The position numbers were made by a program, and so were the translations under genes. Below the pieces are notes generated by a model, which had not been told where the DNA came from, made no database searches, and worked only from the letters and a program-made list of their open reading frames with translations. A DNA stretch of 45,694 bases from an uncultured SAR324 cluster bacterium (lineage in GTDB: Bacteria; SAR324; NAC60-12): the NCBI GenBank assembly GCA_902564345.1, contig CACFAY010000008.1, positions 1-45,694 of the forward strand, read 5' to 3'. Positions 1 to 45,694 of this stretch are shown piece after piece; the first letter of the stretch is position 1; each line of letters opens with the position of its first letter.

Positions 1-115
1 GACCAATACGGCTATCTGGTTGAGTGAAGACTGAACTTACCTCAATTCCGGATTCAATTACTGCTTTTAATGATGGGATGGCCCATTCTGGGCTACCCAT
101 AAAAACAATGCTCAT
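1..115 (-). CDS. fmt: Methionyl-tRNA formyltransferase, N-terminal part (cut by window edge)
   Basis: Only the first 38 codons are in the window and the gene continues past its left end. The reverse strand from an ATG at 113-115 reads MSIVFMGSPEWAIPSL and, further on, VFTQPDSR. This matches the start of Fmt: a first beta strand, then the (G/S)(T/S)P(E/D) loop, then the VxTQPD motif. Fmt formylates the amino group of Met on initiator tRNA using 10-formyl-tetrahydrofolate, in the cytosol. The gene is divergent from the carboxyltransferase gene, and the 173 bases between them should hold both promoters. The family call rests on the N-terminus alone but the motif is distinctive. Confidence 0.83.
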   Translation of the reverse strand, partial: MSIVFMGSPEWAIPSLKAVIESGIEVSSVFTQPDSRIG

Positions 116-288
116 TTGTTTTCAGTATGGATATATGAAATTTATTTTTTTACCTTATAGTTTAACTTGATTTGAAAGTATTTTGGGATTAAAGTTCATT
201 TTGCCTGATTTTAACTTTTGCTTTTTGTTTTTAATTTTGCCTAAGGTCTATTATCAAAACTAAATCAAATTATATTTAATATAAACAA

Positions 289-1941
289 GTGGGAAAGCAT
301 AGACTTGACAATCCATTAGATACTAAAACTCCTAAAAAGGAATCCACAAAGAAAAAAAAGGATACACTTTATGAGCAGATGCTTAAAAGGGGCGAAGAAC
401 TATTGGAAAAGCCTTTGAAGGGAGGTGGAGAAGAAAGAGTACGAATACAGCATAACAAAGACCGGATGACGGTTTGGGAGAGGATCAGAGTCCTCACTTC
501 TGAAGAACCACACATTACTTTTCAGAACTGGGGTTCAGAATTGGACGGAGCAGGGATCGTTACAGGCATCCTGAGCATTGACGGCAGAGACATTGCCGTT
601 TACGGGCATGATTTTACTGTACGTGCAGGATCAATTGACTCCACAAACGGAGCTAAACTTGCGCGGCAGATTTTAATGGCTGGAGAGCATGGTATTCCCT
701 TAATCGGAATGAATGATTCTGCAGGAGCGTATGTTCCTGATGGCGTCGGAGGACTTGACGGTTACTCGGAAGCTTTTGCTGCAATGCGCAAAATTAGTGG
801 AATTGTACCATCTATTCTTCTGATGTTTGGCTACAATGCAGGAGGTGGGGCATATTTGCCGAGGCAGGGTTCGTTCTTGATTCAGCCAGAAAAAACTTTT
901 TTTGGCCTAACAGGACCAAATGTAGTTCGTGAGGCTCTTGGAGAAGATATTACAGCTGATGAACTCGGAGGCCCCAAAGTACATAGCAAAAGCGGAGTGG
1001 TAGATCTTACTGCTTCGGATGAACTGGGTGCTTTGCATAAAGCACTTCGTCTTTTGAGTTATCTACCGGACAATAATTATTCTCCAACACTTTTTACTCC
1101 GACTTCACTATCACTGGATGATTATGTTGAGGAAGAAGCTATCCTGCTTCAAAAGACATTCAATAACCCTGTTACAGGCTTTAATACTCCTTTTGATATG
1201 CGTCTTTTTTTGCAGCATTTGGTGGATCATGGAGATTATTTTCAAATTCAGGAAGCACGAGCAAAACAGCTGATTACAGCTTTCGGTAGGATGGGAGGAT
1301 ATGTTGTTGGATTCATTGCAAACAATAGTGCTCATGATTCTGGAAATATTGATACTGAATCATCTCGGAAAGGAGCAAAATTCATTCGTTTCTGCAATCT
1401 GTTTAATATTCCTGTTATCTTTCTTGAAGATGTTAGCGGATACGCCCCTGGATCTGAGCAGGAGCGTATAGGTGTTGTACAAGCCGGGCGGGAATTGCTT
1501 GATTCAATAATAGATCTGCGTGTGCCCAGACTGACTTTAATTTTAAGAAATGCATTTGGAGGAGCATACTGTGCGTGGAACAGTCATCATGTCGGTGCTG
1601 ATTTTGTTTTTGCATTGCCTACTGCAAGAATTGCGGTGATGGGACCGGCCGGACGACAGTTCGTTTATAAAGAAGAATACCGAGAAATAGTTTTTAACCA
1701 CCATAAAAGCATTGAATCCGGAATGGATGAGACTGAAGCAGGAGTTATACGTGATAAAGCAATGTCAAATTTAACAGCACGTTATGAAAAGGAATTGCTT
1801 AACCCGGAAGAAGCACTGCGTCTTGGATCTGTTTCTAGATTAGTAATGCCCGGATTCAGCAGGAAGGTCTTAGGCAACACACTCCTCTATCTTCTGCGGC
1901 ATTATCAACCGAGTCCTATGGTTGGAACTCAGAGAGAATAG
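289..1941 (+). CDS. Acyl-CoA carboxylase, carboxyltransferase (beta) subunit, PccB-like
   Basis: A 550-residue protein with both halves of the carboxyltransferase fold. It transfers CO2 from carboxybiotin to an acyl-CoA such as propionyl-CoA. The N-terminal half has [22 protein letters not shown] (about 141-151) and the oxyanion-hole stretch [12 protein letters not shown] (about 180). The C-terminal half has [10 protein letters not shown] (about 420) and AVMGPAG (about 450). Length is normal for PccB. The start is a GTG at 289 without a clear ribosome site. An in-frame ATG at 379 would remove a Lys-rich leader that the family usually lacks, so the true start is uncertain. No biotin carboxylase or carrier subunit lies in the window, so the partner and exact acyl-CoA (propionyl, methylcrotonyl or other) cannot be told. 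Confidence 0.85.
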
Positions 1942-2031
1942 CCAAAAAAGCTTGAAAAATCAGTTAAAATCATTATTTTAAGTTAACTGAACTCTGCAGT
2001 TTTCTCATCATAAATCTAAACAATTTTACTA

Positions 2032-3336
2032 ATGCTAAAATTTCTTAGCAAGCGGGGGCGAACTTTGGTTGTCCTTATTCTTCTTGGAACCCTGCTGGGA
2101 ATTATCCTGTTCTTAAACAAAATATTATTCCCATTTTTGCTTGCAGGATTTCTCGCATATGTGCTTTCACCGGTTATTGATAGACTACATCAGAGGGAAT
2201 TTCGTTCATACAGGATTTCACGTGGAATATCTGTATTGCTTGTTTATCTTGTGATCTTGATGGTTCTTATTGGTGGTGGAAGTTATGTTATTCCGAATGT
2301 ATCGGCTGAAATGGGTCGAATGATTCAGGAATTTCCAAAAGCTGTTACAAAACTATCTGAAGACTGGGGACCTATTTTAGACGAGAAAATAAATAGTATC
2401 ACTTCCTTGTTTCCAGAACCGGCTTTAGAGGAGCCCCTCCCTCAGCCTGAAGAGATGGAAACAAAAAATGAATCTGAAAATTACAGTGACGAAAACGGAG
2501 AATTGATTTCAATACTCAATAACTACACCTACGAAATTCGTGGTCTTGAATCTGACAGAATTGAAGTTGTTCCACATAAAAAGAATGGTATAGAAAGTGG
2601 AATTGATGAAAATTCAAATGAGCCTCTTACAATGAAGACTCAACTGTCTATTCTAGCAGAGGAAGGAGTAAACCGAATAAAATCTGACATGGTTCGTTTT
2701 CTTGGACTAGGGCGTCAGTTGATAGCAAACGTTGTGGGATCAGTTTTCACAATGTTTCTAACCTTTATGGTTGCAGCATTTATTCTGGTTGACACTCATA
2801 GAATATTATCTTTCTGGCGCTCACTTGTACCCCAACAGTACCATGAAAGATACAGTATCCTATTAAAAAACTTAGATAAAGGTTTGAATGGTGTTGTTAG
2901 AGGTCAGTTGTTGATATGTCTTGTAAATGGTGTGCTAACATTTATTGGTCTGGTGATAATCGGTGTGCCTTTCGCTTTCACTCTAGGTATTGTGGCTATG
3001 GTATTTTCACTTATCCCAATTTTTGGAACCATTCTTTCAACTATACCAATTGTAATAATGGGGCTTACAATTTCATTCACTACAGGATTCTTGTCACTGC
3101 TCTGGATTTTACTGATTCACTTTATCGAAGGCAATTTCCTAAATCCCAAGATAATGGGAACTGCTGCGCATATTCATCCCGCGCTGATTGTTTTTGCGTT
3201 GGTTACTGGTGAACACATGGCTGGTATTGCAGGGGCATTGCTGGCAGTACCCCTTTATTCAATACTCCAGACTTTTTTTCTCTTCTTAAAATCTATGGTT
3301 GAAGAATTGGAAAAGGATCGTATAGCAGCAGTTTAG
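2032..3336 (+). CDS. AI-2E family (PerM-like) membrane transporter
   Basis: A 434-residue inner-membrane protein. Two N-terminal hydrophobic helices (about 12-50) are followed by a third near 65-90, an amphipathic region, and a C-terminal bundle of about five helices with conserved features such as GxxxGVPFA, IPIFG and EGNFLNPKIMG. This is the layout of the AI-2E/PerM family, whose members export varied small molecules or ions. Substrate cannot be inferred. Unusual is a long acidic, Glu/Asn-rich insertion at about residues 127-203 between the soluble domain and the conserved C-terminal half. It is the first of three + strand genes with gaps of about 50 bases, perhaps cotranscribed with the phosphatase and lyase genes that follow. 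Confidence 0.85.
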   Translation: MLKFLSKRGRTLVVLILLGTLLGIILFLNKILFPFLLAGFLAYVLSPVIDRLHQREFRSYRISRGISVLLVYLVILMVLIGGGSYVIPNVSAEMGRMIQEFPKAVTKLSEDWGPILDEKINSITSLFPEPALEEPLPQPEEMETKNESENYSDENGELISILNNYTYEIRGLESDRIEVVPHKKNGIESGIDENSNEPLTMKTQLSILAEEGVNRIKSDMVRFLGLGRQLIANVVGSVFTMFLTFMVAAFILVDTHRILSFWRSLVPQQYHERYSILLKNLDKGLNGVVRGQLLICLVNGVLTFIGLVIIGVPFAFTLGIVAMVFSLIPIFGTILSTIPIVIMGLTISFTTGFLSLLWILLIHFIEGNFLNPKIMGTAAHIHPALIVFALVTGEHMAGIAGALLAVPLYSILQTFFLFLKSMVEELEKDRIAAV

Positions 3337-3383
3337 CTTGCATAAACTATTTCAATTAACATCTCTCTTCACACAATTTCCAG

Positions 3384-4169
3384 ATGTCTGAATTCGAACA
3401 ATTTGCACTTGATTTGGCTGATGCTTCCGGAAGAGTAATTCGAAAATATTTTCGTGCAGACTTAAATTTTGAGGATAAAGCTGATAATAGTCCAGTAACG
3501 GTTGCTGACCGTCTTGCTGAAACAGTGATACGTGAGATGATCAAAGATAAATATCCTACACATGATATTCTGGGGGAAGAGCAAGGTTTTAAAAATACTG
3601 GCAGTAGATGGAAATGGGTGATAGATCCCATAGACGGAACAAGAAGTTTTGTGTCTGGTATGCCCATATTTGGGACTTTGATTTCTCTGCTTGAAAATAA
3701 TGTCCCACAGCTCGGTATAATAGATATTCCTATCTTGCATGAACGGTGGTTTTCTGAAAGTGGTGAAGATTGCTTTTTCTATTCATCTGATGTTGATAAG
3801 AAAAAAAAAGTCTGCAAAGTTTCTGGAAAGGAAAAAATTAGCCAGGCAATTCTATATAGTACTGACCCAAAAATGTTTAACATTTCGCAAAAACCATTAT
3901 TTGATCGTGTTTCCTCAAAGGTAAAGTTGCCCCGATTTGGAGGGGATTGTTATAACTACGGACTCCTAGCATCAGGATTTATTGATTTGGTAATTGAAGC
4001 CGATATGAAAATATATGATTTGATGGCTCTTATACCGGTGGTGGAATCTTCGGGAGGAATTATCAGTGATTGGAATGGAAGTACTTCTTTCGATGGAAAC
4101 TGGGACGGATGTGTTTTGGCCGCTGCGTCAGAAGAATTACACAAGCAAGCTATAAGTTTGCTGAATTAA
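3384..4169 (+). CDS. Inositol-monophosphatase family phosphatase, HisN-like histidinol-phosphatase
   Basis: A 261-residue cytosolic Mg-dependent phosphatase of the IMPase superfamily. It shows the metal ligands in order: GEEQG (about 64-68), DPIDGTRSF (about 81-89) and the C-terminal IYDLMAL (about 210), where most inositol phosphatases have W-D. The DPIDGTRSF motif, with Arg after DGT, and the GGDCYNYGLLASG stretch are typical of the histidinol-phosphatase (HisN) subgroup, which performs the penultimate step of histidine synthesis. No other his genes are in the window, so activity on histidinol phosphate is inferred from subfamily resemblance only. A sugar-phosphate or inositol-phosphate role remains possible. 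Confidence 0.8.
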   Translation: MSEFEQFALDLADASGRVIRKYFRADLNFEDKADNSPVTVADRLAETVIREMIKDKYPTHDILGEEQGFKNTGSRWKWVIDPIDGTRSFVSGMPIFGTLISLLENNVPQLGIIDIPILHERWFSESGEDCFFYSSDVDKKKKVCKVSGKEKISQAILYSTDPKMFNISQKPLFDRVSSKVKLPRFGGDCYNYGLLASGFIDLVIEADMKIYDLMALIPVVESSGGIISDWNGSTSFDGNWDGCVLAAASEELHKQAISLLN

Positions 4170-4220
4170 TAAAAGTTATAGGGACATTCAATCTTTTAAA
4201 CAAAATATTCTAAAAAATCT

Positions 4221-5219
4221 ATGAACATTTCACGATTTCCCCGTCTTAAATTTGCCCATCTTCCTACTCCTCTTGAACCGCTAGAAAATCTTAGTAAACT
4301 GCTAGGAGGTCCTCAGATCTTTATTAAACGAGATGATTGTACTGGTCTTGCCACTGGAGGAAACAAAACACGCAAACTTGAATTTCTCATGGGAGAAGCT
4401 TTTCAAAAAAATGCTGATACGATAATAACACAGGGTGCAACTCAATCAAATCACGTTCGACAAACTGCAGCTATTTCTGCCAGAATGGGATTAAGTTGTG
4501 AAATAATACTTGAACACAGGACAAAAAGTGAAGATCCAGAATATCTCGAAAATGGTAATGTTTTGCTCAATAGACTCTTTGGAGCATCAATTAAGACTGT
4601 TCAAGCTGGATCTAACATGGATGCAGCACTTTTAGAAAGTGCTGAAGAAATAAAGAAAAAAGGTGGTACACCTTATATTATTCCTGGAGGAGGATCAAAC
4701 CCCACAGGTGCACTTGGGTATGTAAATTGCGCTATGGAATTGGTAGGTCAGATCAACGATAGTGGTTTGAAGGTAGATCACCTGGTCACTGCAACTGGAA
4801 GCGCAGGCACCCAGGCCGGGCTTCTCTCTGGGTTGGAAGGAACAAGAAGTGGAATCCCAGTCTTGGGTATTTGTGTCGGTGTTGGAAAAAAAGCTCAGGA
4901 GGAAAAGGTTTTTGACCTTGTCCAAAGAACAAATGAATTCCTAGAAATATCAGGAAGTGTTAATCGAGACAGTGTTGTTGCAAATGGAGATTATGTAGGT
5001 TCAGGATATGGCAAACCCACCGAAGAAATGATTGAAGCAGTGCAATTAATGGCTTGTGAAGAAGGTATCTTACTGGATCCCGTCTATTCAGGAAAAGGAA
5101 TGGCTGGATTGATAGATCTTATAAGAAAGAAACATTTCATTAAAGGTGATAACGTTGTTTTTCTTCACACTGGAGGCTCTGTAGCTTTATTCGCCTATCG
5201 AGATATTTTAACGGCTTAA
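4221..5219 (+). CDS. PLP-dependent D-cysteine desulfhydrase / L-cysteate sulfo-lyase family
   Basis: A 332-residue fold-type II PLP enzyme. The PLP lysine sits in [10 protein letters not shown] (about 47-56). Substrate and cofactor loops follow: [11 protein letters not shown] (about 71), [24 protein letters not shown] (about 192), [12 protein letters not shown] (about 287) and HTGGSVALF (about 316). The family includes ACC deaminase, D-cysteine desulfhydrase (DcyD) and L-cysteate sulfo-lyase (CuyA), all beta-eliminating enzymes that release ammonia plus sulfide or sulfite. The N-terminal [14 protein letters not shown] and the [16 protein letters not shown] region look to me closest to CuyA-like marine proteins. 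CuyA would release sulfite and pyruvate from cysteate. No sulfite exporter or dehydrogenase is adjacent, so the substrate is unproven. Confidence 0.82.
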
Positions 5220-5299
5220 TATTTCAAATTTGCCTATTATAAAATAAAAGTTTGATGCGTAAATAAATTTGTAATAAGCACAAAATATTTTATACATGT

Positions 5300-6709
5300 T
5301 TAAAGTGATTCGTGATCAAGACGGTTCATTCCGTTAAATGCGGCAACACGATATGCTTCATCAAGAGTGGGAGAATTAAAGACCGTATTCATGAAGTAAT
5401 TGATGGTTCCACCGAAGTACATTACAGAATGACCAAGATGAATCATTTCTGCAGCATGAGGGCCGATTATATGTATTCCCAAAATTATTCGTGTCTCTGG
5501 ATCAAATAGAAGTTTAAGAATTCCCTCCTCTTCAGCCATTATGTGAGCTCGTGAAAGCTCTTTAAAGTGCGCAATTCCAATTTCGTAGGGTATGCGAGCA
5601 TCAGTTAATTCTTCTTCAGTCTTACCCACCATTGAAACTGCTGGAATTGTCCAAATTCCTAAAGGCAGTTCTTGAGGCATTTCCTCCGACTTAAGCTGAC
5701 CAAAAGCATGCAGCACGGCAAAACGTGCCTGTGTTATTGAGGTTGAAGCAAGTCCTGGGAATCCAACTACATCTCCTACAGCATATATATTTGATTGGGC
5801 TGTCTGGAAACTAGCATTAGTTTTTATCAGACCATTGCTTCCAAGCTCAATACCAACTTTTTCTAGGTTCATTCCTCCAGAATTTGCAAATCTTCCCGCA
5901 GCAACCATAACCGTGGAGCACGGAAGAATTTTTCTGCTTTCTAAGATTACATGTACCTCTTCAGAATTTATTTTTTGAATATCCTCGACATTTTCTCCCA
6001 GACGCAGAGTAACTCGCTGATTACGCATCTGGTACATTAAATTTTGAACAATCTGATTATCTACAAAGGGAAGGATATTTCGGTTACGTGCTATAAGGTT
6101 CACTCGAATACCCATTTTTGAAAAAATAGAGGCATATTCACAGCCTATTACGCCTGCACCAATTATGGTTACTTTTTTAGGAAGATGTTTAATTTCAAGG
6201 ATCGTGTCTGAATCAAAAACACATTCATTATCAAAAGGTGCCCATTTAGGCCTTCGTGGGGAAGAGCCTGTAGCAATAATTGTGTATTCTGATGTGATTT
6301 CATATTTTTCAGCTTCATTTGATGGATGAATTTCAAGGCTTGTGGATGAAAGAAATCGAATTGTCCCTTCTATAACAGTGATATGGTTTTTTTCAAAATT
6401 ACGTCGCAGTGAACTTTCTTGGTCCTGTATCACCATTTCCTTACGATGCATTAACTCCTTAGTTGTTAGATTTTCCTTAAATTTAATATCAATGCCATGA
6501 GTCTGTTGGCGCAGTAATGCGAGGTGATGCACCGTTTCACGGAGTGATTTTGAGGGGACTGTTCCGGTGTGGAGTGAGGCCCCACCTAGCCGGGGAAGCT
6601 TTTCAATCAGGGCCACTCTTTTTTTGAGTTTGCTAGCCTGCATTGCGGCTTTTTCTCCTGCAGGACCAGAGCCGATTACCACTATATCGTAATGAATTAT
6701 TTCCTGCAT
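5300..6709 (-). CDS. sthA: Soluble (Si-specific) NAD(P)+ transhydrogenase
   Basis: A 469-residue flavoprotein of the pyridine nucleotide-disulfide oxidoreductase family. The N-terminal FAD Rossmann motif is VVIGSGPAGEKAA (about 10-22). A second dinucleotide motif, IIGAGVIGCEYA, lies near 180-195, GDVVGFPGLAS follows near 310, and a dimerisation domain ends the protein. Disulfide reductases of this family carry CxxxxC after the first motif. Here the region reads GGASLHTGTVPSKSLRE, with both cysteines missing, as is diagnostic of SthA. The enzyme equilibrates NADPH + NAD+ with NADP+ + NADH in the cytosol. It is convergent with the sulfo-lyase family gene and 143 bases downstream of an aminotransferase on the same strand. 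Confidence 0.9.
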   Translation of the reverse strand: MQEIIHYDIVVIGSGPAGEKAAMQASKLKKRVALIEKLPRLGGASLHTGTVPSKSLRETVHHLALLRQQTHGIDIKFKENLTTKELMHRKEMVIQDQESSLRRNFEKNHITVIEGTIRFLSSTSLEIHPSNEAEKYEITSEYTIIATGSSPRRPKWAPFDNECVFDSDTILEIKHLPKKVTIIGAGVIGCEYASIFSKMGIRVNLIARNRNILPFVDNQIVQNLMYQMRNQRVTLRLGENVEDIQKINSEEVHVILESRKILPCSTVMVAAGRFANSGGMNLEKVGIELGSNGLIKTNASFQTAQSNIYAVGDVVGFPGLASTSITQARFAVLHAFGQLKSEEMPQELPLGIWTIPAVSMVGKTEEELTDARIPYEIGIAHFKELSRAHIMAEEEGILKLLFDPETRIILGIHIIGPHAAEMIHLGHSVMYFGGTINYFMNTVFNSPTLDEAYRVAAFNGMNRLDHESL

Positions 6710-6852
6710 AATTATTCCTTTTTGCCTTTTTGAAAAGTTTATGTTGAAAAGTTTAAAATAAAGATTGTGTTAATTCTGAGTAAGTTTAATTATGTTAATC
6801 GAAAGTCCTTAAATTCAAAGGAGTCTTTTAAAAATATAAAAATTGTGAAAAT

Positions 6853-8151
6853 TTAAAAAAAATTCATGTCAGGACGCTTTTTCAAAAATCTATCAAGTCC
6901 GGAAACATCTTTCACTGCTGATTTTATTCGTCGGATACCCTCTTCTAGAACAGATTGTTCAGCCGCTATTGAAATACGGATGAAGTGTTTACCGTCTGCT
7001 TCTATTTTTCCAAAAGAATCTCTATCCATTACGGCTACTTGATGATCGTAAAGTGAAAACATTTGAAAAAGTTTGGCCGGAGAGTCCTGTTCTCTTGGAG
7101 AAAGGCTTTTATGTTTATTTATCAAATCTAGATTTTCGCATATTTCAGAAATATTTGGAAAAAGATAAAATGCACCACCCGGTTTTAAGCAGTTTATACC
7201 AGGAATTTTTTTGATTTGATCCCAGATTAGATTTCTACGCAATTCAAAAGTATCAACCATCGTTTGCACAGCCGTTTTAGAAAGTGGATTTTCTAACGCT
7301 TCTCGGGCAGCTTCCTGATTGTATGGTGGTACGCAAGAGAAATAATTAATGTTTATATTTTTGAAAATCTCTGCTTCTTCAATAGTTGGGAAAACAGCAT
7401 AACCGATTCTTCCACCTGTCCAGGCAAAAGTTTTAGAGAAACCGCTAGCAATAATTGTTCTGTCTCTAATTTCATTAATTGAAGAAATTGAATGATGCTT
7501 CTTTCCATCAAAAATTATGTTTTCATATATTTCATCTGAGTAAATACGAATGTCTTTCGAGCAATTTTTAAGTATAACATTAGCGTAATCTTCAAGCTGT
7601 TTAGCCGATGCAACTGCTCCAGTTGGATTGGAAGGGAAGTTGAAATAGATGAGTTTTGTTTTTGGTGTTATTTTTTCTGCGAGTTCTTCAGGCGAGAAAA
7701 TGAAGTTAGCATTTTCTTTAAGATGCAGAGGAACAGGAACTGCTCCAACATATTTGATGAAAGATTCATAAATTGGGAATCCGGGACTAGGATAAATAAC
7801 CTCGTCTCCCGGATCACAGTAGACCTGCTGTGCAAACCCAATTGATGGCTTACCTCCCGGAAAAACGACCACATGTTCCGGAGTTTTTTGCAATCCTCTA
7901 GTATGGTTGATCTGAGTGGAGATTGCTTCACGTAGGGAGAGCAATCCTTTTGGGTCACAGTATTTTGTATTGTCTAGATCCAGCTGTCTTTTGATTTCAT
8001 TCTTTATATGGAGGGGCACGGCAAAATCAGGCTCACCAAGATTAAGTTTGATGATTTCACCTTTCTGCTGTTCCACGCGAAAAATATGTGGAGCTATTTT
8101 AAAGGCATTTTCTGAAAAAATACGTGAATTTCGTTCTGCAATTAAAGTCAT
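6853..8151 (-). CDS. Class I/II PLP-dependent aminotransferase (aspartate aminotransferase-like)
   Basis: A 432-residue fold-type I aminotransferase. Visible motifs are LNLGEPDF near the N-terminus, the FPSNPTGAV substrate/PLP loop, YSDEIYENI with the Asp that pairs with the pyridine nitrogen, SGFSKTFAWTGGRIGY with the Schiff-base lysine (about 235), and FIRISIA with the carboxylate-binding Arg near the end. Length is slightly above the usual 390-400 because of an extra segment near 345-365 and a basic C-terminal tail. Amino-acid specificity cannot be read from the sequence. The gene follows the membrane protein at 8204-9043 by 52 bases on the same strand, so the two may be cotranscribed. Confidence 0.82.
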   Translation of the reverse strand: MTLIAERNSRIFSENAFKIAPHIFRVEQQKGEIIKLNLGEPDFAVPLHIKNEIKRQLDLDNTKYCDPKGLLSLREAISTQINHTRGLQKTPEHVVVFPGGKPSIGFAQQVYCDPGDEVIYPSPGFPIYESFIKYVGAVPVPLHLKENANFIFSPEELAEKITPKTKLIYFNFPSNPTGAVASAKQLEDYANVILKNCSKDIRIYSDEIYENIIFDGKKHHSISSINEIRDRTIIASGFSKTFAWTGGRIGYAVFPTIEEAEIFKNININYFSCVPPYNQEAAREALENPLSKTAVQTMVDTFELRRNLIWDQIKKIPGINCLKPGGAFYLFPNISEICENLDLINKHKSLSPREQDSPAKLFQMFSLYDHQVAVMDRDSFGKIEADGKHFIRISIAAEQSVLEEGIRRIKSAVKDVSGLDRFLKKRPDMNFF

Positions 8152-8203
8152 CTTTTTTTCTTATGTTCTGAATGAGTTTTTATGAAAATTTGTACGCCGG
8201 TTT

Positions 8204-9043
8204 CTATAAATGATTTCGTCCAAAGCAATATGCTGCTGTTGCTACAAAAATAAACTGTAGGCAGAAACCTACAAATACTTGATCAATCAGCAGTAGTGGT
8301 TCTATCCTATGAAAATTGGTAAATGCCGGGGCAAAGTCAGCTACCACAAAAGTCAGAGAACCGAGCACAAAAGTAAGTTCAACTTTTTCACGAAAAAAAA
8401 GCAGGAAAAAGGGCATTAGCATCAGGGTATTCAAAATTCCTTGTAGCCACAAAAGCAGTATTTTTGATTGCAGAGAAAGTGGTGGCAGGTATAAAAGTTC
8501 CTGTAACCGATCTGACCAGAATGGTGCAGCAAAACTCTCATCTAATGTAACCTGAAAAATTATAAATAAAAGCATATAAGTAAATCCACAAAATAGTACC
8601 TTAGCTGTTTCCAGAAATTTTATCTCCTTCTTAAGTCTTCTCCATAAGAATCCTGGACCTATTACCTGCTGACTGCCTGGTAGAAGAAAAGTAGCTATCG
8701 TGCCCACAAAAATTGCAGCAATTACTTCCGGAATAATTTGTAGCCAGAAAGCATCATTTAACGGTGTCCCCCATAAAATATACCTGAAGGTCTGGCCAAG
8801 TGGACCAAGTACAATTAAAAACGAAGAGAATACTATTATTGAGCTAGAACGCCTCCAGTATATCATATTTGCTACAGGACGCAGCGCGAAACCTAGCAGT
8901 ACGCCAGCTAGGAACTGGTAAAAGAAATCTTGGGCAATTGCCAGTTCAGCATCCATCGCTCTTAGCGAAAGCATTTTGGAGACAGCATATCCAGCTCCAA
9001 GTGAAGTTGGAGCTAGAAATTTACCCGGGCTAGATGTCAGCAT
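8204..9043 (-). CDS. Unknown polytopic membrane protein
   Basis: I do not recognise this 279-residue protein. It is hydrophobic throughout, with about seven likely membrane segments, among them a helix with FYQFLAGVLLGFAL near 45, one with IIVFSSFLIVLGPLG near 72, one with IIPEVIAAIFVGTIATFLL near 105, and C-terminal helices with LTFVLGSLTFVVADFAP and FVGFCLQFIFVATAAYCF. No enzyme motif is seen. Nine residues near the middle (RRLKKEIKF) form a basic loop. The gene is divergent from folP with 98 bases between starts, and lies upstream of the aminotransferase on the same strand. It could be a small transporter or an integral membrane sensor fragment. Nothing favours one role. Confidence 0.6.
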   Translation of the reverse strand: MLTSSPGKFLAPTSLGAGYAVSKMLSLRAMDAELAIAQDFFYQFLAGVLLGFALRPVANMIYWRRSSSIIVFSSFLIVLGPLGQTFRYILWGTPLNDAFWLQIIPEVIAAIFVGTIATFLLPGSQQVIGPGFLWRRLKKEIKFLETAKVLFCGFTYMLLFIIFQVTLDESFAAPFWSDRLQELLYLPPLSLQSKILLLWLQGILNTLMLMPFFLLFFREKVELTFVLGSLTFVVADFAPAFTNFHRIEPLLLIDQVFVGFCLQFIFVATAAYCFGRNHL

Positions 9044-9141
9044 CAGAATATTAAGTTTTTGAATTGTGTTTTTTTGGAAACTAGCACTTTAATGAAGTAA
9101 CATTTTTTATGTAATTTGGCAAATTAACCTAATAAAATGCT

Positions 9142-10029
9142 ATGTTTTCTGAACAATTTGAATTGCCCCTGCGTAAACTTGTTTCAAGAGAAAAAAATTT
9201 AAAACTTTCCCAACCAATACTTATGGGAATACTTAATCTTACACAGGATTCATTTTCAGATGGTTCGAGCTTTTTTGAATTTGATGATGCGTTGGTTCGG
9301 GCAAGAAAAATAATTGCAGAAGGTGCTGATTGGCTAGATATTGGTGGTGAGTCTACTGGGCCAGGAAGTAAAGAAGTGACGTTTGAGGAAGAATTAAGTC
9401 GCGTAATTCCACTCATAAAAGCAGTTCGTTCTGAAAGTGATATTTGGATTTCTGTGGACACATGGAAGGCAGAGGTTGCACGCCAATCATTGGATGCAGG
9501 TGCAGATGTGATTAATGATGTTAGTGCTCTCCGTGCAGATAAGGAAATGGCTGGAGTAATTGCTGAATTTAAGGTCCCAGTGATTCTGATGTACTCAAAG
9601 GATTCAACGCCCCGGACATCAAGGAATTTTACTCAATATCGAGATGTAATGGAGAGTATCATTTCATTCTTTAAGGAACAGCTAAAATATGCTGAGTCAA
9701 ATGGAATTCAAAAAAGCCAGATTATAGTTGACCCTGGAATGGGTTTTTTCATCAGTGGAAATGCAAAATACAGTTTTGAGTTAGTTCGCAGGTTTTCTGA
9801 ACTTCATGAATTTAATTTACCCTTACTTCTTGGACCTTCAAGAAAATCATTCCTTGCGGCAGTTTCATGTGGACGTATTTTGAACTTTTCTGAAAGGGAT
9901 TTTCCCTGCGCGCTAGTCTCCAGTATAGCCCTCTGGCAGGGAGTTTCTATTTTGCGTTTCCATGAAGTTGAACAGGGACGTTTGCTTATCGACACTTTTG
10001 AGAAAATAAAAAAATCTACTACAAATTAA
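9142..10029 (+). CDS. folP: Dihydropteroate synthase, divergent clade
   Basis: A 295-residue TIM-barrel enzyme that condenses p-aminobenzoate with hydroxymethyl-dihydropterin pyrophosphate in folate synthesis. Motifs in order: MGILNLTQDSFSDG (about 28-41), DIGGESTGPGS (about 70), ISVDTWKAEVA (about 108), DVINDVSALRAD, MYSKDSTPRTS (about 151), VDPGMGFFISGNA (about 196) and GPSRKSFL (about 232). Several differ from the textbook enzyme: STGPG instead of STRPG, and DPGMGFFISGNA instead of DPGIGFGK. The combination MYSKD-TPRT with DPGMGFF appears to mark a separate FolP clade that I have seen in other bacteria. No folK or folB partner is adjacent. The pterin-binding changes might alter sulfonamide binding, but that is inference. 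Confidence 0.85.
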   Translation: MFSEQFELPLRKLVSREKNLKLSQPILMGILNLTQDSFSDGSSFFEFDDALVRARKIIAEGADWLDIGGESTGPGSKEVTFEEELSRVIPLIKAVRSESDIWISVDTWKAEVARQSLDAGADVINDVSALRADKEMAGVIAEFKVPVILMYSKDSTPRTSRNFTQYRDVMESIISFFKEQLKYAESNGIQKSQIIVDPGMGFFISGNAKYSFELVRRFSELHEFNLPLLLGPSRKSFLAAVSCGRILNFSERDFPCALVSSIALWQGVSILRFHEVEQGRLLIDTFEKIKKSTTN

Positions 10030-10230
10030 TGTTATATATTTCACGAATCAAATTAACCAGTCTAGAAGTTGTCTCAATGTAAAGTTAGTGAAAATGTTTT
10101 TCTTAATTGAAAACTTAAGGTAACTTAATAGATTAATCCAAAATATGCTGATTCAAATTTTAAATTAATTTCATGCAAATTATTGTGGAAAATTTAATAA
10201 GGTTAAATTTATTTCAATATTTTGAATTAA

Positions 10231-11245
10231 TCAGCCAGCTGCGGCGCCGCTAAGAGTTTCATTCAGTATGGTTCCTATATGTTTTGCTTTAGCCCCCCTC
10301 ATTTGTGCAAGCAGGCATAGGTAGTTATAGCCAATTGTTGCTGCAGCCAAAGAAGTTATTTCGGCATGGTCATAAACTGGTGCAACCTCAACAATATCCA
10401 TTCCAATCAGATTAAGATCTCCCAAGGATTGAAGTATTGGTAAAATTTGTGTGGTGCTCAATCCACCTACAACTGGAGTACCAGTTCCTGGAGCAAAGGC
10501 TGGATCGAAACAGTCTATGTCAAAAGTAATGTAAACTGGGTCGTCTGGAGAGATAATATTGTGAATTGTATCAATTACATCTTGAATTCCATGCGAATGT
10601 ATCCATTGAGCATGCAAAATGTTGAATCCATGAGTACAGTAATTTTGTGTACGAATTCCGATCTGGACAGATTTTTCAGGAATAACTATCCCCTCCCTTG
10701 CTGCACGAAGAAACATGGATCCATGATCTAACCTATCACCATCATCCTCCCAAGTGTCAGAATGTGCGTCAAAGTGTATGAGTGAAATAGGCCCATGGAA
10801 CTTGTGGTGTGAACGCAGTAGTGGGTAAGAAATGAAATGATCCCCACCGAAACTTAATAGAGAGGTTGACTGTTGCAAGATAGTGTCTGCATGTTTTTCA
10901 ACTTTCTCTACTACGCTCTGCGGATATCCGTAATCAAGCCAGACATCCCCGTAATCAATTACCGCAAGGTATTTGAATGGATCGAAGTTGAATGGGAAGG
11001 CATCCAGTGAGGCAAGCTCAGTGGATGCAGCTCTAATTCCACGAGGACCGAAGCGGGCCCCCGGGGCGGTTACTGGTAGCACAATCATATGGGATACCTG
11101 TAACGGCAACATCAACATCTGCTAAGTGACGTGTATATTTTCGCCGAAGAAAACTGACTGCTCCTGAATAGGTCATGTCATTCGAACGACTATTTAAATC
11201 TTCATTACGGAAAGCACCGTCACCCTTTGTGTTCATAAAAATCAT
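10231..11245 (-). CDS. speB: Agmatinase (ureohydrolase family), reading frame broken by a one-base insertion
   Basis: Two overlapping frames together make one SpeB-like protein of about 337 residues. The first (from 11245) reads through DVDVAVTGIPYDCATSNRPG and then leaves the family. The second resumes with ARFGPRGIRAAS and continues to the stop at 10231. The switch falls at a run of five C on the + strand (11058-11062), and removing one base restores RPGARFGPR. Metal-binding motifs are intact: FGGDHFISYPL, HFDAHSDTWED, and FDIDCFDPAFAPGTGTP as in E. coli SpeB. Agmatinase hydrolyses agmatine to putrescine and urea. It is the last gene of an operon with the TMADH-like and class III aminotransferase genes, 105 bases downstream. 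An assembly error in the homopolymer is as likely as a real mutation. A guanidinobutyrase or methylguanidine hydrolase role is possible. Confidence 0.85.
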
Positions 11246-11350
11246 TTTGAAAAGTTATTTCAAAAAAAAATATCAATTAACAATCATCAATTAACATATA
11301 TATTTTGATTAAATTTTTTTGTATCTTTAGATTAGAAAAAAAATATTGAT

Positions 11351-13429
11351 TCAAATAACCACACGCTCTCGCAGAAATGGTACTTCATATGAGCTATTCT
11401 CCTCAAATTCTCTTGCAGCAAGATGTCCAGAGTGAACGGCTGCAGCAATAATACCGGGAGCAAAGCAATCACCAATGCATTGGAGTGTTTTTATGCCGAT
11501 CTCTTTTAGCTCTTCTTGCCTCACATTAAGGGCATTGTAAATTTCATCGTTGGGCAAGCGTTCCGTTACAAGCACTAGTGTTTCGCATTCATGACGAGTA
11601 CGTCTGTCTGTAAAGACACATGCTAATTCTACTTCATTAGAAGACACTGAAACGAGGTTTTGCTGAGTTGCTAGTTCGACTCCGATTTCAAGTAGTCGTG
11701 ATTGGATACGGCGCTGTTCCATTGTGTGATGCGTCCAGTTGGAAATGTCTGGTGCCGGTGTGACAAGAATTACCTTAAGGCCTTCAAGCCTAAGTTTTTC
11801 AGCAATTACACCTCCCATATAGTAGTGTTCGTCGTCGAAAATCACTACTCTCCCAATTGGAGAAACTCCATTCATGACTTCATCCGGAGTCATTACTCTA
11901 ATCTTTTTCAATCCGGGAATGGGATTTCGGTGTTTCCTTGCAATTCCATCTCGCCGCCATCTAGCTCCAGTAGCAAGAAAAACATGAGAAAATCCAAACT
12001 TGTCTTTTGCACTGAATTCGATAATGTCTCGTAGATTGAGCTTACTTGAACGATAGATTTTGACCGTGTCCATTTTTTTAAGCATTGTTTCTCTGTAATC
12101 AAGAATTCTCCTCCATTCCGAAAGTCCTGGAAGTTGGCTTTCTTTACTCACCCGCCCACCTAACACTTCGGAAGCTTCTGCCAAAATCACATTGTAACCT
12201 CGCTTCCCAAGCGATAATGCACATTCAAGACCTGCAGGTCCTCCACCAACTATCAGCACAACATCGTCGCTTTTTTTAGGTCCAATCCGCTCCGGATGCC
12301 AGCTACGGCGCCACTCTTCGCCCATTGTAGGGTTTTGTGTGCAGCGTATCGGTACTGAAAGCCAATCACCGGCTACGCATATGTTACAGCCTATGCATTC
12401 CCGAATTTCATCAAGTCTTCCCTCTTCTATTTTCTTGGGTAAAAATGGGTCAGCAATCGAGGGCCTTGCGGCCCCAATCATGTCCATAACTCCGCGCTGA
12501 ATCAGTGAGACCATGTTGTCAGCTGAGGTGTAGCGTCCTACTCCAACTACAGGCTTTGAAGTAAGTGATTTAACGAAACTTATATATGGTTCTTGGTAGC
12601 CCTCCTTTTCAAAGCGGGATGTGGCAGAATCGTTCTCCCATTCACTTATGTTCACGTCCCAGAGGTCAGGTATTTCAGCTAACATTTCGACCACCTCACG
12701 TCCCTCGCTTTCACAGGTGATTCCCTTTGGTCCTAGAAGTTCATCCACTGCAAAACGCACAGCAATTGCACAACTGTCACCAACTGCGTCTATTGTTTCT
12801 TCCAGAACCTCCCTGAAGAGGCGTGTGCGATTTTCAAGTGAACCTCCGTATTCGTCATTGCGTTTGTTAAAACGTCGGGAGAGAAAGTGCATAAGAAGTG
12901 TTAGATTGTGTCCCGCATAAACATAAACGAGGTCGAATCCTGCTCTTTTGGAGCGGAGAGCTGCCTTACGGTGCCACCTACGAAAGTCTCGAATGTCTGA
13001 CTTTGTCATTGCTCTTGCCTGCACTGGGTCATAGGAATTAACAGAGGTCAAACTAGGCGCTATTGGTACAATACGGCTATAATTATTAGCGTTTGAATAT
13101 CCACCATGAACCAGTTCAACTCCAGCCAATGCTCCATGTTCATGAACTGCCTCCGCCATTTTTGCCAGCGCCGGTATATCTCCGTCATCCCAGAGTCTTC
13201 CCTCCACCGCTGAACCGTTGTCAGAGTTGGCGTGAATTTCTACCTCCTCAGTACAAACTACTGCCCAACCACCTTCAGCTTTAACTCCTCGCATTGCTGC
13301 CAGAGTATTAGGGCGAAGGTAGCCCATGCCGTTACAATGCGGTACCTGGTAAAATCTATTTCGGGCCTTCACAGGACCTATTTGGACCTGTTCAAAAAGT
13401 ATGTCGTAATGTGAATCACGTTTTTTCAT
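11351..13429 (-). CDS. Trimethylamine/dimethylamine dehydrogenase-like iron-sulfur flavoprotein
   Basis: A 692-residue protein that follows trimethylamine dehydrogenase (TMADH, about 730) along its length. An N-terminal FMN TIM barrel (NRFYQVPHC; Cys32 at the position of the covalent 6-S-cysteinyl-FMN Cys30) is followed by a 4Fe-4S site with Cys345, 348, 351 and 363. A C-terminal ADP/FAD-type domain carries VGGGPAGLECA (about 395). Catalytic Tyr171/His174/Asp267 and Trp264 match TMADH Tyr169/His172/Asp267/Trp264. The substrate-cage residue Tyr60 is replaced by Glu62, and the Trp355 loop is one residue shorter, so the substrate is probably not trimethylamine but another, more polar amine. Its start overlaps the aminotransferase stop by 14 bases, a sign of translational coupling. 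Other names used for this family are histamine dehydrogenase and NADH:flavin oxidoreductase. Confidence 0.82.
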   Translation of the reverse strand: MKKRDSHYDILFEQVQIGPVKARNRFYQVPHCNGMGYLRPNTLAAMRGVKAEGGWAVVCTEEVEIHANSDNGSAVEGRLWDDGDIPALAKMAEAVHEHGALAGVELVHGGYSNANNYSRIVPIAPSLTSVNSYDPVQARAMTKSDIRDFRRWHRKAALRSKRAGFDLVYVYAGHNLTLLMHFLSRRFNKRNDEYGGSLENRTRLFREVLEETIDAVGDSCAIAVRFAVDELLGPKGITCESEGREVVEMLAEIPDLWDVNISEWENDSATSRFEKEGYQEPYISFVKSLTSKPVVGVGRYTSADNMVSLIQRGVMDMIGAARPSIADPFLPKKIEEGRLDEIRECIGCNICVAGDWLSVPIRCTQNPTMGEEWRRSWHPERIGPKKSDDVVLIVGGGPAGLECALSLGKRGYNVILAEASEVLGGRVSKESQLPGLSEWRRILDYRETMLKKMDTVKIYRSSKLNLRDIIEFSAKDKFGFSHVFLATGARWRRDGIARKHRNPIPGLKKIRVMTPDEVMNGVSPIGRVVIFDDEHYYMGGVIAEKLRLEGLKVILVTPAPDISNWTHHTMEQRRIQSRLLEIGVELATQQNLVSVSSNEVELACVFTDRRTRHECETLVLVTERLPNDEIYNALNVRQEELKEIGIKTLQCIGDCFAPGIIAAAVHSGHLAAREFEENSSYEVPFLRERVVI

Positions 13430-14822
13430 TCATGTCTTTCCAGAATCCTTCGCGTTGCAAGTCCTCTGTTGCTTTGAGGATGCCTAGTTCAAGAATATTG
13501 AACATTTCGTCAATTTGCTTAGAATTTATAATTAGTGGAGGAGAAAACACACACATGTTCAACAGGGGTCGTACGATCAGTCCCAGTGTTTGGCAGTGTC
13601 TATCAATTCGAGCTCCAATCTTTATGTCAATTTCCAGTGCTTTCGGATTGTCTGAATCGACAATTTGTCCCTCAACACAGCCGATCAATCCAGCACCGCG
13701 AGTGTCTCCTACCAAAGGAAGTTTGCGTAGTCCATGGAGGCGATCTTGAAAGTGCGGAGTAACTTGTCTGACATGTTCTAGCAGTCCTTCTTTTTCAATT
13801 ATTTCCAGATTTTTGAGAGCAGCTGCTGCAGCAACAGGATGACCTGAATAGGTATAGCCATTTGAAAAGGAGGAGTCTTTTGAATCATCACCGGAGATTT
13901 CACTGAAAATTCTATCTGAAATTAGACAGGCACCCATTGGCACATAGCCGGATGTAAGTCCTTTGGCGCAAGTTATGAGGTCCGGTTCTATGTCAAATAC
14001 CTCCTTGGAAGCAAACCAGTGACCAAGGCGTCCAAAACCTGTAACTACCTCATCAGAAATGTACAGTATGTCGTTTCTGTGACAGACTTCCAGACATTTC
14101 TTATGGTAACCTTTGGGAGGAACAATCACTCCTCCAGATGCCAGCACTGGCTCAGCTATAAAGGCGCCTACTTTATCAGCTCCAATTTGAAGAATTGCTT
14201 TTTCAAGGTCTTTTACTTTTTCCTCAAGATAACTCTCAATGCTCAAGCCTTTTGAACGAATGCTTGGATTAACATCAGGAAGGAAATGTACCATTTCAGA
14301 GGCAGTATCCATCCAGTCCTTGTCTCGAGTTTTGCCACTTACGCTTGCACTTAGGTAAGTGCTACCATGGTAGGACTTTTCCCGTGATATGATTAGCTTT
14401 TTTTGTGGTTTCCCTCTTACGTTGTTATAGAAATGGACAAATCTGATGGCACTGTCCACGGCTGTGGAACCACATGTAGTGAAAAAGACATGTTTCAGGT
14501 CTGAGGGAGCACGTTCTGCTAAATTACGGGCGAGCAGTGCACTTGGCGATGCACTCATATTCCAAGGAGAATAGTAAGGCATTTTGTATACCTGTTCAGC
14601 AATCGCTTCAGCCATTTCTTTACGACCGTAGCCAATCTGAACGCACCACATTCCCCCAGGGCCATCGATAAGCTTCTGGCCATTTTCATCGTAGAGATAA
14701 ATACCATCAGCTTTTTCAGCAAAGGTCCGTGAATTTGTGCCGACCTCCTTCATGCTTTCCCAAGGATGAACAAAATTATCATTATCGAAACTTCTAATTT
14801 TCTCAAAATTTTCTAGGTTCAT
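13416..14822 (-). CDS. Class III (omega) aminotransferase, SpuC-like
   Basis: A 468-residue PLP enzyme with the class III layout: an N-terminal DGPGGMWCVQIGYG segment, FFTTCGSTAVDSAIR (PLP phosphate loop), YHGSTYLSASVSG, EPVLASGGVIVPPKGY, DEVVTGFGRLGHWFA (Asp of the cofactor pocket) and CAKGLTSGYVPMGA with the Schiff-base lysine (about 286). This pattern fits putrescine/omega-amino acid:pyruvate aminotransferases such as SpuC, and also taurine:pyruvate enzymes. It is first in an operon with the TMADH-like flavoprotein (14-base overlap) and agmatinase. In that context a simple reading is putrescine, made from agmatine, being transaminated to 4-aminobutanal. The specificity is inferred from neighbours and not from the active site alone. 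Confidence 0.82.
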   Translation of the reverse strand: MNLENFEKIRSFDNDNFVHPWESMKEVGTNSRTFAEKADGIYLYDENGQKLIDGPGGMWCVQIGYGRKEMAEAIAEQVYKMPYYSPWNMSASPSALLARNLAERAPSDLKHVFFTTCGSTAVDSAIRFVHFYNNVRGKPQKKLIISREKSYHGSTYLSASVSGKTRDKDWMDTASEMVHFLPDVNPSIRSKGLSIESYLEEKVKDLEKAILQIGADKVGAFIAEPVLASGGVIVPPKGYHKKCLEVCHRNDILYISDEVVTGFGRLGHWFASKEVFDIEPDLITCAKGLTSGYVPMGACLISDRIFSEISGDDSKDSSFSNGYTYSGHPVAAAAALKNLEIIEKEGLLEHVRQVTPHFQDRLHGLRKLPLVGDTRGAGLIGCVEGQIVDSDNPKALEIDIKIGARIDRHCQTLGLIVRPLLNMCVFSPPLIINSKQIDEMFNILELGILKATEDLQREGFWKDMNEKT

Positions 14823-15041
14823 AAATATTCCTAATAAATTTATTTTAGTAAAGTATAGATTAAAAAAGTATAATCATTTCATTTAAAATACAATGCCAAA
14901 GATCTTGTCTAGTTTCTAAGTTGTGTAGTCATTTAGCTTTAAAAAAATAAAGGTGAGGTTAAAATCTTATATCAAAGATTATTTAATAAATTAACTTACT
15001 TTTTTGAATTAAAGATATCTTCAGATGATAAGTTTTATCAG

Positions 15042-16295
15042 TTAAAAAGTTTTCTGGTAAGATATATTTCCACCGTCCCAGAAGTCTTTTGAAAAATCAT
15101 CTAAATTCCAGCTTGTTGTGAACATTAATGCAGACTGATTACTTAAATCATGGAAATCCCAACTTATTCGCATTTTAACTTCTGGTTTGCGGGTTGATAT
15201 GTCTGCCCTGACATCACTAAGATAATTTGTAACTTTTTCTGTGTCCCCAGCATAAAGCGCATATTCGAAAAATCTGTCAATTGCAGTTTTATGTCTTAAA
15301 ATTCCGTAAACTTGTAAAGTCCACAAATAAAAATTGTAATCATCAAAAGGCACATCAAGTTGACGGAAAATATTTTGAAATCTGTCTTCACGCAATCCTA
15401 TTGTACCATGAAATTCTGAATTAAGAGGGTGTAGCCAATATAAGTCAGTTGATGAAAAAAGAAGCTGCTGACCTCGGTTATCTGGTGATGAAGATTCGGA
15501 AGGATTTGTTTTTTCCCTACGTTTCCGAATATCAAAGCTGCGCCAGCTAAATCCAGCAATTTCTTGTTCTTTAAAATGGTAATCTAGTATGACAGTTTTG
15601 TCTTGGCTTTTATAATTTACTGTTAGATCCCGAGCTGGGAATGTCAGTTTGAATGGTGTGTCCTGAACGAAAGTGAAACGTCCTTTCCAGTTTTTCCAAC
15701 TGAACATCCCTTCAAAATTATTTTCGACAGGATGAGGTGAGTAATAAGATGTATCATAAAAGTTCTTCTCGTTATAATACAGATCCTGTAACAATTGCTG
15801 AAACTTTATGTAATTCCAAGGCCCCTTCCCGAGAGTGATGCTTCCGCCCTGATCTGCTTTACGCTTGTCATATTCTGGCATTCCAAGAAGGGATAACCCA
15901 ATCAATTCTATGGCACGCCATTCAACTTCCACAAGATATCTAAAGGGTTTTATTTCATAAAATTCTTCCTGTCTGGCTTTAAAATAAACTGTAACTTCCC
16001 TCCCAAGAGGATAAGGTAGAAGTATTTCTAAGTCAGTAAATAGGAGGTCCAGCCCCATACTTCCACCTGTAAGTCGCCATCCTGCTTGACTTTCATACCA
16101 TTCCTCTTCTTTTAATTTATGGAACTGATAGGATTTTATATCCAGAAAATTTTCCTGATTAAGATGGCTATGAGAAATTTCAGAGGCATCATCATATGCT
16201 CTAACTAATGACGGTCGAGCTGATAGTGATAAAACACAACAGACGATAATTGAAATAACAAAAGTCGAAAGTCGAGGCTGTTTTGGAAAAAACAT
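15042..16295 (-). CDS. Predicted outer-membrane beta-barrel protein
   Basis: A 417-residue exported protein of unknown function. An N-terminal signal peptide runs to about residue 33 (hydrophobic FVISIIVCCVLSLSA, then a likely cleavage after VRA). The mature part is rich in aromatic and alternating polar/hydrophobic stretches, for example VTVYFKARQEEFYEI, GRFTFVQDTPFKLTF and RADISTRKPEVKMRISW. The protein ends in Phe, as do many barrels recognised by the BAM machinery. These traits suggest an outer-membrane barrel, but I do not recognise a named family. The gene starts 23 bases downstream of the glnS stop on the same strand and may be read from the same transcript. Confidence 0.6.
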   Translation of the reverse strand: MFFPKQPRLSTFVISIIVCCVLSLSARPSLVRAYDDASEISHSHLNQENFLDIKSYQFHKLKEEEWYESQAGWRLTGGSMGLDLLFTDLEILLPYPLGREVTVYFKARQEEFYEIKPFRYLVEVEWRAIELIGLSLLGMPEYDKRKADQGGSITLGKGPWNYIKFQQLLQDLYYNEKNFYDTSYYSPHPVENNFEGMFSWKNWKGRFTFVQDTPFKLTFPARDLTVNYKSQDKTVILDYHFKEQEIAGFSWRSFDIRKRREKTNPSESSSPDNRGQQLLFSSTDLYWLHPLNSEFHGTIGLREDRFQNIFRQLDVPFDDYNFYLWTLQVYGILRHKTAIDRFFEYALYAGDTEKVTNYLSDVRADISTRKPEVKMRISWDFHDLSNQSALMFTTSWNLDDFSKDFWDGGNISYQKTF

Positions 16296-16318
16296 CAGCT
16301 TCTGTTCTCGGGTTTATG

Positions 16319-18016
16319 TCAGTGTTGTTCTTGTTCTAGCTTTGCCCAAGTATCACGAAGGGTTACTGTGCGATTAAAGACCATGGCGTCTTCGAGAGAA
16401 TCTTTTGGATCCTTGAAGAAATAGCCAATCCTTTCAAATTGAAAAACTTCCTTATTTGCTGATGTCATTATTTCAGGCTCTAACTTACATTCAGAAAGAA
16501 TATCAATTGAATTATGGTTGATATCATTTAGAAAATTGCCTTCTGGATCATCGCTTCCTGGTATTGGTTTTGCGAAAAGGCGGTCGTATAAACGAACTTC
16601 AACTTGAATAAAATTTTTTGCTGAAACCCAGTGAATAATCCCTTTTACTTTTCTCCCTTCAGTTTTTGCTCCAGATCTTGTTTTTGGATCATATGTGCAG
16701 TGCAGTTCAGATACTCTACCAGTTGAGTCGTAAATTACTTTATCACAGCGTATTACATAGGCGTAACGTAGGCGGACTTCTTTCCCCGGAGCAAACCTAA
16801 AATAATTTGGTGGAGGATCTTCACGAAAATCTTCATATTCAATATAAATTTCCCTAGAAAAAGGAACCTTACGTGTTCCCATTTCTGGTTTTTTTGGATG
16901 TTTTGCAGGATGAAAATTCTCTGTTTTGTCTTCTGGATAATTTGTAATAACGACTTTCAGTGGTTTCAAAACGCACATTAAACGAGGTGATGATTTGTCC
17001 AAAATTTCACGTGCACAATTTTCCAAAACACTCATTTCAATGTTATTCTCACTTTTTGAAATTCCGATACGTTCACAAAACAACCGTATCGCGGAAGGAG
17101 GGTAACCCCTGCGTCTAAGACCCGAAAGGGTAAGCATGCGGGGATCATCCCAACCGCTTACATATCCATCTTCAACAAGTTTTATTAGCTTTCTTTTGCT
17201 GAGTACACTATAGTGAAGATTTAGACGGGAGAATTCAATTTGACGAGGAATACAAGGAGCAGTTACTTCTGCCAGTATCCATTCATAAAGAGGACGATGA
17301 TCTTCGAATTCAAGTGTGCAGAGTGAATGTGTTACACCCTCAATCGCATCTGACAAGCCATGAGTAAAATCATATAATGGATAAATACACCATTTTTTAC
17401 CCGTACGCTGATGAATAACTTTACGGATACGGTAGAGTACAGGATCTCGCATATTTATGTTTGGCGATGTCATGTCAATTTTTGCACGTAAAACATGGTC
17501 ACCATCATCAAATTTGCCTGCGCGCATCTGTCTGAAAAGGGTGAGACTTTCTTCAAACCTACGGTCTCTGTAGGGACTGTTAATCCCTGGTTCAGTTAAA
17601 GTTCCACGTGTCCTCCTTATTTCCTCCGCGCTCTGGCTTTCAACATAAGCTTTACCCTTTTTGATTAACTCTTCAGCAAATTCATAAAGCTTTTCAAAAT
17701 AATCGGAAGCGTAAGTAAGTCTTTCTTTCCATTCATATCCCATCCATTTTACATCCTCTAAAATTCCTTCTACATACTCCTCTTCTTCTTTGAGTGGGTT
17801 TGTGTCATCAAACCGCATGAAACAGATTCCTTTAAACTCCTCAGCAGTGCCAAAATTTAGCTGAATTGATTTAGCATGACCAATATGCAAATGACCATTT
17901 GGTTCCGGAGGAAATCTTGTAACAAGGCTCTGATGTTTCCCAGATTCCAAATCTTCTCGTATAATACTACGTATAAAATCTATTGCCGGAAGGTCAGGAG
18001 AATTACTTTCATTCAT
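16319..18016 (-). CDS. glnS: Glutaminyl-tRNA synthetase
   Basis: A class Ic aminoacyl-tRNA synthetase that charges tRNA-Gln. From the ATG at 18016 it has 565 residues, close to E. coli GlnS (554). The HIGH signature is in FPPEPNGHLHIGHAKS (44-47) and the KMSKS counterpart is VLSKRKL, followed by GWDDPRMLTLSGLRRRGYPP, which is typical of GlnS rather than GltX. The C-terminal anticodon-binding beta barrels contain REIYIEYEDF and RLRYAYVI. The frame is open upstream to 18070 and would overlap the GST stop, but the residues there (a hydrophobic leader) are not part of the family, so I chose the inner ATG, 31 bases after the GST stop. Confidence 0.93.
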   Translation of the reverse strand: MNESNSPDLPAIDFIRSIIREDLESGKHQSLVTRFPPEPNGHLHIGHAKSIQLNFGTAEEFKGICFMRFDDTNPLKEEEEYVEGILEDVKWMGYEWKERLTYASDYFEKLYEFAEELIKKGKAYVESQSAEEIRRTRGTLTEPGINSPYRDRRFEESLTLFRQMRAGKFDDGDHVLRAKIDMTSPNINMRDPVLYRIRKVIHQRTGKKWCIYPLYDFTHGLSDAIEGVTHSLCTLEFEDHRPLYEWILAEVTAPCIPRQIEFSRLNLHYSVLSKRKLIKLVEDGYVSGWDDPRMLTLSGLRRRGYPPSAIRLFCERIGISKSENNIEMSVLENCAREILDKSSPRLMCVLKPLKVVITNYPEDKTENFHPAKHPKKPEMGTRKVPFSREIYIEYEDFREDPPPNYFRFAPGKEVRLRYAYVIRCDKVIYDSTGRVSELHCTYDPKTRSGAKTEGRKVKGIIHWVSAKNFIQVEVRLYDRLFAKPIPGSDDPEGNFLNDINHNSIDILSECKLEPEIMTSANKEVFQFERIGYFFKDPKDSLEDAMVFNRTVTLRDTWAKLEQEQH

Positions 18017-18047
18017 TTTCAAATTAGTTAGCAGGAGGATAAAAAGA

Positions 18048-18731
18048 TTAAATAGGATAACCAACTGCACTTAATGCAAGTCCTTCGTGCATATTGAGCA
18101 TTTTATCACGCCATTTATATATAATGTCATCAGCATTAAGAATTAAAAAACCTGACATGCATCGAGCCCATTGAAATGCACCAAACACAATATAATCAGA
18201 AAATCCCGGAGTTTCACCTGATAAATATTCCTGTTTTGAAAGTGTTGAACGCAATGGGGCGAGTATTTTCTGAATTCGAGGCAGACGTTCTTGCCTATTT
18301 AACACAACTTGTTCCAGAGTTAGCCCGAACCTTTTTTCGCGGGTCTTACGAAAATATGGTTGATCTTCAGGACTCAGATTGTCGTGAATGTCTAATACAA
18401 TAAGCTTAAGTATTTCTGAATGTAAAACAGTTTCAGTCCAGAATTTTATAAACATCACTTCTCCATTATCCATTTTCAATGAAGGTCTTTCAGGATATGT
18501 GTTCTCCAAGTATTTTGATATTTCCCATGAGTCTGCAATAGTATTGCTTCCATCAATCAAAACTGGAACTTTTCCTTGACCAGAAAATTTAATTTTATCT
18601 TTTTCCACGAAGTGCCAAGGCAGATACTCTACTTCCAGACCTTTGTGGGCAAGTGCCATGCGAATTCTCCAGCAGTAAGGACTGAATCTTCTATTTTCAT
18701 CTGCCCCGGCCAAGTCGTACATTTTTATCAT
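18048..18731 (-). CDS. Glutathione S-transferase family protein
   Basis: A 227-residue cytosolic protein with a thioredoxin-like N-terminal domain. RFSPYCWRIRMALAHKGLEVE places a Ser-Pro-Tyr-Cys at the usual active-site turn, and GKVPVLIDG carries the cis-proline that binds the glutathione backbone. IADSWEISKYLENTYP supplies the conserved (D/E)S pair contacting the glutathione gamma-glutamyl group. The helical C-terminal half includes GETPGFSDYIVFGAFQWA, the N-capping box region. The pattern resembles the beta-etherase (LigE/LigF) side of the family more than standard plant or alpha-class GSTs. The substrate is unknown. It lies upstream of glnS on the same strand and may share its transcript. 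Confidence 0.78.
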   Translation of the reverse strand: MIKMYDLAGADENRRFSPYCWRIRMALAHKGLEVEYLPWHFVEKDKIKFSGQGKVPVLIDGSNTIADSWEISKYLENTYPERPSLKMDNGEVMFIKFWTETVLHSEILKLIVLDIHDNLSPEDQPYFRKTREKRFGLTLEQVVLNRQERLPRIQKILAPLRSTLSKQEYLSGETPGFSDYIVFGAFQWARCMSGFLILNADDIIYKWRDKMLNMHEGLALSAVGYPI

Positions 18732-18868
18732 TTCTTACTCAATAATTTTAATTTTTTTAATTCTTAAAAAATGCTGTTTTAATGATTACATTTTTTTTCA
18801 AAAAATGTCTCTTATTTTGACGGGTAATGATTCCAAGTTTTATTCAAGTACTTTAATACTTCTATCTG

Positions 18869-20068
18869 TTAATGATAAAAAAGTCGCATGCCTGAAAATG
18901 CCATTGCCATACCATATTCATCTGCTGCCTTGACTACTTCATCATCTCTTATACCACCTCCAGGCTGAACAATGAAACTTACGCCGCGCTTTGATGCTTG
19001 GTCAACATTATCTCTAAAGGGAAAAAAAGCGTCCGAAGACAAACATACCCCATTGAGTTTGGTCAGCCATTCAGATTTTTCTTCATGAGTAAGAGGGTTA
19101 ACTGGAGTTTCAAACAGGGCCTGCCAGTTTTGAAGTTCTTTATCTGTCATTCCTCCTTCAATAAACAATACCCGAGCATTTGTGCGTTCCAAGCTAGCTA
19201 TATTTTCCAAAAATGGAAGTTTCAGAACCTTTGGATGTTGCCGCAAGTACCATGTTTCAGCTTTCCGTCCAGCAAGTTTAGTACAGTCAATACGGCTTTG
19301 TTGTCCTGCCCCAATGCCAATCATCTGGCCATCCAGGGCGTAACCTACTGAGTTAGACTGAGTATATTTCAGCGTAATTGAAGAAATTATTAAATCACGT
19401 GCTGCATCTGCAGGTATTTCTTTATTTTTGGTTACAACTTTTGCCAACAAAGAATTTTTATTAATTTTGATTGCATTTCGAGGTTGAGAAAAGACCACAC
19501 CATTTAACTCCCTGTACTCAATTTTTGGAGCCGTATATTCTAGATCAGCTTTCAAAATTACATATTCTCCATTTTTTTTCTCCTTTATAAGATTTAAAGC
19601 ATCAGAGTCATAACCCGGAGCAATTATTCCATCAGAAATATTTTTACGAATTATCCTAGCAGTACTTATATCAACTTTTCTGCTAAGAGCAATAAAATCT
19701 CCAAATGATGACAAAGGATCAGCCCCACGAGCTCTGACATATGCTGTTGCAAGAGGTGAAAGGCTAAAGTCTTTGCATCCGTATGCATCTGATAATTTAT
19801 CATCTAGAGGCACACTTACCGCTGTTCCAGAAGGACTTACATGTTTGAACGATGCTGCTGCAGGAAGATCCAGAACTTGATCAAGCTCATGTACTAGTTG
19901 CCATGCGTTTAGAGCATCCAGCAAATTAATGTATCCAGGTCGCCCATTCAGGACTTCGTAAGGTAGCCCTTGTTCGTTAATTGAAAGTACTGCTGCAGGT
20001 TTTTGGTAAGGATTGCAGCCATACTTTAGCTCAAACTGATGTAGATATTTATGTGACCCGTAAGTCAT
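18869..20068 (-). CDS. AICAR transformylase (phosphoribosylaminoimidazolecarboxamide formyltransferase), stand-alone domain
   Basis: A 399-residue protein covering only the AICAR transformylase half of PurH, which adds the last formyl group in purine synthesis. Visible features are LKYGCNPYQKPA at the start, EVLNGRPGYINLLDALNAW, FKHVSPSGTAV (the Lys-His pair of the active site), LKYTQSNSVGYA, IGIGAGQQSRIDC, SSDAFFPFRDNVD and VQPGGGIRDDEV. The IMP cyclohydrolase domain that normally precedes it in a bifunctional enzyme of about 520 residues is absent, and the start is a clean ATG. Single-domain versions of this length are known in several bacteria. IMP cyclohydrolase would have to be encoded elsewhere. 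The gene stands alone, 138 bases upstream of the GST. Confidence 0.87.
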   Translation of the reverse strand: MTYGSHKYLHQFELKYGCNPYQKPAAVLSINEQGLPYEVLNGRPGYINLLDALNAWQLVHELDQVLDLPAAASFKHVSPSGTAVSVPLDDKLSDAYGCKDFSLSPLATAYVRARGADPLSSFGDFIALSRKVDISTARIIRKNISDGIIAPGYDSDALNLIKEKKNGEYVILKADLEYTAPKIEYRELNGVVFSQPRNAIKINKNSLLAKVVTKNKEIPADAARDLIISSITLKYTQSNSVGYALDGQMIGIGAGQQSRIDCTKLAGRKAETWYLRQHPKVLKLPFLENIASLERTNARVLFIEGGMTDKELQNWQALFETPVNPLTHEEKSEWLTKLNGVCLSSDAFFPFRDNVDQASKRGVSFIVQPGGGIRDDEVVKAADEYGMAMAFSGMRLFYH

Positions 20069-20164
20069 TTAATACCATCCTAATTAAGTATTGGGAGTGT
20101 CTAAATAAAAAAATACTAATCCTAGCTTTTCAGATTCAAAGACTCAAGGATTCTATCTGAGGAG

Positions 20165-20198
20165 TTTTTTGCCAAGATTTAAATTTAAAGGCAAAAAA
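20165..20198. other. Perfect inverted repeat upstream of the AICAR transformylase gene
   Basis: Nine bases TTTTTTGCC at 20165-20173 recur inverted as GGCAAAAAA at 20190-20198, with an A/T loop of 16 bases that is itself partly palindromic. It lies 97-130 bases upstream of the start at 20068. The A/T tracts are on the wrong sides for an intrinsic terminator on either strand. A protein-binding site or leader hairpin is possible. Function unknown. Confidence 0.35.
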
Positions 20199-20263
20199 GA
20201 TTTCTTCCTAAGAATCATAAATTTGCTATAAAATGTTAACCTGGTGTATTTTTATTTAATTAA

Positions 20264-20845
20264 TTATTCCCAGTTGGGAATACCTGTTTCCGATTTTTTT
20301 GATTTTTTATCTTGTGGGGTATTTTTTGTAGATAAAGCAGTTTTATTCTTAAACCCTGCCTTTTTGGCTTCAGATTCAGAAATTTTCTTTTCCCTCTCTT
20401 GCTCTTGCCTCAACTTTTTTATTCTTTCCTGAGCTTTTCTTAAACTCAACATATCTTGGTATCTGTTGTAATAAAAGTCCGCCATACGGCTCTCAGATAT
20501 CTTGTTGTAAGCAAGTGCGAGATTGTAGTATGTGTCTGATTGATTTGGAACCATCATTTCTACGCGTCTGAAAGAAGCAATTGATTCCTTGAAGTTTCCT
20601 ATTTCGAAATATGTCAAACCCAGATTATAATGAAAATTTGGAGTTTCACTGTCTAAGCTTATTGCCTTCTGGTAGTGCCATATAGCAGACTGGTAATCTC
20701 TGTGTTTCAGAGCAGAGTTACCTTCATTAAAATATTTTAATGCAGATTTTCGGATTTGCGTCTCATTTGTGCATGCTCCCATTATAAGAGGAATCATTAA
20801 GAGCAAAAACAATCCTAATTTAATTTCATGCTGCTTTGTGGACAT
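20264..20845 (-). CDS. TPR-repeat lipoprotein
   Basis: A 193-residue exported lipoprotein. The signal peptide ends in the lipobox LIMGAC with the lipid-carrying Cys at about residue 25. Three tetratricopeptide repeats follow between about 32 and 135, with typical spacing such as YFNEGNSALKHRDYQSAIWHYQKA, then NFHYNLGLTYFEIGNFKESIASFRRV and TYYNLALAYNK. After them comes a highly charged, coiled-coil-like helix (AQERIKKLRQEQEREKKI) and a Lys/Ser-rich tail. TPR lipoproteins usually act as scaffolds for envelope complexes. No specific partner can be named. It is divergent from the small exported protein at 21024, with 178 bases between the starts. Confidence 0.75.
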   Translation of the reverse strand: MSTKQHEIKLGLFLLLMIPLIMGACTNETQIRKSALKYFNEGNSALKHRDYQSAIWHYQKAISLDSETPNFHYNLGLTYFEIGNFKESIASFRRVEMMVPNQSDTYYNLALAYNKISESRMADFYYNRYQDMLSLRKAQERIKKLRQEQEREKKISESEAKKAGFKNKTALSTKNTPQDKKSKKSETGIPNWE

Positions 20846-21023
20846 TGAAAAAAATAAATGGCAGAAATTTTTATCCAGTTAGTTGAAGCCTTGAAAAATT
20901 TTTAACTCCTATACTAGCATATAGGCTTATTTTGCTCAGGGCTTGCATTATTATTCTATAAAATTTGCTTCTCAATCATAGTGTCAAAGCAATAATGCAT
21001 AATTCATACTCAAAAAATTTCTA

Positions 21024-21458
21024 ATGCATCGTACTTTTTTTCTTCTTGTTATGTATTTTTCTTTTATATCATTAGATTTTCCATTATTGACAAACAAAAA
21101 AATTTTTTCCCAAAGCTATTTAGAAAATAATGAAAAGGAGGTCAAGGCTGAAAGGGATAGGCAGAAATTTGTTAAGGAAATGCAGGCCTTACTTGATGCA
21201 GCAAAAAAATCAGGTTTTTCTGAAAAACAAATAAGGGAAATCAGTGTTACAAATGAGGGTAAGCCTGTGAATGTTTGGGATTTTCTAGAACAGGAAAAGC
21301 TTCGACAAAAAAAAGAGTCTCTCGCCAAAAAAAAATTTGTAATTCGAGAACGATATTTGTCAGTAATGGATATTGTAAATGAGCTGGAAAGCAGTGAAAC
21401 TCGTAAATTGGATACTTTAAAAGATAAAAGTATTTTTATGGGAACTGAAGAAAAGTGA
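21024..21458 (+). CDS. Small exported charged protein, translationally coupled to uridine kinase
   Basis: A 144-residue protein I do not recognise. It starts with a hydrophobic stretch (FFLLVMYFSFISLDF) that looks like a signal peptide or membrane anchor, and continues as a highly charged helical segment (KEVKAERDRQKFVKEMQALLDAAKKSGFSEKQI). The middle contains a short segment, ITVTNEGKPVNVWDFLEQE-like, before another Lys-rich helix. Its TGA stop (21456-21458) overlaps the GTG start of the kinase gene (21455-21457), so the two are almost certainly translated together. The role is unknown. The tight link to a cytosolic kinase is unexpected for an exported protein. Confidence 0.55.
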   Translation: MHRTFFLLVMYFSFISLDFPLLTNKKIFSQSYLENNEKEVKAERDRQKFVKEMQALLDAAKKSGFSEKQIREISVTNEGKPVNVWDFLEQEKLRQKKESLAKKKFVIRERYLSVMDIVNELESSETRKLDTLKDKSIFMGTEEK

Positions 21459-22051
21459 AAATTATTGCTATCACAGGTGGTTCTGGTTGTGGCAAAACTT
21501 TATTCACTAATTTGCTTGTTGAACGCTTAAAGAAAAAAACAGCAGTTCTTCCCCTTGACTTATACTACAAAGATCGGCCGGATCAGATTCCAAATAACAA
21601 ATATGATTTTGATTCTCCTCAGGCTTTTGACTTTGAACTTTACTATAAGCATTTAGATCAGATGATGGCAGGAAAATCTGTGAAAATGCCACATTTTGGC
21701 TATCAAAAAGGAAAGCGTGAGTTGGGCTTTACAGAAATTATTCCTGAGGAATATTTAGTTATAGAAGGACTACATGTTTTGTTTTTATCAAAAATCAGGG
21801 AGCTAATTTCTTTTTCATTTTTTATGGATTCTCCTTTAGACGTTGCTGTTTGTCGAAGATGTATAAGAGATGTTCGTGAACATAATGTAACTGCAGAATA
21901 CAGTCTTAATCAATTTCTCAAGTTTGTTCGTCCAGCTTATTTTAAATATATTTTACCCACAAAAAAATATTCAAATTTAATTGTCGAAAATAATTTTCAG
22001 ACTCGTCTAGATTTGTTTATCGATGACTTTTTAAGCAAAAATGAGTTATAA
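21455..22051 (+). CDS. udk: Uridine kinase family P-loop kinase
   Basis: A 198-residue cytosolic kinase. Walker A is GGSGCGKT (about 8-15), followed by PLDLYYKD, the uridine-kinase nucleoside-binding Asp loop (about 35-42). FDSPQAFDFELYYKHL and the GKSVKMPHFGYQKGKRE stretch correspond to the substrate segment of Udk. VIEGLHVLF is the Walker B-like strand and CRRCIRDVREHN the lid region with catalytic arginines. Length is slightly below the usual 205-215. The start is GTG inside the overlapping stop codon of the preceding gene. Uridine kinase salvages uridine and cytidine to UMP and CMP. Phosphoribulokinase-like relatives share this fold, so substrate is inferred from subfamily motifs. Confidence 0.78.
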   Translation: MKIIAITGGSGCGKTLFTNLLVERLKKKTAVLPLDLYYKDRPDQIPNNKYDFDSPQAFDFELYYKHLDQMMAGKSVKMPHFGYQKGKRELGFTEIIPEEYLVIEGLHVLFLSKIRELISFSFFMDSPLDVAVCRRCIRDVREHNVTAEYSLNQFLKFVRPAYFKYILPTKKYSNLIVENNFQTRLDLFIDDFLSKNEL

Positions 22052-22126
22052 TAAGTTAGACTAATTTTTTATCTGATTATAAATTTTATCTGAAAACTAC
22101 TTATTTTTAAGTTTTGATTTTCATCT

Positions 22127-22546
22127 ATGGATGTTTTCAAAAGATATGCAATTTCGTTTTCACTTGCTGGCATAATACTTTATTTTTTTACTATTTGGGT
22201 TGAGGAAAAGAATGATGGAATGATGCCTCACAATTTATCCAATAAAACTGAGGAAAAATTGGCAGTCACTATTCCATCTAAAAAGTATTATGAAAAGTGT
22301 CTTGATATAAGCGGTAATCAACAGCTATTTTTTAAATTTTATTCTCAATTTCCAATTTCATTTAACCTTCACTATCATGAAGAAGGTGAGGTTTTTTACG
22401 AAATTAAAGAGGAATCAGTTGCAGAATATAATTATACATTTAAACCTGAAAATAGAGCATATTACTGTCTGATGTGGGGTAACCCTGGTCAGGAAAAAGT
22501 GGAAATAAAGTATGAATTAAACATACAAAGTCGATATTCCAATTAA
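22127..22546 (+). CDS. Small membrane-anchored protein with a GOLD-like beta domain
   Basis: A 139-residue protein with one N-terminal transmembrane helix (about 8-24) and a periplasmic part of about 100 residues. That part has alternating beta-strand patterns (FFKFYSQFPISFNLHYH, VFYEIKEESVAEYNYTF, NRAYYCLMWGNPGQEKVEIKYEL). The order of strands and the YCLMW-N motif resemble small bacterial proteins with a GOLD-like or p24-like beta sandwich. I do not know a named family and assign no function. It lies between uridine kinase and tRNA-Leu. Confidence 0.5.
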   Translation: MDVFKRYAISFSLAGIILYFFTIWVEEKNDGMMPHNLSNKTEEKLAVTIPSKKYYEKCLDISGNQQLFFKFYSQFPISFNLHYHEEGEVFYEIKEESVAEYNYTFKPENRAYYCLMWGNPGQEKVEIKYELNIQSRYSN

Positions 22547-22566
22547 TGTAAATTGCTTTATACAAA

Positions 22567-22595
22567 TCGACATGACAATTACTAAATGTTATTTT
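22567..22595 (+). promoter_or_regulatory. Possible sigma-70 promoter of tRNA-Leu
   Basis: TCGACA at 22567-22572 (consensus TTGACA) and TATTTT at 22590-22595 (consensus TATAAT) are 17 bases apart, and the tRNA begins 10 bases after the second box. The spacing is ideal but the -10 is weak and the leader would be very short. Confidence 0.33.
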
Positions 22596-22604
22596 GATTG
22601 AATT

Positions 22605-22689
22605 GCGAGAGTGGTGGAATTGGTAGACACGCAAGATTTAGGATCTTGTGCCGCAAGGTGTGGGGGTTCGAGTCCCCCTTCTCGCACCA
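22605..22689 (+). tRNA. tRNA-Leu (anticodon UAG), CCA encoded
   Basis: An 85-base sequence folds as a class II tRNA. The acceptor stem GCGAGAG pairs with the TTCTCGC before the encoded ACCA end, with one G-T pair. The D-loop carries AATTGGTAGACACG. The anticodon stem CAAGA/TCTTG encloses the loop TTTAGGA, which puts UAG at positions 34-36. A variable arm TGCCGCAAGGTG follows, and the T arm is GGGGG TTCGAGT CCCCC. The UAG anticodon reads CUN leucine codons. Class II size and the A73 discriminator agree with leucine. The 3' end of this gene recurs in degraded form at 24782-24807. Confidence 0.97.
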
Positions 22690-22718
22690 CGCAACCCTTG
22701 TAACTGCATGGGTTTGCG
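22690..22718 (+). terminator. Hairpin directly after tRNA-Leu, possible terminator or 3' processing signal
   Basis: CGCAACCC (22690-22697) can pair with GGGTTTGCG (22710-22718) with one bulged T and a 12-base loop, immediately after the CCA end. A pyrimidine-rich stretch follows at 22724-22734 but there is no clean T run, so termination is uncertain. Confidence 0.35.
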
Positions 22719-23004
22719 AGAGACCTTCCTTTTGTACGCTAATTTATAAACAAATTTATACGCATTATCAATACAATCTCAAGTAAACTTAATCTCTAGT
22801 TTCTATTTTTCCTTCGTCAAAAGGGTGTACATAATGCTCTGCATTGGCGGAGATTTTTTGTCTAAGGTTTTTACCTTTATGCTAAAACTCTTTCCATCCT
22901 GGCGTAGTTAATTATATCTCCACAAATAAATACGTGAGCGAATGCCAGAAATCTATAGTGAAAACAAATTACTCTTTATTTAAAGTTAACTTCTGTTAAT
23001 ACAG
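22719..23004. other. Gap with no recognisable gene, start of the A+T-rich segment
   Basis: Between the post-tRNA hairpin and the ABC exporter I see no coding frame with family resemblance and no RNA fold I can name. The string TTTGTACGC at about 22732 recurs at about 24718, near the degenerate tRNA end, which may be a trace of a duplicated flank. The exporter start at 23005 is an ATG with no strong ribosome site. Confidence 0.4.
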
Positions 23005-23934
23005 ATGCGAGATTTTCTAACAATTAAAGGTTTATCAAAAAATTATGCAAATGGATTTGAAGCTTTAAAAACTATAAACTTAAGGGTAAAAGAGACTGAA
23101 ATTTTGGCACTCTTAGGCCCAAATGGAGCAGGTAAAACTACACTTATCTCAACCATATGTGGTATTTCAAAGTTCACTCACGGGAAGATCACGTTGGCAG
23201 GGCATGATATCGTATTAAATTATCGTGCAGCACGCAAAATGATTGGTATGGTACCGCAAGAGCTATCACTAGAATCCTTTGAGACTGTGATTAACACTCT
23301 ACGCTTTTCTCGAGGTCTTTTTGGCAAATCTCCGAATGACTCTTATCTCGAAGACCTTTTAGAACAACTTTCTCTCCTCGATAAGCGTAATTCACAAATT
23401 ATTGAATTATCTGGAGGAATGAAACGACGAGTATCAATTGCTAAGGCATTGAGTCATGAACCAAGGTTATTATTTTTGGATGAACCTACCGCTGGAGTAG
23501 ACGTAGAATTGCGTAAAGACATGTGGTTATTAGTTCGCCGTCTTAGGAACAAAGGGGTTACAGTTATTTTAACCACCCATTATATAGAAGAGGCAGAGGC
23601 AATCGCTGATCGTGTTGGAATTATAGACAAAGGTCAATTACTATTAGTTGAAGAAAAAGGATCACTCATCCAGCGTCTGGGGCAAAAACAATTGATAATT
23701 GAATTGCAGGCACCACTCAAAGACCTTCCTTCAATACTTTCTGACTATGATATTGTATTAGGAGCTGATCGTCAGTCTTTAATCTATACTTACAATATGC
23801 GCAGTGGTCACTCGGGTATTAACAATATTTTGTCTAATTTAACTCAAAGTGGCATCATTTTTAAAGATTTGCAAACAAAACAATCTTCTCTTGAGGATAT
23901 ATTTATGAGTTTAGTCAACGAGAAAGTGGCATGA
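23005..23934 (+). CDS. ABC-2 type exporter, ATP-binding subunit
   Basis: A 309-residue ATPase. Walker A is GPNGAGKTT (about 38-46), Q-loop region MVPQELSLE, signature [15 protein letters not shown] (about 136-150), Walker [13 protein letters not shown] (about 156-167) and switch His in TTHYIEEAE. The C-terminal extension after about 215 is the DrrA/NodI type. It pairs with the permease that starts four bases before its stop. Such exporters (YadG/YadH, NodIJ, DrrAB) move lipids, polysaccharides or drugs across the inner membrane. The cargo cannot be told. The gene sits directly behind tRNA-Leu, a common integration spot, and in front of a degenerate copy of the tRNA end. Confidence 0.88.
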
Positions 23935-24692
23935 ATTACTATGGAATAAAAGCAATTTATAAATTTGAAATGACACGGTTTTTCAGGACACTTTTTCAAA
24001 GTTTTGTTTCACCAGTTATAGCAACCTCGCTGTATTTTGTGGTTTTTGGGGCAGCTATTGGAAGTCGCATCCAAGAGATAGATAATGTAAGTTACGGAGC
24101 CTTTATAGTACCAGGTTTAATTATGCTAACTGTTATCACACAATCTATTTCAAACAGCTCTTTTGGTATTTTTTTCCCAAAATTTGTAGGAACCATTTAT
24201 GAATTACTCTCTGCACCAGTTAGTTTTTTTGAAATTGTTCTGGGCTATGTGGGCGCAGCTGCAACTAAATCATTATTTATTGGACTAGTCATCCTAAGCA
24301 CATCTATGCTTTTTGTGGATTTTAAGATACTATATCCAGGTATGATGATTTTGTTTTTAATCTTGACTTGCCTTAGTTTTGCCTTATTGGGCTTTATACT
24401 AGGTATTTGGGCTAAAAACTTTGAACAATTGCAATTGGTACCTTTGCTTATTGTAACGCCAATGGTTTTTTTGGGAGGATCTTTTTATTCAATTTCAATG
24501 TTGTCATCTTTTTGGCAAACAGTATCACTTTTTAATCCAGTCGTATATCTTATTTCGGGCTTTCGGTGGTGTTTTTTTGGTGTTGCAGATGTTTCGATTG
24601 CTACAAGTCTATGTGCAGTCTCTGGTTTTATGATACTGTGTTTGGCTATTATCGCATGGATATTTAAGAGCGGATGGCAATTACGCACATAA
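23931..24692 (+). CDS. ABC-2 type exporter, permease subunit
   Basis: A 253-residue inner-membrane protein with six predicted membrane helices. The N-terminal [20 protein letters not shown], the [18 protein letters not shown] region, the amphipathic [18 protein letters not shown] and the late [19 protein letters not shown] segment are hallmarks of the ABC-2 permease family (YadH/NodJ). The ATG overlaps the ATPase stop (ATGA-type overlap of four bases), so the two subunits are coupled. No outer-membrane or accessory partner is present next to them. Confidence 0.87.
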
Positions 24693-24778
24693 AATATGAA
24701 CGTTGAAACACCATACTACTTTGTACGCAATTGTATGTCCGGGCTTTGCTATTAAGTCGCTGATATTATTATGGTAGT

Positions 24779-25024
24779 ATGGACCCGAAGTCCCCTTCTA
24801 GCACCACTAAGTCCATGAATTTGCATCAATCTGGAACTGAAAAAGGAATCTCAGGAACTATACTTAAGTCATTATATCTTGGTGATCATCTAGAATATAC
24901 AATTGAATGTGAGCTTGGGAATTTATTTGTTATAGACAACGAGATTGAAAATCAACATCCTTCTGGAGCAAAAGTCTCTATTACTTTACGATCATATGGA
25001 GTAAGTTTGATTCCTGAATCTTAA
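24779..25024 (+). pseudogene. Orphan C-terminal TOBE domain of a lost ABC transporter ATPase
   Basis: An 81-codon frame of which residues about 20-81 read like the TOBE_2 domain that ends PotA/UgpC/FbpC-type ATPases. GISGTILKSLYLGDHLEYTI gives the first strands, then NLFVIDNEIE and GAKVSITLRSYGVSLIPE the last. The nucleotide-binding domain of about 280 residues that should come before is absent. Instead, the first codons overlap a degenerate tRNA 3' end (24782-24807). So the reading frame begins in tRNA-like DNA and enters a transporter tail. The simplest reading is a truncated remnant left by a recombination event at a tRNA-type attachment site, not a working gene. The downstream ynjD has no TOBE domain and is separate. 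Confidence 0.6.
24782..24807 (+). repeat. Degenerate copy of the tRNA-Leu 3' end (possible attachment-site remnant)
   Basis: The bases GACCCGAAGTCCCCTTCTAG followed by CACCAC align with the T arm and acceptor end of tRNA-Leu at 22664-22690, with a few substitutions and two one-base gaps. Both copies continue through ACCAC. They bracket the ABC-2 exporter genes about 2.1 kb apart in direct orientation, as attL/attR do. No integrase is present, so this is at most an old scar. Confidence 0.5.
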
Positions 25025-25603
25025 AAATTATTTTTTAAAAAATTTTATTATAGTATCGGTTTCTAGGTAAATTATAAGCAATTTTTACACATAATATTTT
25101 AACTTGGAGACTTATATATTGATAGTAGTTTTTGAATTCGATTCATCATGCTCCCATCGTTCAAACGTTTGATTTGTAGGGTTAAGAGAGTTGAACACAT
25201 TTCTAATGCATTTTAGTTGTCGTTCATAATAATATCGATTTGATACCTTCTTGCTCTGCGCGATGCCCGGTCCGTTTCTGCAGAAGTAATTTTATTTTCC
25301 AAAAAATGATGATTTATAATTTTGAATTTTAGGTATGTTATAATCTATCTCAAGAGTTTATTCATTATCAATTTTATAATAAAGCACTGCTCTGCAAATT
25401 GATTTATGAATCAAACTTTTAAGTCCTTCCAAAAAAATTTCTTCAAATAAAGGTCTTCTTCAAAAATTTTAGTCTCAGTATATAAAAACAAGTTAGAAAA
25501 CAGTAAAATAATAATTATAAAATTATATGCTAATAAAAAAACTTAATAGACTTTGATATAACTTACATAATGTAATTGTAAATCTAACATTATATATAGA
25601 TTA
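25025..25603. other. Noncoding A+T-rich gap with traces of decayed coding sequence
   Basis: No intact gene. On the - strand around 25140-25350 one frame reads 45 codons with a coding-like mix (including ETDRASRRARRYQIDII) ended by a stop, and continues as another coding-like stretch after it. This suggests a degraded gene of unknown family. No TPP-riboswitch core (CTGAGA with its partner) is seen ahead of ynjB, although YnjBCD is sometimes linked to thiamine. Confidence 0.4.
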
Positions 25604-26845
25604 ATGAAGTACAACTTTATAAATAAAATACCCAAAATCTTTATCAAATTTTTTTATTTACTTACAATATCAGTGATATTAATTTTTATAGAAAGGGTAA
25701 TTGTCTATGCTAATTCTTGGGATAATATTGTTTCAAAAGCCAAAGGACAGGAAGTATACTGGAATGCTTGGGGGGGATCTGCTGAAATTAATGATTATAT
25801 ACAATGGGTATCTAAAAGAGTAAAAAAAGATTTTGGCGTTATTATTAAACATGTAAAATTATCAAATACAGCAGATGCAGTAACAAGAATACTTTTAGAA
25901 AAAACAGCTGGAAGAACTACAAATGGTTCTGTTGATTTGATTTGGATTAACGGAGAAAATTTTTCTAATATGAAGAAGAACGGGTTACTGTTTGGTCCAT
26001 TTACAGAAGAACTCCCAAACTTTAAATTAGTAGATTTTAAAGGTAAACCGACAACTTTAATTGATTTTAATATCCCAGTTGATGGATATGAAGCTCCTTG
26101 GGGTATGGCTAAATTTAATTTTGTTTTTGATTCTGCTCGTGTCAAAGTTATTCCTAAAAGCATACCTGAATTATTAAATTGGAGCATTTCTAATCCAGGT
26201 CGTTTTACGTATCCTCATATTTCGGATTTTCTAGGATCTACTTTTCTTATGCAAATACTTATTGAGTTAACCGATGATCCTAATATTTTGAATTATCCAG
26301 TAAAAAATATATCTATTTTTAAAAGAGTAACAGAACCACTTTGGAACTATCTAGAAAAATTACATCCATACCTATGGCGTTCAGGAAAAAGTTTTCCTCT
26401 TAGTAATTCTGTTCAGTTACAAATGCTTAATAACAGCGAAATTGATATTGCTCTTTCCTTTAATCCATCAGATACATCTTCTGCAATTGCTAATGGTAAA
26501 CTTCCAAAAACATCAAGAACTTTTGTATTTAAAAAAGGTACTATTGGGAATACTCACTTTGTAGCAATTCCATTTAATTCAGGGTCTCTTGAAGGTGCAA
26601 TGGTTGTATCTAATTTTTTAATTGGACCTGAGGCACAAATAAAAAAACAAAATCCAGAAATATGGGGAGATAGCACTGTTCTTTCTATTGATAAACTATC
26701 CCAAAAATATCAAAGAAAGTTTAAAGACTTGCCATTAGGTATCGCGACTTTACCCCCTAACAAATTGGGGGCAACCCAAAGAAATCCTCATCCCGAATGG
26801 AAAAATCTCATAGATTCAGAATGGAAAATACGTTTCAGTAAATGA
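25604..26845 (+). CDS. ynjB: ABC transporter substrate-binding protein, YnjB family
   Basis: A 413-residue exported solute-binding protein. The N-terminus has a Lys-rich start, a hydrophobic core (FFYLLTISVILIFI) and a probable cleavage after VYA (about 37). The mature protein opens with GQEVYWNAWGGSAEINDYIQW, and SVDLIWINGENFSNMKKNGLLFGPF and DGYEAPWGMAKF follow. These stretches match E. coli YnjB closely. The protein would deliver an unidentified solute to the YnjC permease. Thiamine-type substrates have been proposed for the family but not shown here. Its stop overlaps the ynjC start by four bases. Confidence 0.88.
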   Translation: MKYNFINKIPKIFIKFFYLLTISVILIFIERVIVYANSWDNIVSKAKGQEVYWNAWGGSAEINDYIQWVSKRVKKDFGVIIKHVKLSNTADAVTRILLEKTAGRTTNGSVDLIWINGENFSNMKKNGLLFGPFTEELPNFKLVDFKGKPTTLIDFNIPVDGYEAPWGMAKFNFVFDSARVKVIPKSIPELLNWSISNPGRFTYPHISDFLGSTFLMQILIELTDDPNILNYPVKNISIFKRVTEPLWNYLEKLHPYLWRSGKSFPLSNSVQLQMLNNSEIDIALSFNPSDTSSAIANGKLPKTSRTFVFKKGTIGNTHFVAIPFNSGSLEGAMVVSNFLIGPEAQIKKQNPEIWGDSTVLSIDKLSQKYQRKFKDLPLGIATLPPNKLGATQRNPHPEWKNLIDSEWKIRFSK

Positions 26846-28551
26846 AAATATTTGTCGTATTCCCATTTTTTATAAAATTTATTTTTGTTGTTCCAATTTT
26901 AGTCGGAATTTTTGGAGTATTACTTCCTTCATTTGGATACTTCCCTGAAATTGGAGGAAATAAATTAAGCTTAGATGTATTTGGCCAGTTAATACGTGAA
27001 CCGACTTTGCCAAATTCAATATTATTAACAATATTTAGTGGAATTTCCTCAACTTTAATTTCATTAATTTTAGCTATATTTTTGTCTGCTATTATCTCAA
27101 GTGGAGATTTTTTGTGGTGCCAAAAAAGAATATTAGCAAATTTTATTGTAGCTATTAATAGAAGTTTAATTTCTTTAATCGCTATTCCCCACGCAGCAAT
27201 CGCATTAGGGTTTGCTTTCTTAATTTCTCCTAGTGGTTGGATCATTCGTTGGATTTCATTGGGTTTTTCGGGCTGGGATACTCCGCCTGAATTAGAAACA
27301 TTACAAGACTCAATGGGGATTTCATTAATTCTGGGACTGTTATTAAAAGAAACTCCATATTTATTGTTAATGATTCTTATTTCACTGCCACAAATAAAGT
27401 TTAAACAGTACATTTACATTGGCCAATCTTTGGGATATGGTTTATTTGATTGTTGGCTAAAATTAATACTTCCACAAATTTATCCTCTTATTCGATTACC
27501 AGTATTTGCTGTATTAGTTTTTTCTCTTTCGGTAGTTGATGTTGCATTAATTCTAGGCCCAACCACTCCTCCAACTCTTTCAATCTTGATCATGCAATGG
27601 ATGGAAAATCCTGATATTAATTTCCGTTTTGTTGCTTCAGCTGGAGCTGTTTTACTTTTTTTGATTAGTTTTTTTTCAATTGTTACTTGGAGATTCTTGG
27701 AGTGGGTTTTTTTAGAAAATCATAATAATTGGCAAATCAATGGTAAGAGAAGATCAGGAAAAATTTTGCAAATTTTTACAATATTATGTGGTGTAATTGT
27801 GGTGGTTATTTGTTTTTTAAATATATTGTGTTTGCTATTTTGGTCATTTTCTAATCGTTGGGCATATCCTAATGTTCTTCCAAGCATTTGGACATGGGGT
27901 AATTGGGAAAGATATTGGAATAGTTTACAGGAAACCATATTAATTACTCTTGAAGTAGGTTTAATTTCAACAACAATTGCATTATTTTTAGCTATTGGTT
28001 ATCTAGAAAATGAAAACTATATAAAAACGAAAGTAAAGATGAACTCATTTTGGTGGATATACCTTCCATTACTTGTTCCTCAAGCTACTTTTCTTCTTGG
28101 TATCCAGATATTATCAATAAGTCTTCATTTAGATGGAACTATGATATTTCTAATTTGGAGTCATTTGCTTTTCGTATTACCTTATATTTTTCTTTCATTC
28201 TCTGATTCTTGGAGAAGTCTTGATCATAGAATGTTAATGACTGCCCAATGTTTGGGTTCATCACCTTTAAGGAATTTATTTCGAATAAAATTATCACTTC
28301 TTTTTAAACCATTGTTAGTTACTATGGCCATAGGCTTGTCAGTAAGTATCGCTCAATATCTACCTACCCTCTTTGCAGGTGGAGGAAGATTTTCCACACT
28401 TACTACAGAGGCTGTTAGTTACGCTTCTAGTGGGGATATGAGAGTAATTGGTGTGTTTGCTTTTTTACAATCAATTTTACCATTAATTGGAATTTTACTA
28501 GCCTTTTTAATTCCTAAATTTTTTTACCGTCACCGTTCAGAGATGACTTAG
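26842..28551 (+). CDS. ynjC: ABC transporter permease, YnjC family (double-length)
   Basis: A 569-residue inner-membrane permease with two homologous halves, each with about six helices and a cytoplasmic coupling loop. The first is near 125-260 (IPHAAIALGFAFLISPSGW, then YIGQSLGYGLFDCWLKLILPQIYPLIRLP), the second near 405-530 (LPLLVPQATFLLGIQIL, then TAQCLGSSPLRNLFRIKL). Both loops carry the EAA-type LG-s-----f-ki-lP pattern. This fused layout fits YnjC (about 510 in E. coli), so one chain supplies both membrane subunits. It overlaps ynjB by four bases and is followed four bases after its stop by ynjD. Base composition is very A+T-rich, matching its neighbours. Confidence 0.88.
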   Translation: MKIFVVFPFFIKFIFVVPILVGIFGVLLPSFGYFPEIGGNKLSLDVFGQLIREPTLPNSILLTIFSGISSTLISLILAIFLSAIISSGDFLWCQKRILANFIVAINRSLISLIAIPHAAIALGFAFLISPSGWIIRWISLGFSGWDTPPELETLQDSMGISLILGLLLKETPYLLLMILISLPQIKFKQYIYIGQSLGYGLFDCWLKLILPQIYPLIRLPVFAVLVFSLSVVDVALILGPTTPPTLSILIMQWMENPDINFRFVASAGAVLLFLISFFSIVTWRFLEWVFLENHNNWQINGKRRSGKILQIFTILCGVIVVVICFLNILCLLFWSFSNRWAYPNVLPSIWTWGNWERYWNSLQETILITLEVGLISTTIALFLAIGYLENENYIKTKVKMNSFWWIYLPLLVPQATFLLGIQILSISLHLDGTMIFLIWSHLLFVLPYIFLSFSDSWRSLDHRMLMTAQCLGSSPLRNLFRIKLSLLFKPLLVTMAIGLSVSIAQYLPTLFAGGGRFSTLTTEAVSYASSGDMRVIGVFAFLQSILPLIGILLAFLIPKFFYRHRSEMT

Positions 28552-28554
28552 TGT

Positions 28555-29181
28555 ATGTTAAAATTAGAAAACATTACTTTAAAATTATTTGAAAAAAATT
28601 TATTCAACCCTTTTAGTATTGAGATATCAGGAGGCACCATTGCTACAGTGATGGGGCCAAGTGGTTGTGGAAAATCTAGTTTACTCTCTTATTTATGTGG
28701 AACTTTATCTTCTGAAATAAGTGGATCTGGAAAAATAGTTTTAAATGGGAGAGATATTCAAAAAATTATTCCACATTTAAGAAAAATTGGTATTTTATTT
28801 CAAGATGATTTACTTTTTCCACACTTATCAGTAGGTGAAAATCTAGCTTTTGCATTACCATCAAAATTTAAGAAAAAAGAACGTTTAAAAAAAATTGAAA
28901 ATGTTCTTGAAGAAATTGAACTTCCCGGAATGTATTCAAAAGACCCTGCGACTCTTTCAGGAGGGCAAAAGGTAAGAGTTGCATTAATGAGAACTTTATT
29001 ATCAGAGCCAGAGGCTCTCCTTCTTGATGAACCTTTTGCAAAACTTGATAAAGATTTACGCGAAAGATTCAGAAATTTGGTTTTTTCCCACGCTAGAAGA
29101 AATAATCTCCCAACTTTGTTAGTTACTCATGATTCAGCAGATGCTGAGGCTGCAGGAGAAAAAATTATTTTTCTAAAATAA
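28555..29181 (+). CDS. ynjD: ABC transporter ATP-binding protein, YnjD family
   Basis: A 208-residue minimal ATPase. Walker A is GPSGCGKSS (about 34-42), Q-loop ILFQDDLLFPHLS, signature LSGGQKVRVAL (about 134-144), Walker B ALLLDEPFAKLD (about 153-164) and the switch His in LVTHDSADAEAAG. There is no C-terminal TOBE domain, as expected for YnjD (about 217 in E. coli). It completes the ynjBCD operon, which would power uptake of the solute bound by YnjB. The orphan TOBE remnant at 24779 does not belong to it. Confidence 0.88.
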   Translation: MLKLENITLKLFEKNLFNPFSIEISGGTIATVMGPSGCGKSSLLSYLCGTLSSEISGSGKIVLNGRDIQKIIPHLRKIGILFQDDLLFPHLSVGENLAFALPSKFKKKERLKKIENVLEEIELPGMYSKDPATLSGGQKVRVALMRTLLSEPEALLLDEPFAKLDKDLRERFRNLVFSHARRNNLPTLLVTHDSADAEAAGEKIIFLK

Positions 29182-29431
29182 ATTTGGGTAAAATTATTTC
29201 TTATTGCAATGATTGTATATTTTTCGTTTTATCTTTTTCTAATTTTCCAAAATATCCATATTTTTTTTAGATAAAATTATAGTTTTTTCAGGACAAAAAT
29301 TTAATAAAAATTACTTTTACTCTGCGAATAAATGATGAGTAACGGCAGAGTTTGGTATCAGTCAACCCTGATTTTATAACAAGTTTACCTAAAGAATCCA
29401 TGCATCTTCTTTGATATGTAAGCCTCAGTAT

Positions 29432-29536
29432 AGTATTGTTTTTGACAAGCCGGTGGGATCAATAGGACTCGACAAGCTGATCGCTGCTGTAGCAAGGCCA
29501 AAGGTTGAAGAAACTCGGAGTGGGAACTATCGATAA
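29432..29536 (+). pseudogene. Coding remnant resembling the end of a response-regulator receiver domain
   Basis: A frame without an intact start reads SIVFDKPVGSIGLDKLIAA and then VARPKV before a stop at 29534-29536. The F-x-KPV-----L--LI-A pattern is like the last strand and helix of CheY-type receivers, where the Lys-Pro pair is conserved. Upstream codons in this frame lose resemblance. The stretch is visibly richer in G+C than its surroundings. Only about 30 codons remain, so the family call is weak. Confidence 0.3.
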
Positions 29537-29909
29537 AGTTTTAATTTTTTTCTTTAGATGGTGAATTAAATTCTTATATTATTTATTTTTGCCAACTATT
29601 CATATTAACTTTCTATAAAAAAACGATCATATTAAAAATATTAATGTTTTGTATTACCTACTTACCTATCTCACCTAAGGGACTTGACTAAATTTAATTA
29701 CCTATCATTTTTTTATTACTATGACAATGGGGTTTCAAATTCGTTTAATATTAAGCAAGTCTGATGGAGTAATTTAATAATTATGAAGTAATTAATTTCA
29801 AAGGAAATAAAAACTAAGGTAGTAACTTAGATAGTATTTTGAATAAAAAAATATAAAAATATAATTTCAAAACTAAATACAGCAAGAACATCGAGTAACA
29901 TTCAACTAT

Positions 29910-30050
29910 TTACTCATAGTCAAGAATAATCTTAATAAAAACAGCATTACCACCTACATATTTTTCCCCAATTTGTCTATAGAATTCATTTTTATATAAA
30001 TCCTCGCAAGTTTTTTTGACTAAGTTTCTAATATTGTGATTTGAAGGCAT
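29910..30050 (-). CDS. Possible small protein of unknown function (46 aa)
   Basis: A short frame from ATG at 30048-30050 to TAA at 29910-29912. Its product (starting MPSNHNIRNLVKKTCEDLY) has a mixed, protein-like composition unlike the translation of the surrounding A/T tracts. It has no signal peptide or membrane helix. There is no clear ribosome site, and an in-frame stop lies directly before the ATG. It may be a real small gene or the tail of a lost larger one. Confidence 0.25.
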   Translation of the reverse strand: MPSNHNIRNLVKKTCEDLYKNEFYRQIGEKYVGGNAVFIKIILDYE

Positions 30051-30618
30051 TTATAGTTATTTAGAACCTGCCCACAAATCATGGTAATTTAAATATTTGC
30101 TGGAAAATCAACCTAATTTTTCGAAAATAATAAATATATTTCTTTGTTGTGTATGTTCAATTATAAAAAATTTTTTGCAATAAAAGGAGGGACTAGTTCT
30201 CAACAAGGCTAGCTTATTTGAATCACTTTGCTAATCCTTAATTTTTAGATAGAATCTATGTAAAATCCATAAATTTTGGTATATGAAAATTTATTATACA
30301 CCATTAATAGGAATCCTAGCTAAAAATATACTCTTGACAAATGCTGGTTGAAAATCTCTTTATTTTTATATTGATAGTTTTAATTTTTTTTGTAGACAAT
30401 TAATAATATAAACCTCATTCTTATAAAGAGTTCAAGTTATAGTGTAGGTTTTTTAGAACTCAGAAATTTGGTAGGGTTAATTTAGAATATTTTCATAAAT
30501 TATGGTATTGGAATTTTCATTAGTTTTTGGGATTACTGTGATGAGGTGTTCTTAAATTTAACTTATTTTTATAATATAATTCTATATAAACAAATAAATT
30601 TGCTAATTAAAAAATAAA

Positions 30619-31221
30619 ATGAATAAAAAAATAATTAACCTGATAAATCGTTTTTTTCTGCTATCAATTTCACTCTCATATTTACTTTCTTACAACGTTC
30701 ATGCTAAGCCAATATCATATAAACTTGATAGTAATAGTTCAAAAGTAGGTTTCAGTGTAAAACATAAGATTACAAAAGATGTTTATGGTGAGTTTTTAAA
30801 ATCTTTTGGTAAAGCAGATTATAATAGTAAAACTAATAAAATTTTTAATATTGAATCAGAAATAGATGTTAAATCAATTGATACAGGTAATTCTAAGAGA
30901 GATCGGCACCTAAGAAGTCCTGACTTTTTTGATGCTCAGAATTATCCAAAGATTTACTTTAAAAGTGATAACGTTGAATTGGTTTCTGAAAATCAATACA
31001 AAGTATATGGGAGTTTAACGATGAGAGGAGTCAAAAAAGAGATAATCCTGGAAGGAGAAAAAAGTAAAGACTCAAGAGGAAATCTTTTCTTTGAAGCAAC
31101 ATCAATTATAAACAGGCAAGATTTTGGGATTTCATGGAACAGGCCTTTCCAAAAAATTGCTGGAATGATGGTTTCAAATGAAGTTAAAATATTTTTAAAA
31201 ATAAAAATGATTCAGATATAG
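30619..31221 (+). CDS. YceI family periplasmic protein
   Basis: A 200-residue exported protein. A signal peptide ends near VHA (about 29). The mature part starts KPISYKLDSNSSKVGFSVKH, the usual YceI opening (hydrophobic strands leading to FxVxH), and continues with VYGEFLKSFGKADYNSK, DTGNSKRDRHLRSPDFFDAQNYPKIYFKS, YGSLTMRGVKKEIIL and NRQDFGISWN. These are the family's conserved strands. YceI proteins are lipocalin-like and bind isoprenoid lipids such as ubiquinone precursors. The gene stands alone between gaps in the A+T-rich region. Confidence 0.88.
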   Translation: MNKKIINLINRFFLLSISLSYLLSYNVHAKPISYKLDSNSSKVGFSVKHKITKDVYGEFLKSFGKADYNSKTNKIFNIESEIDVKSIDTGNSKRDRHLRSPDFFDAQNYPKIYFKSDNVELVSENQYKVYGSLTMRGVKKEIILEGEKSKDSRGNLFFEATSIINRQDFGISWNRPFQKIAGMMVSNEVKIFLKIKMIQI

Positions 31222-31390
31222 TTGTTTTAAATAAATAGCAAATTTTAATAAAAAACAGAGCTCGCGAAATTAATTATTAATAAAGTACAATCTACAACTA
31301 TGATTAACCGCGTGTTCTAATTTACATCCAGTCCCTCGCCCTACCAGAACGATTTTAAAAAAAAATCATTGTTGATTTACAATTCTTTTA

Positions 31391-31822
31391 TTAGATAACG
31401 GAAATAAATCTTACCCACATCCAAACTAAAGTTGCTGTTGCGGGTACCCATATAAAAGTTCGTACTGGGAGTGTACCATTAAAAATTAATTGGTTAAAAA
31501 ATACATGGTAAATTGAATGAACAACTCTCAAATAGAAATACCAATTAGCTAAAATCACAAAATAATCATCAACATTTCCTGTAATGTATAAACAAATGCA
31601 AATAACATAAAAAAGAATTGGAAATTCAAATAAATTTGTTAAGTTCCTTTGAGCATTTTTTAAAATTTTACTTCCCTGATCAAATGGAGGATGTCTATGT
31701 TCTTCACCAGATACTGTTTTGTTTAAAAATATTTCTTTAAGTCTTATTGATGTTGAAAACAAAAAAACACTGACTGTTAGTAACATTAAATAAAACATTG
31801 GCAAAAATATTTCTGTATTCAT
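31391..31822 (-). CDS. MAPEG family membrane protein
   Basis: A 143-residue protein with four membrane helices. After the first helix a cytoplasmic loop contains KNAQRNLTNLFEFPILFYV, the signature of MAPEG proteins (RxxxNxxE-xPilFy), and later FYLRVVHSIYHVFFNQLIFNGTLPVRTFIW with the conserved RxxH and the Arg before the last helix. Eukaryotic relatives are glutathione transferases and leukotriene synthases. Bacterial members are mostly uncharacterised. It is convergent with the YceI gene, 169 bases away. Confidence 0.82.
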   Translation of the reverse strand: MNTEIFLPMFYLMLLTVSVFLFSTSIRLKEIFLNKTVSGEEHRHPPFDQGSKILKNAQRNLTNLFEFPILFYVICICLYITGNVDDYFVILANWYFYLRVVHSIYHVFFNQLIFNGTLPVRTFIWVPATATLVWMWVRFISVI

Positions 31823-31985
31823 GTTTAATCTCCAGATTGAATATTAAAATTTAACTCTAAATTTTAGCAAAATAGTCTTTAAAATTAATGAACGTATATC
31901 CTAATGGAATTTTTTATTGCAGTCCAGTTAGTCCAGACTCCACACAATTTCTGAAAACTTGAAAATTAGAACGATTGAAGTTAAC

Positions 31986-32011
31986 TGTGGTGTTTCTTCT
32001 CAAACACCATA
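31986..32011 (+). other. Ten-base-pair hairpin upstream of the lipoprotein gene
   Basis: TGTGGTGTTT (31986-31995) pairs with AAACACCATA (32002-32011) around a six-base loop, with one G-T pair. TTAA blocks on both sides would extend it. It lies 93 bases ahead of the ATG at 32104. No T-run follows on either strand, so it is not a standard terminator. It could be a leader hairpin or operator. Confidence 0.4.
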
Positions 32012-32103
32012 AATTAACATGGAACATATTTTTTAGCAGTATTTTTGCCTGTTTTGAATGAAGTGGGTTTTTAATTATATAATATCTAATTTTGGTGAAT
32101 AAA

Positions 32104-33060
32104 ATGGTTTTCAATCAAAAGTTACAGTGGTTGGGGCTTATCTTAATAAGTTTTTTATTCCTAAATGCTTGTGGAGATTTAGAGCCCGACATCCAAGATA
32201 CGCGTACTGTCACACTTAAAATGAACTTTCATGAAAAATCCTCATCACGAAGCAGGTCAAGTGTCTCTGAGTCAGAACTGAGTGAATATAGTACTCATCT
32301 TATTCTTGCTCTTCCTTCAAACGAGTCTTTGACAAGCAGCTATAATAATTATTATAGCAGCTATGCTCAAGGATTGATGGATACATCTCAGAATAATGTT
32401 AGCCTTGATATTCCACTCAACACGCAGATGAAAATATTCGCCTTTTTGTTCAAAGAAAACTACAGCTTGTATGAGTTGTTATTTGGAGATCAAAATGCGG
32501 TCTACTATGGAGAATCATCCAGTTTCTATATTAGTACAAGTAGCCATAGTCTAAGTCTAGGAATCACTTTGCAAACAGAATTAGAAGGAGAATGGAAATC
32601 AGCTTGTTATTCTAATTCAGATAATACCTATTCTATAGAGACAGTTACAATTGAAGGTAATATTCTAAATATAAAATATGAGATTCATTCTGACAATAGT
32701 TGCACTACAGATTATATTTTTATTGAAGAATCCCATACATTAGCGTCAGTAGGGGATACCGTGATTTTTTCAAACGGAAACACAGGTCGTGAATTTACAG
32801 TTACTATTGGTTCTACTCAAAAATATACGCCACAGTCTTCTTCAGCTGTGATCTCTTTTAACACAAATAGCGAATGTGGTAATAGTGACTGGCAATTGAA
32901 TACTGAAAAAGAGTGTAGTAATGATAATGCAGGTTACACTTTCTACTGTTTATATCAGCTTGATGGTAACTACCTTTACCCAAACTGTGATTCAAGCTCA
33001 ACTCCATCAACGTCTAGTATAAATACAGATGATGCATCAAATACTTTTGTTAAACAATAA
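32104..33060 (+). CDS. Exported lipoprotein of unknown function
   Basis: A 318-residue protein from the ATG at 32104; GGTGA at 32094-32098 is a plausible ribosome site six bases upstream, so the longer TTG-start version is less likely. The signal peptide ends in the lipobox LFLNAC (Cys at about 23). Mature residues about 30-170 are Ser/Tyr-rich with beta-type strands (VTLKMNFHEKSS, THLILALPSNES). The second half carries TELEGEWKSACYSNSDNTY and several Cys (about eight) that could form disulfides, including DSSSTPSTSS near the end. The lipocalin-like opening LEGEWKSAC-----T of the second half hints at a calycin-type domain. I do not assign a function. Confidence 0.6.
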   Translation: MVFNQKLQWLGLILISFLFLNACGDLEPDIQDTRTVTLKMNFHEKSSSRSRSSVSESELSEYSTHLILALPSNESLTSSYNNYYSSYAQGLMDTSQNNVSLDIPLNTQMKIFAFLFKENYSLYELLFGDQNAVYYGESSSFYISTSSHSLSLGITLQTELEGEWKSACYSNSDNTYSIETVTIEGNILNIKYEIHSDNSCTTDYIFIEESHTLASVGDTVIFSNGNTGREFTVTIGSTQKYTPQSSSAVISFNTNSECGNSDWQLNTEKECSNDNAGYTFYCLYQLDGNYLYPNCDSSSTPSTSSINTDDASNTFVKQ

Positions 33061-33363
33061 TTATTTCTGGTTATGTTTAATTATTAGAGTAAAATAAATA
33101 AAATTTTTTTAGTTACATAATTATTTTTTATAACAATGTAAAATTAATATTCTTCAAATTATATTTGTTTATATTTTGTCTATATTTTTTTCTAGGTTAA
33201 GTTATAAATATTAATAAAGTGACTTAGATCAAGTCCCTTAGATCCTACCTCGCAAATCAAGGAATTGTGAGAATATGCGAGAGAAGCATCCAATTTATTC
33301 ACCTTATCCGAAAAATATCTTTTAAACGCCTATAAAGTCCTTATCATCTTTTGTTATTCTGTA
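33061..33363. other. Gap of about 300 bases without a gene
   Basis: A+T-rich sequence with no coding frame. A six-base inverted repeat CTCGCA...TGCGAG (33249-33281) is the only structure seen and could be chance. The promoter of the hydrolase at 33364 should lie in its right half. I cannot place it. Confidence 0.4.
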
Positions 33364-34347
33364 ATGGAACTTAAATCATCTTATCGTCCAATATGGTGGT
33401 TACTAGGACCACATGCGCAAACAATTTGGGCTTCCAGAATTAGAAAAATTCCTTCTCAAAAACCAGAAAAAGAACAAATAGAGCTTAATGACGGAGATTT
33501 CCTTAATTTGTATTGGTTAACTGAAGGTAGTGCCCCAATAGTAATAATACTCCATGGTTTGGAAGGTGACTCCACCTCTAATAATGTCAAAGCAATGTTT
33601 GGAATTATTAAAAGAATGAGATGGAACGGAGTTCTTTTGCTGAACCGAAATTGTGGTGGAATTTCAAATAGACTTCAGAGGACTTATCATGCCGGTGAAA
33701 CTAGCGATCTGAACTTGGTAGTAAATCTAGTAAAAACAAGATTCCCAAACAGCCCCCTAATGGTTTATGGTTATTCACTTGGTGGAAACATCCTCTTAAA
33801 ATGGCTCGGTGAAAAAGGAAAAAGTGCTGGAATAGAGGCAGCTGCAGCTGTCTCTACTCCTTTTGACCTAGCGTCTTCAACGGCCGCTCTAGAGAAAGGA
33901 TTTTCGAGAATTTACCAAAGACACTTTGTCAATCTTTTGCGTGAATCTGCTAAACGTAAATTTCGTGATCTCCCCCCTTTGTTTAATCCAGGAGATTTGA
34001 ATCAATTAAAAACGTTAAGAGAGTTTGATGATAAAATCACAGCCCCCTTGCACGGATTCATTAGTGCTGAACAATATTACTCTGAATCATCATGTTTAAA
34101 ATTCCTTAAAAATATCCAAGTCCCCACTCTTATTATGAACTCACTTGATGATCCTTTTCTGGATAAAAAAACTTTCCCTAGTTCAAAAGAAGTATCGGAA
34201 ATGGTTGAACTTGAATATCATAAAAAGGGTGGACATGCTGGATTTATTTGTGGAAATACTTGGAAACAAATTGGATGGATAGAACCTAGGATTATAGAAT
34301 TTTTTAAAAAAATTATTAGTAGAAAATCCTTGATAAATTTGACTTAA
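33364..34347 (+). CDS. Alpha/beta hydrolase, YheT family
   Basis: A 327-residue hydrolase. The start YRPIWWLLGPHAQTIWAS is the YheT family opening (PxxxxxxHxQTi). LNDGDFLNLYWL and VIILHGLEGDSTSN (oxyanion region) follow, then LNRNCGGISNRLQRTYHAGETSDL, MVYGYSLGGNILLKWLGE with the nucleophile Ser in GYSLGG (about 140), LDDPFLD with the acid and KKGGHAGFI with the catalytic His. These complete a Ser-Asp-His triad. Bacterial YheT enzymes are putative esterases/lipases of unknown substrate. It begins the + strand pair with yciB. Confidence 0.87.
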   Translation: MELKSSYRPIWWLLGPHAQTIWASRIRKIPSQKPEKEQIELNDGDFLNLYWLTEGSAPIVIILHGLEGDSTSNNVKAMFGIIKRMRWNGVLLLNRNCGGISNRLQRTYHAGETSDLNLVVNLVKTRFPNSPLMVYGYSLGGNILLKWLGEKGKSAGIEAAAAVSTPFDLASSTAALEKGFSRIYQRHFVNLLRESAKRKFRDLPPLFNPGDLNQLKTLREFDDKITAPLHGFISAEQYYSESSCLKFLKNIQVPTLIMNSLDDPFLDKKTFPSSKEVSEMVELEYHKKGGHAGFICGNTWKQIGWIEPRIIEFFKKIISRKSLINLT

Positions 34348-34454
34348 GGTTTACCGTATAAATGAAAAATTCTCTCAATTAACTCTATCCAATACCGATA
34401 TTTTCTATGATCTTACTCAGTTTTGATCTTAAACCCTATTGAGATAATTTTGAA

Positions 34455-35000
34455 ATGAAACAAATTATTGAATACTTACCCATAATATTTTTCACAGCGA
34501 CCTATTTTTATACTCGGGATATATTTTTTGCTACTTTAATACTACTCATAGGTCTTTTTATTCAATTATGTTTAGAGTATCTACTAGAAAAAAAGGTTTC
34601 CAAAAAAACTATGATAATTTTTGGTATCTCTCTTTTATTTGGGGGTTCGACAATAATTTTTAGAAATGAAGGATTTTTATTTTGGAGACCAACTGTAATT
34701 AATTGGATATTTTCTATCTTACTTTTGAGTTTTGATTTTTTCAGTGGTAAAAATTTACTAAAACTAGTTATGGGTAAGGCAATAATACTACCAGATTATG
34801 TTTGGAAAAAATTATCCCTTGGCTGGTCTTTGGGATTTTTTATTTCAGGTCTTTTAAATATAACAATAGCTTACAATTTTTCCCTTGATTTTTGGGTTAG
34901 TTATAAATTATTTGGTGGTTTTTTAATTACATTAACTTACTTTGTTATTATGATGTTATATCTTTGGAAGGGTGGATATATAAATAAAAAAGAACTATAA
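34455..35000 (+). CDS. yciB: Septation protein A (YciB/IspZ family)
   Basis: A 181-residue inner-membrane protein with about five helices. The first helix carries EYLPIIFFTATYFYTRDIFFAT, the usual opening (l-fxPIxxFFxxYk--dIy-AT). GISLLFGGSTIIFRNEGFLFWRPTVINWIFS is the diagnostic GgxTlxf-de-FIKwKPTviN-LF segment with F-W-RPT instead of I-K-KPT. The later VWKKLSLGWSLGFFISGLLNI matches the W-kLnl-W--fF---g-lN motif. YciB acts in envelope maintenance and division-linked cell-wall processes. It is 107 bases behind the hydrolase. Confidence 0.85.
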   Translation: MKQIIEYLPIIFFTATYFYTRDIFFATLILLIGLFIQLCLEYLLEKKVSKKTMIIFGISLLFGGSTIIFRNEGFLFWRPTVINWIFSILLLSFDFFSGKNLLKLVMGKAIILPDYVWKKLSLGWSLGFFISGLLNITIAYNFSLDFWVSYKLFGGFLITLTYFVIMMLYLWKGGYINKKEL

Positions 35001-35135
35001 ACTTGGTTGTAAAGAAAAATTTAACCGCCTTGTACAAACTAAAAGACCTGAAGCTTATTTATATATATGAGGGCAAATAAAAAAGGATTGAGAGTGTGAT
35101 GATTAGTTAATTAATTTGCCAATTTATAATCCTGT

Positions 35136-35603
35136 TTACCAGCCAAAAGAGCCTGTTCCACCTTTAAATGGTCCTATAATATTTGAAGTGATCCAGCCAC
35201 CATAAAAATCTCCTTTTTGAGATTTTACCTCTTCCTTGTCTAACAAACATGAATCTACTGAATTTGGATATATTGCAACATATCCCTTGATTTTATTAAA
35301 ATTATCTGATGGCGAATTATAGCTCCATGCACCCTTACTTGAAATTCTCCCATCAGTAGATTTGATATCATAGTATGCTGCTTCTCCTTTCCATTCGCAT
35401 TGAGTTTTCATATGAATAGGTATTAAAGTCCCATCTTTAAAGGCTGATCTTGGCAAATAAAAAGTAGGAGGGTGACTTGTCTCAAGTACTCTATAAGAAT
35501 TATTAGTTTTAGCAATAATACTTCCGAATATAATTTCTATTTCTTTAAAACAAGCTTCTAAACGAGGAGGTCTTGGATAATCCCAAACCGATTCTTTTTT
35601 CAT
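35136..35603 (-). CDS. DUF427 domain protein
   Basis: A 155-residue cytosolic protein with the DUF427 pattern: ESVWDYPRPPRLEA at the start, IAKTNNSYRVLETSHPPTFYLPRSAF (the conserved s--s-RVLETshPPtyYiP), TQCEWKGEAAYYDI (C-wKG-a-Yw) and KGYVAIYPNSVDSCLLDKEEV near the end, with GGWITSNIIGPFKG closing it. The function of DUF427 is not established. It does not look related to the lipoprotein locus next to it, which starts 124 bases away. Confidence 0.85.
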   Translation of the reverse strand: MKKESVWDYPRPPRLEACFKEIEIIFGSIIAKTNNSYRVLETSHPPTFYLPRSAFKDGTLIPIHMKTQCEWKGEAAYYDIKSTDGRISSKGAWSYNSPSDNFNKIKGYVAIYPNSVDSCLLDKEEVKSQKGDFYGGWITSNIIGPFKGGTGSFGW

Positions 35604-35726
35604 AATTGAGTTTTATTTAATTGGACAAATATAAGTAATTTCAGCATTTAATTTGAATTAAAATGTATTGGAAATATCCACGATGGTATTTGACTGTTCA
35701 AACGAATAACTTTAAGGTGACAAAAC

Positions 35727-36692
35727 TTATGAATTATCTCCTAACTTCTCGAAAGGAGAAATTTTCAGAGGCCTACTTTTATTTTTTGAATAGTCTGTAA
35801 TGGTCATCGTGCAGTTTTTGTATTTTCCAGGTCCCGCTAACAGGAGGGAAATATAGTTGATACCAACAACTGCCTTTTCTACATTTCCCCTGCACTTGCC
35901 TTTGAAGTTGAGTGTCCCAGACTTGGAGGTTGTGAAGGCGTAGCTGGGTCTATCTGTATAAATCTTTTCTGGGACAGGATTGATCTCTTGAAGAATAGGA
36001 GGCGTATTATCGATTCTGACTGTGCCAAGAGGCAAGGGCTCACTTGTGTTCCCTGAGGCATCAACTAATTTAATTTCGCAGTCACTGAATTGGCCGTCAC
36101 TTGGAAAACTGACTAAGATTTCAGATATTCCCTTCTTTATTTTTCGAAGATTACCGCTGCAGTTTCCGTTGTAAGATAGTTCCCCTAATTCATTGACTTT
36201 TATCTCCATCTTTAGATTACGTCCCTGAACTTGAAAATCTCTAACCTTGGATAATTCTGGTGCAGAGAAGTCTAACTTGAATGTAGGCACATGTAGAGTG
36301 TCACTTTTGTTTCCTTCTGCGTCAATAACCTGAATGGAACAGTTTTCATAGTTTCCTTCAACCATTACTATAAATAGAATGTGATTATCTCCTTTGGCAG
36401 CATTAATGCTAGAACTGAAACACCCTCCAGCGTAAATTATTTTCCCAGACTTTGAACTGTTGAATCCATAGGAGACAAGATTATCTTCCTGTACTGACGT
36501 AGATTTAATTTGATACAGAATTGGTGATGATGCACCTGTGAGTTTTTTGATTAAAGATGTATAAATAGAATTATTTACTTTTAAATTATCTTTGCCCTCA
36601 GAAACATTCTCCTGAAACTGGCCACAGGAGAACAAAAGCAAAATTGCATAACCCACTAAAAACGATAAACCAAAAAGTCTAATTATTTTCAT
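35727..36692 (-). CDS. Lipoprotein with three Cys-pair Ig-like repeats
   Basis: A 321-residue lipoprotein with lipobox LLLFSC (Cys23). After a short linker it holds three modules of about 85-90 residues, near 55-140, 140-228 and 228-312. They share the sequence plan of the giant neighbour, in which a Gly-Cys near the middle (AGGCFSSS, NGNCSGN, KGKCRGN) pairs with a later Asp/Asn-Cys (YENCSIQV, FSDCEIKL, YKNCTMTI), then VxD-xxNxS and FxIDxTxP. The copies here are much more diverged than in the big protein. The two genes and the 186-residue lipoprotein at 43221 clearly come from one family. Confidence 0.7.
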   Translation of the reverse strand: MKIIRLFGLSFLVGYAILLLFSCGQFQENVSEGKDNLKVNNSIYTSLIKKLTGASSPILYQIKSTSVQEDNLVSYGFNSSKSGKIIYAGGCFSSSINAAKGDNHILFIVMVEGNYENCSIQVIDAEGNKSDTLHVPTFKLDFSAPELSKVRDFQVQGRNLKMEIKVNELGELSYNGNCSGNLRKIKKGISEILVSFPSDGQFSDCEIKLVDASGNTSEPLPLGTVRIDNTPPILQEINPVPEKIYTDRPSYAFTTSKSGTLNFKGKCRGNVEKAVVGINYISLLLAGPGKYKNCTMTITDYSKNKSRPLKISPFEKLGDNS

Positions 36693-36774
36693 AATGAATT
36701 AAAAAAAGTCTTAACCTAAACTAGGGAATTATCTATTCAAAATACTATTTTCAAAGTTGAAAATGATAGAAATA

Positions 36775-39700
36775 TTATAAACTTATTGCGGGTAGATTTT
36801 CACCCATTTCCCCAGAACCATCTCCACGAGTACTATTATCTCCAAGCCCCAATTGGCCCGAATCATTTAAGCCCCAGCAAATGATGGATGCATTGTCAAG
36901 AACTGAGCAAGTGTGACTATCTCCCGCAGAGATAGCCCTGGCCGTTATACCAGATCCTATGTCAACTACGGGAAGGCTGTCATCCATTTCGTTTGATCCG
37001 TCTCCACGGTTACTGATGTCTCCTAACCCCAATTGACCAGATTCATTAAAACCCCAACATTTAAGAGATGAGTTATCGAGTATGGCGCAAGTATGCGAAT
37101 TACCGGCTGAGACAAACTTAGCAGTTCTTCCAGTTCCAAGGTCAATAGATGAATTAGGTGGCGAATCAACTGAGGTATTTTTACCATGCCCCAACTGCCC
37201 AACATTTCCTCTTCCCCAGCATTTAACGGAATCATCATCCAGCACAGCGCAGGCATAACCTGTTCCAGTAGTGATAGATTTAGCGGTTCTTCCGGAACCT
37301 AAGTCAATTGCAGCAAGGTTGTCTCCCATTTCGCTTGATCCGTCGCCACGGTTGCTATTATCCCCTTGCCCCAATTGACCATAAGTATTATCTCCCCAGC
37401 ACTTTACGGCTGAATTGTCCAGCAGAGCACAAGTGTGGCTATCACCTGCGGAAATTCCCGTGGCAGTTCTTCCTGAACCGAGGTCAATCGCATTAAGATT
37501 ATCTCCCATTTCGCTTGAATTGTCTCCACGGTTGCTTGTATCTCCTAATCCTAGCTGGCCAGATGAGTTGGATCCCCAACACTTTACGGCTGAGTTGTCC
37601 AGCAGTGTGCATGTATGGCTATCACCAGTGGCGATTGCCGAGGCGGTTCTTCCTGTACCTAGGTCTATCACATTAAGATTATCTCCCATTTCACTTAAAT
37701 TGTCTCCACGGTTGTCGGTATCTCCCAGACCCAGTTGTCCGAAAGAGTTTGATCCCCAGCACTTTAGGGATGCATTATCTAGAATAGCACAAGTATGATT
37801 ATTCCCTGCTTCGATTGCCCTTGCAGTTTTTCCGGTACCCAGATCAATGACGGTGAGGTTACTTCCCATTTCACTTGAATTGTCTCCACGGTTGTCAGTA
37901 TCTCCTAATCCCAACTGTCCAGATGAGTTGGCTCCCCAACACTTGACTGAACCATTATCTAGCATGAAGCAGCTATGAGAATAACCAGTAGTTATTGGAG
38001 TTGTGGTAGTTGTGGTAAATCCATACGTCTGTGAGTACTGATTTGCCATAGTATTGCCTGCAATGTCTGAGACTGAAGTCGTAATTCTTATTTTGTACGT
38101 CGTTGAATATAGCAAAGTCAATGACGGATCCAGGTAAAATGTAATGTTATCAGAACTATCTGCATATGATGAAGACATCTGAAAACAACTACTGAAATCA
38201 TCTGAAGACAATTGAAGTGTCCCCGAGCAGCTGGTATTTGAAGTGTTCGAAGTTACCGTAGTGTTATCCATTGACTCTGAGAAAGTGACAGATATATTGT
38301 CACTTACTCCAACCGAACTCTGGTTGTCAGAAGGTGATGTGGAAGATACAGTCGGTGCAGTTGTTTCAATAGTGAAAGAACTTACTGAAAGGGCGTTGCT
38401 TGTATTGCTAGAACTATCTGAGACACTGATGGTGCAGTCACTGTAACTGCCCACACTCAGGGTGCTGAAAGTTACTGTATTGTCTGAAGCAGATGCGGAA
38501 GAAGTTGAACTGCTGCAACTCCCTCCATATGTGATGGTTCCTGCCTCATTTGAGGAAAATGTATAATTCGGTGTAGTGTCGCTTGTTGGTGTGGATACTG
38601 CCGTGACTTCGCTCAGAGTTGGAGCAGTCGTATCGATAATAAAAGTGCTTGCCGTTAAGGTGTTGCTTGCATTACTTGCATTGTCAGTAACTATAATAGT
38701 GCAGTTGCTGTAAGTTCCGTCCGGCAGGGCATTGAAAGTTATGGCATTGTTGCCCGAAGATGCAGAAGAAGTTGAACTGCTGCAGCTTCCCCCATATGTG
38801 ATTGTCCCTGCCTCGTTTGAGGAGAAGGTATAACTTGATGTATTATCGTTCGATGGTGTAGTTACAGCTGTAACCTCACTTACTGTTGGAGCAGTTGTGT
38901 CTATGGTGAAAGAGGTAACCGACAAGGAACTGCTCGCATTGCTTGCATTGTCAGTCACTAAAATTGTGCAGTCGCTGTAAGTTCCATCTGAGAGGATGTT
39001 TAAGGTTACAGTATTGTTATCAGCATTTGCTGAAGTATCTGAACTGCTGCAGCTTCCCCCATATGTGATTGTTCCTGCCTCATCTGAGGAAAAAGTATAA
39101 TCTGGAGTGGAGTCATTGGCTGGGGTTGTGACTACTGTCACTTCTGCCAATGTTGGGGCAGTAGTGTCGATAGTGAAGTTATCCACCGAGAGGTTGTCGC
39201 TAGTCAAACCACTGGAGGTGGCGGTCACGCTGATCTTGCAGTCGGAGTAGGTTCCTTCACTCAAAGCATTGAATGTTACAGTATTGTTATCGGCGGTTGC
39301 AGAAGTATCAGAACTGCTGCTGCAGCTTCCAGTGTAGTTGATTGTACCAGCCAGAGTCGAATAGAAGGTGTAATCAGGTGTGGTATCACTGGTTGGTGTG
39401 GTAACTGCCGTGATCTGTGTAAGGGCAGGAGTACTTGCACCAATGGTGAAGGAACTAACAGAGAGGTTGTTACTTGTGTTACTGTTATTGTCGGTCACCG
39501 CGATGGTGCAGTTGTCGTATGATCCATCATCTAATGCGGTGGAGTTGTCAGACTGTGTTAGGGTGACTGTGTTGTTTCCGGATATCGCAGAAGATGAGGA
39601 TGAACTCCCGCAGGCCCCTCCATAGCTGATTGTTCCAGCTTCAGTTGAAGAGAAGGTATAATCCGGGGTGCTATCAGTGGTTGGAGTTGATACTGCAGTT

Positions 39701-42700
39701 ACCTCTGCAAGAACAGGTGGTACGGCGACTGTAAATGAAGTTACAGAAAGGGTACTGCTAATATTCCCTGAAGAATCAGTAACAGTAATTGTACAATCTG
39801 AATATGTTCCATCATCCAGGGCTGAGAAAGTTATGGCATTGCTGCCTGAAGAAGCAGAAGAAGTTGAACTGCTGCAGCTTCCCCCATATGTGATGGTTCC
39901 TGCCTCGTTTGAGGAAAATGTATAACTAGGTGTACTGTCAGTAGTTGGTGAGGATACAGCTGTCGATTCACTCAAAGTAGGCGCAAGGGTATCGACCGCA
40001 TAGTTTGAAGTTGTAGCCGCAGGGCCACTATTCCCTGAGGTATCGTTATAACTGGTGGACAGAGAAAGGGTGTTGCTTGAATCTTCACTGCTATTATCAG
40101 GTGTGAAGGTGCCTGTCCAAGTAATGTTGTCGCTGCTGGTCATAGGAGTCGAAAGCGTACCATTGGGAGCCGTGATATCGTCAGAACTGGAAAAGCTAAT
40201 AACCGCCTCTGAGAAAACGAGTGTTACCGTCGCGTTATCGCCAATTTTCAAGGCTGTATCAGACATGGTGAATGTGATCACTGAAGGTGCTAGAGTTTCA
40301 ACTTCATAGTTTGAAGTTGTAGCCGCAGGGCCACTATTTCCTGCGGTATCAGTATAACTGGTGGACAGCGAAAGAGTGTTGCTGGCATCTTCGGTATTGG
40401 TCGTAGGCGTGAATGTACCAGACCATGTTATGTTGTCACTGCTGGTCATTGAAGTCGAAAGTGTACCATAGGAAGCGGTGATGTCGTCAGAACTGGAGAA
40501 GCTAATAACCGCCTCTGAGAAAACGAGTGTTACCGTCGCGGTCTCACCGATTGTTAGCAGAGAATCAGCAATAGTAAAGGAGCTCACAGAAGGTGCTGTG
40601 GTATCTATGGTGAAGTTATCAACCGAGAGATTATCGCTGGTCAAAGCGCTGGAGGTGGCGGTCACACTGATCTTGCAGTCGGAGTAGGTTCCTTCACTCA
40701 AAGCATTGAATGTTACAGTATTGTTATCGGCGGTTGCAGAAGTATCAGAACTGCTGCTGCAGCTTCCACTGTAGTTGATTGTACCAGCCAGAGTTGAATA
40801 GAAGGTGTAATCAGGTGTGGTATCATTGTCTGGTGTGGTTACTGCCGTAACCTGAGCCAGCACAGGTGTGGTTGCACCGACAGTGAAGGAACTTAGTGTC
40901 AAGTTGTCACTTGTATTGCTGTTTTCATCAGTAACTGCAATTGTGCAGTTGTCGTATGTTCCGTCACTCAATGCGGTAGAGTTGTCAGACTGTGTTAGGG
41001 TGACTGTGTTGTTTCCGGATATCGCAGAAGATGAGGATGAACTCCCGCAGGCTCCTCCATAGCTGATTGTTCCTGACTCGTTGGAACTGAAAGTATAATC
41101 TGGAGTTGGGTCCCCAGTTGGAGTTGATACTGCAGTTACCTCTGCAAGAACAGGTGGTACGGCAACGGTAAATGAGGTTACAGAAAGATTACTGCTAACA
41201 TTCCCTGAAGAATCAGTAACAGTAATTGTACAATCTGAATATGTGCCATCATCCAATGCTGTGAAAGTTATGGCGTTATTGCCCGAAGAAGCAGATGTAG
41301 TTGAACTGCTGCAGCTCCCTCCATATGTGATGGTTCCTGCCTCGTTTGAGTAAAATGTATAACTAGGTGTACTGTCAGCAATTGGGGAGGATACAGCCGT
41401 AACCTCACTCAAAGTTGGAGAAGTTGTATCAATTACAAAAGTACTCACCGAAAGTGCAGTGCTCGAATTACTAGCATTGTCAGTAACTATAATGGTGCAG
41501 TTACTGTATGTCCCATCATCCAGGGCATTAAATGTTATAGTATTGTTACCTGAAGTGGCAGAAGAAGTTGAACTACTGCAGCTTCCTCCATATGTGATTG
41601 TTCCTGAATCGTCTGAGGAAAATGTGTAACTTGATGTATTATCACTCGATGGAGTAGTAATTGCCGTAACCTCGCTCAGTGTTGGAGCCGTTGTATCAAT
41701 TATAAAAGTACTCACCGAAAGGTTGTCACTTGTGTTGTTTGCACTGTCAGTGACACTGATTTTACAGTCGCTATAAGTTCCCTCAGAGAGGGTGTTCAAG
41801 GTTACAGTATTGTTATCAGCATCTGCTGAAGTATCTGAACTGCTGCAGCTTCCCCCATATGTGATTGTTCCAGCCTCTATTGAGGAAAAAGTATAATTTG
41901 GTGTTGTGTCATTAGTTGGTGAAGTGACTGCTGTTACCTCAGTTAATGAAGGAGCAAAAACATCTGCAGTAAATGAGCTATCAGAGCCCATAGTGTTGAC
42001 TGCGGTAAAACCGGTGCTGTTATCGTAATCAAAGACGTACCAGAGATCTGCAGCACTGTATGGAACATTGAATGTGGTCACAGTGTCATTGTAATAGACT
42101 GTAACTGTAGCTTCCGAGGCTGCTAACAAAAGATTGTTATTACCTGCTTCATCAAAATTATGAACGTAGTAACTATAAGTCCCATCCCGCACAGCTGAGA
42201 TTGTGAGTGTTTCAGGGCCACATGTGCTGCAGCTTCCAATACCTTTATTGTTATCAAGATCAAGACTTACATTATCACTCAATTGCTCTATAGAGCAGCT
42301 GCTACAAGAGAAATTGTTAGTAGCATAGTAAAAACTACTGTATTCCCAATAAGTGTGAAACTGCTGATTAACAGAATTAGAATGTCCTTGTCCACTGAGA
42401 TTATCCGGTGCAGTGATGTGTGAGTCCAAATCATCAGTATCCGTTTTCCATGACAACACAATTCGCATTGCTCCAGCAGCTAATGTCGTAGAAATGAAGG
42501 CATCTTGCTCACTTTGGTCACCGCATGCATAAACGTGGAAGGTTGAAGATATATATCCGGAAATGCTGGTCTCAACGGTATACCAGCCAGCACTCATGCT
42601 GCTGAAAGAGTATTCGCCTGTTGTTCCAGTGGTGTCTGTTTCGGCTACTGTCCCGCTGGTCATATTTAATCCTCTTCTTGCGCTAAGAGAAACCCCGGTA

Positions 42701-43203
42701 ACTGCGCTATTACTTACTGCATCCTTAATAGTTCCTGAAATAGTACCTGAAGTACAGTTGTCTGAAAGCATCTTCAAAGTCGAAACAATAAGTGTCTGGT
42801 TATCTGAAAGTGTTGTTGACTGGATTTCATCTAGGTAACCACTTTTGCTATAAGTTATAGTGTAAGTACCCAAAACAAGAGTTTGACTAAAATCACCACT
42901 GCTGTTTGTAACAGTGTTAACTATCGTTGTTCCAGATTGTAAATAACTTATATCGACATCAGATAGAGCACTATTGCTGGATTTACTTAAGGCACTACCG
43001 GTAATAATTCCACCGGACAATGATGTATCTACAACAAACGAACTTATTTGTAGAGTTGTACTAGTATTTGAATCTTCCGTAAGACTTGAGCTACTTGTTG
43101 AATTATCAGAACTCGTGCTGCTTAATGAATCACTTGTACTACCGCAGGAGATCAAGATGAGACCAAAAAGGAATATTAGAATTATATTTAAGAATATTTT
43201 CAT
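36775..43203 (-). CDS. Giant (2142 aa) lipoprotein with Ig-like and RCC1 repeats
   Basis: Lipobox LILISC (Cys20) makes this an anchored surface or periplasmic lipoprotein. Next come two carboxypeptidase-regulatory-like modules (about 60-145 and 150-240; GTISGTIKD-type starts) and a YfaP/DUF2135-like beta domain (about 244-400; DTDDLDSHITAP). Eleven Cys-pair Ig-like repeats of about 86 residues follow (about 416-1620). Two further Ig-like domains with TIGETATVTLVFSEAV or its close variant interrupt them between repeats 5 and 6. An SbsA-type Ig domain (about 1620-1730; TVSSTSPSDNQSSVGV) leads into seven RCC1 repeats of 60 residues to the end. Each RCC1 unit has CxxLDNxxxxCWGxNxxGQLGLGD. Ser/Thr/Asn-rich, with no sorting signal. 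Probably an adhesin or binding protein. Confidence 0.72.
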   Translation of the reverse strand: MKIFLNIILIFLFGLILISCGSTSDSLSSTSSDNSTSSSSLTEDSNTSTTLQISSFVVDTSLSGGIITGSALSKSSNSALSDVDISYLQSGTTIVNTVTNSSGDFSQTLVLGTYTITYSKSGYLDEIQSTTLSDNQTLIVSTLKMLSDNCTSGTISGTIKDAVSNSAVTGVSLSARRGLNMTSGTVAETDTTGTTGEYSFSSMSAGWYTVETSISGYISSTFHVYACGDQSEQDAFISTTLAAGAMRIVLSWKTDTDDLDSHITAPDNLSGQGHSNSVNQQFHTYWEYSSFYYATNNFSCSSCSIEQLSDNVSLDLDNNKGIGSCSTCGPETLTISAVRDGTYSYYVHNFDEAGNNNLLLAASEATVTVYYNDTVTTFNVPYSAADLWYVFDYDNSTGFTAVNTMGSDSSFTADVFAPSLTEVTAVTSPTNDTTPNYTFSSIEAGTITYGGSCSSSDTSADADNNTVTLNTLSEGTYSDCKISVTDSANNTSDNLSVSTFIIDTTAPTLSEVTAITTPSSDNTSSYTFSSDDSGTITYGGSCSSSTSSATSGNNTITFNALDDGTYSNCTIIVTDNASNSSTALSVSTFVIDTTSPTLSEVTAVSSPIADSTPSYTFYSNEAGTITYGGSCSSSTTSASSGNNAITFTALDDGTYSDCTITVTDSSGNVSSNLSVTSFTVAVPPVLAEVTAVSTPTGDPTPDYTFSSNESGTISYGGACGSSSSSSAISGNNTVTLTQSDNSTALSDGTYDNCTIAVTDENSNTSDNLTLSSFTVGATTPVLAQVTAVTTPDNDTTPDYTFYSTLAGTINYSGSCSSSSDTSATADNNTVTFNALSEGTYSDCKISVTATSSALTSDNLSVDNFTIDTTAPSVSSFTIADSLLTIGETATVTLVFSEAVISFSSSDDITASYGTLSTSMTSSDNITWSGTFTPTTNTEDASNTLSLSTSYTDTAGNSGPAATTSNYEVETLAPSVITFTMSDTALKIGDNATVTLVFSEAVISFSSSDDITAPNGTLSTPMTSSDNITWTGTFTPDNSSEDSSNTLSLSTSYNDTSGNSGPAATTSNYAVDTLAPTLSESTAVSSPTTDSTPSYTFSSNEAGTITYGGSCSSSTSSASSGSNAITFSALDDGTYSDCTITVTDSSGNISSTLSVTSFTVAVPPVLAEVTAVSTPTTDSTPDYTFSSTEAGTISYGGACGSSSSSSAISGNNTVTLTQSDNSTALDDGSYDNCTIAVTDNNSNTSNNLSVSSFTIGASTPALTQITAVTTPTSDTTPDYTFYSTLAGTINYTGSCSSSSDTSATADNNTVTFNALSEGTYSDCKISVTATSSGLTSDNLSVDNFTIDTTAPTLAEVTVVTTPANDSTPDYTFSSDEAGTITYGGSCSSSDTSANADNNTVTLNILSDGTYSDCTILVTDNASNASSSLSVTSFTIDTTAPTVSEVTAVTTPSNDNTSSYTFSSNEAGTITYGGSCSSSTSSASSGNNAITFNALPDGTYSNCTIIVTDNASNASNTLTASTFIIDTTAPTLSEVTAVSTPTSDTTPNYTFSSNEAGTITYGGSCSSSTSSASASDNTVTFSTLSVGSYSDCTISVSDSSSNTSNALSVSSFTIETTAPTVSSTSPSDNQSSVGVSDNISVTFSESMDNTTVTSNTSNTSCSGTLQLSSDDFSSCFQMSSSYADSSDNITFYLDPSLTLLYSTTYKIRITTSVSDIAGNTMANQYSQTYGFTTTTTTPITTGYSHSCFMLDNGSVKCWGANSSGQLGLGDTDNRGDNSSEMGSNLTVIDLGTGKTARAIEAGNNHTCAILDNASLKCWGSNSFGQLGLGDTDNRGDNLSEMGDNLNVIDLGTGRTASAIATGDSHTCTLLDNSAVKCWGSNSSGQLGLGDTSNRGDNSSEMGDNLNAIDLGSGRTATGISAGDSHTCALLDNSAVKCWGDNTYGQLGQGDNSNRGDGSSEMGDNLAAIDLGSGRTAKSITTGTGYACAVLDDDSVKCWGRGNVGQLGHGKNTSVDSPPNSSIDLGTGRTAKFVSAGNSHTCAILDNSSLKCWGFNESGQLGLGDISNRGDGSNEMDDSLPVVDIGSGITARAISAGDSHTCSVLDNASIICWGLNDSGQLGLGDNSTRGDGSGEMGENLPAISL
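36800..37995 (-). repeat. Seven RCC1 repeats, 180-base period
   Basis: The DNA repeats with a period of exactly 180 bases over most of the block; for example CTCCCATTTC-type strings recur at 37323, 37503, 37683 and 37863. Unit 5 lacks six residues. Each unit codes for a 60-residue blade with two Cys, CWG and GQLG. Seven such blades are the usual number for a closed beta propeller. Confidence 0.85.
38360..41975 (-). repeat. Eleven Cys-pair Ig-like repeats in tandem
   Basis: Units of about 258-276 bases, each coding for TLSEVTAV-TP--D-TP-YTFSS-EAGTI-YGG-C, a second Cys in YSDC and a SFTIDTTAP linker. Units 5 and 6 are separated by two 306-base units of a second kind (about 40010-40600) that start SVSSFTIAD. 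The same Cys-pair module occurs twice in the lipoprotein at 43221 and three times, diverged, at 35727. Confidence 0.8.
39173..41402 (-). repeat. Higher-order duplication, copies 1437 bases apart
   Basis: The segments at about 39173-39965 and 40610-41402 are near-identical over roughly 790 bases at an offset of 1437 bases (479 codons). The event therefore copied repeats 3-5 onto 6-8 as a block rather than one unit at a time. Between them, the two SVSSFTI-type domains are themselves near-identical at 306 bases offset (about 40181 versus 40487). Such long recent repeats can collapse in assembly. Confidence 0.75.
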
Positions 43204-43220
43204 CCTTTTTTGCCATTTCC

Positions 43221-43781
43221 TTAATTTTCCGTAACTGTAATGCTACAGTTATCGTAGGTCCCGTTTGCCAGAGCATCGAAGGTTATAGTGTTATTCCCAG
43301 CTACTGCTAAAGTGGTACTTGAAGAACAGCCACCTTCGTAAGTAATTGTTCCTGCCTTAGAAGATGAAAATGTATAATTTGGTGTAGTATCTATGGTTGG
43401 AGTATTCACTGCAGTAACTTCTTCAAGAACGGGTGGTATTACTACAGTAAATGAGGATATTGTGTGAGAACTACTCACATTCCCATCAGAATTTGTAACT
43501 GTAATTGTACAATCTGAATATGTCCCCTCGCTCAATGTATTTAAGGTTATAGTATTATTCCCAGCAACAGCCTCAATGGTGCTTGAAGAGCAGGAACCTC
43601 CGTATGTTATGGTCCCTGCTTCTGTCGATGAAAAAGTATAATCTGGAGTAGAATCGTTTGTTGTAGTTGCTATTGCAGAAACTTCTGAAATACTAGGATT
43701 TGTGGATGTGTCAACATCATCCTCGCTGCTTAAGCAGGAAGTCAGTAGGGTTGTTAAGAAGATGATGAGCAGATTTTTCAC
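43221..43781 (-). CDS. Small lipoprotein with two Cys-pair Ig-like repeats
   Basis: A 186-residue lipoprotein with lipobox LLTSC (Cys16) and two copies of the module found eleven times in the neighbouring giant protein. Repeat 1 covers about 30-112 and repeat 2 about 116-186, with TPDYTFSSTEAGTITYGGSC and TITYEGGC Cys contexts. Repeat 2 ends at ITVTEN, before the linker, where the stop falls. Sequence identity with the giant protein is high enough to suggest a recent duplication. The gene ends 18 bases upstream of the giant gene's start, so the two are likely cotranscribed. Confidence 0.7.
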   Translation of the reverse strand: MKNLLIIFLTTLLTSCLSSEDDVDTSTNPSISEVSAIATTTNDSTPDYTFSSTEAGTITYGGSCSSSTIEAVAGNNTITLNTLSEGTYSDCTITVTNSDGNVSSSHTISSFTVVIPPVLEEVTAVNTPTIDTTPNYTFSSSKAGTITYEGGCSSSTTLAVAGNNTITFDALANGTYDNCSITVTEN

Positions 43782-43815
43782 TTGGTTCCAAAATTTGATC
43801 TTAAAAAAATTATTG

Positions 43816-44250
43816 TTATTGATTTTTTGATTGTTTCTTTTTTTCTAATATTTCTTGTAAACGTTTTCTCGCGTCTTCTCGCTTTTTCCTCCAAATCTTA
43901 CCCACATTAAATTTAGTCATTTTTGAAACTCTTGCTCTGGAAATAGAGATTTCATTTTCTGCAATAAAAATTTTCCCAGTAGAAACAAGTTTGGCATTAT
44001 TTTCAACGAATTTGATTTTTGCATACTCAAAATAACCTGACTCTAGATTCCTGAACAAAACAGTACCCTTCTGAGATTCCCACCAGCTGAAATACTCATC
44101 GCCTCTATGATAAGCCTTGAATTTAGCTCCATTTGGTTGTGTTATTTCCAATAAAACAGGCAAGGCAGGAACAGCAAATATATTACCATAACCTACGTAA
44201 CATAAAGACAATATAATTAAAAAATTTTTGATGATTTTAGTCTTAAGCAT
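43816..44250 (-). CDS. Free-standing protein resembling an M6-peptidase propeptide
   Basis: A 144-residue exported protein. The signal peptide ends near IFA (about 26). What follows, VPALPVLLEITQPNGAKF then YHRGDEYFSWWESQKGTVLF and GYFEYAKI, is the pattern that opens M6-type (InhA-like) metalloproteases as their propeptide (QPDG--F----GDE-F-W-E---G---------G-WEYA). Here it stands without a protease domain and ends in a Lys/Arg-rich helix (KKREDARKRLQEILEKKKQSKNQ). It lies eight bases after the stop of an M6 protease gene. It could act in trans as an inhibitor or folding aid. The match is from memory of the family and should be tested. Confidence 0.6.
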   Translation of the reverse strand: MLKTKIIKNFLIILSLCYVGYGNIFAVPALPVLLEITQPNGAKFKAYHRGDEYFSWWESQKGTVLFRNLESGYFEYAKIKFVENNAKLVSTGKIFIAENEISISRARVSKMTKFNVGKIWRKKREDARKRLQEILEKKKQSKNQ

Positions 44251-44258
44251 TTTTATTC

Positions 44259-45694
44259 TTAGAAGCTTACGTCAAAAGTCATTGAGTCCCCTGCTACCGA
44301 AATGTTATTGATTGTAATACCGGATGAATTTCCTAAATAGGTTTTCGAATTAGGATTGGTACTATCACTGAATTCAGTTTTGTTCCCATTGAAAAAAAGA
44401 CTAGTCTGCTTTCCGTTATGAGACCCTAAATCAAGACCAGCATTTGAAGCTTCTTCAAGGTCCACCAATTTATGAGTGTAGTTAGAATTGCCTGACTGGT
44501 TTTCATCAATGTGCCATATTGCAATTCCGCTAGTGTTGTCATTTCCCCCGATCAAATAATCCAATCCTGACTGATATCCGTCATGGCCAATGTTTTCTAA
44601 CATAAAATACTCCTCATTATCTCCCGAAATATTTATGATTTTTGTATTAAAATTAGCATGAGTTGTATGGTATAAGGTTACTGAAGAATTATTGGATGAA
44701 ATGTTATCTGGTGTCTCAAATATCACCCCATTATAATTTGCAGTATTCCCATACCAGTTATAGCACCAGCTTCCATCAGATTTATATTTATTCCAAGCTA
44801 TTAAATGAACTGGAGATGATCCAGGATTTTCACCTTGTTTCCTTCCCCAACTACCACCGCTCATTAATCCAAAAGAACCTATGCCTGCCCCTGTTGATGA
44901 TGTATCATAAAGGTCAGGATAACAGAAAATTGCGTGTCCTAGTTCATGAGCTATGATTCCTATGGTTGCATCATGATTCCATTGCCTCTCTCCAAAAGTT
45001 GAGTATCCTTGATAACCACATTCTCCAATTTTATATCCATCAAAAGTTTCATTGGTTATCAAACAGCTTGCATGAGCCCAAATCCCTGGTACGCCGCCAG
45101 CTGCAGATTCTCCTCCTGCGACAATGAACATCACCTGTAGCTCTGTTTTGCTTAAATGACCATCGGAATCTTCATCATATGAAGAAAAATTAATATATGG
45201 ATCTGCCTTGCTAAGAGCATCTACAAACCAGGGTGCCGCATCTTTGCCATTTGCTTTTCCGGGAACTACGAAATTTGGATGATTACCACTCAGGCTGACG
45301 GTTATGATCCCGTCGTTAGAAGTCCCATGTGTTTCATCTGCTGGATAGACCATAAATTTCCCATAAGATACTTCCTGCCAAAATTCATTAAGCTGGCCTG
45401 AATCATTTCCAAAAATTTTGTTTGCCCAGCAGTTTGACTCACTTACAAATGACTGATATGCAAAAGGATCTCCATAACTTTCTTGGTTGACGCTACCATC
45501 GAATGTAATTTGAATGATTACTAAATTGATTTTTAAACCGCCACTTGAGACCGTACTTGGAATAGAAGGAGCTGAAAAAGTGGTACAGTCTTCCTGAACT
45601 AATATATTGGATTCTGTACCATCCTCTGCTATGCCAGTAACGATTGCAAACTCTTCTACCTGATCATAATGACAGCTATTTATTGCAGATATTA
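44259..45694 (-). CDS. M6-family metalloprotease (start outside the window)
   Basis: The frame stays open from the stop at 44259 to the right edge, so the first methionine at 45353 is internal and the true start lies beyond 45694. Visible residues are about 478. LKINLVIIQITFDGS, then LNEFWQEVSYGKFMVYPADE, is the M6 opening, DEDSDGHLSKTEL an EF-hand-like calcium loop, and GIIAHELGHAIFCYPDLYD (HELGH at 44934-44948) the zinc site with the catalytic Glu. GLMSGGSWG follows as the Met-turn. Near the C-terminus are FMLENIGHDGYQSGLDYL and IAIWHIDEN, also typical. It should be secreted. The substrate is unknown; the adjacent repeat lipoproteins are possible targets or partners. Confidence 0.82.
   Translation of the reverse strand, partial: ISAINSCHYDQVEEFAIVTGIAEDGTESNILVQEDCTTFSAPSIPSTVSSGGLKINLVIIQITFDGSVNQESYGDPFAYQSFVSESNCWANKIFGNDSGQLNEFWQEVSYGKFMVYPADETHGTSNDGIITVSLSGNHPNFVVPGKANGKDAAPWFVDALSKADPYINFSSYDEDSDGHLSKTELQVMFIVAGGESAAGGVPGIWAHASCLITNETFDGYKIGECGYQGYSTFGERQWNHDATIGIIAHELGHAIFCYPDLYDTSSTGAGIGSFGLMSGGSWGRKQGENPGSSPVHLIAWNKYKSDGSWCYNWYGNTANYNGVIFETPDNISSNNSSVTLYHTTHANFNTKIINISGDNEEYFMLENIGHDGYQSGLDYLIGGNDNTSGIAIWHIDENQSGNSNYTHKLVDLEEASNAGLDLGSHNGKQTSLFFNGNKTEFSDSTNPNSKTYLGNSSGITINNISVAGDSMTFDVSF

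Follow-up and report, generated by a model that had tools for sequence, protein, structure and literature searches.

A conserved gene pair of an M6 metalloprotease and a free propeptide-like protein in SAR324 bacteria and Campylobacterales

Gene organization at the end of a SAR324 contig

The window, that is, the whole stretch of DNA that was analyzed, is an entire 45,694-b contig from a SAR324-clade genome that is 51% complete. Five ORFs were verified at the end of this contig, all on the minus strand together with the features described within them, and in the order of transcription they encode an M6-family zinc metalloprotease, a free propeptide-like protein of 144 aa (hereafter PEP), and lipoproteins of 186, 2142, and 321 aa. 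The M6 gene (44259..45692) is visible over 477 aa; because the contig stops at 45,694, its 5′ end is absent, the ORF has no start, and the N-terminus of the protein is missing. A preliminary description of this DNA had named the protein an M6 metalloprotease, and this identity was confirmed with the TIGR03296 model (137.8 bits against a cut-off of 110.8) and by the intact catalytic HELGH (HExxH) motif at 44934..44948. In the zinc motif as a whole (HELGHAIFCYPD, 44913-44948), the Asp stands one residue further on than in the HExxHxxGxPD seen in other members, such as HELGHVFGLPD in L057.

The PEP gene (43816..44250) lies 8 bp 3′ of the M6 stop codon and was recognized by its homology to the N-terminal domain of M6 proteases that carry this domain fused and by its kept adjacency. 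Residues 1 to 26 (44173..44250) are a predicted signal peptide of the signal peptidase I type, with the cleavage site placed between GNIFA and VPALP from the sequence and from the constant register in homologues. The mature protein is predicted to begin with the arm VPALP (44158..44172; consensus xPAxP), which we propose from its conservation and from an AF2 model to be an active-site plug.

Lipoproteins with a shared Cys-pair repeat

Lipobox-type signal peptides (LFSC, LISC, and LTSC) start all three lipoproteins, and the preliminary description was right that one Cys-pair repeat runs through them. The repeat has approximately 89 aa with two Cys each, and a repeat profile found it in 11 full copies in the 2142-aa protein (36775..43203), in two copies, the second incomplete, in the 186-aa protein (43221..43781), and in three diverged copies in the 321-aa protein (35727..36692), with domain E-values of 1e-24 to 1e-41. 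The distance between the two Cys is 27, rarely 28 or 34, and both were kept in 31 of the 31 repeats that cover the two positions in the window genome and related genomes. Because the two Cys always co-occur, a disulfide between them is plausible. Further domains of the 2142-aa lipoprotein are Big_12, Big_5, and a carboxypeptidase-regulatory-like domain, followed at the C-terminus (36775-38000) by seven RCC1-type repeats; each of the latter has a Cys pair 10 residues apart, a spacing unlike the 27-residue pair of the Ig-like repeats.

The repeat is present in 14 of the 52 genomes of the phylum and is common in SAR324. In the genome of the window, contigs C35, C104, C65, and C49 encode additional repeat proteins, none of which lies near an M6 gene, and the repeat copy on C49 contains stops. 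The second repeat of the 186-aa lipoprotein reaches only position 72 of 88, the next gene follows after 17 bp, and this protein may be a truncated stub. Elsewhere in the window, a 322-aa lipoprotein (CGDLEPDIQDTRTVTLKMNF..., 32092-33060) resembles both the N-terminal part of a 477-aa repeat lipoprotein on C65 (L087:494-1927) and a neighbour of that protein, which suggests that the 322-aa lipoprotein and the C65 proteins are paralogues in a shuffled lipoprotein family.

The conserved unit is the M6–PEP gene pair

The unit that is conserved across genomes is the M6–PEP gene pair, and all three repeat lipoproteins lie outside it. The pair in its split form, with M6 and PEP encoded by two genes, was found in 26 genomes (14 SAR324, 10 Campylobacterales, and two gammaproteobacterial), nearly all genomes surveyed being draft MAGs. 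Separate searches of 98 genomes for M6 and for PEP gave identical places, and in SAR324 the one always occurred with the other. The order (M6 then PEP) and the strand were the same in every genome with an intact contig, and the gap in intact pairs ranged from -17 to +21 bp, mostly being -4 or 7 to 11 bp. Scanning 84,980 species genomes with a pattern, together with whole-genome searches, added further occurrences. PEP was present, always free, in nine of 299 sampled Campylobacterales genomes and in another Sulfurovum genome, and free PEP also occurred in a gammaproteobacterium and in a Thiotrichaceae genome; on intact contigs, every free PEP that was detected lay beside an M6 gene. The distances among M6 proteins and among PEPs were correlated over 23 pairs (Spearman 0.54; none of 2000 permutations was as high), which indicates co-inheritance, not binding. 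One locus, L213, was set aside as a chance match.

The preliminary description had taken the five genes together as a processing or release system for surface lipoproteins, in which the M6 protease would act on the Cys-pair repeat lipoproteins. The common strand and short gaps agree with this in the window genome only, and an operon is possible there. When adjacency was checked across genomes as the preliminary description had proposed, the M6 and propeptide-like genes stayed together, whereas repeat proteins were absent from all 16 contigs with M6 or PEP that were read in 13 other SAR324 genomes. In genomes with both the M6 pair and the repeat, the two are on different contigs or more than 150 kb apart, and either also occurs alone: for example, G012, G013, G014, G025, and G048 have the pair without the repeat, and G001, G018, G022, and G023 have the repeat without the pair. 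The usual neighbours of the pair in the genus are CrcB-like and patatin-like genes (names given by sequence reading), and in the closest relative (G016:C50; M6 79% and PEP 72% identical) unrelated genes come after the pair. Because the repeat is scattered over many loci and adjoins M6 in no other genome, the repeat lipoproteins beside M6–PEP are a local addition and their grouping is by chance, as judged by the criterion that the preliminary description had itself set; the proposed action on surface lipoproteins is therefore left without support, and we regard a five-gene system as extremely improbable.

Split M6 proteases are mostly lipoproteins and lack the PEP domain

Split M6 proteins scored above the TIGR03296 cut-off, with 129.1 bits for L089 and 139 to 171 bits for forms other than this and the window protein, and the HExxH motif was intact in the complete ones. 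PF05547 (Peptidase_M6, InhA-like) gave no match above its gathering cut-off for the window M6 or L089 and matched two other split forms, L192 and L099. The closest full-length relative of the window M6 (L070/L089, 79% identical) is a 496-aa lipoprotein with no N-terminal PEP domain, and none of the complete split M6 proteins in SAR324 or Campylobacterales had this domain either. A lipobox signal was present in all complete SAR324 cases and in most complete Campylobacterales cases, some N-termini of split M6 proteins being masked or lost at contig ends; L189 is a split M6 that is not a lipoprotein. Some split forms have PKD or Ig-like domains ahead of the catalytic domain. A split M6 that is a lipoprotein therefore has its N-terminus already taken. 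In G005, the M6 and PEP genes (L077) are both broken into several frames, as are the repeat ORFs on contig C3 of this genome (555-564 kb), which may reflect decay or long-read errors.

Fused M6 proteases carry a PEP homologue as their N-terminal domain

PEP matched no Pfam family up to E=10, which includes the AprI/Inh metalloprotease inhibitor family, and no NCBIfam family. A profile built from free PEPs gave matches of 1e-10 to 1e-20 in fused M6 proteins, at their N-terminus in the region between the signal peptide and the catalytic domain, so that the term "propeptide-like" used in the preliminary description was borne out. By homology, PEP is thus the N-terminal domain of an M6 protease set free as a protein of its own. 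In the fused architecture seen elsewhere, the PEP domain is joined to the N-terminus of M6 directly behind the signal peptide. Eighteen genomes of a 331-genome sample outside the phylum had PEP, and all 16 loci fetched were fused; a weak 203-aa match in G105 was set aside. The fused form was seen in Bacteroidales, Lentisphaerae, Verrucomicrobia, Phycisphaerae, and Gammaproteobacteria.

Mature PEP, with the cleavage site predicted from sequence, starts with xPAxP, 23 residues before an invariant GDE, and the distance from this predicted N-terminus to GDE was constant in 21 free and 37 fused PEPs. A Pro at position +2 was found in 16 of the 21 free and 29 of the 37 fused proteins. In 37 homologues, the arm was nearly as conserved as the core (P2 86%, A3 92%, and P5 95%). 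The scan that found the loci used PEP motifs in its pattern, so the conservation of QPDG and GDE is biased upward; the arm was not part of the pattern. The AF2 model of PEP has a pLDDT of 86, with the arm unstructured before strand 1, and AF2 without an alignment gave a pLDDT of 30 on a fused homologue. A Foldseek search of the PEP model against PDB gave no match at E<=0.001, with InhA not among the 50 matches listed, and a PDB profile search with PEP returned chance matches only. The Thiotrichaceae PEP (L191:8104-8598) has 164 aa, with a C-terminal extension that is absent from other PEPs.

A similar arm motif was present at the mature N-terminus of seven of 11 M6 proteases that have no PEP, versus 14 of 377 background ORFs (Fisher p=1.4e-7), and at the N-terminus of none of 22 split M6 proteins. 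Since the arm is conserved and occurs in PEP-less but not in split M6 proteases, we read it as a putative active-site plug that would need a free N-terminus.

These data also bear on the idea that PEP is an accessory domain for binding a substrate or partner, fused or separate by happenstance and exerting no control of activity. The PEP fold matches no known propeptide or inhibitor, and the name propeptide for the fused PEP is based on where it lies in the chain, both of which would suit an accessory domain. However, PEP lies at the extreme mature N-terminus of the fused forms in constant register, and among those examined none had it at an internal or C-terminal position; nor was free PEP seen apart from an M6 gene on intact contigs. 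We consider an accessory role quite unlikely.

Origin of the split form

A tree of 66 M6 domains was built with IQ-TREE under LG+C20. The 25 split rows formed one clade with moderate support (87/52) that was present in 88% of bootstrap trees, and a 100/99 clade enclosed it together with five fused rows. As the split rows nest as one clade among fused rows, the simplest reading of the tree would be a single origin of the split form from a fused ancestor, with later spread between phyla. A simple gene break does not explain the change because the M6-first order reverses that of the fused form; the split form may have arisen by duplication and loss. Gene fission by a frameshift or an assembly error was considered and rejected, given the reversed order, the signal peptide that each PEP has of its own, and the occurrence in 26 genomes.

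Proposed function of PEP and comparison with known systems

We think it probable that M6 and PEP constitute a two-gene operon in which PEP acts in trans on the anchored protease as a propeptide or inhibitor, its free N-terminus plugging the active site. In the ancestral state, the protease would have had PEP as its N-terminal domain; once a lipid anchor or adhesive domains came to precede the catalytic domain, no free N-terminus would have been left for the propeptide, and PEP would then have come to be made as its own protein from a gene downstream of M6. Sec export and signal peptidase I would give PEP the fixed mature N-terminus xPAxP, the arm would enter the active-site cleft of M6 and block the zinc, and the beta-rich body of PEP would dock on the catalytic domain. 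We infer that PEP would bind and inhibit M6, and that activation would follow from separation of the two: in the periplasm M6 may be held latent, and PEP may be lost from it, for example, once the lipoprotein reaches the cell surface. More tentatively, and as a possibility that we would not favor as it stands, M6 proteases may generally be kept latent by a plug with a free N-terminus, so that anchoring of the protease would lead to a split zymogen activated by place, with PEP remaining periplasmic and M6 going to the surface.

Propeptides often act as chaperones, and PEP could thus be mainly a foldase of the anchored M6, with inhibition secondary or absent. A propeptide chaperone able to act in trans has precedent in the CspB prodomain (PMC3567191), and the strict co-occurrence and near-zero gap would fit a folding partner equally well. 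On the other hand, the arm, fixed to the signal peptidase site, is the most conserved part outside the GDE core, which is better explained by a plug, and M6 proteases that have no PEP body possess the arm too. A foldase role for PEP therefore appears unlikely to us.

The nearest known relatives of the split pair are the fused M6 proteases (TIGR03296; for example, L102, L107, and L119), which share with it the catalytic family, the N-terminal domain, the xPAxP arm, and GDE. They differ in being one chain with PEP first, whereas the split pair consists of two genes with the protease first and the protease usually lipid-anchored. InhA (PDB 4yu5/4yu6) likewise has an M6 catalytic domain, and a fused relative matched 4yu5 at 2.9e-10; by contrast, the window M6 had no PDB sequence match and the PEP model had no significant one. 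Arolas et al. reportedly described in 2016 that InhA is kept latent by an N-terminal segment of its propeptide on the zinc. Because the PEP model has no significant PDB fold match, this mechanism could be transferred to PEP by analogy alone.

Trans-acting inhibition that depends on a free N-terminus is known for AprI, a periplasmic serralysin inhibitor encoded near its metalloprotease. Cleavage by signal peptidase produces the N-terminal residue of AprI, which is placed on the zinc, and inhibition is abolished by an N-terminal fusion (PMC4070987). Like AprI/Inh, PEP is separately encoded and exported through signal peptidase I with an N-terminus made by this peptidase (predicted in the case of PEP), and by analogy based on the arm, PEP may work as AprI does. 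However, serralysin belongs to an unrelated protease family (M10B), AprI is not the ancestral propeptide of its protease, and PEP is without a Pfam match.

Genes for a protease and a small specific inhibitor lie side by side, as in M6–PEP, in SpeB-Spi, staphopain-staphostatin, and the Bacteroides C10 systems, although these are cysteine proteases, unlike M6. Lipid anchoring is likewise predicted for the Bacteroides C10 proteases that have inhibitors encoded next to them (PMC3462683); these proteases retain their own propeptide, so that the inhibitors form an extra layer. Listeria Mtz-Tim, a metzincin adjoining a TIMP-like lipoprotein (PMC8235301), resembles M6–PEP in the adjacency of a metalloprotease and an inhibitor-like protein, but in Mtz-Tim the lipid anchor is on the inhibitor-like partner, which is cleaved, whereas M6–PEP has it on the protease.

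A search of the open literature found no natural metalloprotease propeptide that had turned into its own gene with the enzyme anchored instead. Separately encoded protease inhibitors are known, and engineered propeptides can work in trans; to our knowledge, an ancestral metalloprotease propeptide that has become its own gene in one clade is undescribed. The M6–PEP pair makes it possible to test directly whether M6 latency depends on a free N-terminus, PEP is a candidate inhibitor for M6 proteases, and a small unnamed protein found in SAR324, Sulfurovum-like, and other marine bacteria gains a putative function. At one campylobacterial locus (L196:8757-13032), two tandem M6 genes without a PEP domain are accompanied by a single PEP gene, and here one PEP may serve two proteases.
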